Shown here: positions 1-40,663 of the stretch, in pieces
Layout of the letters: each line of letters starts with the position of its first letter
Position numbering within the stretch: the first letter of the stretch is position 1
IMG/VR virus record: IMGVR_UViG_3300042905_001100
Span: 1-40,663 of that record
DNA from: a virus
Strand: one strand, 5' to 3'
Length of the DNA stretch: 40,663 nt
Notes under the pieces: model-generated
What the model was told of the DNA's origin: nothing
Seen by the model: the letters and a program-made list of their open reading frames with translations, nothing else
Database searches by the model: none
Program-made: the position numbers and the translations under genes

Positions 1-4
1 GCAT
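1..4 (-). CDS. Start codon of a leftward gene cut by the contig edge
   Basis: An ATG reads off the left edge on the minus strand and is preceded by a good ribosome-binding site (AAGGAGAA, positions 11-17). Only the first codon is present. In the homologous copy at the other end of the window, the gene at this place is the 628-residue tail protein ending at 39631, which starts with TTG after a different leader. The variant represented here may therefore carry a different or re-started tail gene. Nothing more can be said. Confidence 0.3.
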
Positions 5-65
5 AACTATTCTCCTTCTAGTGGGTGTTTCTCCTCACAGCTCCTGGCTAGTGAGGGCACAACAA

Positions 66-90
66 AGGTGCGCCCACAAAGGGCGCACCT
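66..90 (-). terminator. Intrinsic terminator after microprotein, variant A
   Basis: There is a perfect 10-bp stem (66-75 with 81-90) around a 5-base loop. On the minus strand it is followed by a T-rich stretch (TTTGTTG). It lies 11 bases past the stop of the microprotein gene and before the next leftward start, so it probably ends or attenuates leftward transcription. The copy at 39671-39695 keeps only an imperfect form of this hairpin. Confidence 0.65.
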
Positions 91-100
91 GTAGGGGTGT

Positions 101-154
101 TCAGTCTTCGTCGTATTCGACGTATCCAAGGAAGTCCCAGATGTCGTCGTCCAT
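101..154 (-). CDS. 17-residue acidic microprotein (variant A)
   Basis: The gene encodes MDDDIWDFLGYVEYDED and a TGA stop. AAGGAG (160-165) sits 5 bases before the ATG. A second copy at 39707-39760 encodes exactly the same peptide although three codons differ at the third position and the stop is TAA. That pattern points to selection on the peptide, not just on the DNA. No family is recognised and there is no membrane segment. It lies between the tail-tip genes and the main tail protein, directly before a terminator. A role as a small tail or assembly factor, or as a leader peptide controlling the terminator, would be inference. Confidence 0.65.
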   Translation of the reverse strand: MDDDIWDFLGYVEYDED

Positions 155-344
155 AACCACTCCTTATCTGGCATCAGGATGCAGGTTAAATGGCTGCTTT
201 ACTGCATTGCAGTGCAGCAGGGATCGATGGGGAACTACTCATAAGCGGAAGTCGGGCTCGGCCTATGAGAAGTGTCCGCAACTCTTACGTTAGGGACGTG
301 GTGTTACGCATCCCTGACATGGCATCCATGTCACGGTGTCCTGA
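155..344. other. Non-coding spacer with hairpins, variant A
   Basis: No convincing gene is seen. Near-palindromes around ACTGCA (about 201-215) and a pair of arms at 234-243 and 264-273 (ACTACTCATA with TATGAGAAGT, 9 of 10 paired) can form hairpins. The counterpart at 39761-39985 keeps an equivalent outer stem. A 14-codon ORF at 290-334 (minus) ends with bases also found at the end of the 58-residue gene at 39986-40162, so it looks like a deletion remnant. Confidence 0.5.
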
Positions 345-581
345 CTAGACGCCAAGCAGGGCGGCAGCCTCGTCAGCAGTCAGGCCAAGGGCTTCCAACT
401 TGGCGAGGGCGCTGGCCTTGGCGGCAGTCTTAGCCTCCTCAGCAGCGACCCGCTCTGCCTCAGCAGCAGCGGCAGCGGCGGCGTCGGCCTCACGCTGCGC
501 GATCTCCTCGGCGGTGAGGGGTCGCTCCTCGACCTGGCCTGTCTCGCAGTTGACGATGACGGCGATGGGGGTGTCAGACAT
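345..581 (-). CDS. Small Ala/Glu-rich coiled-coil protein (variant A)
   Basis: This 78-residue protein has a short beta-like N-terminus ending in ERPLTAEEIAQREAD, then a long Ala/Glu/Lys helix (about 30-60), then a small helical C-terminus (LEALGLTADEAAALLGV). The helix is predicted to be a coiled coil from composition. AAGGAG overlaps the stop of the upstream gene (591-593), so the two are coupled. A 79-residue homologue at 40248-40487 differs mainly at the N-terminus. Small proteins of this shape often sit beside phage tail-fibre genes; assembly or fibre-tip roles are possible but not shown. Confidence 0.8.
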   Translation of the reverse strand: MSDTPIAVIVNCETGQVEERPLTAEEIAQREADAAAAAAAEAERVAAEEAKTAAKASALAKLEALGLTADEAAALLGV

Positions 582-590
582 GGTGGCTCC

Positions 591-1094
591 TTATGCCTTA
601 GTAATGCCGTAGAGATAGAAAGACGAGCCGGAAAGCACGTTGCCACTTGCTGGCGTAAACAGAAGGCTGCTGATTGCGCTAGTAGATGACCACAGGCCAG
701 CGCCAGCCGCTATGAGAGACGTTGTAGAGTTATTCTCAGTGGCTACTTCTATGCTCATGGACTTGTTTGTCGATCCAGAATAATTTGGAATGTAGATTGA
801 CGTAATCCCGAAGGTGCTGCTTGTTGCTGTAGCCGCTGGAGCCCACATGTAGATCCAGTCTGAGTAGGCAACAGACGAAGCAACTGACCCATGTGTGTAG
901 AGAATCCGGTAAGTGAAGTTTGTAGATGCCGAGTTGGGTTGAATCTTCAGATAGTCCCAAACGTCGTTTACGCTCAATCTGGCTGATACGACACACAGCA
1001 GATCGTCGTATGTTGCAGGAATTGAAGTGAACTCAACGCTAGCGGCATTGCTGCCCAGCACATTCTTGGCGATCAGTTTGCATGTCGTCGCCAT
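591..1094 (-). CDS. Tail protein, paralogue 1 of 3
   Basis: A 167-residue beta-rich protein with the layout shared by the next two genes. It has an N-terminal strand segment (TCKLIAKNVLGSNAASVEF then TSIPATYDDLLCVVSAR), a central NFTYRILY segment, and a C-terminal block (GLWSSTSAISSLLF, then SGSSFYLYGITKA). It is the last of three tandem paralogues after a longer fibre-like gene. The organisation fits small trimeric tail-tip or receptor-binding domains, but no database family is recognised. The last 127 bases of the window repeat 631-757 of this gene exactly. Confidence 0.75.
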   Translation of the reverse strand: MATTCKLIAKNVLGSNAASVEFTSIPATYDDLLCVVSARLSVNDVWDYLKIQPNSASTNFTYRILYTHGSVASSVAYSDWIYMWAPAATATSSTFGITSIYIPNYSGSTNKSMSIEVATENNSTTSLIAAGAGLWSSTSAISSLLFTPASGNVLSGSSFYLYGITKA

Positions 1095-1131
1095 CAGCGG
1101 CCCCCTGTCCTGAACTCATGGGTTAACGTCA

Positions 1132-1614
1132 TCATGCGCTGGCCTTGATTCCGAAGAGGCTGAACGTGGAGCCGGAGGCCATCGTCGCTGCGCTAGATAT
1201 TGTGATTGAGGTAATGGCAGACGTTGAACGCCACAGCCCGACAGTCCGCGTAGCGATGTGGCTTGCCGCCCCGCCCGACATTAGAATCGTCTTGAAAACG
1301 CTAGTGTTTGCGTAGGACATGAAATGGAATTGACCGATAACTGGACCCGGTGTGCCTTGGATCACGGTGTTTATGAGCGTCATGTTGTCGGCGCGTGCTG
1401 ACCCTGCACTAGTCCCGTTTCCAAAAAGATAGGTGTACGAATAGTTCGATCCAGTATCGCCGTTCACTCGAATCTCAAATGAAGCAAATGAGCCAAGGGT
1501 TGCGGCAGGAATCAGAATCAAATCGGTGAAAGTGCCAGGGATGGAACTTAGGGTCACGGAAGTCGCTGAAGTGCCCAGGGTAGTCGAGGCGATGGGCTCA
1601 TACGTCCTAGGCAT
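1132..1614 (-). CDS. Tail protein, paralogue 2 of 3
   Basis: A 160-residue protein aligning by eye with both neighbours. It has a strand motif LGTSATSVTLSSIPGTFTDL at the start, NYSYTYLFGNGTSAG in the middle, and GLWRSTSAITSI with SGSTFSLFGIKA at the end. The middle third, where receptor contacts would be expected, is the least conserved. It is separated by about 35-bp gaps from paralogues 1 and 3. Tail-tip or host-recognition function is inferred from position and from duplication. Confidence 0.75.
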   Translation of the reverse strand: MPRTYEPIASTTLGTSATSVTLSSIPGTFTDLILIPAATLGSFASFEIRVNGDTGSNYSYTYLFGNGTSAGSARADNMTLINTVIQGTPGPVIGQFHFMSYANTSVFKTILMSGGAASHIATRTVGLWRSTSAITSITISSAATMASGSTFSLFGIKASA

Positions 1615-1647
1615 CAGCGCCCCCCGTCTGTAATTGTGTCGTTAGTG

Positions 1648-2208
1648 TCATGGGGCCTTCACCCCGTACAGGGCCGCCGTCGAGTATTGAGCAAAGTTGG
1701 CAACATTTGGAAACACTTTGATAGATGACACCGCATCGGTAAGACGCCACAGACCTGACCGCAGCAACACGAAGCCTGAGCCGTTAGCGTCCCACCCAGA
1801 CAGGGACCGTGCTGTCGTGTTCTTAGACGTACTCGCATAGTCAAGAATGTCAATTACAACTGCCCCGAACGCGCTAGATGTGGTGCCGTTCTGCGGAATC
1901 CATGCCGGATAGTTGCGCGGATCACTTGTAGATGTCCCGACAACCGCCGCAAATGCTCCGCTGCCGTCTCCATACAACTGATGAGTGGTGTAGTTGGTGG
2001 CAGTAGAGCCGTTGAACTGCATGCCAAGTTCGCGCCCAGCATTGGATGTACCCACATCGCGGCAGATCATCCGCAACTGGAGATGCTGATACGTGGATGG
2101 GATGCTGCTAAACGTAATGTCCGCAGCCCCGCCGCTGCCGACCGTAACCGTGGCGATGGACTCGAAATCACCACCACCCGCATAAATGAACGGATTGATA
2201 AAGAACAT
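1648..2208 (-). CDS. Tail protein, paralogue 3 of 3
   Basis: The longest of the three (186 residues). It starts with a hydrophobic, glycine-rich lead (MFFINPFIYAGGGDFESIA), then the shared block VTVGSGGAADITFSSIPSTY, a central NYTTHQLYGDGSGAF, and the C-terminal GLWRLTDAVSSI and TAALYGVKAP. Its start overlaps the stop of the upstream fibre-like gene as TGATG, indicating translational coupling. It may carry the attachment region for the tandem set. Function is inferred as tail or receptor binding. Confidence 0.75.
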   Translation of the reverse strand: MFFINPFIYAGGGDFESIATVTVGSGGAADITFSSIPSTYQHLQLRMICRDVGTSNAGRELGMQFNGSTATNYTTHQLYGDGSGAFAAVVGTSTSDPRNYPAWIPQNGTTSSAFGAVVIDILDYASTSKNTTARSLSGWDANGSGFVLLRSGLWRLTDAVSSIKVFPNVANFAQYSTAALYGVKAP

Positions 2209-3038
2209 CAGGCACGCCGCCCGATGAGGTAAACCTTCGCGCCCTTAGCGCCAGTACCCGCCGTGTCAATGTCGATAGTGATCTCGGCATCGTCCGCGAG
2301 CGCGGAGTCGCTGATCGAGGTCGCAGTCGCAGCCGTCGTGGAGGTCTTCTCGTTGGCGTCGATGCTGAGCTTATTTGCCCCAAGGATCGACGTGCCGCCT
2401 TCGTTGATGTCGAAAGTCGGATTCCCCGACGTGGAGGCCGTGGTCAGGCTGGCCCGTACCGCTGTCACCGTCATAGCGAAAGGCATGCGGAAAGTGACCT
2501 TGGCTGTGCCCGTCGTGACGGCGGTTTCCTCATCAGACACCGCAACCGCGATCACCTCAGGGGAGCCACGCCAGACAAGGCCCGTGGACTCGCCCGAGGC
2601 AGCCGTCAGGATGAAATCATTAGTGCCGACCGCCAGCCGTGCGGGGGTGTTGTCCGCGGTGGCGGTGATCAGGTCGCCCTTGGCGTCAACTAGGGCTTTT
2701 AGAACATACTGGCTGTGAACATCAGTCGTCGTGTCATTCACATGGCTATTCGCCTCATCAAAATCCCTACCAGAAACACCATGCCTAAACACAGCTCCAG
2801 CATTATGAGACACAGCCGAAGTGCCATCCACACCACGAGTCACAGTGAGAGTAGTACCCGACACGCTAGTGACAGTCATAACCTCCTCAGAGGCCGTGTC
2901 AGGATCCACAATCGCAGTCCACGGAGTCTGAGCAGGAAACCCAGACAAAGCAGTAACCGTGATCGACGTTGTTGAATTATTAGCGGAAGCAGACAACGTG
3001 GTTGCTACCGCAGTAGACGAGTAATACCTACGGGCCAT
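2208..3038 (-). CDS. Tail fibre-like protein
   Basis: This 276-residue protein is rich in Ser, Thr, Ala and Val. Residues 1-95 form a beta-domain module (SSTAVATTLSASANNSTTSI, then GTTLTVTRGVDGTSAVSHN). The same kind of module is seen in the connector-like protein just upstream (LNGTATTFNVDNG, then GRGVDGTTAATHSDNARV). A linker with DVHSQYVLKALVDAKGDL follows, then a C-terminal beta domain. Repetitive beta composition and position before the tail-tip paralogues suggest a tail fibre or spike stem. Confidence 0.75.
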   Translation of the reverse strand: MARRYYSSTAVATTLSASANNSTTSITVTALSGFPAQTPWTAIVDPDTASEEVMTVTSVSGTTLTVTRGVDGTSAVSHNAGAVFRHGVSGRDFDEANSHVNDTTTDVHSQYVLKALVDAKGDLITATADNTPARLAVGTNDFILTAASGESTGLVWRGSPEVIAVAVSDEETAVTTGTAKVTFRMPFAMTVTAVRASLTTASTSGNPTFDINEGGTSILGANKLSIDANEKTSTTAATATSISDSALADDAEITIDIDTAGTGAKGAKVYLIGRRA

Positions 3039-3043
3039 CAGTC

Positions 3044-3931
3044 CTACTTCCGGTAATGTACGGGCGTGTTGATTTCACCACGGAAACGAGCAACCTCCTC
3101 AGCAAGCCTCTGCTGATATAGCGCATACAAAGTTCTAGCCACGTTAGAAGCGGAGCCGATCTGGCGACGCTCATCAAAAAAGCCTGCCTGCACTGACGAC
3201 GGATCCAGCAGAGCCACATCGATTGACGACACAAGTCGCGCAGCCGTCCCAAGAGCAACAACATCCCGGCACGATGCAGGCAAACCCGCTGTAGTTGTGA
3301 GCGTGTCCGAACCCGCTGACAGAAGAGTCGGATCCTTCAGGAACTGAACCTGCACAGTCCTGCCAGGAACAACCGAATCCCACACAGTGATCGTCTTGCC
3401 TGTCGCATACTGGGTCGCATTCGCCTGAAGGTCGATCTGCCATCTGCGAACAGTCTCCCAACGGCCCGAAGGGCCAACAGTCTTCCAAGTAACCTGGCTC
3501 ACTTCATCCACCGTGGAAGGAATAGGGTAGGTGTTCGTGGCTGCCAGGAACGTGAACGTGTGAGTGTCCTTAGCCTTTAACTCTACACCCATAGAGGCGA
3601 TAGTGTCGTTAATGGCACGCTTCACATAGTGGCGTGGGAACAGGGGATTGAACGTCACACGGGCATTGTCGCTGTGTGTGGCTGCTGTTGTCCCATCCAC
3701 ACCACGACCCCACGGCTGAAGGGCTACAGCGTTCGTCGTGATCGCGTCAATGTAGACAAGCTCATCATCAATCTCAGCCCGACCCATGCCTAGACGGGCA
3801 CCGTTATCCACATTGAATGTGGTCGCTGTCCCATTAAGGCTGCCATTTAGGGCAGTCACAGACTCCTGAGAACGCACATAACCACGCAGCATCGACAGCA
3901 CATCGTTAGTCAAATCGTCAAACGTCGTCAC
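3044..3931 (-). CDS. Head-to-tail connector/adaptor-like protein
   Basis: This 295-residue protein has an N-terminal helix (TFDDLTNDVLSMLRGYV), a beta insert with GRGVDGTTAATHSDNARV (about 74-91) matching a module in the next gene, then FPRHYVKRAINDTIASM and a helical C-terminus rich in Arg and Gln. Helix, beta insert, helices is what phage adaptor (gp6/gp11-like) proteins show, and the place between capsid genes and fibre genes agrees. The assignment is by architecture and order, not by a recognised signature. Its start overlaps the upstream stop by 4 bases. Confidence 0.6.
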   Translation of the reverse strand: MTTFDDLTNDVLSMLRGYVRSQESVTALNGSLNGTATTFNVDNGARLGMGRAEIDDELVYIDAITTNAVALQPWGRGVDGTTAATHSDNARVTFNPLFPRHYVKRAINDTIASMGVELKAKDTHTFTFLAATNTYPIPSTVDEVSQVTWKTVGPSGRWETVRRWQIDLQANATQYATGKTITVWDSVVPGRTVQVQFLKDPTLLSAGSDTLTTTAGLPASCRDVVALGTAARLVSSIDVALLDPSSVQAGFFDERRQIGSASNVARTLYALYQQRLAEEVARFRGEINTPVHYRK

Positions 3932-4728
3932 AGGTACTCCTCCGTGGTCACGATCTCCTCAGTCACCGTGTAACCAAGCCCCTCAAGTTCAGCCTTCAAC
4001 GACGTAGACACCACATGGTCACGACCACCAGCCAAATACTTCTGGGCATTCCTCGTCCGCTCAAGATCAGGATGAGCGACCTCAGACCACACGCCACTCT
4101 CCTTCAACAAGGAAATACCCTCATACTCCTTGAACAGACGCCACTGGTAGGTGCTGACAGGTGGCCGGAAAATCCAGCCCTTCTTCGTCACCACAGCGTT
4201 ACCGAAATCGTTACTGGGATCCACAGGGCCAGGGATAATGAACACGGTGGCGAGAGTGTCCGCATCCCCGAACTGCTCAGACCCAGCAATACCCGTAGGC
4301 GACATGACAGGTGTAAGGCTCGGAGAGCCAACAGAACCAGCAGAGGTAAACCCAGAAGGGTTCATGGATGTAAACGCCTCAGCGTTGCCTACAGAGGCTC
4401 CTGAGGGTATCCCTGCGACAGGAACTTTAGCCACCGTTTTAGCTGTCCCAACAGCGGCAGTGCCAGCAATGCTAGCAACAGAGAGCGAAGCGGACAAAGC
4501 AGGCGAACCGATACCACCAGCACCAGCAACACCAGACACGGCCACAGACGCTACAGTCGCAGCAGTACCCACAGCGGCAACAGAAGCAACCCCAGACACG
4601 ACAACAGTCGCATTCACCTGAGCTGTACCCACAGCAGCAGAAGAAGCAACCCCGTCAGGGTAAGCAAACCTGAACAGGTCAGGACCCAGCTTTAATACTG
4701 GGCGCTCCGTTACATCAATAACGGTCAT
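3928..4728 (-). CDS. Structural protein with about seven GVAS/VGTA repeats
   Basis: 266 residues. Residues about 23-160 are tandem units of roughly 19-22 residues with the pattern G-[VI]-[AP]-S-x-x-x-[VI]-G-[ST/N]-[AP]-x-[VL], for example GVASSAAVGTAQV, GVASVAAVGTAATV, GIPSGASVGNAEA and GFTSAGSVGSPSL. The C-terminal 100 residues are non-repetitive (KKGWIFRPPVSTYQW, then RNAQKYLAGGRDHVVS) and end in acidic residues. Later repeats diverge from the early ones, so the array has grown by duplication and then drifted. It sits between connector and capsid genes; a beta-helical or collar/tail structural role is plausible. Confidence 0.7.
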   Translation of the reverse strand: MTVIDVTERPVLKLGPDLFRFAYPDGVASSAAVGTAQVNATVVVSGVASVAAVGTAATVASVAVSGVAGAGGIGSPALSASLSVASIAGTAAVGTAKTVAKVPVAGIPSGASVGNAEAFTSMNPSGFTSAGSVGSPSLTPVMSPTGIAGSEQFGDADTLATVFIIPGPVDPSNDFGNAVVTKKGWIFRPPVSTYQWRLFKEYEGISLLKESGVWSEVAHPDLERTRNAQKYLAGGRDHVVSTSLKAELEGLGYTVTEEIVTTEEYL

Positions 4729-4734
4729 TCAGGA

Positions 4735-5163
4735 CTAGAGGCTGAAAATCTTGTTGGCACCGTTATCCCACACCACGGTGATGTCACCGCCAGCAGGCTT
4801 AATCGGGATACCAGTACCCGAATCAATCCACGCAATCACACGCTGACTCGTATCAGCCACATCAGCGCCACCAGTCGAAGCAGACGACTGGAACAGCAGC
4901 AGCGCATGATCATTCGTGTCAGACGCAGGCGTCGTGAACGTCACATCAGCCGCGTCAAACACACCATTCGTCACAGTCTTAGACGACAGCGCAGACGACG
5001 TAGCATGAAGCGTGCCACCAGCACCAGTCACATCAGACACCGTGTCATGGGCAGTGTTATACGTGTAGCCCCGCACCAGGGCAACCTTGATCGTAGCCGT
5101 ATCCAAGTCAATGCTCCCGTCAAGGAAACCTTCCTTGGCCTTCGGGAAGACAGCGTTCGCCAC
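4735..5163 (-). CDS. Putative virion structural protein
   Basis: 142 residues. It starts MANAVFPKAKEGFLDGSIDL, followed by a beta-rich body (TIKVALVRGYTYN; ALLLFQSSASTGGADVA; RVIAWIDSGTGIPIKPAGGD). This resembles small tail or head-decoration proteins often found near capsid genes, whose start often reads as producing a deposited object, but I cannot name the family. It lies between the repeat protein and a small conserved gene downstream of the capsid gene. Confidence 0.65.
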   Translation of the reverse strand: MANAVFPKAKEGFLDGSIDLDTATIKVALVRGYTYNTAHDTVSDVTGAGGTLHATSSALSSKTVTNGVFDAADVTFTTPASDTNDHALLLFQSSASTGGADVADTSQRVIAWIDSGTGIPIKPAGGDITVVWDNGANKIFSL

Positions 5164-5172
5164 CTGTTCTCC

Positions 5173-5493
5173 TTAATCGAACTTAACAACTTGCCCCGTT
5201 TTGGGGCTGTAATGGGCACCGTTACTGAATGTGTTATCCGTGGCATCAAACGCTGCCCCGGCCTTCGCAGACAACTCAAACGCTTTATGAATGTCTGGAG
5301 TCCTAGTAGTTGCTGGCTGAATCCCCGCCTGACGGGCCTCAGCATAAAGATCAAGCTCACGGTTCTTACTCTTCTCCCGTGAAGCATCAATCCCAAGATG
5401 CGAGCGGGACCAACCCACACGCAAAGAAGCAGCCCTCAAGCACTGCCCGTAAGTCTCATGGTCTTTCGTAATACACCCGGTCCTGCAAGACAT
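5173..5493 (-). CDS. Conserved small phage protein after capsid gene
   Basis: The chosen start gives 106 residues beginning MSCRTGCITKDHETYGQCLR, with GAAGGGG a few bases before the ATG. An upstream GTG at 5529 would add 12 residues but has no ribosome-binding site. The N-terminal Cys-rich block (C3, C7, C19) and the AREKSKNRELDLYAEARQAG-like helix are followed by SNGAHYSPKTGQVVKFD. That end looks like a domain that packs on another protein. No function is known to me; position suggests a virion or assembly component. Confidence 0.7.
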   Translation of the reverse strand: MSCRTGCITKDHETYGQCLRAASLRVGWSRSHLGIDASREKSKNRELDLYAEARQAGIQPATTRTPDIHKAFELSAKAGAAFDATDNTFSNGAHYSPKTGQVVKFD

Positions 5494-5561
5494 CAGATCC
5501 CCTTCAATGCCCCGCAGGGGCCACCCCACAATATGAGTGACCCCCGCAGGAACATCAACTA

Positions 5562-6518
5562 TCAGGCGTTGATAGACGAAGCCGACTCAATGCGGTAAAG
5601 CGCAGCCTCACGGTAACGCTTCCACCCGAGAACGCCATACCAGCCCAGAGGGCGGTGACGCATCAGCTTGTCCGTAACCGGACCCATGATCGTGTGCGGC
5701 TCCTCAGCGACAGCCTCAGCCAGCGCCTGCTTGCCCACGATGATCGTGCGGTACACCTTCGCAGAAGTAGCACCATCCGTTGCCGAGTACATGCGAGGAG
5801 TCTCAATGAAGTAAGCACCCTCAAACGTACCGATGAATCCAGGCCAGAAGTTCTCCGTAGCATCGTACTTGTGGAGATCCTGGAACCCGCCACCCGTAGC
5901 CTCCTTGCGAAGATCGAAGGAAACCTCAGGGTGAATGTAGGCAGCGTAAAGGCTACCCTGACGCGGAACCGCAAGGTTCGCACGCAGCTTCGCAACAACG
6001 AAACGAATGTCGTCAGCCTTGATGATGTCCGTGATCTCAACCTCAGAAGTCTGAGTGGGAGTGTCGGACGAGTCACGGGCGAAACGAACATTGCTACCAC
6101 CACGCAGCTCCGTCATCACAACAGAGTCAAGCGAGTCAGCCATGTTGTACGCGATGATGTCAGCAGCAGCCGGGTCAACATCGGACAGCGAGAACAGACC
6201 CAGCTTGCGGGTGAGCAGGGCAGCATTGCCGTACTCGTTCAGAGTAACAGTGACCGTGGTCGTGTTGCTCAGTGCAACCGCATCAGGATCAACGTTCTCA
6301 GTCAGGGTCGAAGTTGCCTGAGCCAGATCAGCATAAATCTGGAAAACAACAGACGAACCCGGCATGGCCTGCTGGACGGGCCGCTTATCAGCAATGTCAC
6401 GGATGAGCGGCTGCGACCGCAGTGCCATCTCAACATAACGATCATAAGCAGTCTGGACAAGGTTAGTCATACCAGTCTGATTGGAGATCGTGCTAGTACC
6501 AGTGTAGGTATTAGGCAT
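5562..6518 (-). CDS. Major capsid protein, N4 gp56-like
   Basis: 318 residues. It has N-terminal helices (NLVQTAYDRYVEMALRSQP), then PGSSVVFQIYADLAQATSTL and the characteristic TENVDPDAVALS followed by TTTVTVTLNEYGNAALLTRK (about 70-105). That pattern is typical of the N4 gp56 family of HK97-fold capsid proteins. The C-terminal half has the expected P-domain and the end REAALYRIESAS. Length is normal for the family. The scaffold-like gene lies directly upstream in transcription order, as is usual. Confidence 0.9.
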   Translation of the reverse strand: MPNTYTGTSTISNQTGMTNLVQTAYDRYVEMALRSQPLIRDIADKRPVQQAMPGSSVVFQIYADLAQATSTLTENVDPDAVALSNTTTVTVTLNEYGNAALLTRKLGLFSLSDVDPAAADIIAYNMADSLDSVVMTELRGGSNVRFARDSSDTPTQTSEVEITDIIKADDIRFVVAKLRANLAVPRQGSLYAAYIHPEVSFDLRKEATGGGFQDLHKYDATENFWPGFIGTFEGAYFIETPRMYSATDGATSAKVYRTIIVGKQALAEAVAEEPHTIMGPVTDKLMRHRPLGWYGVLGWKRYREAALYRIESASSINA

Positions 6519-6562
6519 AGTTGAGATTCACCACCTTTCGCAAATAGTTATTGGACTACTGG

Positions 6563-7066
6563 TCAGTACACCGGGGGACCACCGGAACCCTGGAACAGAA
6601 TCCTGTTCAGGTCTTCCGGTGTCTTCGCAGCGGCAATCATTGCCATGATCTGCGACTCGTCACCAGCCGGTGCCTGTCCCGCATTCACAACCTCATTGAA
6701 CTGCTGATAGCCAGGGGGAACCATCACATCCTGCTGAAAGTCCATCTGCTCATTCTGAGAGCCATCGCTGTCCGCAGCCACAGTCGTGGGCTGGAACACA
6801 TCGGCCTTCTCATCAAGCCAAGAAACAATCTCTGCTTCGTTAGTGATATCCCCCGGGATCAAATCAGCGATCTTCGGGTTGTAACCGCGAGACGCGAGAA
6901 CGTCTGCCACTGTCCGCTTACGCGATTCGACGCGGTAACCTTGAAGTTCACCCTCAAGTTCCTTCAACCGCTTCACAGCGGCCTTATGTGCCCGACGCAC
7001 CTGCGTCATAGCACCATCATCGTAATCATCGAAATCGTCAGGCAGATCATACTCGTGCTGGGCCAT
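6563..7066 (-). CDS. Capsid assembly scaffolding protein
   Basis: 167 residues, very acidic at the N-terminus (HEYDLPDDFDDYDDG). A helical basic/acidic segment follows (KAAVKRLKELEGELQGYRVE), and the tail is Gln/Pro-rich with no clear fold. It is immediately upstream of the capsid gene. Acidic, helical, low-complexity composition with that position is the usual picture of a scaffold. There is no sequence signature beyond this. Confidence 0.7.
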   Translation of the reverse strand: MAQHEYDLPDDFDDYDDGAMTQVRRAHKAAVKRLKELEGELQGYRVESRKRTVADVLASRGYNPKIADLIPGDITNEAEIVSWLDEKADVFQPTTVAADSDGSQNEQMDFQQDVMVPPGYQQFNEVVNAGQAPAGDESQIMAMIAAAKTPEDLNRILFQGSGGPPVY

Positions 7067-7187
7067 ATGCCCTCACCCTCTTCTCATCCGTGGAAGTCGC
7101 CACCCACACACGCAACTGGGGAAGTAGCGTGTGGCTGTGACTATCGGTCTTGTGACGCACACCAGGGCCGACCGATCTGGTGTGGAG

Positions 7188-7266
7188 TGGAGCTGCTGGG
7201 AATCGAACCCAGGTCTAGGTCTGTCACCATCGTGTGGTTTTACAGTCCTGCTTTCCATTCAGCCCC
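7188..7266 (-). ncRNA. tRNA-sized RNA resembling the tmRNA tRNA-like domain
   Basis: On the minus strand this 79-base sequence folds with a 7-bp acceptor stem GGGGCTG/CAGCTCC (7260-7266 with 7189-7195) that includes a G3:U70-type wobble, discriminator A, and a T-arm CTGGG-TTCGATT-CCCAG. There is no D-stem: a 10-base loop AATGGAAAGC follows the acceptor. The anticodon arm is replaced by a longer helix (AGGaCTGT with ACAGaCCT, then ACCA/TGGT around CACGA). No standard anticodon loop is present. Acceptor sequence, A8, missing D-stem and elongated helix are features of tmRNA, but the mRNA-like part and tag reading frame are absent. CCA is not encoded. It is co-directional with the flanking structural genes. 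Alternatives are a decayed tRNA-Ala or tmRNA, or an integration site carrying an ssrA 3' end. Confidence 0.6.
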
Positions 7267-7268
7267 GA

Positions 7269-7286
7269 ACAGGACTAACGTCCCGT
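7269..7286 (-). other. Small hairpin just upstream of the tRNA-like RNA
   Basis: On the minus strand ACGGGAC and GTCCTGT pair as 7 bp (one G:U) around a GTTA loop, three bases 5' of the tRNA-like element. The G:U pair would be an A:C mismatch on the other strand, which favours a minus-strand transcript. It could be a processing signal; this is inference. Confidence 0.35.
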
Positions 7287-7318
7287 ATGAACCCTGTACC
7301 ACTTGTAGTCATCCACGC

Positions 7319-8590
7319 CTATAGGTTCCTTTCGACCCCGAGAGAACCCGCAGCAGTCCCAGCCGACCCAGCGAACCGCGCACGCTCACGCCGTGCACGC
7401 CTCTCCGACGCGAGCCTCGCCTGCTCATCACCGAAAGCAGCAGCAAGAGCGTCCCTCTGATCAAACGCTTCACGGTCGATTCCGGCAAGAGTTGTCTCCC
7501 TCTCAGCGACACGACGAGCCCTACCGAACTCGCCCTCAAGTTGAGCCAGGGTTCCCATCTGGAACGGGTCAATCGTTGCACCCACAGAAGTACCGGCAAG
7601 ACGCTCAGCGTAGGCACGGTCCATGCTGAACCCTGCACGCTCCGCAGCAGCACCAATCTGTGCAGTACGAGCAATCCCGCGAATACCCTCTTGGGTGCGG
7701 ATAGCCTCGTTACGGTCAGCCTTGAAACGCAGACCCTGCTCGTTAGTCAAACCAAGCATATACGCTGTCAGGTCACCGTCACTCACATCGTAATATTGAC
7801 GCAACTCAGCAGCCACGAGAGGATTCATTGCCTGCTTTGCAGCAACAACCCGCTCCTCAACCTCGCGTACAGAAAGACCAGCACCAATCAAGCGAGCATA
7901 ATCCTCAGGCGAGTCATAGTATGTCGGATCAATACCGTAGTTAGACATGACATTACGGTACGAGGACTCAAGTCCAATGTACTGAGCCTCAGAGATAGCC
8001 TGACCACGAGCAATCAGTTCAGACATGCCAGCAAAACGGCGCTTATAGATATCCGTGTCACGGAACTTCATCAACACGGCATCCGTGCCAGCATCGGCAA
8101 GACCAGACTGAATCCAACCCTCAACCTGGCCCATCAAAGTGGTAATGTCAGCGTCACCGAAACCGAACTGTCTGAACAGGCCACGCAGATACTCACGGGC
8201 AATAGCCCGTGTAGCAATCTGCTTCGTGTCGTCAGGGCCAGGAGGCTCAGTCGGAGTAACCGGATCTATAGGATCTGCCGGGTCTACAGGATCTGTAGGT
8301 GTCTGCCGGAAACCCCAACCAGTAGCGTCATCCCACACCCACTCGTAACCCTCAGGCAGAGTCTGGGTAGGACGCTCATCCTTCGTCAGGCGAGTCTCAA
8401 TCCACGCCTGACCGTTCCACTTCCACGCAAAGCCAGGTCGTGGAGTCGCTTTGGGAGGGTTACCGGGCTTAGGGGTATTGCTCCACGGGAACGGACCAGA
8501 GCCTGAGCCAGTACCCGGCTCGTTTGGATTAGGGCCGCCACTTGGTGGCTTCTTGTCACCCGGCTTCTTGGGCTTCCTTGAATCAGCCAT
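7319..8590 (-). CDS. Probable internal virion/ejection protein
   Basis: 423 residues. Residues 1-50 are Pro/Gly/Lys-rich and disordered. A WKWNGQAWIETRLTKDERP segment and a short DPVDPADPIDPVTPTEP proline repeat (about 97-113) follow. From about 120 on the protein is almost wholly helical, with IYKRRFAGMSELIARGQAIS, a YDSPEDYARLIGAGLSVRE block, and an Arg/Ala-rich C-terminus. It is the third of a run of long helical proteins between the portal region and the capsid, which is where ejectosome proteins lie in short-tailed phages. Function is inferred from order and composition. Confidence 0.6.
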   Translation of the reverse strand: MADSRKPKKPGDKKPPSGGPNPNEPGTGSGSGPFPWSNTPKPGNPPKATPRPGFAWKWNGQAWIETRLTKDERPTQTLPEGYEWVWDDATGWGFRQTPTDPVDPADPIDPVTPTEPPGPDDTKQIATRAIAREYLRGLFRQFGFGDADITTLMGQVEGWIQSGLADAGTDAVLMKFRDTDIYKRRFAGMSELIARGQAISEAQYIGLESSYRNVMSNYGIDPTYYDSPEDYARLIGAGLSVREVEERVVAAKQAMNPLVAAELRQYYDVSDGDLTAYMLGLTNEQGLRFKADRNEAIRTQEGIRGIARTAQIGAAAERAGFSMDRAYAERLAGTSVGATIDPFQMGTLAQLEGEFGRARRVAERETTLAGIDREAFDQRDALAAAFGDEQARLASERRARRERARFAGSAGTAAGSLGVERNL

Positions 8591-8592
8591 CC

Positions 8593-9705
8593 CTACCCCA
8601 CAAATCCCATCATGCGAGCCAAATCAGACCCAATCTGCGAGTAGGTGGACAAAGCATTGGTCGTGTACTGCCAACGCTCATCCTTCTTAATCGCCTGGTT
8701 GAACTCCCACAACGGCATCAGCCTCGGCTGATTCTTGTCGTCAAGACTCGTGAATGCCTTCCGCAACAGCGGATCATTCAAATCCACCGAACTGGGATCC
8801 CGAAGTTCCAGCATCTGAGCAAGCTCACCGATATAGCCCGAAGCCAAATCCCGAACCGAACGATCCTTTGAGAGCCTGCCAGCGAACACCGGATACTTCG
8901 ACTCAGCCTCAGCAATCAGCTCATTCCAGGCATCGTCCTCGTCATAGTTCGAGTTAGGATTCAGAATCTGCTGGGCGGTTCTCTTCGCCCAATCAGCGTC
9001 ACGAGTCAACCCGTACTCGCGAGCAGCTTCAGACAGCGTGCGCTCCGTATCAAGCAACGCCCCGCCAGGGGTCAACTCTGCGCCACCAGCCTGCTGCTTA
9101 CCGAACTGACCAGCAAGCCACACCTTCAGACCACGCTCATCCGCAAGATCCCAACCCTGATAAAGGTAGCGGCGAGCAATCTTATCCAGTTCACCCTCAT
9201 CGACCTGCATATTGTAGATCGACTCAGCCATGTCACGGATCTTCTGCTTCACAGCCTCAATAGAGTCAATCCACTTACCCTGCTGGGCAGGATCATTCTC
9301 CATAATAAAGGCTTCAAGCCAGCGGTTACCCCGGCCCTTCTCCTTCTGGCCCTTCCACCAGTCAGACTTGTAAATCTCACCAATGAATTTCTCGGTAGAC
9401 CAGCCATTAGACACAGCTTGAGAAAACAGATTAATCAGGGCAGGGTTCTGCTTAACAAGGTCACGAACCCAGTCGCCAACCTCATCATAGTAGTCGCCAA
9501 GATATTTCTCAGTCAGGCGACTGCGGTCAGAACCACGAGACTCACGATACTTATCAACAGCCTTCTGAGCATCCTCAACAGCCTGCTCAAGCGCCTTAAT
9601 ATCAGGAGCGTTATTCTGTCGCCCAAGTTTCAGATTGCTTTGCGCGTCACGAAGTTGACGCTCAAGAAGCCTAACAACAACATCAAATGTGTTTTCAGCG
9701 GCCAT
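8593..9705 (-). CDS. Probable internal virion/ejection protein
   Basis: 370 residues, predominantly helical and charged. The N-terminal coiled coil (RLLERQLRDAQSNLKLGRQN, then IKALEQAVEDAQKAVDKYRE) covers about 10-60. It is followed by EKYLGDYYDEVGDWVRDLVK and GWDLADERGLKVWLAGQFGK. It overlaps the upstream stop by one base (TAATG) and lies two bases from the next gene, so all three are made together. No enzymatic motif is seen. The ejection-protein call rests on context. Confidence 0.6.
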   Translation of the reverse strand: MAAENTFDVVVRLLERQLRDAQSNLKLGRQNNAPDIKALEQAVEDAQKAVDKYRESRGSDRSRLTEKYLGDYYDEVGDWVRDLVKQNPALINLFSQAVSNGWSTEKFIGEIYKSDWWKGQKEKGRGNRWLEAFIMENDPAQQGKWIDSIEAVKQKIRDMAESIYNMQVDEGELDKIARRYLYQGWDLADERGLKVWLAGQFGKQQAGGAELTPGGALLDTERTLSEAAREYGLTRDADWAKRTAQQILNPNSNYDEDDAWNELIAEAESKYPVFAGRLSKDRSVRDLASGYIGELAQMLELRDPSSVDLNDPLLRKAFTSLDDKNQPRLMPLWEFNQAIKKDERWQYTTNALSTYSQIGSDLARMMGFVG

Positions 9706-10541
9706 TATGCACCACCAAGAAGAGCAGACATAAATGTGCGGTAGTACCTGTCAGCCTGCGACTCCGTATAGTCAGGCAGCGTTTCAACGAACTCTTGTGC
9801 CACGACACCAGCGTCGATACCTCCAGACTGGGTGACAGTGCTGCCATTAGCACTCACAACCATCGGATTGTTACGCTGATAGTCCTGAAGTAGTTCAAGA
9901 AATCTACTGACCTCATTAGCTTTAGGGTCACGGCCTACCGCTGACTGCATAAACTGAGTCAACAAAGCCTGAGCTTGCGTTGGTGAAGCAAGGTCAATGC
10001 GCTCAGAAGTGGCACCACCCCCGCCTCCATAACCACCACCACCTGAAGGATAACCGCCAGGAGTAGAGCCGTCAGGAGACTCACTAGCAGTGACACCCTC
10101 AGAAAAAATCTGCTGCAACATCTGCCAAGCAGGAGGAGCTCCCTCACTGATAGCGGCATTCATGATATCCTTCTGCCAGAAACCCTCAGCCCACTGATCA
10201 CTGTAGTTAGGGTAATCCCTGTAATATGCGCGAGCAGCAGCCTGGATGATTGCTTTTGAGGCAGGGTCAGACCAGTATGCTTCACGCAAATCACCAGAAT
10301 TTTGGGCCCGGTAAATCAATGGCAAAGAGGGAATCTGCTGCTCCATGCGGTCAGCAGTACCCCAAACTGGGGGGCGGTAAGCAATGTCATACCGCAAGTA
10401 GGCAGGCTCGCGAGGGGAACCGGTACTTGCCGTAGTAGTAGGATTCGGTGGAGTAAACGTAAAGTTCTTCTTGTCCTTCTTAGGTGCAGGCGTGCCGCTA
10501 TCAACATAACCATAGCCAGGAACATAAACTCTATCGCTCAC
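9705..10541 (-). CDS. Gly-rich structural protein, probable virion component
   Basis: 278 residues. It starts MSDRVYVPGYGYVDSGTPAP and has a Pro/Thr-rich region. A helical middle (about 85-150) and a glycine run GGGGYGGGGG (about 168-177) act as a linker to a C-terminal helical domain with SAVGRDPKANEVSRFLELLQ. Residues 185-278 resemble the tip of an elongated assembly protein. It overlaps the giant gene by ATGA. Probably an internal virion or ejection component together with its neighbours. Confidence 0.6.
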   Translation of the reverse strand: MSDRVYVPGYGYVDSGTPAPKKDKKNFTFTPPNPTTTASTGSPREPAYLRYDIAYRPPVWGTADRMEQQIPSLPLIYRAQNSGDLREAYWSDPASKAIIQAAARAYYRDYPNYSDQWAEGFWQKDIMNAAISEGAPPAWQMLQQIFSEGVTASESPDGSTPGGYPSGGGGYGGGGGATSERIDLASPTQAQALLTQFMQSAVGRDPKANEVSRFLELLQDYQRNNPMVVSANGSTVTQSGGIDAGVVAQEFVETLPDYTESQADRYYRTFMSALLGGA

Positions 10542-13500
10542 TGACTAACACCTTCCTCAGCAGGAATCGGAAACTCGGACCCGATGCTCAACGGTCGATC
10601 AAGCAGTTGCTGCCCAGACAAATCGCGTCCAGCAAGATAACGCTCATAGTATCCAGCAAAATTGCCTGCCTGCGGAAGATACTCATCACGTACCCACTGA
10701 TCCCACTGAGTAGCCATAGCCTTGCGGTCAGCAGAAGTTTCCAACTGCTCGTACTGAAGGCGAGCGTTGTACAGTTCCATCCTGTAATCGCGAATAGTCT
10801 GCCAAGTCTGCGAGCGACCAACAGTAGACATAAACTTGCGATCACGTAGAAGGTAATCAATACCATCTAGGGAACGCTCGGCCTTACCAATATCGAAAGA
10901 ATCCTTCTCGGCCTTCCATAAAGCATTATCAGGGTCGCTGCGGAAACCCTGCTCAAACGCTTCCCACTCCTCGTACAGCCAAGCACTCTCATTGTCAGGA
11001 GAAAGCGTCTTGAAACCGTACTGAAGCTTAGTCGCATCAAGTTTGGCAACAGCACGATTCCAGTAAGACCAAGACCTAGAAATCTTGTACTCGTCCTGCC
11101 GCTCTTGCGGCGACTGGCGGGACCGAACAGGCTCAACATCACCAGGAATGAACGCTGTTTCCTGCCAGTTGTAAACAACCTCGTCAAACTCTGCTTCGTC
11201 GTAAGACTGCTCGTCAAGGAACAGCAAGGAAGCAAGCATGTTTGGGTTCTGTGGAGACATCTCGCGAAGAGCGGCAAGAGTATCTTGGTTGTTTTGCCAA
11301 ATCTGGTAGGCATCCTGCGTAGCAGGCATACCGGCACGGTTCCTAGAAGTTGACTGCATCATAAAGAAAAACTCGGGACCGTACATAGAGCGTGCCTGCG
11401 CTACAGCAGCGGGAAAGTCATTCGGGAATGAAGCGCGAATCTTGTACCACTCGTCACGCGCCCACTGGCCCTCGGGGCTAGTCATGATAGCGCCAGGACT
11501 AAGCCAGGAAGAAGCAGTACCATTCACGTAGTATTCGACAGCGTTGCTGTAGGACTCTTCAATGCTGGGCATTTCTCCAGGAAAACCATCCTTGGCCCAC
11601 TGGAAAAGACGGTAGTCGTAATCCTGCATAACAACCCTAGCCCAGTCCTCATCGGGAATCTCTTGGAAGAATGGGTTGTCAACCCCACCAAGTTCCTCAA
11701 TGTTGCGAGCAAGAAGGATACCCTTCTTTTGGTATGAAGCAAGGAGCGGGTCAAGAGGAATGCCGAGAAGATCATAGTTAGGGTCGGTCCCAGTGCCGTA
11801 CCCAAACATTGCTTCCCAAACCTCAGGGAAACGATCTTTAATTGCCTTAGATAGCTCAGGCTTTTCCCGCATCATTGCGCTCACGGGAAGAGTAAGAGTC
11901 GGCAGATACCCGCCCTCCTGTGTTCCAAGGTTGATCGAATTAGCATCAATCTTCAAGTTGGAATCTACAGGAATATCCCACTCTTCAGGAATGGAGAACA
12001 CAATGTACTTTGTGTCCTTCCAAGACTTAACCTCGTTACCGTCCTCGTCAGTTCCAAGAAACTCAAGAACGTTCATCCATGCGTTAGCCATCACCGTCGC
12101 GCGGCCAGGATTTCGGTAGGCAAGACGGAAATACCTGTATGCCGTGTTCCAGGCGGCAGCAGCAAACGCTGTAATGTAACGCATAGAAAACACAGGGTTT
12201 GTCATGCGGCGAACATTATAAAAAGTGTTTTCCATTTCTTTCAACGCACGCGCTTGAGCAGTAGTTCGCATGGCCTGAAGAGCAGCACCGTCAACAATCT
12301 GACCACGGTCCTGTGCAATTCTAATTTCACGCTCCATCTCGCGACGGTACTCGCGAGTCATAAACGGGAAACGACCAAAGCGAGATTCGGGCTTTACCGC
12401 AAGATTGCCCCAAAGTTTATTCAAAGCATTGTTTACGGCACGGTTGACTCTTGCGGCACGGTTGCCAACAAACTCAAGGCCACGGCCATAGATAGGCGCA
12501 AGACCCTCAATTCCTCCCAGAGCCGCCTGAATCTCACCTGGAGTCCACTCACGAGACTCAACAAGGCGAGCCCTGAAAGTCGGATCAGGGAAGTAATTAT
12601 TCAAATCCTTGCGAGTTTTCGCAATAATGCCATCTTCAAACTTAGTGATACGAGCGCCGACAGTCTCACCCGCAAGAGGAGTTGCTGGAACTGAGCCACG
12701 AGGGCCACCACGAAGTTGCTCGTAAGTCCAGCCCATTTGCTCCATGTACTTCTTACCAGTAGGAGACTGAAACCACTTCATAATCTCCATATCAGATTTA
12801 CCGGAAAGAAGAAGGTTAGCAAATTCGTCACCAACAATGTGGCGGTTGATAACGTAAGTAAGTTCGGTCCAGTAGCGCGGATCAAACGGCTGAATCGCTT
12901 CACCGAGTTCGCTTTGCCGCCAACGCAAACCAGAGCCTACACCGTTCAACCTGCCACCGGTCATAGTCTGAGCAGCAGTCAAATCAGCAGCAGCCTCGGC
13001 GCGGTACGCGGAACCATAGTTGTCAACAGTGCTAAACGGTGCAGGGATCTTGTAGATAATCCCACCGACGTTCAGTTCGTAGTCAACCTCACCACTCAGT
13101 TCCCGCTCACCTAGTTTCTCGCGAGCAAGAACACGAGAAGCAATACGGTCAGAAAGCGAAGCACGCTCACCGTCAAGAGCAGCAATCTCATCCCGTAGCT
13201 TTTGCATTTCCTTCAAAGCATTAGGCTCAAGAAGAAACGTCTGCTCACGAATATCATCAAGTTTGGCCGTAAGGTCATCAAGCAAGGCTTGAGCGTCAAG
13301 GTCGCCTACGTCAACCTTGCTGCGAGCAAAAATGAGAGAACTCAACTGGTCAAGTTCAGCCTGCTCAACGGGCGTTAAACCCGAAGAAGAAATCTTCTTC
13401 TTCGACAGCATCCTAGCCGTAACTTCAAGATCACCAATCTGTTCGTCAATAAAGCGAGGCGATTCTCCTCTATTGACAATTTCCGTTCGCCTGGTGCGAA

Positions 13501-16318
13501 GACGGTTAATCTGATCAAGAGTTGAAACTAGGTCGCGGGTTCCTGATTGGCGAGTGGCTGCAAGATCACGCAACTCATCAATGCGGCGAGTAGCCTCCGA
13601 CACAAACTCAGGGTCAGTCAAAGCAGTACGAAGATTAGTCACACGATTAGACAACTCAGAATACGTCGGAACCTCGTCAACCTGGGTCCACGCATCATCA
13701 ATCAAATCAAGTTCCTTCTCAAGATCCTTGACCTGACGATACACAACCTTACGCTCTGCCTTAGCAGCATCAAGATACGCGGCCCTTGTTGAAGGGGAAG
13801 TACCAGCAGAATCTAAGTCATCGATGTGCGCCTGAAGTTCCTCAAGACGACGACTCTTCTCAAGGTAAGAAGAAAAAATCTCTTGAGCCCTCTTGGCGTC
13901 CTTGCGAGCAGGAGACAAAGGCAACTTGTCTCTTACCGCATACTTAAACTGAAGAATGCGACGCTCATTGTTTGTGTCAAAACGCTTAAGCGCATTACCG
14001 AGGCCATCGGCAGGGAACAGGCTGCCGTCAGCCAGCATGGAAGCCACACCTGGCTCGGCAAAAGAATTCTTCGGAACGTACCCCGGTCGGAAAAGAATAT
14101 TCGTGCGGAACCACTTAAAGATAGCGTCAAAAGCAGAACTCGTCCAGCGCATCAGTCTGCGCGTTCCACGACCACGACGAGCGTAACGAGTAGAACTTAC
14201 TGTGCGAAGAGCCCAGTCAAGATCGTCCAACGGCATCAGCATCAAAGAATCAGGCAACTGACGCATCGTGACGGGATCAGGAACAGTCACACCTGCTTCA
14301 TCAACAAAAAATCCATCATTAGCAACCTGCGCTTGAGACTCGTCAACCTTCTCGCGGAGCCCTGTAATAATTTTTTCTTTATCAGCAGTAGGAATGTTGT
14401 ACTTGTTCACCGGAACAGAAATAAGTTCTTCTTGCAGTTCACGAACCGTAGTATCAAGTGCCTTGTCTCCCCGGGCCTTAGCATCAGCGATACGGGCGAT
14501 AGCCTCCGCACGCCAAGCCCATGCAGGCATACGGACAGTCTCAGAAATTTTAGTATCAGGATCGACCTTGGTAACAGTCCAATTCTTTTGACGAAGAGTT
14601 CGCGCACTACGCGAGTACGCAATCATCTCCTCAACGACCTCATCGGGTCGAAGGCGATTGTAGCTCACCATGTTCAAAGGCTGCCGGTTACCAGCCCAAA
14701 ACAAAAGCGTGGTCAACGGGCCAGAAGCACGATCCCCAAGAGGAATCTCAACGTAAGTGTTTGGCCGGTTTATGCGCGCGTCGGCAATTGTTCTACGCAG
14801 CCAACGCTGTGCCATTCCAGTTGCGTTAGCAATCGGCGCAACACCCTCAGTGCCAATCGGAACGAAGTTTGCACCAGTGCCACGAATAGCGTTGAGCTTG
14901 CCAGGTTCGGGCACGTTAGGAGTAGCAAACTCGTCAAAAGCAGGAGGCTGCTTCTTCAAGGCCTCAATTTCAGACTGAATGCGGCGTATATCAACAACCG
15001 CCTCCCCGCGCTGCTGCGAGCCCATCTGAAGGTTCAAGGGGTTATCAGCCTCTGCCATTTTGTTTCTTGCGGCCTCAAGTTCATCATTCAAAGCCGCAAG
15101 ACGCTGACCCCTAGCACTCGTCAGCGGAATACCGTCAATCTTCGCAACAACATCGTCAACAATGTCAACAGGGTCATCCATCTTGCCAGACATAAACATA
15201 TCGCGCACAGAACGGAAAAACTCATCACGCTCAACAGCCGAATCAAAAGTAGCCTTGATAACTCTGGCTTGCTGAGGCGACGGAATAAACTGACCGCCAA
15301 CAGCAAACTCGCGAGCAAGTTTTTCATTCATGTCGGTCAATGACCACACCGTATCAGGCGCAGTGTTAAACAACCGCCCAAGGGCAAGCGGGTCACCACG
15401 GTCAGCAAGGACAAGTTCAGTGATCAAATCCTCGCTGTCGGTCTTTGCTATATTCCTGGCAAGTTCCGTGGAATTGAAAGAGCCAGATCCCGTCCACCGG
15501 GTAAGAAGAGGATTGCTAAGAATGCGAGCAACATCTGTTTCCTTGGCAAGATCCTCAACATACTTGCCATCAATGTTAAATCTACCAGACTGTCCGTTAG
15601 TTGCCCGATACTCCCGGTGACCCTCAATTCCTTCGCGCATGCGAGTAACTTTCTGAAGGTCATCAATCTTAGTAGAAAGACCAGCAGCCTTCTTCACGGT
15701 TGAAGCGGCAGCATTAACACCCTTGCCACCGGCAAGAAGAAGGAAGGCAAGATCGTAGGTGCCAGACACCACAGTGCCGAGAGGAGAATTATCCCAAGCC
15801 TCTTCATACTGCTCAGGGGTAACACCACCGACCTGAGGGTAAGGCTCACTAATGGCACGGTAAAGATTTGCTGCCTCGGCAGGAGCGCCAGGTGTGACCT
15901 GAATAGGAGCACGCTCTGCAAGCTGACGTTGAATTAGTGCGCGAGCAGGAGAAATGTACTCGCTTGCGTTCCACATGTCAACAAAATCTTGAAGTTGAAT
16001 ACCGTCGCGATACAGTGGATTAATGTTGCGTCGAGAAGTTGCAGAAGCCTGAAGCAACGTAGAAGCAGGACGAGCAAGAAGATACGACTCTGCTACGTCA
16101 ATAGCAGTCAGGCCGCCGAGAACAGTTTGGGCTCCAGCCCTAGCGGGAGCAGTAAGCACCTGACCGGCAGTTGAACGGCCAGCAGTGTCAACAACGTTAG
16201 AAACCCACGTGTTTTCGAAAGGCCACAGCCAGTCTGCGACAGCGGGGATCCCGCCTCGCGTTTCACCTGTCTGCGAGTCGGGAGTACCAAAGAGGAAATC
16301 CTCTATAAAGTTACCCAC
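10538..16318 (-). CDS. Giant virion-associated protein (about 1926 residues)
   Basis: The ORF runs on to 16390, but the GTG at 16318 overlaps the upstream stop (GTGGGTAA) and has AGGA 7 bases before it, so I prefer that start. The N-terminal 250 residues contain hydrophobic segments (AGAQTVLGGLTAIDVAESYL; YDLAFLLLAGGKGVNAA). A central conserved-looking stretch contains FRTNILFRPGYVPKNSFAEP (about 745-765). Long charged coiled coils follow to about 1070, then domains with YITAFAAAAWNTAYRYFRLA (about 1360) and an acidic, aromatic C-terminus. It makes up about 14 percent of the genome. I see no lysozyme catalytic signature. Position between small head-completion genes and other helical proteins suggests the largest ejectosome protein, analogous in size to T7 gp16; this is inference. 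Confidence 0.6.
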   Translation of the reverse strand: MGNFIEDFLFGTPDSQTGETRGGIPAVADWLWPFENTWVSNVVDTAGRSTAGQVLTAPARAGAQTVLGGLTAIDVAESYLLARPASTLLQASATSRRNINPLYRDGIQLQDFVDMWNASEYISPARALIQRQLAERAPIQVTPGAPAEAANLYRAISEPYPQVGGVTPEQYEEAWDNSPLGTVVSGTYDLAFLLLAGGKGVNAAASTVKKAAGLSTKIDDLQKVTRMREGIEGHREYRATNGQSGRFNIDGKYVEDLAKETDVARILSNPLLTRWTGSGSFNSTELARNIAKTDSEDLITELVLADRGDPLALGRLFNTAPDTVWSLTDMNEKLAREFAVGGQFIPSPQQARVIKATFDSAVERDEFFRSVRDMFMSGKMDDPVDIVDDVVAKIDGIPLTSARGQRLAALNDELEAARNKMAEADNPLNLQMGSQQRGEAVVDIRRIQSEIEALKKQPPAFDEFATPNVPEPGKLNAIRGTGANFVPIGTEGVAPIANATGMAQRWLRRTIADARINRPNTYVEIPLGDRASGPLTTLLFWAGNRQPLNMVSYNRLRPDEVVEEMIAYSRSARTLRQKNWTVTKVDPDTKISETVRMPAWAWRAEAIARIADAKARGDKALDTTVRELQEELISVPVNKYNIPTADKEKIITGLREKVDESQAQVANDGFFVDEAGVTVPDPVTMRQLPDSLMLMPLDDLDWALRTVSSTRYARRGRGTRRLMRWTSSAFDAIFKWFRTNILFRPGYVPKNSFAEPGVASMLADGSLFPADGLGNALKRFDTNNERRILQFKYAVRDKLPLSPARKDAKRAQEIFSSYLEKSRRLEELQAHIDDLDSAGTSPSTRAAYLDAAKAERKVVYRQVKDLEKELDLIDDAWTQVDEVPTYSELSNRVTNLRTALTDPEFVSEATRRIDELRDLAATRQSGTRDLVSTLDQINRLRTRRTEIVNRGESPRFIDEQIGDLEVTARMLSKKKISSSGLTPVEQAELDQLSSLIFARSKVDVGDLDAQALLDDLTAKLDDIREQTFLLEPNALKEMQKLRDEIAALDGERASLSDRIASRVLAREKLGERELSGEVDYELNVGGIIYKIPAPFSTVDNYGSAYRAEAAADLTAAQTMTGGRLNGVGSGLRWRQSELGEAIQPFDPRYWTELTYVINRHIVGDEFANLLLSGKSDMEIMKWFQSPTGKKYMEQMGWTYEQLRGGPRGSVPATPLAGETVGARITKFEDGIIAKTRKDLNNYFPDPTFRARLVESREWTPGEIQAALGGIEGLAPIYGRGLEFVGNRAARVNRAVNNALNKLWGNLAVKPESRFGRFPFMTREYRREMEREIRIAQDRGQIVDGAALQAMRTTAQARALKEMENTFYNVRRMTNPVFSMRYITAFAAAAWNTAYRYFRLAYRNPGRATVMANAWMNVLEFLGTDEDGNEVKSWKDTKYIVFSIPEEWDIPVDSNLKIDANSINLGTQEGGYLPTLTLPVSAMMREKPELSKAIKDRFPEVWEAMFGYGTGTDPNYDLLGIPLDPLLASYQKKGILLARNIEELGGVDNPFFQEIPDEDWARVVMQDYDYRLFQWAKDGFPGEMPSIEESYSNAVEYYVNGTASSWLSPGAIMTSPEGQWARDEWYKIRASFPNDFPAAVAQARSMYGPEFFFMMQSTSRNRAGMPATQDAYQIWQNNQDTLAALREMSPQNPNMLASLLFLDEQSYDEAEFDEVVYNWQETAFIPGDVEPVRSRQSPQERQDEYKISRSWSYWNRAVAKLDATKLQYGFKTLSPDNESAWLYEEWEAFEQGFRSDPDNALWKAEKDSFDIGKAERSLDGIDYLLRDRKFMSTVGRSQTWQTIRDYRMELYNARLQYEQLETSADRKAMATQWDQWVRDEYLPQAGNFAGYYERYLAGRDLSGQQLLDRPLSIGSEFPIPAEEGVSQ

Positions 16319-16514
16319 CGAAAATCCTGTCTCCGTAAAGATCACGGGTTCGTTGTGCTGAAAGAGAATCAAGGAACTGGTCACGCTCAACTAGCGATTC
16401 CCACGGCACTTGCGCTAAACCCCACGCAATATCAGCATTCTCAAAACCAACAGCGTCAGCGGCTGCAGCAAAGTTGTCCCAGACCGTTCCGGCCTTCCAC
16501 TTGCCACGCTTCAT
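16311..16514 (-). CDS. Small protein upstream of giant gene
   Basis: 67 residues: a basic start (MKRGKWKAGTVWDNF), then GFENADIAWGLAQVPWESLVE and SAQRTRDLYGDRIFGG. It overlaps its upstream neighbour by ATGA and its stop overlaps the preferred start of the giant gene. Translation coupling is therefore likely on both sides. No family is recognised. Confidence 0.65.
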   Translation of the reverse strand: MKRGKWKAGTVWDNFAAAADAVGFENADIAWGLAQVPWESLVERDQFLDSLSAQRTRDLYGDRIFGG

Positions 16515-16975
16515 CGCGAACCCTGGAGATACCGCACCAGTGCGCGAAATCTGTCTGGTGCGCCATCATATGTTGCTACCTGTTGCAACACGGGAAGATA
16601 TTTAGTGACAACCTCAAGGTTGTTCACTGGCTTAGACATTTGCAAGGTTTCTGCCGGTCCCGGTCCAGGTCCGAAAGGGGCACCCGCAGTAATAGGCTCA
16701 TCCGGTCGCTCCGTAGGAGCAAACAGAGGAGTAGGGCGAGCCATCTCAGGTGCGGCCTGACGACCACCACGGGCACGAGGAGTAGCAGCACGGCCCTCAG
16801 AAGCCTGCGACATGGGTGCTGAAGTCTGAAGATCCATCATCTCCTGACCCTCACCATACTCACCACCAGCCATATACCTCGCGCCCTGACCATCAGTACG
16901 ACGCGACATAGCACCAGGCCCAGACACGGGCGCAGGATTACTCGGCTGGCGGTAACCACCACGACCCTCAGCCAT
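16511..16975 (-). CDS. Low-complexity Gly/Pro/Arg-rich structural-region protein
   Basis: 154 residues. Residues 1-105 are disordered (GRGGYRQPSNPAPVSGPGAM; YMAGGEYGEGQEM; APFGPGPGPAETLQM). The only likely folded part is the C-terminal helix pair VNNLEVVTKYLPVLQQVATY to FRALVRYLQGSR. It could be a linker or capture protein in head assembly, but there is no homologue I can name. It overlaps the upstream gene by 8 bases. Confidence 0.65.
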   Translation of the reverse strand: MAEGRGGYRQPSNPAPVSGPGAMSRRTDGQGARYMAGGEYGEGQEMMDLQTSAPMSQASEGRAATPRARGGRQAAPEMARPTPLFAPTERPDEPITAGAPFGPGPGPAETLQMSKPVNNLEVVTKYLPVLQQVATYDGAPDRFRALVRYLQGSR

Positions 16976-17234
16976 CCTGCTCCTTCACAACAATCTTAGA
17001 AATGTCAGCCGCTGTCTCATCAGCGAACTCTTCCCGATCCACCTGAACCCACTCATGCGCCGACTGACCCAAAGCCAGCATCGCCAAGTTGTGGAAGTGG
17101 GTGGCTGCTGCCTCAGCGAGCTGCGAAGCAAACATCATCGATGTGGCTACCGTGTCTGAGTTGAACCAGGGTGTGGCCTCAACGACTACAGGCTCGTCTT
17201 CAACGATCTCAATGATCTCGTCGTCCTCGTCCAC
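16968..17234 (-). CDS. Small acidic protein of the portal-proximal cluster
   Basis: 88 residues beginning with an acidic strand (MDEDDEIIEIVEDEPVVVEA). A helix with TSMMFASQLAEAAATHFHNL (about 30-50) follows, then an acidic end. It contrasts with the very basic small proteins just upstream (17247-18376) and could neutralise or pair with one of them. That is speculation. No family recognised. Confidence 0.65.
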   Translation of the reverse strand: MDEDDEIIEIVEDEPVVVEATPWFNSDTVATSMMFASQLAEAAATHFHNLAMLALGQSAHEWVQVDREEFADETAADISKIVVKEQDG

Positions 17235-17246
17235 ACCCGGTCCTTC

Positions 17247-17468
17247 CTATGCACGCTTCTTTTTCGTAGAACCCGGCGGTTTCGGACCCTCAGACCCTGC
17301 AACATCGGCAGCAGCACGACGCTTAGAAGCATTCTTCTCTGCCTGCTTCGCAGCCTTCTGCTGATCCTGAACATGCCGCCAGTACCTGTACCTGGCACTT
17401 TCACGGCGGTTAATGTCAGTGCGAAAAATCAACTCGCCAGAACGCGGATCTTTCTTCTGCTCGCCCAT
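17247..17468 (-). CDS. Small basic protein
   Basis: 73 residues, with DPRSGELIFRTDINRRESAR, then YRYWRHVQDQQKAAKQAEKN and a Lys-rich end (PGSTKKKRA). The middle forms an amphipathic charged helix. It is one of seven consecutive very small proteins, most of them basic, between portal and giant protein. DNA binding or head packing is possible from charge alone. Confidence 0.65.
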   Translation of the reverse strand: MGEQKKDPRSGELIFRTDINRRESARYRYWRHVQDQQKAAKQAEKNASKRRAAADVAGSEGPKPPGSTKKKRA

Positions 17469-17469
17469 G

Positions 17470-17733
17470 TCACCACTTCACCTTGTCAGCCCAATAGGCC
17501 GCGCTCATCTTGCCCTTCGCAATATTCTTCGCATGACGCGCCTTAAACGACGCCTGACGCTTAGTAGGCTGACGGTCACCCGTCACACCCTGCTGCCCAA
17601 ACCGAATTGTCTTAACCCGGCTACCCTCCTTAGCCACAACAACATGCGACTTAGTAGGATGGTTAGGAGTGCGCTTCGGCTTGTTGTAGCCAGACACGCC
17701 AGCACGCGCAAGGCGCGGGTCTTTACTTGGCAC
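17470..17733 (-). CDS. Basic small phage protein (AGVSGYNKPKRTPNHPTKSH type)
   Basis: 87 residues with the distinctive start DPRLARAGVSGYNKPKRTPN and then HPTKSHVVVAKEG, VKTIRFGQQGV and a C-terminal ASFKARHAKNIAKGKMSAAY-WADKVKW. I recall proteins of this pattern in many tailed phages, next to structural genes, with no assigned function. The end (ARHAKNIAKGKMSAAYWADK) is the most conserved-looking part. GTG start; it overlaps the upstream stop by 11 bases in another frame. Confidence 0.75.
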   Translation of the reverse strand: MPSKDPRLARAGVSGYNKPKRTPNHPTKSHVVVAKEGSRVKTIRFGQQGVTGDRQPTKRQASFKARHAKNIAKGKMSAAYWADKVKW

Positions 17734-17887
17734 GCTTCCTCCTCACGGCAGCGTTATCAACAAGATTAGGATACGGCCTACCCGCCTTCTTAGCCCTAGC
17801 CTTAGCAGCAGCCTTCTGGCTCGCTGTCAACGGTGTGGACTTCTTCGACGGGTTAGGCCGATCCCAAAACGCCTTCTTATTAGCCAC
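17723..17887 (-). CDS. 54-residue basic protein
   Basis: Starts GTG, reading MANKKAFWDRPNPSKKSTPL then TASQKAAAKARAKKAGRPYP and ending in NAAVRRKRAK. It is strongly basic and Lys/Ala-rich, histone-tail-like in composition. The start overlaps the upstream stop (GTGGCTAA), and its end overlaps the next start, so it is embedded in a coupled chain. Too short to appear in routine calling but well supported by frame and neighbours. Confidence 0.65.
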   Translation of the reverse strand: MANKKAFWDRPNPSKKSTPLTASQKAAAKARAKKAGRPYPNLVDNAAVRRKRAK

Positions 17888-18005
17888 GGGGCTTAGGCCG
17901 AGTGGTCGGCTTGAACGGCGTAGCAGGTTTCTTACCGGGTTTCTTAGCCATAACCTTCTTGCTACCCGTATTCTTCTTACCGGGAAGCGGCTTGTAACCC
18001 TTCAT
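17880..18005 (-). CDS. 41-residue basic Lys/Pro-rich protein
   Basis: Reads MKGYKPLPGKKNTGSKKVMA then KKPGKKPATPFKPTTRPKPRG. It has no hydrophobic core and is probably disordered or DNA-binding. It overlaps the next gene by 8 bases and lies one base after the previous stop. The Lys/Pro/Thr composition resembles linker-type nucleic-acid-condensing tails; function is not known. Confidence 0.6.
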   Translation of the reverse strand: MKGYKPLPGKKNTGSKKVMAKKPGKKPATPFKPTTRPKPRG

Positions 18006-18006
18006 A

Positions 18007-18153
18007 TCAGCGAGCCTTCTTGCGGCGAGGCATAGACTTCTTAGGACCCTCTACGCCCAGGTACTTAGCCACCTGCTTATTCGTCATTTCGACAGTTTTA
18101 CGAGCAGTCTTGGCGACGCGACGAGCCTCAGGCTTCTTTCGACTTGCAGCCAT
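18007..18153 (-). CDS. 48-residue basic protein
   Basis: Reads MAASRKKPEARRVAKTARKT then a short helix VEMTNKQVAKYLGVEGPKKS and a basic end PRRKKAR. The central part looks like a small folded helix (TNKQVAKYLGV), flanked by basic tails. It has one-base gaps to both neighbours. Part of the portal-proximal chain; function unknown. Confidence 0.65.
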   Translation of the reverse strand: MAASRKKPEARRVAKTARKTVEMTNKQVAKYLGVEGPKKSMPRRKKAR

Positions 18154-18154
18154 G

Positions 18155-18376
18155 TCAGCGACTCCTCTTCTTGGCAGCAGCCTTCTTAGCGGCAGGCTTG
18201 CGCTTCTCGTAACGGTAGGACTCGATCTCTACCCCTCCGGTGGGCCGGTAGACACCCTGTGTGGTCGTGGTGCGACCGCTAGATCCCTTGCCACCCTTGT
18301 TCTTCGTGCTTCCCGCTGGTTGAACGCGAGTTCGCCCACCAGAACCCTTACCCGTCTTACCTGACTGCGCCTTCAT
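18155..18376 (-). CDS. Basic Gly/Thr-rich small protein
   Basis: 73 residues from the ATG that overlaps the upstream stop as TGATG. A GTG one codon earlier is possible. The sequence is Gly/Ser/Lys-rich (KGSGGRTRVQPAGSTKNKGG), then TTTTQGVYRPTGGVEIESYR and a Lys/Ala tail (KPAAKKAAAKKRSR). Composition suggests a disordered, nucleic-acid-binding protein. Confidence 0.65.
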   Translation of the reverse strand: MKAQSGKTGKGSGGRTRVQPAGSTKNKGGKGSSGRTTTTQGVYRPTGGVEIESYRYEKRKPAAKKAAAKKRSR

Positions 18377-18447
18377 CACTTGCTCCCGCTCTTGCTACCA
18401 CCGTAGCCATTGCCGACCTTTGACTGACACCCACAGAAATTGCACAT
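18376..18447 (-). CDS. 23-residue Cys-rich microprotein
   Basis: Reads MCNFCGCQSKVGNGYGGSKS-GSK. The CxxCxC group near the start could bind zinc or iron alone or with a partner. Both ends overlap the neighbouring genes by one base (TGATG), which strongly supports translation of this frame. It is one of several cysteine-led microproteins in the genome. Confidence 0.55.
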   Translation of the reverse strand: MCNFCGCQSKVGNGYGGSKSGSK

Positions 18448-18656
18448 CAGCGAGTCCCCTTACCTGAGCCACGAGTACCACCCGGCTGCTTCGCAACAGA
18501 ATGATTCGTCCACGAATTCGCAGTACCCTCATAACGATGCGGAAGCGCATTCGTGCCATCCACCATCGCAACATTCACATTCGGAGGCTGCACATACGCG
18601 GCAGCCTTACCACCCTGATTCGCAGGCTTCTTAGGCGCTGCTGCCGGAACGGCCAT
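18447..18656 (-). CDS. Small protein downstream of portal
   Basis: 69 residues. The ATG at 18656 is chosen because AAGGAG lies 7 bases before it; a GTG 6 bases earlier is less likely. It reads MAVPAAAPKKPANQGGKAAA, then YVQPPNVNVAMVDGTNALPH and a Gly/Lys-rich end. Mostly disordered. It is the first gene after the portal gene; function unknown. Confidence 0.65.
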   Translation of the reverse strand: MAVPAAAPKKPANQGGKAAAYVQPPNVNVAMVDGTNALPHRYEGTANSWTNHSVAKQPGGTRGSGKGTR

Positions 18657-18667
18657 AACCACTCTCC

Positions 18668-20500
18668 TTATGCAATCGGAACACGACGAGAAACAGAAGC
18701 TGACAAGTTAGGTTGCCCAGACGCGGACAACCCAGCAAGAAGGAAGTTCAAATCAGGACGCCCACCAGGCGGCAAACCAGCCTGCCCAGGTGCAACACCA
18801 CGCGGCCTACCGAAAGCATCAATACCTTCCATGCTTTCACCACCCGGCATGGGAGCCTCGCCAGGTGCGCCAGGGACCGGGGAAGCGCCAACATCTGCAG
18901 GCTCAACCATGCCAGGTGGCGGCTCTTGGGGAGCGAAAGCTTCAGCGATCACTTCCTCAATAGGCTTACCCTTCTGCCTACCTTCAATGATCAAGGCAAG
19001 ACGGGCAAGAATCTCACCAGGATCTTGACCATTCTGAGCCAGAACAGGGATAGCCTGCGCGTAACCAGACACCGCTTGACGCAGCGCCTGACGCATATCC
19101 TCAATGTCCAGCTTCTGCTCTTCCTCTGTCGCGTTCAACGAGAACGGCAGAGAACGGCGCAGCCAGTCCTGCGAGATGAGACGGTCACCACGGGCCTGCA
19201 ACCCAAACACCAGTGCACGGTTAGGGTCCAGACCCGCCATGAGGCCATACTGAACATCGACCGAGTAATCGTTCTTGATGTCTTTCTCGGGCGAGTATGA
19301 AACCTCATAAGGTGTACCGTTGTCGTTGCCGCGAACAGTTTTACGGAACGACGGCCAGCATCGCTCTTCCACCTCAAAGCAGAGAGCGATAAGATCAGTG
19401 TATGCTTCAGCGAACATGGCGTGAGCGGTACGCACCTGCGTGTCAAACCCAGTCATCAACGCCTGAACGCCGCGACCAGTGACAATGCTCGCGTCTAGGT
19501 TGCCACCACGAACCTCAGGATACCTAGATCCTTGACGCAGCTCGTTATCAAGAACACCCTGCTCTTGGAACGCGGCAGCAGGAACCTCGAGCGGGATACG
19601 CCGAATCTTCTCCGGTGTCGTAGAACGCAGCACCGCGTCAGCGCCAAGCGAAAGTTCCTGCACATCCTGCGGCAGGGCAATCGGTGCCTGAACCGACTTC
19701 TGTGCCGCTTCCATCGCAAGCAGAGCAAAACGTGCCTTCGCCACCTGCACCGCAATAACGTCATCGAACTGGCCCCTAGGGTCCTCATCCAGGCCAGGAC
19801 GACGCACCTCAACCGCGAGGCACTTGCCCACCGGGTTCGCGGTACGCAGCAGTTCGATCCCGCCCTCACCAGGTAAGAATAGGATATCCGCATCCTTGTC
19901 GTGATACCTCACGACCTCAATCTTCGTGGACATGCCAGGGACCTGCTGCAAGATCACGTTCTGCAGTTGCGGGAACTTCGCAATCAAGTCATCAATGTGG
20001 TAGTTGATCGTCTGGAACAGCGCCTTCACCCGGTCACGCTTATCGCGCACCGTGTAGCAGCCCATCGAATCCAGCCACTTTATGCGCGGCATCTTCTCGT
20101 CCCAGTCAATCTCCACAATACCGGGAACGAAACCGTAAGTCACAAACCGATCAGCGGCAGTATAAGCCTGCTTCTGCAACTGCGAATACTGCACATAGTA
20201 GGTGGCGATACGGGTACGCATCTCTGCACGCTTACGCGCAGAATCCGACACCATAGACGAGCTAGAGCAGTTGAATGAAGGCAGAGGCGCGATCACCTCA
20301 GACAGGTCACGCGCAGCCACATCCACCATGTTCGCCACAATCGGGCGAGTGAACGGGCCATCCTCAGGGAACAGTTCAGGGAACACCATTCCCATTTGAC
20401 CGCCACGAACCTGCTTAATGTCACGCATCCGCTGGTCACGGTCATTGTTCTGCACACGCAGCCTGTTGTAGAGGCTGGCAACCTCAGCCGTTGTCGGCAC
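18668..20500 (-). CDS. Portal (head-tail connector) protein
   Basis: 610 residues directly downstream of the terminase gene, with an 8-base gap. N-terminal helices (VASLYNRLRVQNNDRDQRMR), then a body with VRYHDKDADILFLPGEGGIE and a long helical region (about 370-500) including RTAHAMFAEAYTDLIALCFE and DIEDMRQALRQAVSGYAQAI. The C-terminus is a Pro/Gly/Met-rich tail (EPPPGMVEPADVGASPVPGA). Length, gene order and helix-rich centre fit portals of short-tailed phages. The portal forms the dodecameric DNA entry ring. No single motif proves it, but gene order makes it the strong candidate. Confidence 0.8.
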   Translation of the reverse strand: MPTTAEVASLYNRLRVQNNDRDQRMRDIKQVRGGQMGMVFPELFPEDGPFTRPIVANMVDVAARDLSEVIAPLPSFNCSSSSMVSDSARKRAEMRTRIATYYVQYSQLQKQAYTAADRFVTYGFVPGIVEIDWDEKMPRIKWLDSMGCYTVRDKRDRVKALFQTINYHIDDLIAKFPQLQNVILQQVPGMSTKIEVVRYHDKDADILFLPGEGGIELLRTANPVGKCLAVEVRRPGLDEDPRGQFDDVIAVQVAKARFALLAMEAAQKSVQAPIALPQDVQELSLGADAVLRSTTPEKIRRIPLEVPAAAFQEQGVLDNELRQGSRYPEVRGGNLDASIVTGRGVQALMTGFDTQVRTAHAMFAEAYTDLIALCFEVEERCWPSFRKTVRGNDNGTPYEVSYSPEKDIKNDYSVDVQYGLMAGLDPNRALVFGLQARGDRLISQDWLRRSLPFSLNATEEEQKLDIEDMRQALRQAVSGYAQAIPVLAQNGQDPGEILARLALIIEGRQKGKPIEEVIAEAFAPQEPPPGMVEPADVGASPVPGAPGEAPMPGGESMEGIDAFGRPRGVAPGQAGLPPGGRPDLNFLLAGLSASGQPNLSASVSRRVPIA

Positions 20501-20508
20501 CCATCCTC

Positions 20509-22389
20509 CTACAGGGTCACGAACATGCGGTCACGTTCCGCATCATTCAAGTTAACCGTCGCTCGCGTAGACTTATCGAAACGGGTAGCGAACGGGTTAT
20601 TCACGTGGGAACGAGCAAAATTGCTCATCGCCATCACGCGATCACGGCAAGCAAGTTCAGCGAACCACAAAGCCATCACAATATCTGTCTTCTGCGTTTT
20701 AGGTGCGGCAGGATGCCAAATCAGCAACTGCTCCACCAGCGACTTCGCCGCCTCACTAATAGCAGTTGAAGGCAGTTCAATCAGTTGACGTTTATCTTCC
20801 CAACCAGCCCACAGTGTCGTCATAGATGCGACACCGAAATCAACGTCATGCTTATTGGAGCCAGTGAAATGCTCCCGCAACACGGCACCAGCGCCAGCCA
20901 GGTACTCCCTGACCTCCCGGTCCTGGGTGAGCATCGACTGGAAAGCGTTCTTCTCCACACGCCACTCAGTGATACCGTACTTAGATGTCCACTCCCTGAT
21001 CAGATCCCTGATCTGGTCCGGTGTCATCGCAGGCTTGTTCCAAATGTCCAACACGTAACGTCTCTGCGTCGCCGGGTCCAAACCAATCACCACGGCTGCC
21101 GTGTGCCCCGCCATTGCCGGGTCCAAGCCAGCTACACATATCAGACCATCCATCCCGTCAGGGCGACAGTTCACCATGCCCCTCGGCATCAAGCCCGTCA
21201 TGCGGTTACCGTTGATGGAGGCACGCATCGCTTCAGCAGAAAAAATACCCACATCGGCAACCTGCTGCTGTTGGTACACTAGAGCCCATGCTCTTGGACT
21301 AACACGGGCACGTTTCTTCGCCAGCCTAGGCCCATCCCACTTCGGGAACAACCCATCCTCGTCAGGTTCCGCGTCGCGGCCCTTCACGCCCGGTTCCGGC
21401 TGGTTCGACCTCGGCCACAACGTCACCCACTTCGCCGGATCCTCATCAGCATCCAGCAGGGCAGGCATCGCCAGGTACGTCCACGGGGAAACCTCATCCG
21501 GATACCTGTTAGCTTCACGGATCTCCGAATACAGATCCTTCGACGCTAGGCGGGTCCCCACCACCAGCAGGGCACCCGTAGAGGAAATACGGGAAATCAC
21601 CTCAGACTGCAACCAGTCGATCTGCTTCTCAAACTCGTGCGCGTTCGTCAAATCCACGCAGTCATCCATGATAATCAAATCGGCACGGGCACCATAAATG
21701 TGACCACGGATACCAAGAGCTTGGACAGTCGGGTCCTTTTCGCCCGAATCGCGTGCATCATCCGAAATGTAGATCATGTTCTGATTCCACGCCTCAGCCT
21801 TAGAATCAAAACCACCCACCGGGGCGTAGTTCGCAATCATCTCCGCATACTTCGGATGCGTCAAGCGCGTCTTGATGGCGTACAGCATCTTCTTCGCCAT
21901 ATCCTGCGTCTTCGACACCACAATCACGCGAATATTAGGATCCATACAAATCCGGTACGTCACATAATTGATCGTCACCGACGTAGTCTTCGCATGCTCG
22001 GGGGGCATGTTCACGATCAGCAGGTCCCGCTCACCCGGCTCATACGTCATCCCCGCATGACGCCAGCTAGGGTCATTCCCCTCAATCAGATCCACCACAT
22101 TCTGCATGTGCGGGAACACCCGCGCATCCAAATACCTCTCAGAAAACTCTGAGAAAGGGATCTGCTCGCCCTTCACATGCTGCGCCCCCACACGCATCTG
22201 CCGGATCCGGTCAGCATCCAAAGCGAACTGGCGATCCTTACGCCGCCACTCCTCATACGTCGTCCGCGTCCGGCCAGCCATCTCCAGCGCGTCATTAATC
22301 GTACGGCCCTCAGCATAAAACTCAAGAAACCGCTTCTTCGCCTCAGCCGGAAGATCATTCCGCTTCCTGCCAGCACCGCTTGCAGCCAC
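20509..22389 (-). CDS. terL: Terminase large subunit
   Basis: 626 residues. Residues about 10-60 look like a helix-turn-helix of the small-terminase type (EGRTINDALEMAGRTRTTYE), which would put DNA recognition on the same chain. The ATPase follows, with a Walker A-like NMPPEHAKTT (127-136), Walker B LIIMDDCVD (about 236-244) and GALLVVGTRLASKDLY. The C-terminal nuclease has AGLDPAMAGHTAAVVIGLDP with its catalytic Asp (about 424) and KTDIVMALWFAEL near the end. No separate small subunit is seen nearby. It packages DNA into procapsids. It is the first gene of the leftward late operon. Confidence 0.92.
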   Translation of the reverse strand: MAASGAGRKRNDLPAEAKKRFLEFYAEGRTINDALEMAGRTRTTYEEWRRKDRQFALDADRIRQMRVGAQHVKGEQIPFSEFSERYLDARVFPHMQNVVDLIEGNDPSWRHAGMTYEPGERDLLIVNMPPEHAKTTSVTINYVTYRICMDPNIRVIVVSKTQDMAKKMLYAIKTRLTHPKYAEMIANYAPVGGFDSKAEAWNQNMIYISDDARDSGEKDPTVQALGIRGHIYGARADLIIMDDCVDLTNAHEFEKQIDWLQSEVISRISSTGALLVVGTRLASKDLYSEIREANRYPDEVSPWTYLAMPALLDADEDPAKWVTLWPRSNQPEPGVKGRDAEPDEDGLFPKWDGPRLAKKRARVSPRAWALVYQQQQVADVGIFSAEAMRASINGNRMTGLMPRGMVNCRPDGMDGLICVAGLDPAMAGHTAAVVIGLDPATQRRYVLDIWNKPAMTPDQIRDLIREWTSKYGITEWRVEKNAFQSMLTQDREVREYLAGAGAVLREHFTGSNKHDVDFGVASMTTLWAGWEDKRQLIELPSTAISEAAKSLVEQLLIWHPAAPKTQKTDIVMALWFAELACRDRVMAMSNFARSHVNNPFATRFDKSTRATVNLNDAERDRMFVTL

Positions 22390-22438
22390 GGAACACCCCT
22401 ACCCTAAATCCAGGGACCACCCACAGGGGGGCCACAAG

Positions 22439-22459
22439 CTATCCACAGCCTGTGGACAA
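22439..22459. promoter_or_regulatory. Pair of inverted DnaA-box-like sites
   Basis: CTATCCACA (22439-22447) and TGTGGACAA (22451-22459, i.e. TTGTCCACA on the other strand) face each other around a short spacer. The core is a perfect inverted repeat TCCACAG-C-CTGTGGA. TTGTCCACA is the usual actinobacterial DnaA box; the other box differs from TTATCCACA at one base. It lies 50 bp upstream of the terminase start. Host DnaA binding is an inference. Confidence 0.5.
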
Positions 22460-22484
22460 CGGCACCTATAGTACAACGGCGAGG

Positions 22485-22501
22485 GTCCTCTCCCAGAGGA
22501 C
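22485..22501. repeat. Perfect hairpin GTCCTCT-CCC-AGAGGAC
   Basis: A 7-bp inverted repeat with a 3-base loop in the leader region of the terminase gene. No T-run follows on either strand, so it is not a typical terminator. It may be an operator or an mRNA leader structure. Confidence 0.5.
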
Positions 22502-22538
22502 ACACTACACCCGCCTATACCTACATTTAAACCTACAC

Positions 22539-22570
22539 CTGACAGAAAAACCTACTGACAGAAATACCTA
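22539..22570 (-). repeat. Two tandem 16-bp repeats upstream of late operon
   Basis: CTGACAGAAAAACCTA is followed immediately by CTGACAGAAATACCTA (one mismatch). On the minus strand each reads TAGGTnTTTCTGTCAG. The pair is about 150 bp before the terminase gene and oriented in tandem. No good -35/-10 pair for the leftward operon is obvious, so these repeats are candidate binding sites for a phage late activator or sigma-like factor. Confidence 0.45.
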
Positions 22571-22574
22571 TAAC

Positions 22575-22595
22575 GCGGCCCCCTGAAGGGGCCGC
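22575..22595. terminator. GC-rich hairpin, possible terminator
   Basis: A perfect 8-bp stem GCGGCCCC/GGGGCCGC around CTGAA. It is followed on the plus strand by TTATAAAA and on the minus strand by GTTATAGG. The T-tracts are weak, so termination is uncertain. It could also block read-through between divergent operons. Confidence 0.4.
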
Positions 22596-22770
22596 TTATA
22601 AAACCCTCTATATATATATCCTTGTCCAGACACCTCCAGGTGGACACCTAAAACCAAAGAATTTACCTAAATGTGACCGACCTCACACAAAAAAACGGAC
22701 AAACAGGTATATAACAGGCCAGCTACAGGGGGCACACAAGATTACAATACTATGCAAAATTAGATACGGA

Positions 22771-22792
22771 TAGTATATATATATAGTATATG
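22771..22792. other. AT-rich alternating TA tract
   Basis: An uninterrupted TA-rich run (TAGTATATATATATAGTATA and following bases) lies within the control region, about 330 bp from the DnaA-like boxes. Easily melted DNA of this kind is typical of unwinding elements; the role is inferred. Confidence 0.45.
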
Positions 22793-22817
22793 TGTTGTTT
22801 AACACCCTGGGGTCATT

Positions 22818-22831
22818 CGTACATATGTACG
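22818..22831. promoter_or_regulatory. 14-bp perfect palindrome CGTACATATGTACG
   Basis: A perfect palindrome in the control region, of the size of a dimeric repressor or activator site. The core GTAC half-sites recall the palindrome at 36385-36405 (ATTTGTACAA), so one regulator might read both. That link is weak. Confidence 0.4.
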
Positions 22832-22861
22832 GTTAGGATAGGCTAACCTAACCTGCCCATA

Positions 22862-22921
22862 GGTCGCCTAATCTTCGGGCATATCCCCCCATAGGGGGAG
22901 GGTAGGGGAGGGTAGGCGACC
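22862..22921. repeat. Long inverted repeat with nested C/G hairpin
   Basis: GGTCGCCTA (22862-22870) and TAGGCGACC (22913-22921) form 9-bp perfect arms 42 bp apart. Between them is a CCCCC-to-GGGGG hairpin (about 22885-22898) and two copies of GGGAGGGTAGG-like sequence. This may form a cruciform or a large RNA stem. It belongs to the repeat-rich part of the candidate origin. Confidence 0.45.
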
Positions 22922-23070
22922 CTAACCCTATACTATAGGACACGGTATAGGTATAGGTAAGGGTAGGCTAACCTGCATTAGGCCAGGGTAGGCCAACACC
23001 TAACAACGTTAGGCGAGAGACTATCCTGACTGTGTTACTGGCGGGTAACTTAGGGTTGCCTAACCTGGAG

Positions 23071-23129
23071 CTCTGTTACCTAATCGTTACCTAAGGGGCC
23101 TTGACATGGTGTGCCTATGGTGGGATAAT
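23071..23129 (+). promoter_or_regulatory. Early promoter P1 with GTTACCTA operator repeats
   Basis: TTGACA (23101-23106), a 17-bp spacer and GATAAT (23124-23129) form a near-consensus sigma70 promoter pointing at the early operon. Just upstream, GTTACCTA occurs twice with an 11-bp period (23075-23082 and 23086-23093), one helical turn apart. That fits a regulator bound on one face next to the -35 box. The same block recurs before P2. Confidence 0.65.
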
Positions 23130-23164
23130 GCCTAGCCTTTGGGGTAGTTGAACGTTGAACTAAG

Positions 23165-23223
23165 CTCTGTTATCTGATCGTTACCTATTGGGCTTGACAG
23201 GTGGTCGCTAACCTGATTAGATA
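23165..23223 (+). promoter_or_regulatory. Early promoter P2, repeat of the P1 block
   Basis: CTCTGTTATCTGATCG followed by GTTACCTA (23180-23187) and TTGACA (23194-23199) repeats the P1 block 94 bp further on. The -10 box is weaker (TTAGAT or TAGATA at about 23217-23223). The duplication suggests tandem, jointly regulated early promoters. Confidence 0.55.
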
Positions 23224-23315
23224 GGGGTAGACAAGTGAACAGGGGAACAGGGTAGGGGATAGTCACCTATCTAACGGGCCGCCCGGGGTACATGCTCTCA
23301 CCTGTTCCTAATCAC

Positions 23316-23345
23316 TTGACAAGGCTAGGCCAGATGTGCTAGGGT
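23316..23345 (+). promoter_or_regulatory. Early promoter P3
   Basis: TTGACA (23316-23321), an 18-bp spacer and TAGGGT (23340-23345) lie about 55 bp before the first early gene. The upstream CTGTTCCTAATCA is a diverged form of the P1/P2 operator. This is the promoter nearest to the operon. Confidence 0.55.
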
Positions 23346-23399
23346 AGTACCAGATAGGCAAGCAAGGCTAGATCAGACTAGACGAGAGGAGATGAGGTT

Positions 23400-23690
23400 A
23401 TGTCTCGCGCTTCCAGCGCGAGCGTGTACGGTTCTTCATGGATTGACTTGGGACGTGTCCCTGCGCGGCGTAGCCGTCGTGCTTATGGGTTGCGTACTGC
23501 GTCGCATCCTGATGGTTGGGCACCTAGTGGTGCCCGTGCGAAGAAGCGTGCCCCTCGCGAGACTGTGAATGCTGACGGTATTCTGTCGCCGGTGTCGGCG
23601 TTGGATGATGACGCGCCGGTGATTCGGTATCGTCCGGACTATGCGACGGAGCGACGCTCCGCGGGTATCATTCCTATGGGAGAGTTCTAG
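23400..23690 (+). CDS. First early gene, hypothetical basic protein
   Basis: 96 residues, Arg/Ala-rich (VPARRSRRAYGLRTASHPDG; ARAKKRAPRETVNADGILSP), ending SAGIIPMGEF. The leader TAGACGAGAGGA carries the AGGAG-type ribosome-binding site. Its own stop TAG begins another copy of the same leader before the next gene. First genes of phage early operons often act on the host, but nothing in the sequence shows what this one does. Confidence 0.7.
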   Translation: MSRASSASVYGSSWIDLGRVPARRSRRAYGLRTASHPDGWAPSGARAKKRAPRETVNADGILSPVSALDDDAPVIRYRPDYATERRSAGIIPMGEF

Positions 23691-23706
23691 ACGAGAGGAT
23701 AGGAGC

Positions 23707-24030
23707 ATGACGACAAGGATCACGAACGCTGACATACGATCCGCATTGGAGCGACTGTCACGGGCATTGGATGCGGCAGGTTGTCCTGTCCCACCTGACC
23801 GGGACCTGGATCTACGTGCACCGTATGGTCAAGTGTTCTACGTGGTGTCTCATAGCATTGACGAGAAATGGAAGTTCGAGCACGATGTTCCTGGCTTCCG
23901 TGGATCGAACATGGGTTTCACCTCTAAGCGTGACGCTTATGAGGCTATCTGTCAGACTGCTAGGACATTGTTTGATCTTGACTCTGCCGTGGATGCTTGG
24001 CGTCCCGGCTCTCAGCAGAGGAGTGCGTGA
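23707..24030 (+). CDS. Hypothetical early protein
   Basis: The ATG at 23707 is preferred (107 residues) over an ATG at 23641 because a ribosome-binding site GAGGATAGGAG directly precedes it. It reads MTTRITNADIRSALERLSRA, then YGQVFYVVSHSIDEKWKFEH and a helix EAICQTARTLFDLDSAVDAW. An alpha/beta fold of about 100 residues; no family recognised. Confidence 0.75.
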   Translation: MTTRITNADIRSALERLSRALDAAGCPVPPDRDLDLRAPYGQVFYVVSHSIDEKWKFEHDVPGFRGSNMGFTSKRDAYEAICQTARTLFDLDSAVDAWRPGSQQRSA

Positions 24031-24134
24031 TGGAATACGTGGTGGTGTTACTGTTCGGTGTGATCATGGGTTTCCTAATCCGTGAGGGTGTGCTGATGAT
24101 CGAAGAGTCTTACGATGAGGAGGAGGCACGATGA
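24030..24134 (+). CDS. 34-residue single-pass membrane protein
   Basis: Reads MEYVVVLLFGVIMGFLIREG then VLMIEESYDEEEAR. Residues 3-17 are a membrane segment, followed by an acidic tail that faces the cytoplasm if the usual positive-inside preference is followed only weakly here. Start overlaps the previous stop (TGATG) and its stop overlaps the next ATG (ATGA). Small early membrane proteins can affect host or superinfection; not shown here. Confidence 0.65.
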   Translation: MEYVVVLLFGVIMGFLIREGVLMIEESYDEEEAR

Positions 24135-24373
24135 CGCAGGGTGTGTGGTCGGATGACGGGACACGGTTTGCCAGTAAGAAAGCTATGTCCGATTCGATCA
24201 AATCTGGACAGATTGTGTTTCTTGAGGCTACGTCCGTGTTTGGGAATGAGTATGATGGTGCGTTAGATCATGCACCAGATGGGACGTATTATGTGGTGGG
24301 TCCTGACCCGTACAAGTCGCGTAAGTGGTATGCTCAGGTGATCAAGCAGGGTGGCACGGTCAAGGTCAAGTAG
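24131..24373 (+). CDS. Hypothetical early protein
   Basis: 80 residues: GVWSDDGTRFASKKAMSDSI, then KSGQIVFLEATSVFGNEYDG and DGTYYVVGPDPYKSRKWYAQ. Probably a small beta-rich fold. Preceded by GAGGAGGAGGC and coupled by ATGA to the previous gene. Its stop TAG starts a TAGACGAGAGGA leader. No family recognised. Confidence 0.75.
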   Translation: MTQGVWSDDGTRFASKKAMSDSIKSGQIVFLEATSVFGNEYDGALDHAPDGTYYVVGPDPYKSRKWYAQVIKQGGTVKVK

Positions 24374-24388
24374 ACGAGAGGATAAACG

Positions 24389-24496
24389 ATGACGCGAGAT
24401 GAGATGATCAAGAAGTTTACTGACATGATAGATCGTGCCTATGAGAATGGGTGGGATGAGGGATACCGTAGAGGTTTAGAGGATCAGGATAACTGA
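24389..24496 (+). CDS. 35-residue helical protein
   Basis: Reads MTRDEMIKKFTDMIDRAYEN then GWDEGYRRGLEDQDN. An amphipathic helix of the type often seen in short phage proteins (YENGWDEGYRRG). The leader is the repeated GACGAGAGGA motif, with 6 bases to the ATG. Function unknown. Confidence 0.6.
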   Translation: MTRDEMIKKFTDMIDRAYENGWDEGYRRGLEDQDN

Positions 24497-24521
24497 ACGT
24501 AGACGAGACAGGAGACAGGTC

Positions 24522-24689
24522 ATGTATCAAGTTCAGGTACGCAAGGCTCATGGCAAGTGGACTACCCGGTACTCGCTAGAGACAGAAGGGCAAGCGGCGT
24601 TCTGGTACTGTGGTCTGAACACTTTCGGGCCGTACCGTAAGCGGCTTGTGTCACCCGAAGGTAAGGTTATTGCTAGGCAGGAATGGTGA
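24522..24689 (+). CDS. 55-residue beta-rich early protein
   Basis: Reads MYQVQVRKAHGKWTTRYSLE, then TEGQAAFWYCGLNTFGPYRK and RLVSPEGKVIARQEW. The alternation suggests a small beta-sheet domain, like short single-domain phage proteins that read 'x-V-x-V-R...'. Good ribosome-binding site (GGAGACAGGTC). It overlaps the next GTG by 4 bases. Confidence 0.6.
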   Translation: MYQVQVRKAHGKWTTRYSLETEGQAAFWYCGLNTFGPYRKRLVSPEGKVIARQEW

Positions 24690-24817
24690 GGTGCCAATGC
24701 GGTCGACCCGCTAGTGTCTACGCAATGGACCCGCACCCCGATGGGTGGGCTGCGTACTACTGCCTAAACTGTAAGCCACAAGGTTGGATCATTACCGATT
24801 ATGTGAAAGAATATTAG
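24686..24817 (+). CDS. 43-residue zinc-ribbon-like protein
   Basis: Starts GTG (GTGA overlap). The sequence carries CQC at residues 3-5 (R-C-Q-C-G-R) and CLNC at about 26-29, a two-knuckle arrangement expected to bind one zinc. The rest reads DPHPDGWAAYYCLNCKPQGW and IITDYVKEY. One of the set of Cys-rich small early proteins. Confidence 0.55.
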   Translation: MRCQCGRPASVYAMDPHPDGWAAYYCLNCKPQGWIITDYVKEY

Positions 24818-24847
24818 GGTAACGACGAGACGACAGGAGACGAGACG

Positions 24848-25207
24848 ATGACGACATACACGAGGACTACGGTAGGGATTGACGATTACTTTCCTCCTCT
24901 TCCTGCGCTTGTGTTGGATGGTAGGCGTTGGAACGGTTGGGCTGTCCCTTTCTTCACGCTTGACACGGTTCGTGTGCTGGCTGAACTTGTGGAGCGTGAC
25001 AGGATGGATGACGATGACCCGTATGTGGTGATCACGGGTGACGAGGTGCGTCTAGTGCAACCTCGCGCACAAGGTGACTACTTGAACTATGGCGAGTGGC
25101 ATGCCGGTCAGGTTGTTGTGCCTACGATGATTGATGGTGTGGCGCACTATAGTGTGGGTGGCATGGATTGGTGCTGGCATGAGGTAGACGAGACTGAGGA
25201 GGACTGA
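24848..25207 (+). CDS. Hypothetical early protein
   Basis: 119 residues: YFPPLPALVLDGRRWNGWAV, then FFTLDTVRVLAELVERDRMD and a beta-rich end with MIDGVAHYSVGGMDWCWHEV. Strand-rich with an acidic tail. Looks like a small standalone domain; no family recognised. GACGAGACGACAGGAGACG leader. Confidence 0.75.
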   Translation: MTTYTRTTVGIDDYFPPLPALVLDGRRWNGWAVPFFTLDTVRVLAELVERDRMDDDDPYVVITGDEVRLVQPRAQGDYLNYGEWHAGQVVVPTMIDGVAHYSVGGMDWCWHEVDETEED

Positions 25208-25208
25208 C

Positions 25209-25343
25209 ATGAACAAGGATCAAGTGTATGAGTTGAATGATGTGCTGGCTGCGTTCATGGACCGGCACGGCATGCCATATGACGACGACAGGCTGAATGA
25301 GGCTGTGTGGGCGGCTGCTGCTGCCATGGAGAGTGAGGACTGA
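25209..25343 (+). CDS. 44-residue helical protein
   Basis: Reads MNKDQVYELNDVLAAFMDRH, then GMPYDDDRLNEAVWAAAAAM-ESED. Two amphipathic helices. Starts one base after the previous stop, with GAGGAGGACTGAC as the ribosome-binding site. Function unknown. Confidence 0.6.
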   Translation: MNKDQVYELNDVLAAFMDRHGMPYDDDRLNEAVWAAAAAMESED

Positions 25344-25344
25344 C

Positions 25345-25605
25345 ATGGCTAAGGTTGCTTTGAGGCACACTGATTCTGGTGCAAAGATTGTTGATCATAC
25401 ACCTACGCTGACTGTCGCCAAGCTCATCGAACAACTGTCCGAGATACCCGGTGACACACCTGTCATCGCTGTCACCTCAGGTGAGTGGTCTACGGTAGCG
25501 GCTAACGTGACAGGTGTTGACGTTGAGTATGACGGTAATGATCCTGATGAGGTGTTTCTTGTGACGCTAGAGTGCACAGATAACTACGATCCGAGACAGT
25601 GGTGA
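25345..25605 (+). CDS. Hypothetical early protein
   Basis: The ATG at 25345, one base after the previous stop, gives 86 residues. It reads MAKVALRHTDSGAKIVDHTP, then LTVAKLIEQLSEIPGDTPVI and an acidic beta end (DVEYDGNDPDEVFLVTLECT). Possible small alpha/beta domain. The longer ORF from 25297 overlaps the previous gene and has no ribosome-binding site. Confidence 0.7.
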   Translation: MAKVALRHTDSGAKIVDHTPTLTVAKLIEQLSEIPGDTPVIAVTSGEWSTVAANVTGVDVEYDGNDPDEVFLVTLECTDNYDPRQW

Positions 25606-25609
25606 CGAC

Positions 25610-26248
25610 ATGAAGGTGCATTTCGTTCCGAAGACGAACAATAAGAAGACGGGTAAGGTTGCTGCGACGTACATTACGGGTGACACGTGCCCTGACAGGT
25701 GCCCATTCCTTGGTGTGTGCTATGCGAATCAGGGGACGATGGGTAACTCGCCTTTCAAGATCGCTGACACGTACGGTAGTGAGGATCTGTCGCGTACCGC
25801 TGACGGTATCCGTGCACTTCCTGATGGTGCGCTAGTGCGTCACGCTGTGTCGGGTGAGCCGACACCAGAGTACGTGGCTGAGATCGGTGCGGCGCACGAG
25901 GATAGGCCAGACACGTTGGGTTGGACGTATCTACATTCGTGGCCTGACAGGTCACCTGCCGAGTTCCCTGTCAACATGGTGCCTAATGCATCGTGTGAGA
26001 CACGTGATGAGGTTGAGAAGGCTATAGGTAACGGTTGGGACACGGTTCTTGTGGCTACGGGTGAGGAGGACGAGCTCATCGGTAGTGTAGTGGCGGGTAA
26101 GCGTGTGATCGTGTGCCCGAATCAGACACGTGGTGTCACGTGCGCTGACTGTAGGCTGTGCATGAAGCGTGATCGTGCTGTGACGATTGCGTTTCTGCCG
26201 CACGGTGCACATCGTAAGGTTTCGGAAGCGGTATCTGCTAAAAGGTAG
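25610..26248 (+). CDS. Cys-rich phage protein (GP88-like)
   Basis: 212 residues with two cysteine groups: CPDRCPFLGVCYA (about 27-39) and CPNQTRGVTCADCRLCMKRD (about 175-194), the latter followed by VTIAFLPHGAHRK. Cysteines at both ends of a roughly 190-residue fold suggest an iron-sulfur or zinc-bound protein. The arrangement recalls the GP88 family of actinobacteriophages, whose function is unknown. That family name is from memory and uncertain. GACGACATGA spacing, with a start 4 bases after the previous stop. Confidence 0.65.
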   Translation: MKVHFVPKTNNKKTGKVAATYITGDTCPDRCPFLGVCYANQGTMGNSPFKIADTYGSEDLSRTADGIRALPDGALVRHAVSGEPTPEYVAEIGAAHEDRPDTLGWTYLHSWPDRSPAEFPVNMVPNASCETRDEVEKAIGNGWDTVLVATGEEDELIGSVVAGKRVIVCPNQTRGVTCADCRLCMKRDRAVTIAFLPHGAHRKVSEAVSAKR

Positions 26249-26283
26249 CGGGTACATACAACATTAGATGATAGGAGATTGTG

Positions 26284-26835
26284 ATGGGTTACTACGTTAC
26301 GTTGATTGAGTCCGATTGGCGCATCCCTGAGCGTGCAGATGTGCTTGATGCTGTGCGTCGTATCGACACGGACTGGCATGAGTTGAAGCGTGGCGGGTCT
26401 TACGGGCCTAATGGCACGGAGGAGTCGTGGTTTTCGTGGATGAACGCTGACTGGACTGAGACTGAGACTGTCGCTGAGATCTTCCAGATGCTGGGCTTTG
26501 AGACTCACGCGCAGGATGGTGCGGTGAACGTGTACGGGTATGACAATAAGACGGGTCAGGAGGATTTGTTCCTCGCTGCTGTGGCACCGTTCATGCCGGA
26601 TGGTTCGTACACGGAGTGGCGTGGTGAGGATGGTAGTTCGTGGCGGTACGTGGTTCGTGATGGTAAGCTGATGTATCAAGAGCCCGTGGTTGTGTGGCCT
26701 GAGGCTAAGCCGTACCGTTACGTGCATTATGCTCGCACGCCGATTGATCAGCCTCTTGTGGCTGTGTCTGTTGATGTGTATTCGCCTGTGTCTGTTGCTT
26801 TGCAGGTTGCTGCTGCTGTGAAGGAGGCTGTGTGA
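26284..26835 (+). CDS. Hypothetical early protein
   Basis: 184 residues; ATG preferred over the GTG one codon earlier because of AGGAGA at the usual spacing. It starts MGYYVTLIESDWRIPERADV and continues with two alpha/beta blocks (WFSWMNADWTETETVAEIFQ; APFMPDGSYTEWRGEDGSSW). The first block is common at the N-terminus of phage proteins of unknown function. Val/Ala-rich tail. Stop overlaps the next ATG. Confidence 0.75.
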   Translation: MGYYVTLIESDWRIPERADVLDAVRRIDTDWHELKRGGSYGPNGTEESWFSWMNADWTETETVAEIFQMLGFETHAQDGAVNVYGYDNKTGQEDLFLAAVAPFMPDGSYTEWRGEDGSSWRYVVRDGKLMYQEPVVVWPEAKPYRYVHYARTPIDQPLVAVSVDVYSPVSVALQVAAAVKEAV

Positions 26836-26891
26836 TGTGTGTCTGTGAACGTTGCATGAGTTGGCTTAGGAAGGAAGAGGGTGGGCGGTGA
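26835..26891 (+). CDS. 18-residue MCxCxxC microprotein
   Basis: Reads MCVCERCMSWLRKEEGGR. The MCxCExC start is the same as in the 15-residue gene at 34875-34922, in another operon. Both ends overlap neighbours (TGATG pattern). The cysteine knuckle could bind metal and dock on a partner protein. Very short, so the call rests on the tight coupling and the repeated motif. Confidence 0.5.
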   Translation: MCVCERCMSWLRKEEGGR

Positions 26892-27010
26892 TGACTGCTA
26901 CACCAGTGAGATTCGATGTGTGCCTAGCGTGCAAACTTGACATGCATCAAGAGTCAGTGACCGAGCCAGGTTTCTGCTACTGTTGCGGAAAGGAAATGTT
27001 CCATGTTTGA
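26891..27010 (+). CDS. 39-residue zinc-ribbon protein
   Basis: Reads MTATPVRFDVCLACKLDMHQ then ESVTEPGFCYCCGKEMFHV. CLAC and CYCC are two zinc knuckles 14 residues apart, a standard single-zinc ribbon. Overlaps its neighbours on both sides. Unknown role; small zinc ribbons can act in RNA-polymerase or protein contacts. Confidence 0.6.
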   Translation: MTATPVRFDVCLACKLDMHQESVTEPGFCYCCGKEMFHV

Positions 27011-27152
27011 TGAGGATGGTTACTGCCACTTGCACGCTATCGGCTTGTGCCCTGACTGTGAAGAGCGTGAAGCCGAAGAGGCAGCACACGATGCGTGGAT
27101 AGACAACCAGATCAAATGGGAGCAGGAAGAGCGATTACTAGGAGCGGACTGA
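27003..27152 (+). CDS. 49-residue Cys/His protein
   Basis: Reads MFDEDGYCHLHAIGLCPDCE then an acidic helix EREAEEAAHDAWIDNQIKWE. C8, H9, H11, C16 and C19 could form a zinc site at the N-terminus. Overlaps the previous gene by 8 bases and the methyltransferase start by one base. Confidence 0.6.
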   Translation: MFDEDGYCHLHAIGLCPDCEEREAEEAAHDAWIDNQIKWEQEERLLGAD

Positions 27153-27802
27153 TGAGACTACTTGACTTGTTTTGTGGCGCTGGTATGGCCTCCGATGGGT
27201 ATCATGCTGCCGGTTTCACCGAGATCGTGGGTTACGACATCAACAATCAGCGCAACTACCCGTATGAGTTCCATAAGGGTGACGCTATGCAGATCCTTGT
27301 TGATGTTGAGTACCTGTCCACGTTCGACCTGATCCATGCATCACCACCATGTCAAGCTCACACGAGGGCGAAGCATCTGCGTGAAGCACAAGGAGGGAGG
27401 AGTAAGTATGATGATCTGCTCACGCCGACGCTTGCCCTACTCAGGGCGCAGTCTACGCCGTGGGTTGTGGAGAACGTGCCAGGGGCACCAGGAATGGAGG
27501 AGGCAGCGATTGAGTGTGGGTCGGCGTACGGTTTAGGTGTGCGTAGGCATCGCCTGTTCTTGTCTGACGCTGTGCCCCTAGTAAGTTCTGGCTGTGACCA
27601 TAAGGGGCAGGGTAGGCCGTGGGGTGTGTACCACGTGCCGTCTGATGACATCCCGAAGGGTGGTAGGACGGCTAAGAATGTGGAGCATGGCCGTGAGGTG
27701 ATGGGTGTGGCACGTGAGATCACATGGAATGAGTTGAAGGAAGGGTTCCCGCCTGCTTATACTGAGCATGTGGGTGGACAGATTATTTCGACACTGCGAT
27801 AG
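27152..27802 (+). CDS. C5-cytosine DNA methyltransferase (compact)
   Basis: 216 residues from the ATG overlapping the previous stop. Motif I LFCGAGM (6-12), motif IV SPPCQ with catalytic Cys67 (64-68), motif VI ENV (107-109), motif VIII RRHRLF (131-136) and a C-terminal FPPAYTEHVGGQI resembling motifs IX/X. The usual target-recognition domain between motifs VIII and IX is reduced to about 55 residues, so the enzyme is shorter than typical host ones. No cognate restriction enzyme gene is next to it, so it probably protects phage DNA or changes host sites. It may also need a partner for specificity. Confidence 0.88.
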   Translation: MRLLDLFCGAGMASDGYHAAGFTEIVGYDINNQRNYPYEFHKGDAMQILVDVEYLSTFDLIHASPPCQAHTRAKHLREAQGGRSKYDDLLTPTLALLRAQSTPWVVENVPGAPGMEEAAIECGSAYGLGVRRHRLFLSDAVPLVSSGCDHKGQGRPWGVYHVPSDDIPKGGRTAKNVEHGREVMGVAREITWNELKEGFPPAYTEHVGGQIISTLR

Positions 27803-27889
27803 GCTTCGCACCACCGGAAGGTGATTTGGAAGGAGCGTGGTCCCGGCTCCTGCGAACACGGGACATCACATAAACAACAAGGAGATATG
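27803..27889 (+). other. Short gap with hairpin after the methyltransferase gene
   Basis: This 87-bp gap is one of the few spaces in the early operon. A GTCCCG/CGGGAC inverted repeat (about 27839-27863) is present. Read-through reading frames exist but have no ribosome-binding site. The next gene has its own AAGGAG. Confidence 0.35.
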
Positions 27890-28057
27890 ATGGATGAGTT
27901 GAACGAGCTTGACCTTGCTGTGTTGCGTGGCAAGGCGATTATGGAATGGTACGACAATGCTTTCGGTAACCCTGATCCTCAGATTGAGGATGCTATGGTG
28001 GATCTTATTGCTTACCGTGAGGCAGGCAAAGAGACGACAACGACAGGAGATGAGTGA
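27890..28057 (+). CDS. 55-residue helical protein
   Basis: The second of two adjacent ATGs is chosen, 5 bases after AAGGAG. Reads MDELNELDLAVLRGKAIMEW, then YDNAFGNPDPQIEDAMVDLI and an acidic Thr-rich tail. Probably helical; no family recognised. A longer frame starting at 27821 overlaps no ribosome-binding site. Confidence 0.65.
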   Translation: MDELNELDLAVLRGKAIMEWYDNAFGNPDPQIEDAMVDLIAYREAGKETTTTGDE

Positions 28058-28060
28058 CAT

Positions 28061-28378
28061 ATGGAGATTATTGCTGTCAATGACTGCAACCATGACTATG
28101 AGGTGATTGTTGCGCTCAAGGCACACGAGTTGATGGACCTTCGGCAGGCCACGTACGCCTATATCGGTAGGCGTGAGGATTGGTGGGTTGAGAAGGGCTG
28201 CCCGACACCTAACGGTAAGGACAAGGACTGGCGCATGACGATGGATGTGAACTTGAACATCATGCTGCGTGCACGTGAGCTTCACGGTGCGATTAGTGTG
28301 CTTGCTGATGGTGCTACGGCGTGGGCTAACCGCATTGAGGATCTTTACTTCGATGAGGAGGATGAGTCTGATGATTGA
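28061..28378 (+). CDS. Hypothetical early protein
   Basis: 105 residues: MEIIAVNDCNHDYEVIVALK, then helices AHELMDLRQATYAYIGRRED and NIMLRARELHGAISVLADGA, with an acidic end (YFDEEDESDD). Overlaps the integrase start. Function unknown. Confidence 0.75.
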   Translation: MEIIAVNDCNHDYEVIVALKAHELMDLRQATYAYIGRREDWWVEKGCPTPNGKDKDWRMTMDVNLNIMLRARELHGAISVLADGATAWANRIEDLYFDEEDESDD

Positions 28379-29159
28379 TTTGACGAAGATTGATGCGTGG
28401 ATGCATGCACAAGGCCACGCACCTGGCACCAGACTACTGCGTTTGAGTTTCATCAAGCGGTTCATCAAAACGTGTGACCCTGTGACGTGCACGATGTCTG
28501 ATGTGGCTGTGTTCATGGCTAACGACAACTGGAAGCCTGCGAGTCGTGCCTCGGCGCGGTCAGCGTTGAAGGTACTGTTCGAATGGTTGAAACTTGAAGG
28601 ACTCAGGTCTGATTCACCGATGGATGGGGTGAAACCTGTCAAGGTGAACCAGGGTGTGCCTCACCCGTGCCCTGAGGAGGGCTTTCAGACGGCCCTGAAG
28701 GTCGCAGATGACCGCACCCGCCTTGCAGTGATGCTTGCTGGTTTTGCGGGGCTGAGAAGGGCTGAGATCGCTGGTATGCATGGCTCTATGATCGGTGAAA
28801 CTGAGCTTCGTGTCACAGGTAAAGGCTCTAAGACAAGGGTTGTACCTATTCACCCTGATCTGGAGCCTTGGCTGGCCCCTTACAGGGGCAGGGATGTGTT
28901 CCTGTTCCCTTCAGGTGCCACGCATCTGACTCCCACAAGTGTGGGTAGGATGGTGCGTAAGGTTCTGCCTGATGGGTACTCTACGCACTCGCTGCGGCAC
29001 AGGTTCGCCAGTCAGGTGCACGCGAACAGTAAGGATCTGCGTGCAGTGCAGACTTTGCTGGGTCATTCGTCGTTGGCGACGACACAGATCTATGTGAATG
29101 TGTCTAGTGACCAGTTGGCTAATGCTGTGGGTTCCCTTGCCAGGTTGTCTGATGGCTAA
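28371..29159 (+). CDS. Tyrosine recombinase / integrase
   Basis: 262 residues from the ATG 8 bases before the previous stop. The N-terminal SAM-like core-binding domain (about 1-90) is followed by the catalytic domain: GLRRAE with Arg129, Lys151/154 in VTGKGSKTR, HSLRH with His206 and Arg209, GHSS with His232 and nucleophile Tyr241 in TTQIYVNVS. This is a Xer-like, short integrase with no extra N-terminal arm-binding domain. No repressor or excisionase is recognisable nearby. It could integrate the phage or resolve multimers; the tRNA-like element at 7188-7266 is a candidate attachment site. Confidence 0.92.
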   Translation: MIDLTKIDAWMHAQGHAPGTRLLRLSFIKRFIKTCDPVTCTMSDVAVFMANDNWKPASRASARSALKVLFEWLKLEGLRSDSPMDGVKPVKVNQGVPHPCPEEGFQTALKVADDRTRLAVMLAGFAGLRRAEIAGMHGSMIGETELRVTGKGSKTRVVPIHPDLEPWLAPYRGRDVFLFPSGATHLTPTSVGRMVRKVLPDGYSTHSLRHRFASQVHANSKDLRAVQTLLGHSSLATTQIYVNVSSDQLANAVGSLARLSDG

Positions 29160-29289
29160 GGCGAGACGCAAAGGCACCAGTAAACTTGGCTGGTGTATTA
29201 CTGGGCATCATGTTGAGTGTTGGAAGAGTGTTGGTAAACTTGTGTGTGGCTGTGATTGTCACGCCGATAACATAAACGATAAGGAGTGA
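29152..29289 (+). CDS. 45-residue Cys/His-rich protein
   Basis: Reads MAKARRKGTSKLGWCITGHH, then VECWKSVGKLVCGCDCHADN. Five cysteines and three histidines (C15, C23, C32, C34, C36 approximately) suggest a zinc site with a basic N-terminal tail. It overlaps the integrase stop by 8 bases, so it could be a co-factor such as an excisionase-like helper. That role is speculation. Confidence 0.6.
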   Translation: MAKARRKGTSKLGWCITGHHVECWKSVGKLVCGCDCHADNINDKE

Positions 29290-29295
29290 ATGTAA

Positions 29296-29523
29296 ATGTC
29301 TGATGTTATGTCTGATCAGCGTGCCACGCTCATGCTGGCGCGTTACCTGTATCATTCGTACTGCAAGGAGAAGGGTTACAGCCCGTATGCGCCTCCGTGG
29401 GTTCCTCGTTGGGCTATTGACTATGCTCAACTTGCGGTGAAGGTGTACGGGTACACGGATGAGGCTGTGGATGAGCTGCAAGATGAGGTGGAGAAGATGG
29501 ATATCCCTGCTGAGGCGTCATAA
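29296..29523 (+). CDS. Hypothetical early protein
   Basis: 75 residues: MSDVMSDQRATLMLARYLYH, then SYCKEKGYSPYAPPWVPRWA and a C-terminal acidic helix TDEAVDELQDEVEKMDIPAE. Helical with a Pro-rich turn. Stop overlaps the WhiB start (TAATG). No family recognised. Confidence 0.7.
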   Translation: MSDVMSDQRATLMLARYLYHSYCKEKGYSPYAPPWVPRWAIDYAQLAVKVYGYTDEAVDELQDEVEKMDIPAEAS

Positions 29524-29807
29524 TGAACTATCCTGAGTGGACTGGTGATGAACCATGCCGACAGATTGATCCTGAATTGTTTTACCCGTCTTCTTTCAAC
29601 GCTGTCCGCACAAGAGACAAGGCATTGATGAGGGAAATATGTGACAGTTGCCCTTCGAAAGAGCCGTGCCTGATGTGGGCGATTAGAAGTGAAGTTGAGG
29701 GGTGGTGGGCAGGCACGACACCTAACGACAGGAAGCAACTTAGACGAAAAATGAGGATACAATTACAGCGACCTGTTATTCCCATTACGGATAGGAGAGC
29801 GTCGTGA
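29523..29807 (+). CDS. WhiB-family iron-sulfur transcription regulator
   Basis: 94 residues with the four family cysteines C12, C40, C43 and C49 (CDSCPSKEPC) that hold a [4Fe-4S] cluster, then GWWAGTTPND (60-69) as the G[VI/W]W-G turn, and a basic C-terminal segment (RKQLRRKMRIQLQR) that would contact DNA or sigma factor. WhiB proteins occur in Actinobacteria and their phages; in mycobacteriophage TM4 one affects host WhiB2 and superinfection. It probably rewires host or phage early transcription by binding the main sigma factor. Confidence 0.92.
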   Translation: MNYPEWTGDEPCRQIDPELFYPSSFNAVRTRDKALMREICDSCPSKEPCLMWAIRSEVEGWWAGTTPNDRKQLRRKMRIQLQRPVIPITDRRAS

Positions 29808-29968
29808 TCTGTCAGCCCTGCCTTCAAGGCGCAGCACACAATAGGGCGTGGAGGGCCGGTGGGGGGCAAACGTTCCTTGACCTGGCTGCTCAAGAGCATG
29901 CAGCCTGTAAAGGCTGCTCATGCCAGCACGCTATCGGAGCTGACTCTTTGGTTGTCACTCCACTATGA
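29804..29968 (+). CDS. 54-residue Cys/His-rich zinc protein
   Basis: GTG start overlapping the WhiB stop (GTGA). Reads MICQPCLQGAAHNRAWRAGG, then HAACKGCSCQHAIGADSL. CQPC, H and CKGCSCQH give a probable zinc site. Stop overlaps the next ATG. Its tight coupling to whiB suggests a related role, but this is inference. Confidence 0.6.
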   Translation: MICQPCLQGAAHNRAWRAGGGQTFLDLAAQEHAACKGCSCQHAIGADSLVVTPL

Positions 29969-30189
29969 ATCAAAAGCCTTGGTCTTCCTTGTTCACTGAG
30001 ATAGGGGAAGATGGGCCTGACTACAGGTGGGCTGGACCTACGCACACATGCTTGTGTGGCTGTGACCAGTTCGCTGCAGTGGTGAAGTTCGAAGAGGGCA
30101 AGCCTTCGTTCTATTTCCTTGATGTGCGTTGCGCCTCGTGTCACGCATATCTGATTGCCCCTACGGAGATTGATGAACAGTATTCTTGA
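29965..30189 (+). CDS. Zinc-ribbon protein
   Basis: 74 residues with CLCGC (about 29-33) and CASC (about 56-59) knuckles: GPTHTCLCGCDQFAAVVKFE, then FLDVRCASCHAYLIAPTEID. A standard small zinc ribbon with a beta sheet. Overlaps neighbours on both sides. Function not known. Confidence 0.7.
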   Translation: MNQKPWSSLFTEIGEDGPDYRWAGPTHTCLCGCDQFAAVVKFEEGKPSFYFLDVRCASCHAYLIAPTEIDEQYS

Positions 30190-30358
30190 ACCTGAATATG
30201 ACCGGATCCGCAGGCAAGCTCATGCTCTTGGGGTTCGGGAAACGAGAGATAAGATAATGCATACATTGATGCAGTGGGCCACTACGCATCCTGATGCTGT
30301 TGTTCGGGATGAGTTGTGGGCTGTTGCCGAGAAGATTAGGGAGGCTAGTGATGTCTAG
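30173..30358 (+). CDS. 61-residue helical protein
   Basis: ATG chosen because GGAG is 4-5 bases before it and the gene starts inside the previous one by 17 bases. Reads MNSILEPEYDRIRRQAHALG, then VRETRDKIMHTLMQWATTHP and a helix. Basic and helical; no family recognised. Confidence 0.65.
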   Translation: MNSILEPEYDRIRRQAHALGVRETRDKIMHTLMQWATTHPDAVVRDELWAVAEKIREASDV

Positions 30359-30590
30359 TGTTGAGTCAGATGCACACGTGGGTGTGTATCTGAATAAGCG
30401 TCATGTGAATGTGCAGGATGTGAAGGATTGGGTTGCGGAAGTTGAGCGCCTGCGTATCCCTGAAGATACTGTGCTTGATGAGTGCATTCTTTCGATCATC
30501 TGGCGTTCAGACATTCTTGATGTGACGGAGAATGAGTCCGAGTTGGGTGTGTGGGGCACTGACATTATCGTTGGGATGCCTCGTGCTTGA
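30351..30590 (+). CDS. Last gene of the early operon, hypothetical
   Basis: 79 residues from the ATG 8 bases before the previous stop: MSSVESDAHVGVYLNKRHVN, then VQDVKDWVAEVERLRIPEDT and DECILSIIWRSDILDVTENE. Alpha/beta. It ends 10 bp before a strong hairpin that lies between the convergent operons. Confidence 0.7.
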   Translation: MSSVESDAHVGVYLNKRHVNVQDVKDWVAEVERLRIPEDTVLDECILSIIWRSDILDVTENESELGVWGTDIIVGMPRA

Positions 30591-30600
30591 TTGCTTTTGG

Positions 30601-30636
30601 TGTGCGGCCCCGCTCAATCAGGGCGGGGTCTGCACA
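30601..30636. terminator. Hairpin between convergent early and replication operons
   Basis: TGTGC pairs with GCACA and CCCCGC with GCGGGG (30608-30613 with 30623-30628) to give an interrupted 11-bp stem. It lies 10 bases after the early operon's last stop and just before the end of the leftward operon. There is no long T-run on either side, so it may work bidirectionally with low efficiency. Confidence 0.5.
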
Positions 30637-30645
30637 TCATGCGCG

Positions 30646-30777
30646 TCAATCTTCCCAGTCTTCCCAAATGTCGTAAGGCTCATTCCTGAAAGCGATCAGG
30701 ATGGAACCAGCAACCCAGCCAGCAGCTAAACCAAACACAGCAAACACGGGAATCAGTAACCAAACCCACCAGTTCAT
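30646..30777 (-). CDS. 43-residue membrane protein, acidic tail
   Basis: Reads MNWWVWLLIPVFAVFGLAAG (membrane segment, about 2-27) and ends AFRNEPYDIWEDWED. Start overlaps the sigma-like gene's stop (ATGA), so it is translated as the last gene of the leftward operon. The DIWEDWED tail resembles the DIWDF start of the 17-residue microprotein, possibly by chance. Unknown function. Confidence 0.65.
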   Translation of the reverse strand: MNWWVWLLIPVFAVFGLAAGWVAGSILIAFRNEPYDIWEDWED

Positions 30778-31397
30778 GCGGACCTTCCCTTCGCATTCCA
30801 CCAAGGCAACTCACCGCCAAGCTTATCGACAAGACGTTCAATAGCACGCTGCTCACGACGCTGAATCGTTTTCTCACTCACATCAAACGTGGCAGCCAAC
30901 ACTTGATGGGTCAACCCACCATCCTCATACAGTTCCCTAAGCAGAAGTTGGTCTTCTTCACTGAGGGAATCGAAACCTGACTTCACGTCAATCACAGTAG
31001 CAAGCCTAGTGTTACCTTCACTGGGCCTGGACGCACCAGACACACGTTCTTGATCGTTACTGGACCCTGACAGCCAGTCATCAATATCGAAAATGTCGGG
31101 TAGAACTTCCCGCACAATGGCTGGCGTGTAGTAGGCGATGTCGCCTTTCTCCAAATGGTAGACGCGGCGACGTTCTTTAGCGATGTGGGACAGGCAGATC
31201 TGCTTCACGGAGAAACGCAGCAGATTCTCACCGTGCTTACCTTTCTCCCGCCACATCTCCACCTTGCGGGTATGCTCCAAAGCCCACAGCACACCCTCAT
31301 TGATCAGATCTGATAACGGAATGAACTCTCTCTGCGCTCTATGCGCGTTCGTGGCCCCCTGCGTGATGATTTGCAACTCACGGTCGGTCAACTCCAC
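30774..31397 (-). CDS. Sigma factor-like transcription protein
   Basis: 207 residues. The N-terminal third (REFIPLSDLINEGVLWALEH) resembles a sigma region 2 helix, then ENLLRFSVKQICLSHIAKER. The C-terminal part has a clear region-4-like helix-turn-helix: SLSEEDQLLLRELYEDGGLT, HQVLAATFDVSEKTIQRREQ and AIERLVDKLGG (about 135-195). A disordered Ser-rich linker joins them (about 110-125). It likely redirects host RNA polymerase to phage late promoters, which is consistent with the phage having no polymerase of its own. The start overlaps the phosphoesterase stop by 10 bases. Confidence 0.75.
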   Translation of the reverse strand: MELTDRELQIITQGATNAHRAQREFIPLSDLINEGVLWALEHTRKVEMWREKGKHGENLLRFSVKQICLSHIAKERRRVYHLEKGDIAYYTPAIVREVLPDIFDIDDWLSGSSNDQERVSGASRPSEGNTRLATVIDVKSGFDSLSEEDQLLLRELYEDGGLTHQVLAATFDVSEKTIQRREQRAIERLVDKLGGELPWWNAKGRSA

Positions 31398-32131
31398 GAA
31401 TACTGCTCTCCTTCTACAATGAAAGACTTCTTCTCAATGGGTACAGGGCATGGGGTGACACGAGAACCATCAATGTAAACGAGCCCGAACCCCTGCTGCC
31501 AGTTATGGGTCTTCGCATACTTGGCTTTACGCATATCCATGAGGTTGCCCACTTCAAACCCGTACAGTACACGGGTTGCTCGTCCGTTTACGGACTGTGT
31601 GTAGGGCTGTAGCCCTAGCCTGTGTGTGTGACCGCAGGCAACAGACAAGCCAACCTTCTTCGATAGTCCTTGTGCTGTCTGTCCTGCGATTTGGGAGACA
31701 CCGGCCTCGTCACCGTGCATAGCAACCCAGCCAGTGGCGAAAGGGAACGCTTCCTCATGGAAGGTGATACCCAGCTCGGGTAGGCGTAGGAAGTTTTGTA
31801 GTTCAATCTCAGGTAGACCAAGCAGACCTGGCAGGCGTCGCATGATCTGGTTGTAGAGCCTGTCTGTGTGGTTGGAGCGGATCACATGCTGCACCTGCAG
31901 GTCACGGAGCACCTGCACGGTAGCGTCACGGTCTTTCCCGATAGACCTTTCCCATTCTAGGGCTGTGCCTTGTGACCAGCGGGAGATCGTCTGCATGTCC
32001 ATCTCGTCACCAATGGTGAGGACAATATCGTCTGCCCCTTTCAGGTCACTGATGGCCTGGGCTACGGCATCGACTGCTTTACGGTCATGGTAGGGCACTT
32101 GCAGATCTGAAATAATCCATGCACGATGCAT
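31388..32131 (-). CDS. Calcineurin-like metallophosphoesterase
   Basis: 247 residues. Metal ligands in order: ISDLQVPYHD (Asp9, His15), GDE (41-43), SNHTDR (about 86-88), MHGDE (about 139-141) and GHTH (about 166-169). A linker between the metal sites has helices. Phage enzymes of this class may act on nucleic acid ends, (p)ppGpp or protein phosphates; the substrate is not shown. In this operon, next to a nuclease and DUF1599, nucleotide or DNA-end processing is the most natural idea. Confidence 0.88.
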   Translation of the reverse strand: MHRAWIISDLQVPYHDRKAVDAVAQAISDLKGADDIVLTIGDEMDMQTISRWSQGTALEWERSIGKDRDATVQVLRDLQVQHVIRSNHTDRLYNQIMRRLPGLLGLPEIELQNFLRLPELGITFHEEAFPFATGWVAMHGDEAGVSQIAGQTAQGLSKKVGLSVACGHTHRLGLQPYTQSVNGRATRVLYGFEVGNLMDMRKAKYAKTHNWQQGFGLVYIDGSRVTPCPVPIEKKSFIVEGEQYSWS

Positions 32132-32145
32132 GTCTTTCCCTCTCG

Positions 32146-32373
32146 TTAGGTCGCCGTGGGCACTGTGAGTGCGGCGACACCGTGCCCGAAGAACACGGCG
32201 TAGGAACCTTCACCATCAGACAGGTACACGAACCCATAATGGTGTAGGCGTTTAGCTATCTCTACGATAGATACTTGCGCCATCTGTATGACAGCACCTG
32301 ACACGAGGTGGACGTTCACTATCGGGTCCACCATTTCGGACACGTCAGGGAACCCTGACTCATCAACGGTCAC
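32146..32373 (-). CDS. Hypothetical protein in replication operon
   Basis: 75 residues: MTVDESGFPDVSEMVDPIVN, then VHLVSGAVIQMAQVSIVEIA and YLSDGEGSYAVFFGHGVAAL. A small alpha/beta-like fold. Overlaps the upstream gene by 4 bases and is coupled to the phosphoesterase. No family recognised. Confidence 0.65.
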   Translation of the reverse strand: MTVDESGFPDVSEMVDPIVNVHLVSGAVIQMAQVSIVEIAKRLHHYGFVYLSDGEGSYAVFFGHGVAALTVPTAT

Positions 32374-32825
32374 GTGCGTGCCTTCACACCAGGCCAGTCA
32401 CCGTCAATGCACATGACCCCGATCAGTCCATAGTTGGCTAGATCCATCCACGAATCCCGCAAACGCTCGCCGTACACAGGCGTATCGGATGACAGCAGGT
32501 TCTTGATGCGTTCCATCTTGTCACCCATGCGAACCACTAGGGCAGTGAGCGGGTCAGGGTAGCCGTTGGCGATGTTACCTGGGCCGTAGTCCCTGTGACG
32601 CCCAACCATGATGTCTTCAGCCTCATCGAACACGCGAGCGACAGCGATGAGGAAGGACGGTTCTAGTCCTTGACTGGCGGCAGGTAACCCCCGATGAAAC
32701 CTTTCTGCTTGTTGAGGTGGATTCTCACTAGCCCAAGCCCCTGTAATGCGAACGTGAGCCGTTCCCAATCCTCGTCCAGCAACGTCAAACACCAGCCCTC
32801 CTACGAATACCTTCAACACCTTCAT
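32370..32825 (-). CDS. DUF1599-like nucleotide-modification-associated protein
   Basis: The conserved part is residues about 62-145: VARVFDEAEDIMVGRHRDYG, then NGYPDPLTALVVRMGDKMER and SWMDLANYGLIGVMCIDGDW. This matches the nucleotide-modification-associated (DUF1599) fold, related to all-alpha NTP pyrophosphatases. The true start is unclear: the first 60 residues are unlike the family and a separate 41-codon frame occupies the same bases (32663-32788). A GTG just before VFDEAED is an alternative start but lacks a ribosome-binding site. The protein may bind or alter a nucleotide pool. Confidence 0.7.
   Translation of the reverse strand: MKVLKVFVGGLVFDVAGRGLGTAHVRITGAWASENPPQQAERFHRGLPAASQGLEPSFLIAVARVFDEAEDIMVGRHRDYGPGNIANGYPDPLTALVVRMGDKMERIKNLLSSDTPVYGERLRDSWMDLANYGLIGVMCIDGDWPGVKART
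32663..32788 (-). CDS. Possible 41-residue gene overlapping DUF1599 start
   Basis: In another frame, a TTG preceded at 7 bases by GGAGG starts MTLLDEDWERLTFALQGLGL, then VRIHLNKQKGFIGGYLPPVK and D. The peptide reads like a real small protein and would end just before the conserved DUF1599 part. Two overlapping frames cannot both be under full constraint, so I suspect this one is genuine and the first 60 residues of the DUF1599 ORF are not translated. Confidence 0.4.
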   Translation of the reverse strand: MTLLDEDWERLTFALQGLGLVRIHLNKQKGFIGGYLPPVKD

Positions 32826-33405
32826 TCAGGAAGGTGCTGTTCACGTCCATACCATCCGGCATGTGGATGACCACTGCCTGATCTATGGTGGTAGCGATCT
32901 TCTTACCTAGTTCTTTCCCTGGCTGATCCCCATCACACAGCACGAGGACACGCTCATAGTCGAGGAATGCTCTGCCGTAGAAGGGTTTCCACGCTGATGT
33001 TCCCTGCAGCGCTACTGCTGGGATACCGCACAAGCCTGCTGTGATGCAGTCGATCTCACCTTCGCAGATAGCGATGTAGTCTGATGCCTGCCGGAAAGCC
33101 ATCACGTTGTACAGGATATGTTCTGATCCTGCACGGGACAGGTACTTCGGGGACTGCTCATCAGTGACAGCCCTGAACCTCACATCCACCACACCTGTGG
33201 GGGTGATGTAGGGCAGGGACATGCGACCAATGAACTGCTCATGCCCGACAGCAACATTATCTACCGTGACGTACCCGAGAAGATGCTGCTCTGCTGCTGC
33301 CTTGGTAATCCCTCGTGCCGCCAGATACCCCGCTACCTCGTCCACGCTCCCGTGATAGTTCTTCACCGCTTCCGCTAGAGACAGTTTCAACGATTCTGAA
33401 AGCAT
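32785..33405 (-). CDS. Primase TOPRIM-domain protein
   Basis: 206 residues from the ATG preceded by GGGAGGTGA at 8 bases. The TOPRIM motifs are ICEGEIDC (Glu115) and LVLCDGDQPG (DGD 158-160), with the basic segment FRAVTDEQSPKYLSRAG. It is a DnaG-like catalytic half lacking the zinc domain, which is encoded by the preceding, out-of-frame gene. The start lies inside that gene's end, so the overlap is about 149 bases. RNA primer synthesis for phage replication is the predicted role. Confidence 0.85.
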   Translation of the reverse strand: MLSESLKLSLAEAVKNYHGSVDEVAGYLAARGITKAAAEQHLLGYVTVDNVAVGHEQFIGRMSLPYITPTGVVDVRFRAVTDEQSPKYLSRAGSEHILYNVMAFRQASDYIAICEGEIDCITAGLCGIPAVALQGTSAWKPFYGRAFLDYERVLVLCDGDQPGKELGKKIATTIDQAVVIHMPDGMDVNSTFLNEGVEGIRRRAGV

Positions 33406-33649
33406 TACGCCAGTCACCTCCCTCAATCTCCTTGACTAAACCAACAACGTCGCCTTTGAACCCGCATGACATGCAGGCAACCCCGCCCGTGTCGTTGTTC
33501 ACCCGGCAGGACGGTTTCACGTCTGTGTGTAGACCGCAGGAGATGGTTTGCCACCCGTTCCTGGGTGAAGGCACCTTCCACTGGTAGTGCTTTAGCACAG
33601 CCCACAGGTCACCTCTTTTGTAGGTGTAGGAGGAGTGCGGCAAAATCAT
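33257..33649 (-). CDS. Primase zinc-binding domain protein
   Basis: 130 residues. A CHC2-type zinc site: C38-x2-H41 and C59-x2-C62 (SCGLHTDVKPSC; ACMSCGFKGDVVGL), followed by VKEIEGGDWRNAFRIVE, where DnaG proteins normally continue into the catalytic domain. Here the frame instead runs into a Ser/Gly/Arg-rich tail (GRGSGVSGGTRDYQGSSRAA) while the catalytic domain starts in the +1 frame. The start overlaps the upstream resolvase gene. Either two proteins are made or a frameshift joins them. Confidence 0.8.
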   Translation of the reverse strand: MILPHSSYTYKRGDLWAVLKHYQWKVPSPRNGWQTISCGLHTDVKPSCRVNNDTGGVACMSCGFKGDVVGLVKEIEGGDWRNAFRIVETVSSGSGEELSRERGRGSGVSGGTRDYQGSSRAASSRVRHGR

Positions 33650-34001
33650 CAGCCTCCATCACGACATAGGATTTGGATATAGGATTCATTCGCCGCTTCA
33701 CGACAGCGGCACCGATCACAAGGTCAGCAGGCATGGGCTCATGCACATGCTTCGCCTCCCACCTCAGAGCCTCACTGGTGGCTTCAGCCATGTAACCTGA
33801 CAGGTTCATGGCTTTCTCGTTCTTCGCCTCAAGGATCACGGCCAGGTCATGCACACGAATGAGCAGGTCACCTTCATCATCCTTGCCACGCCTGACTAGA
33901 CGTGTCGTGTGCAGAAACTTCTCCCTGAAAAACTGCTCCAGGTCAATTTCGAAAGCTGCGCCCTTGCGCTTATTGGCTTTGGCCCTGCTACTGGCATCCA
34001 T
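33609..34001 (-). CDS. Holliday junction resolvase-like endonuclease
   Basis: 130 residues from the ATG with GTGGAG before it. PD-(D/E)xK core: KRKGAAFEIDLEQF (Glu18), DEGDLLIR (Asp45), VILEAKNEK (Glu58, Lys60), then SGYMAEATSEALRWEAKHV. The layout is like Hjc/RecU-type resolvases and VRR-type nucleases. It probably cuts branched replication or packaging intermediates. Situated between primase and helicase. Confidence 0.78.
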   Translation of the reverse strand: MDASSRAKANKRKGAAFEIDLEQFFREKFLHTTRLVRRGKDDEGDLLIRVHDLAVILEAKNEKAMNLSGYMAEATSEALRWEAKHVHEPMPADLVIGAAVVKRRMNPISKSYVVMEADDFAALLLHLQKR

Positions 34002-34092
34002 GAATCTCCACCCCACAGTCACAGCACACCCAGTTTTCGTCGCCTTCGAACGTCATCAGGCGCACGCAACCTTCATGCTTGCAGTCGTTCAC
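33988..34092 (-). CDS. 34-residue zinc-knuckle protein
   Basis: GTG start sharing GTGA with the helicase stop. Reads MNDCKHEGCVRLMTFEGDEN, then WVCCDCGVEIHGCQ. C4/C9 and CCDC near the end give a compact Zn ribbon. Its end overlaps the resolvase start in another frame. Too short for routine gene finding but fits the chain of coupled genes. Confidence 0.55.
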   Translation of the reverse strand: MNDCKHEGCVRLMTFEGDENWVCCDCGVEIHGCQ

Positions 34093-34871
34093 AGGTTAAT
34101 ATCCTTGATCTGCATACGGGCAGGGTCATACTCCAGCCACAACGCCGTGGAACCTGACGGGTCAGCAGGACCGTACCTGTTTTTCACGGGGGCAACAGCC
34201 ATAAGACCATCAGACGGTGAGGCGAGGGTGCAGATAAGCGACGGGATCTGCGCTATCTTACCGTGTAGTGCTGCCCTAGGTGGGCAAGGGTTGCCCTGAT
34301 ACTGCTCACTGGTGTGATGTAGCACAAGTACGGCAGCACCTGTGTCTCTCGCCCACCACTTCAACTCCCGCATCAAAGAACGCAGGGAACCGAACTCGTC
34401 ACCATGCTCATGCAGAACGTCAATAGCGTTATCAACCACAAGCAGCCTCATGTTGTCACCGTGCACCTCACGGTACAGGGCAACCTCATCAGCCAGATCA
34501 GACAACGACGGGGAAGCGTCGAACATCCACGAGATGTGGGATGCATGCTTGGCAAGAACATCGGAAGCCCAACTAGAATCAGCTTGAATCCGGTTCTCCA
34601 CCTCATGCTGAGACAATCCTGTCAGCATGGCTGTGGTACGCAAAGCCATCGTGGCCTCATGCGTGTCCATGCTGGCATACAATGTGGGTACACCTGACAG
34701 GACAGCGATAGACAGGGCGAGGGTTGATTTGCCTGCACCCGGTGGGCCTGCAATCATTGTCACCTCACCTCTACGGATGGTGATTTGATAGTCGGAGAAA
34801 GACTTGAACGGGGCGGGGATGATAGCCCCGCCCCTGTCCAGTTGTCCGACTGCACGGTCAAGTCGCCTCAT
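34089..34871 (-). CDS. DnaB-like replicative helicase/ATPase
   Basis: 260 residues. Walker A GPPGAGKST (42-50), Walker B LLVVDNAID (about 144-152) and a sensor strand AAVLVLHHTSEQ. It is a RecA-fold core without the N-terminal DnaB interaction domain, so shorter than host DnaB. The preceding RRGEVTMIAG and following LALSIAVLSGVPTLYASMDT agree with DnaB. Translocates on DNA at the fork with the primase encoded just downstream. Confidence 0.85.
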   Translation of the reverse strand: MRRLDRAVGQLDRGGAIIPAPFKSFSDYQITIRRGEVTMIAGPPGAGKSTLALSIAVLSGVPTLYASMDTHEATMALRTTAMLTGLSQHEVENRIQADSSWASDVLAKHASHISWMFDASPSLSDLADEVALYREVHGDNMRLLVVDNAIDVLHEHGDEFGSLRSLMRELKWWARDTGAAVLVLHHTSEQYQGNPCPPRAALHGKIAQIPSLICTLASPSDGLMAVAPVKNRYGPADPSGSTALWLEYDPARMQIKDINL

Positions 34872-34874
34872 CTA

Positions 34875-34922
34875 TCACCAGTTGCTTTTCACTGGACGTA
34901 AACAGTTCTCGCAGTCGCACAT
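34875..34922 (-). CDS. 15-residue MCDCENC microprotein
   Basis: Reads MCDCENCLRPVKSNW with a GGGGGTGAAGC leader. It starts with the same MCxCExC as 26835-26891. It is separated from the helicase gene by 3 bases. A single-zinc or iron knuckle is possible. Length alone would not support it; the repeated start, leader and position do. Confidence 0.45.
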   Translation of the reverse strand: MCDCENCLRPVKSNW

Positions 34923-34932
34923 GCTTCACCCC

Positions 34933-35394
34933 CTAGGCGGGGAACGTGTCCCACTCGGGTGTGCCCCGCTTAATCCACACAGGGTCACACTTGGCCCCAC
35001 CCTGGGGTGCGTTACACATCCACGCCTTCCACGGTCCCTTCGCCCCAACCTTCGATACGGGGTTACGTGCACCGTGTGCACAAGCGGGTGCGACAGCAGA
35101 CTGGAACGCCGCAGGGGGGCCAGCAGGGGAAGGTGCCTGCGGTGCGACGTTCCAGCCTGCGTCAGGGGCAGCAGGTGCAGGAGGCGGTGCAGCCTGCTGC
35201 TGGTACAGGGTTGACGCATTCGATGCGGCAACAGTGAGAGTCACAGACTCAACGAATGTGCCCATGTTTTCTGCGATCTCAGCCCAATGCATCTGGAACT
35301 CTGACGCAGAGTTACCACGCACGGTGAGCTGAACATCATGGTCAGCGATACGTACCCGCATGTTTGCGGAGAATGGTGCTTCAGTGCTAGACAT
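34933..35394 (-). CDS. Hypothetical protein, Pro/Ala-rich with C-terminal Cys cluster
   Basis: 153 residues. Residues 1-65 form a beta domain (NMRVRIADHDVQLTVRGNSA). A Pro/Ala linker follows (QQQAAPPPAPAAPDAGW, about 66-98), then a basic domain with CAHGARNPVSKVGAKGPWKA and WMCNAPQGGAKCDPVWIKRG. C, H, C, C could bind zinc. Modular form and operon place (beside helicase and nuclease) suggest DNA binding; not proven. Confidence 0.65.
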   Translation of the reverse strand: MSSTEAPFSANMRVRIADHDVQLTVRGNSASEFQMHWAEIAENMGTFVESVTLTVAASNASTLYQQQAAPPPAPAAPDAGWNVAPQAPSPAGPPAAFQSAVAPACAHGARNPVSKVGAKGPWKAWMCNAPQGGAKCDPVWIKRGTPEWDTFPA

Positions 35395-36070
35395 TGACAG
35401 CCTCCTTCAAATTGAACGATGGTGCGAACAGTGTAGCAGGATTGTGAACATAGCAGTGGGTGCGGACACCGCAACCTTTGCACATGGATGTAACATGGGG
35501 CAGGAAGATTCCGGCCTGCACTCCAGCGTAAGTCTTAGCCACCCAGTAGTCAACCATCTCATCCGTGTACGGCTGAAGGTCATGGATGGTGGATAGGGAT
35601 CCTTCACGGGCCATCCAGTACGCACCGTAAGGTGCGTCAATGCCGTACGCGGCTTTCAGGGCACGGCGATAGAACGCGAGCTGCATCGGTGCTGGGGTAG
35701 TTTTACCTGTCTTCAGGTCAACGATCAACACTTCACCTGTGTTCGCATCCACGAACACCCTGTCAATGAAACCTTTCAACTGGATCAGTTCCCCATCAAC
35801 CTCAATGTCTACACGGACATCAAGTTCGATAGCAGGCTTGCCGTCCTCCATCTTCAGGATGTGCAGGGACGGGTTGTTTTGACGCCAGGTGATCCATGAC
35901 TGCACGTAGGCTGGGCCGTTAGCCATCCACCAGGCGTAGTCCTCACCGTTAGGGGCAGCCTTCGTGGGCCTGCCACCAGCACGAGGTGTCTTACCCTCGG
36001 GGAACTGTGCAACTTCTTGCTCTAGGGACTTGCGGAAAGCATCAAGCCCGATCTCCAGTAGTGGGTTCAT
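35387..36070 (-). CDS. RecB/Cas4-like nuclease, catalytic part
   Basis: 227 residues. PD-(D/E)xK motifs: GFIDRV (Asp103), LIVDLKTGK (Asp118-x-Lys120) and QLAFYRRAL (Gln130, Tyr134), then C-terminal C197, C200, C206 (MCKGCGVRTHC). The family's usual N-terminal part, with the first iron-sulfur cysteine and GxxxH, is on a separate gene (36067-36258). The start has GAGGAG 8 bases before it, so it is an independent translation start. Probably an exonuclease for recombination or end processing. Confidence 0.85.
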   Translation of the reverse strand: MNPLLEIGLDAFRKSLEQEVAQFPEGKTPRAGGRPTKAAPNGEDYAWWMANGPAYVQSWITWRQNNPSLHILKMEDGKPAIELDVRVDIEVDGELIQLKGFIDRVFVDANTGEVLIVDLKTGKTTPAPMQLAFYRRALKAAYGIDAPYGAYWMAREGSLSTIHDLQPYTDEMVDYWVAKTYAGVQAGIFLPHVTSMCKGCGVRTHCYVHNPATLFAPSFNLKEAVNV

Positions 36071-36258
36071 GCCTGATACTCCTCAAACAGGTGATGGTCG
36101 ATGGCTTCGGTGGCCGTGTGTACGGCGGTGCCTCCGGCGAACCAGTAGGCAGGATCTTCAGCTACGCCAACGATCCTTGTCAAACGGTATTTTTCTCCGC
36201 AGTCCACGTAGGTGGAGAACTGGCTGTAGGAGATGTGCGGTATTGGTGTTTCACTCAT
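36067..36258 (-). CDS. RecB/Cas4-like nuclease, N-terminal part
   Basis: 63 residues: SYSQFSTYVDCGEKYRL (Cys20) and GGTAVHTATEAIDHHLFEEY. These are the starting motifs of PD-(D/E)xK nucleases with a four-cysteine cluster, where one Cys is N-terminal and three C-terminal. The stop overlaps the next start as ATGA. So the two halves form one enzyme, produced as two coupled chains. First gene of the leftward replication operon; its own ribosome-binding site is weak. Confidence 0.8.
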   Translation of the reverse strand: MSETPIPHISYSQFSTYVDCGEKYRLTRIVGVAEDPAYWFAGGTAVHTATEAIDHHLFEEYQA

Positions 36259-36384
36259 GGCAGGTACGGTAGCGTAGAGGTCTGACAGCCTGCGGCATTG
36301 AGTTTTTTCTTCGGCGTGTCGCGGCTGGTTTACATCGGCGATCCCAGGTTACACTGTTACCTATATAGGTACAGGTATAGGTAT

Positions 36385-36405
36385 ATTTGTACAAATTGTA
36401 CAAAT
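36385..36405. promoter_or_regulatory. 21-bp perfect palindrome, probable operator
   Basis: ATTTGTACAA-A-TTGTACAAAT. On the minus strand, TTGTAC inside it is followed after about 18 bp by TATACC, a weak sigma70-like promoter for the leftward replication operon. A dimeric regulator bound here would cover the -35 box. Confidence 0.55.
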
Positions 36406-36408
36406 AAG

Positions 36409-36438
36409 AAAAAGAGCCAGCCCTTAGGGGGCTGGCTC
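36409..36438 (-). terminator. Intrinsic terminator of the lysis operon
   Basis: Perfect 10-bp stem GAGCCAGCCC/GGGCTGGCTC (36414-36423 with 36429-36438) followed on the minus strand by TTTTTCTT. Classic rho-independent terminator for transcripts arriving from the endolysin gene. Confidence 0.85.
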
Positions 36439-36513
36439 ATATAGGTATTACTATATCTTATAGGATATATCTTCTGCCGTAGTCTAAAGACACCCCCTAG
36501 GATGCCCCTATAT

Positions 36514-36528
36514 GGCCCTGTAAGGGCC
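36514..36528. repeat. Hairpin GGCCCT-GTA-AGGGCC
   Basis: A 6-bp perfect inverted repeat between two terminators. No T-run follows. It may add to termination or stabilise the transcript 3' end. Confidence 0.4.
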
Positions 36529-36541
36529 GTAGACGAGAGAA

Positions 36542-36580
36542 AACCCCCTCCCAGGTATCCGAAGACCCTAGGAGGGGGTT
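36542..36580 (-). terminator. Second terminator after endolysin
   Basis: AACCCCCTCC (36542-36551) and GGAGGGGGTT (36571-36580) form a 10-bp stem with a partly paired 19-base loop; on the minus strand TTTTCTCTC follows. It is the first of the tandem terminators met by transcription from the lysis genes. Confidence 0.75.
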
Positions 36581-36614
36581 AGCCTCTCAGAATGGCTGAG
36601 AATGATTCTAGTTT

Positions 36615-37232
36615 TTAGACCTTGAACCACCGTTCAAGAAGACCTTTGATACCAGTTTGATCTGAAATCATGAGGCGAGCAATCCTACGGCGCTCAGTCT
36701 TCAACTCCAGACCATCAGGATCATTCTTCCGACCAGGCGCATACGTCTTATGGAACTCCAGAGCCACCTTCGGATCCAGCCCATAATGCTTCATCAAAGC
36801 AGCAGTGCCCTTCCGCAAACTAGACACCTGCTCCTTCGTCCACTTCTCACCCGTATTGTGATCAGTCTCAATACCCAGATAAAACTGGTTACCCGTAGAG
36901 TTCGGGGCCAAAGCACTAGACCCGACACCCGCATGATTCGTCAAACCAGCCGCATACACAAACCACTTACCTGAACGGTCAATCCAGATAGCAGCGCACG
37001 GAGCAAGATCAGAGTACATGCACCAATTGAGAGCACCCGGCGAATCCCCCGCTGGGGAAGCATCGTGATGCCACATGATACCCCGAAGTTCAGAATACCC
37101 GAGCCCATTCCAGCCCACCTGCTTCCACGTCTTCCCCGCATACCTGCCGTACTTGTACGTCAAACCCTCAACAGGCACACCAGCTTGCCGAAGAACCTTC
37201 ACCAGATCCTTCAACCACACACCCGTACTCAC
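36615..37232 (-). CDS. Endolysin, N-acetylmuramoyl-L-alanine amidase
   Basis: 205 residues of the Amidase_2/PGRP fold. Zinc ligands: MWHHDASPAG (about 54-56), EFHKTYAPGRKNDPD (His about 160), with the second-shell Lys/Asp in the same segment. Also AAIWIDRSGKWFVYAAGLTN and NHAGVG. A short helical C-terminus (GIKGLLERWFKV) may bind the wall. It cleaves the amide bond between MurNAc and the peptide stem. The stop-start overlap with the holin-like gene upstream shows a lysis cassette. Normal length for a single-domain amidase. Confidence 0.9.
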   Translation of the reverse strand: MSTGVWLKDLVKVLRQAGVPVEGLTYKYGRYAGKTWKQVGWNGLGYSELRGIMWHHDASPAGDSPGALNWCMYSDLAPCAAIWIDRSGKWFVYAAGLTNHAGVGSSALAPNSTGNQFYLGIETDHNTGEKWTKEQVSSLRKGTAALMKHYGLDPKVALEFHKTYAPGRKNDPDGLELKTERRRIARLMISDQTGIKGLLERWFKV

Positions 37233-37501
37233 AGATCATCATCCTCATCAGGCAGGACAACAGCCTCATCCACCAGGGACGGGCCAAGGAACGGACCCAC
37301 GTTGTAGGAAGCAATCGAAGTCAACACAGACACGACAGCAGCAGTAGCAGCGACAGCCAGACCCTGCTGCCAGTCGATGGTCAGAACCGTGACACCGGCA
37401 ACGAACAGAGCCACGAGAGCTTGAGCGAACGTCTTAACGGCACGCTCCCCAGCAGCGACCCAGAAACCCTTGTCATTCAGCAATGTGTTCAAGCTCCTCA
37501 T
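37229..37501 (-). CDS. Holin, r1t-like
   Basis: About 90 residues: NDKGFWVAAGERAVKTFAQA, then ALVALFVAGVTVLTIDWQQG and AVAATAAVVSVLTSIASYNV, and an acidic C-terminus (DEAVVLPDEDDDL). Two membrane segments and the W-x(5)-ER-x-KTFAQ signature agree with r1t-type holins. The start is uncertain: ATG at 37501 or a TTG a few codons downstream. Makes the membrane lesion that releases the endolysin. Overlaps the upstream membrane gene. Confidence 0.85.
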   Translation of the reverse strand: MRSLNTLLNDKGFWVAAGERAVKTFAQALVALFVAGVTVLTIDWQQGLAVAATAAVVSVLTSIASYNVGPFLGPSLVDEAVVLPDEDDDL

Positions 37502-37745
37502 CAATCCTCACGATCTCCTTCTCAATACGAGAAATCCGTGTAGCCATGTCATCCACCTTCGTGTGAAGGTCACCTAAAGACTTGCCACCGTTCTTAGGCA
37601 TGCGAACGTCGATATACCTTTCAAGAGGCTTCACGATCAAAAACTTGCCCACAGCAATTACTGCACCAACAACAGCAGTAAGAAAAGCCAAAACAATCGC
37701 AGCATCCTGCACGACCTGAACCCAATCCGGTGTGTCGTAACCCAT
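37473..37745 (-). CDS. Membrane/coiled-coil lysis-cassette protein
   Basis: 90 residues: one N-terminal membrane segment (AAIVLAFLTAVVGAVIAVGK), then PLERYIDVRMPKNGGKSLGD and a coiled coil (DDMATRISRIEKEIVRIDEE). The ATG overlaps the stop of the tail gene (TGATG). A second holin, holin regulator or spanin-like protein is plausible; there is no lipobox or signal cleavage site. Its 3' end overlaps the holin start by 29 bases. Confidence 0.7.
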   Translation of the reverse strand: MGYDTPDWVQVVQDAAIVLAFLTAVVGAVIAVGKFLIVKPLERYIDVRMPKNGGKSLGDLHTKVDDMATRISRIEKEIVRIDEELEHIAE

Positions 37746-39631
37746 CACAACTCCCGGCAGGTCACGACCATCACGCCACCCATACCAGACTGCTGCCGCG
37801 GAGGAGAAGTTTGCACCATTTGCAGGTCTTCAATGAGAATCGTGTACGTCTCTTTAGCCAAAAAATCCTGCAACACAACAGGCGTACCCTGCACCAAAGC
37901 ATTACGCAGATTCTGCCAGCGAGTAGTCGCATAGCCAGGATAACCAACCCTCTGACCAAATCTGTCTGTCTCTTCATCAAAACAGAGAAGCGGCAAGCGC
38001 CACTGCTGCTTACGAGGAACAGCAGGAAGAGCCTTCAACTGCCAACCAGCAATCTCAGGACCCTTAGTGTTATCGGAAGAATCACGAGTCAACGTGATCT
38101 TCAAACCGAGAGACTCAATAGGCACAGAAGGAACAACCTGCACCTCAACATTCGAAGACCCATCAGGGTACGTGTACAAGGCAGCCTCAGTTCCACCCTG
38201 CTGCACACTAGACACAGCAACAGTGCCCTCAAGCACAGACCTGCGAAGATTCAAAAACCGAAAAGACTTATTCTCCAGCGTGTTATACCGGACCTGGCCC
38301 GTATACAGGTAGCCACTAGAAACAAGCTGAGTAGGATGCTCCTCATACAGGCCGTTACTGTTCACCCCGACAACGATCCTGCCTGTGCAACCAAGAGTGC
38401 ACACCCCGTCAACAGAACCTGTCTTACCTGTGTCAAGGTCAGCAGCCCACGCTGCGCGACCCTCAGGATCAAGATTCGACAAATCGAACCGGATCACACC
38501 AGCCTTACCAGACCCCACATCAGCCACACCCACATACACGAACCTGTCAAAACCAGCCGCATAGCCAGTAGTTGCACCCGTGTACGACAACGGCCCGTAC
38601 GTGACAGAACCGTCACCGCCAAGCAAACCAATCCTGACACCCACATTCGTCATAATCACAATGTAGGAACCAAGATACGAGAACAAGCCAAGAATGATTT
38701 CACCAGCAGGCATCTCAGCGACAGTCACCGCAGACGTAAGCGTAGGCAATTCCCCGTTAGCCTCATCAACAGTGAACTTGTAAATCGTGCTCACAGCACC
38801 AGCATGACCAGCAACCAGAATCGCAGCCGGTGCCTCACAGGCACCAGTCCACGTCCAATCCGACTGCGGATGCGTGTAGAACGCTGCAGGAAGGTTACCG
38901 CCAGTGAAACCACCCAGCTCATACAGGTCAGCACCGTAAGCAGCCATCAGACGCTGCTTCACCCACCAGCCACGCCCCGACGTGGACTTCGAATGAGTCC
39001 ACAAACTAGACGCTGTAGTTCCAGACGCAGCAACCTTATCAATACCGTCATCATGGAAAGCGAAAACACCAGAACCATACGAAGCCAGGTATTCCACATT
39101 CTCAGTGAAACCAGTAATAGTCGTGGCAGTAGTACCATTCCACTTCTTCACACCACCATTACCTGTAAGCCCAAACGCATAACACACGTTATTAGCCTCG
39201 TCACGAGCAGACGCAACATTCGCCAAACCAGTCGAAGTGAAACCTTCACGCACCGTAGGCAACAGTTTCAACACGCCAGGAGTCCACACATCCACACCCT
39301 GCGACCTGTTGAACCGTGTCATCAGACGCTCATTATCGGGAGGCTCAAGGTAAGTGATACCAGCACCACCACTGAAATCCCGCTGGCTACGCAGCCACCA
39401 GCCCGTCAACGACTGCTCACCAGGATCACGACTGTTATCGAACTGCTCCTTATTCACCGAAGTGAACGCACGAGTCAGCGGGAACTCGTCAGAAGCGACA
39501 CCGAGGAACGGCTGACCAGCGATAGCCCACTCGTAAGCGAACGCGCCAAGAGTGAACGAGTTCAAGCTAGCCGAATAAGCAACACCAATATCAAGCAGTA
39601 CGCTATCGGTAATGTCAGTGGTGACAGTCAA
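37745..39631 (-). CDS. Minor tail protein, beta-propeller/nozzle-like
   Basis: 628 residues, beta-rich with repeated tryptophan and glycine-containing blades (GGVKKWNGTTATTITGFTEN; GYAAGFDRFVYVGVADVGSG; GKTGSVDGVCTLGCTGRIVV). The start is a TTG with AGGAAAAA upstream. The C-terminus TYTILIEDLQMVQT and MGGVMVVTCREL may anchor to the tail. A propeller in the tail hub of short-tailed phages (nozzle, gp12-like) is a good structural guess. It is not a tape measure. First gene after the microprotein and terminator. Confidence 0.65.
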   Translation of the reverse strand: MTVTTDITDSVLLDIGVAYSASLNSFTLGAFAYEWAIAGQPFLGVASDEFPLTRAFTSVNKEQFDNSRDPGEQSLTGWWLRSQRDFSGGAGITYLEPPDNERLMTRFNRSQGVDVWTPGVLKLLPTVREGFTSTGLANVASARDEANNVCYAFGLTGNGGVKKWNGTTATTITGFTENVEYLASYGSGVFAFHDDGIDKVAASGTTASSLWTHSKSTSGRGWWVKQRLMAAYGADLYELGGFTGGNLPAAFYTHPQSDWTWTGACEAPAAILVAGHAGAVSTIYKFTVDEANGELPTLTSAVTVAEMPAGEIILGLFSYLGSYIVIMTNVGVRIGLLGGDGSVTYGPLSYTGATTGYAAGFDRFVYVGVADVGSGKAGVIRFDLSNLDPEGRAAWAADLDTGKTGSVDGVCTLGCTGRIVVGVNSNGLYEEHPTQLVSSGYLYTGQVRYNTLENKSFRFLNLRRSVLEGTVAVSSVQQGGTEAALYTYPDGSSNVEVQVVPSVPIESLGLKITLTRDSSDNTKGPEIAGWQLKALPAVPRKQQWRLPLLCFDEETDRFGQRVGYPGYATTRWQNLRNALVQGTPVVLQDFLAKETYTILIEDLQMVQTSPPRQQSGMGGVMVVTCREL

Positions 39632-39670
39632 TGTTTTTCCTCGCAGGCTCTAGCTAGGGAGGGCACAACA

Positions 39671-39695
39671 AAAGGGTGCCCACATTGGGCGCACC
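39671..39695 (-). terminator. Imperfect terminator, variant B
   Basis: Counterpart of 66-90. AGGGTGCCC and GGGCGCACCT pair only with two bulges. The T-rich minus-strand tail (TTTTGTTG) is retained. Its weaker stem may allow more read-through into the tail gene in this variant. Confidence 0.5.
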
Positions 39696-39706
39696 TGTAC
39701 GGGTCG

Positions 39707-39760
39707 TTAATCTTCGTCGTATTCGACGTATCCGAGGAAGTCCCAGATGTCGTCATCCAT
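39707..39760 (-). CDS. 17-residue acidic microprotein (variant B)
   Basis: Identical in residues to 101-154 (MDDDIWDFLGYVEYDED) but with three silent codon changes and TAA instead of TGA. AAGGAG lies 6 bases before the ATG. Conservation at the protein level while flanking DNA diverges supports a translated, selected peptide. Confidence 0.65.
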   Translation of the reverse strand: MDDDIWDFLGYVEYDED

Positions 39761-39985
39761 GACAGCTCCTTATACGGCAGCACAGTGCAGCACTAAGTGC
39801 TGCATTACTGCATCACAGTGCAGTGGTTCTCATAGCCGGAAGCCATCCTCCGTTTATGAGAAGTGCAAAGCCCCATCAGTCCCTGGGGACGATGGGGAGT
39901 TAGATCGCAGAGGCCAGGGGACCCTCATCCGAGGGCCAATCCCTGGCATACTTCCCGCCCACTAATGGACGGACATCATCAACTC
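39761..39985. other. Non-coding, hairpin-rich spacer, variant B
   Basis: Contains a 17-bp palindrome GCAGCACT-A-AGTGCTGC (39787-39803), an 8-bp stem TTCTCATA/TATGAGAA (39827-39834 with 39855-39862) with an inner CGGA/TCCG pair, and a 20-codon frame (about 39902-39964, minus) in -1 frame of the gene upstream. The outer stem is shared with 234-273 in variant A. Confidence 0.45.
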
Positions 39986-40162
39986 TTACGTTGCGGACAC
40001 GGCGAACGTGGCGATAGCCACGGCGCTGTCGCGGGTGTCCGACTTGGGCAGGGCAGTCTTAAGCCCGTCTACAATCGCCTGCCGGACCTTGGCAATCAGG
40101 GCGCATTGGCAGCAGCCCGTCTCGCAGGTCACCTCGTCCAAGCACATCGGATCGTGGGTCAC
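39986..40162 (-). CDS. 58-residue Cys-rich protein, present in one variant only
   Basis: GTG start with GGGAGG 8 bases before it. Reads MTHDPMCLDEVTCETGCCQC, then ALIAKVRQAIVDGLKTALPK and AVAIATFAVSAT. Five cysteines near the N-terminus (C7, C13, C17, C18, C20) suggest a metal site or disulfides. In variant A (1-630) only the last bases of this gene remain. So it is either lost there or gained here. Lies between the coiled-coil gene and the microprotein. Confidence 0.55.
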   Translation of the reverse strand: MTHDPMCLDEVTCETGCCQCALIAKVRQAIVDGLKTALPKSDTRDSAVAIATFAVSAT

Positions 40163-40247
40163 GCCGTGATCCTCCCAGCCCTGCCCGACATCGAGGCCAA
40201 GCCGACACGCGGTTATTGACAGGGGGCGTCAACCCCTAGGTTCAGAA

Positions 40248-40487
40248 CTAGACGCCTAGGAGGGCGGCGGCCTCGTCAGCGGTGAGGCCGAGGGCTTCCA
40301 GCTTGGCAATGGCGCTGGCCTTAGCGGCGGCCTTGGCCTCCTCCGCGGCGACCCTCTCAGCCTCCGCAGCGGCAGCGGCAGCGGCGTCAGCCTCACGCTG
40401 CGCGATCTCCTCGGGCGTGAGGGGCCGCTCGGTGACGGTGCCGTCCGTGCAGTCCACTATGACGGCGATGGGGGTGGTGTCAGACAT
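40248..40487 (-). CDS. Small Ala/Glu-rich coiled-coil protein (variant B)
   Basis: 79 residues, homologue of 345-581. Differences cluster in the first 25 residues (DTTPIAVIVDCTDGTVTERP); the Ala/Glu helix and C-terminus are almost unchanged. Start has AGGAG after the upstream stop. Same role as the variant A protein. Confidence 0.8.
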   Translation of the reverse strand: MSDTTPIAVIVDCTDGTVTERPLTPEEIAQREADAAAAAAAEAERVAAEEAKAAAKASAIAKLEALGLTADEAAALLGV

Positions 40488-40496
40488 GAGGCTCCT

Positions 40497-40663
40497 TTAT
40501 GCCTTAGTGATGCCGTGGAGGTAGAAAGACGAGCCTGAAAGCACGTTGCCACTTGCTGGCGTAAACAGAAGGCTGCTGATTGCGCTAGTAGATGACCACA
40601 GGCCAGCGCCAGCCGCTATGAGAGACGTTGTAGAGTTATTCTCAGTGGCTACTTCTATGCTCA
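40497..40663 (-). CDS. C-terminal part of tail paralogue 1, cut by contig edge
   Basis: About 55 C-terminal residues of the gene seen complete at 591-1094. From 40537 on the bases are identical to 631-757; the last 37 bases of the gene differ slightly. In a circular reading, the gene continues at 758. Confidence 0.75.
   Translation of the reverse strand, partial: SIEVATENNSTTSLIAAGAGLWSSTSAISSLLFTPASGNVLSGSSFYLHGITKA

Follow-up and report, generated by a model that had tools for sequence, protein, structure and literature searches.

The bacterial one-piece tmRNA encoded by ssrA (Rfam RF00023) is about 350–390 nt long and comprises an acceptor stem with a G3:U70 pair and A73, a GG-containing D-loop that lacks a D-stem, a T-arm and a P2 helix, together with a tag reading frame and pseudoknots. 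SmpB needs the D-loop/T-loop interactions at the tmRNA elbow, and the keys for alanyl-tRNA synthetase (AlaRS) are G3:U70 and A73 (PMC3968760). Permuted two-piece tmRNAs (RF04321), which are found in phages too, contain the same tRNA-like domain (TLD) together with a coding RNA, and their 3' part is encoded ahead of the 5' part. No tag frame is present in the tag-less mitochondrial tmRNAs or in the CDS-less plastid tmRNAs of Mallomonadaceae, which represent reduction of the organelle's only tmRNA. Closest to the RNA described here is the TLD-only tmRNA of Mycobacterium phage DS6A. It has little beyond the tRNA-like domain, and this form is reported to act in E. coli as an inhibitor of the cell's own tmRNA (Mao et al. 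2009, as cited in PMC4131195 and PMC11915505). No other phage TLD-only tmRNA is named in the open-licence literature consulted, and a search for related terms there did not turn up a family of such RNAs.

The window (the whole stretch of viral DNA analysed, 40,663 nt) encodes a 79-nt RNA whose kind was already known, because the DS6A molecule has been described; the view in an earlier note that no such RNA had been described is therefore wrong. Its features are as follows.

7188–7266, minus strand: mini-tmRNA, the tRNA-like domain of a tmRNA, 79 nt, without an mRNA-like domain (sequence, Rfam, RNAfold, relatives)
7260–7266, minus strand: 5' strand of the acceptor stem, GGGGCTG, including G3, the 5' partner in the alanine identity pair G3:U70 (sequence, fold)
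7250–7259, minus strand: reduced, stemless D-loop AATGGAAAGC, with A at position 8 and GG conserved as in tmRNA (Rfam, fold)
7217–7249, minus strand: P2-like arm, AGG/CCT plus CTGT/ACAG, topped by a purine-rich internal loop and then the apical hairpin ACCA-CACGA-TGGT (fold, compensatory changes)
7213–7216, minus strand: AGAC linker 5' of the T-arm; most family members have GGAC (Rfam, family alignment)
7196–7212, minus strand: T-arm, CTGGG-TTCGATT-CCCAG (sequence, fold, relatives)
7188–7195, minus strand: 3' strand of the acceptor, CAGCTCC, and discriminator A73 (sequence, relatives)

Read from 7266 to 7188 on the minus strand, the sequence is GGGGCTG AATGGAAAGC AGG A CTGT AAA ACCA CACGA TGGT G ACAG A CCT AGAC CTGGG TTCGATT CCCAG CAGCTCC A. 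The acceptor forms seven pairs including G3:U70, the T-arm has 5 bp and a 7-nt loop, the D-stem is absent, and an interrupted helix of 3 + 4 + 4 bp takes the place of an mRNA-like domain. CCA is not encoded; the bases next after A73 are CTCC. The minimum-energy structure from RNAfold is exactly this fold (−27.6 kcal/mol; z = −2.70 against dinucleotide shuffles). The earlier note had thus given the coordinates, strand, acceptor with G3:U70 and A73, A8, missing D-stem and T-arm correctly, and the 11-bp interrupted helix that it claimed is the 3 + 4 + 4 arm.

The full length of the Rfam tmRNA model RF00023, apart from a deleted mRNA-like domain, aligns with the element (41.8 bits, E = 2.1e-15, in a 501-nt stretch), which supports the further claim of a stand-alone tRNA-like domain without a tag. 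Since this score is just under the gathering score of 47, an Rfam scan of the whole window at gathering level was empty. ARAGORN called neither a tRNA nor a tmRNA at the element and found no tag; with both programs silent, standard annotation would miss it. The element shares with one-piece tmRNA the G3:U70 and A73 acceptor, the stemless reduced D-loop, the T-arm and the P2 helix, but no mRNA-like domain (resume codon, tag frame, stop) was found within its 79 nt, the internal region of the Rfam model being deleted. Nor are pseudoknots present, for which 79 nt leaves no room and which do not occur in the RNAfold structure. A permuted or split tmRNA was rejected as an identity: in contrast to RF04321, the mini-tmRNA is one continuous RNA without a coding part, in which both acceptor strands lie within 79 nt and the 5' strand comes first. 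A hidden minimal tag was likewise rejected, because inspection by eye showed neither a stop codon nor a reading frame recurring consistently in the apical parts of family members.

The same element occurs at 29 IMG/VR loci from close relatives, where its helices are maintained by compensatory changes. Acceptor pair 5 changes from C:G to G:C, P2 from AGG/CCT to GGG/CCC, the apical stem from ACCA/TGGT to CCT/AGG and CCG/CGG, and the T-stem from CTGGG/CCCAG to ACGGG/CCCGT and CCCGG/CCGGG. Homologues that kept only the 3' end, or a helix without covariation, had been named in the earlier note as grounds for a different reading; the 5' acceptor strand is present in the relatives, and P2 covaries.

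Searches of IMG/VR with two patterns (acceptor plus T-arm, and D-loop plus T-arm; at least 120 loci each), filtered for a 7-bp acceptor, a 5-bp T-stem, G3:U70 and no tRNA call and clustered at 85% identity, yielded at least 138 distinct mini-tmRNAs in at least 88 clusters. Most are 74–80 nt long, and shorter members of 60–68 nt with a bare P2 also exist. The acceptor is not part of the D-loop plus T-arm pattern, and among the matches listed for that pattern a perfect 7-bp acceptor is nevertheless present at 114 of 120 loci. G1:C72, G2:C71, G3:U70 and A73 occur in all 81 distinct sequences among the same listed matches, in which acceptor pairs 4–6 vary freely between GC, CG, TA and AT; in the per-pair family list, pair 3:70 is G:U in 48/48 sequences. 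The D-loops of most members contain TCGAC, which is absent from the window family (AAAGC there). RF00023 scores of 48–74 bits, above the cut-off, were obtained for 13 of the 14 other loci scanned, L223 being the exception below it, and for Streptomyces phages LuckySocke and Shaeky. One phage contig (L028) has two mini-tmRNA-like copies, at 1298–1374 and 3208–3288 (76.3 and 41.5 bits).

In 257 Gb of prokaryote genomes, the D-loop plus T-arm pattern matched 68 loci, only five of which are mini-tmRNAs. Phage genes lie beside at least three of the five (L223, terminase and portal; L180, head genes; L185, phage families), a fourth (L204) has one phage-family match nearby, and the phage context of the fifth (L191) is not clear. 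In four of the five host or bin genomes the mini-tmRNA is extra, since the genome also encodes a complete tmRNA, which resembles it in the D-loop and differs from it at the 3' end. In this it differs from the organellar tmRNAs, which resemble it in lacking a tag frame: it is an extra copy beside an intact host tmRNA in the hosts of four relatives.

Pairing in P2 was assessed without an alignment, using only the D-loop end and the T-arm linker as anchors, in 64 cluster representatives and 2000 shuffles. P2 pairs 2–8 form in 43–63 of the 64, with all pair types, a level reached by none of the 2000 shuffles at any of these pairs; registers slid by 1–2 bases are at background level, except for the fixed first pair. 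In alignment A5, 94.8% of cells pair compared with 67.9% after shuffling, both sides change in 17 of 23 pairs, and the covariation score reaches 0.642 (shuffled, 0.129; slid controls, ≤0.080). A5 was fitted to the structure and is biased towards it; the anchored P2 test is independent of A5. Model R1 gave 74.8, 73.7, 72.4 and 59.9 bits for pSt2308, LuckySocke, BRock and Jojan60, all outside its training set, and 67.8 bits for the window element, a value that is not independent because the window sequence was included in training. Real tRNAs score below about 25 bits under R1, except for one tRNA of Beephvirinae phages (28) and their D-arm-less tRNA-Ala (37). Given the helices kept through compensatory changes in relatives and the strong covariation across the wider family, the window element is not a chance resemblance, and it is close to certain that it is a real tmRNA tRNA-like domain.

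Members of the commonest length class carry, on top of P2, a purine-rich internal loop followed by a small hairpin, with the consensus RAAR-CCGCAYGCGG-A; the window version is AAA-ACCA-CACGA-TGGT-G, and short members have no apical hairpin. A genome scan with the apical motif as query gave 0 matches.

The mini-tmRNA occupies the gap between two genes of the structural operon, on the strand common to both, and is itself flanked by hairpins.

7319–8590, minus strand: phrog_8424, structural-operon gene upstream of the mini-tmRNA (gene call, phrog match)
7269–7286, minus strand: hairpin ending 2 nt 5' of the mini-tmRNA (fold prediction)
7158–7184, minus strand: hairpin 3 nt past the mini-tmRNA 3' end (fold prediction)
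6563–7066, minus strand: phrog_7813, downstream gene in the scaffold position, just ahead of the capsid gene (gene call, phrog match)
5562–6518, minus strand: major capsid protein gene, phrog_1357 (phrog match)

The downstream hairpin is predicted in all 12 close-family sequences examined. The upstream hairpin is kept, with changed sequence, in most relatives, and is not predicted in L036, L045 and L132. They are possibly signals for processing or for protection of mRNA ends. In its terminase and capsid proteins the window phage shares about 50% identity with Beephvirinae (Streptomyces phages, e.g. Manuel and FlowerPower). Manuel, FlowerPower and Zeigle have an array of about 20 tRNA genes in the equivalent slot, where the window phage lacks them all and has only the mini-tmRNA. 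A blastn search of cultured phages with the window region gave no match. A tyrosine integrase gene is present in the window (28269–29159, plus strand) and likewise in the records of three relatives (L007, L036 and L143), so the window phage may be temperate.

A similar placement recurs across the family. The mini-tmRNA lies between a prohead protease and a capsid gene in six clusters (L226, L240, L322, L297, L113 and L019) and adjoins terminase or portal in L223, L335, L272, L089, L270 and L058; in L105 the helices differ from those of the window and the neighbours are the same. Flanking genes are on the same strand as the mini-tmRNA in 113 of 143 cases, and there is no tRNA within 3 kb in 67 of the 88 clusters. 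Eight cultured phages are carriers: the Streptomyces phages LuckySocke, GiJojo, Alone3, Shaeky, BRock, Riptide and pSt2308, and Stenotrophomonas phage Jojan60. In the seven Streptomyces phages the mini-tmRNA is located among tRNAs and is unannotated or overlapped by a hypothetical protein; such a protein is called across it in GiJojo and Jojan60. ARAGORN misses most genes of the family. Four unannotated examples are given below.

L123, 2491–2569: mini-tmRNA of Shaeky
L122, 2491–2568: mini-tmRNA of LuckySocke
L374, 691–768: mini-tmRNA of BRock
L375, 701–780: mini-tmRNA of Jojan60

What is new here is the breadth of the family, a covariation-backed P2 with a recurring apical hairpin, the invariant alanine identity and the repeated head-operon position. 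The earlier novelty claim was too strong for the kind of RNA and too weak for its scale, as it missed that the family is widespread and that unannotated members occur in cultured phages, namely of Streptomyces and, in one case, of Stenotrophomonas. Compared with DS6A on the basis of its published description, both are phage-encoded and essentially the tRNA-like domain of a tmRNA; the window family differs in its covarying P2, frequent apical hairpin and head-operon site.

Read from sequence, the likely function of the mini-tmRNA lies in interference with trans-translation, and on balance it is probably an alanine-charged, SmpB-binding decoy that competes with host tmRNA and reduces tagging at the peak of capsid production. 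In place of the mRNA-like domain and pseudoknots it has a short P2 helix topped by an apical hairpin. The RNA would be transcribed together with the late head genes, excised by host tRNA-processing enzymes and completed by addition of CCA. Charging with alanine by AlaRS is expected from the invariant G3:U70 and A73, and binding of SmpB from the stemless D-loop with its conserved GG and the intact T-loop, though the window family, with no TCGAC in its D-loop, could make weaker contacts with SmpB. Lacking both tag and resume codon, the charged RNA would compete with host tmRNA for SmpB, AlaRS, EF-Tu and stalled ribosomes. Tagging and degradation of nascent proteins would then be lowered while capsid production peaks, presumably to the benefit of the phage. 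Two observations count against such a decoy: simple competition does not account for the recurring apical hairpin, and some other phages carry a full, tag-bearing tmRNA instead.

The main rival explanation is that the alanine-charged mini-tmRNA enters the stalled ribosome with SmpB and accepts the nascent chain, after which the ribosome would be released with no tag added, leaving phage proteins untagged and stable. The invariant alanine identity fits charging by AlaRS and charging seems to matter, so that the mini-tmRNA may also enter ribosomes, and titration of SmpB alone needs no charging (PMC4131195); the invariance may otherwise reflect selection on another property. The apical hairpin, conserved in many members, could serve a step after ribosome entry, and mitochondrial and some plastid tmRNAs are retained although they too have no tag frame (PMC11915505). 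The RNA itself, however, shows no stop codon or release route, and in the accounts that cite the original study the DS6A-type molecule is an inhibitor; rescue without tagging is thus considered unlikely.

The head-operon position, often directly ahead of the capsid gene, the shared strand of most flanking genes and the flanking hairpins of the window family would also suit a tRNA-like fold that acts mainly as an RNase P/RNase Z cutting site, parting the capsid mRNA from the upstream mRNA. However, cutting makes G3:U70, A73, the tmRNA D-loop and the tmRNA-type GAC unnecessary, yet all are conserved, and some copies are in tRNA arrays or away from head genes, which makes a role as operon punctuation rather improbable.

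It is very doubtful that the element is a remnant of the tRNA array seen in the equivalent slot of its Streptomyces-phage relatives, as a tRNA-Ala that is decayed or without a D-arm, even though the arrays of FlowerPower and Zeigle include a D-arm-less tRNA-Ala. The likeness to tRNA-Ala extends to G3:U70, A73 and the T-arm, whereas the D-arm, a 7-nt anticodon loop and U8 (A8 here) are all missing, and on the evidence of ARAGORN and the fold an ordinary or decayed tRNA-Ala was rejected. In Rfam the tmRNA model outscores the tRNA model, P2 and the apical hairpin are maintained by compensatory changes, and the family spans at least 88 clusters, mostly without a tRNA nearby. The Beephvirinae relatives contain no close mini-tmRNA match, the best being the D-arm-less tRNA-Ala at 37 bits. 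A D-arm-less tRNA-Ala(UGC) lies at 16785–16852 within the Streptomyces phage tRNA array of both L154 and L155 (Beephvirinae).

Integration in ssrA is common among phages, the window and three relatives encode a tyrosine integrase, and probable ssrA attP copies exist in mycobacteriophages Shandong1 and Milly, but an attP that duplicates the 3' end of host ssrA is hardly credible and was rejected, since the Shandong1 and Milly copies, which served as controls, comprise the 3' half only (18 bits in Shandong1) while the window element has a 5' acceptor strand and P2 that covary, its integrase is 21 kb away, and the 3' ends of mini-tmRNA and host tmRNA differ in the host genomes of four relatives. 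The Shandong1 (L124) and Milly (L126) sequences are unannotated ssrA 3' ends directly ahead of an integrase. Several INPHARED matches, among them PaMx31, S-CAM1, RpAliso, CcrBL9 and Tunturi_4, proved to be tag-bearing permuted tmRNAs and were not counted with the mini-tmRNAs. In Tunturiibacter phage Tunturi_4 (L130; 1123–1470 and 1441–1975) an ArfB-like RF-1-domain gene (GGQ) directly precedes the permuted tmRNA, which places two ribosome-rescue parts side by side.

DS6A, the sole earlier tag-less phage tmRNA named in the literature consulted, had looked like a curiosity. That at least 88 clusters share one unvarying alanine identity and a body that covaries points to selection for a function, and the repeated place beside capsid genes suggests the timing of action. 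tmRNA is found in nearly all bacteria. It is tempting to speculate, and is proposed here as a tentative possibility, that the mini-tmRNAs form a distinct phage-wide family of alanine-charged, SmpB-dependent RNAs with a functional apical hairpin, which would take over late ribosome rescue by blocking or replacing tagging, protect capsid production and so may serve phages as a general counter-measure against trans-translation. Cultured carrier phages make this role testable now.
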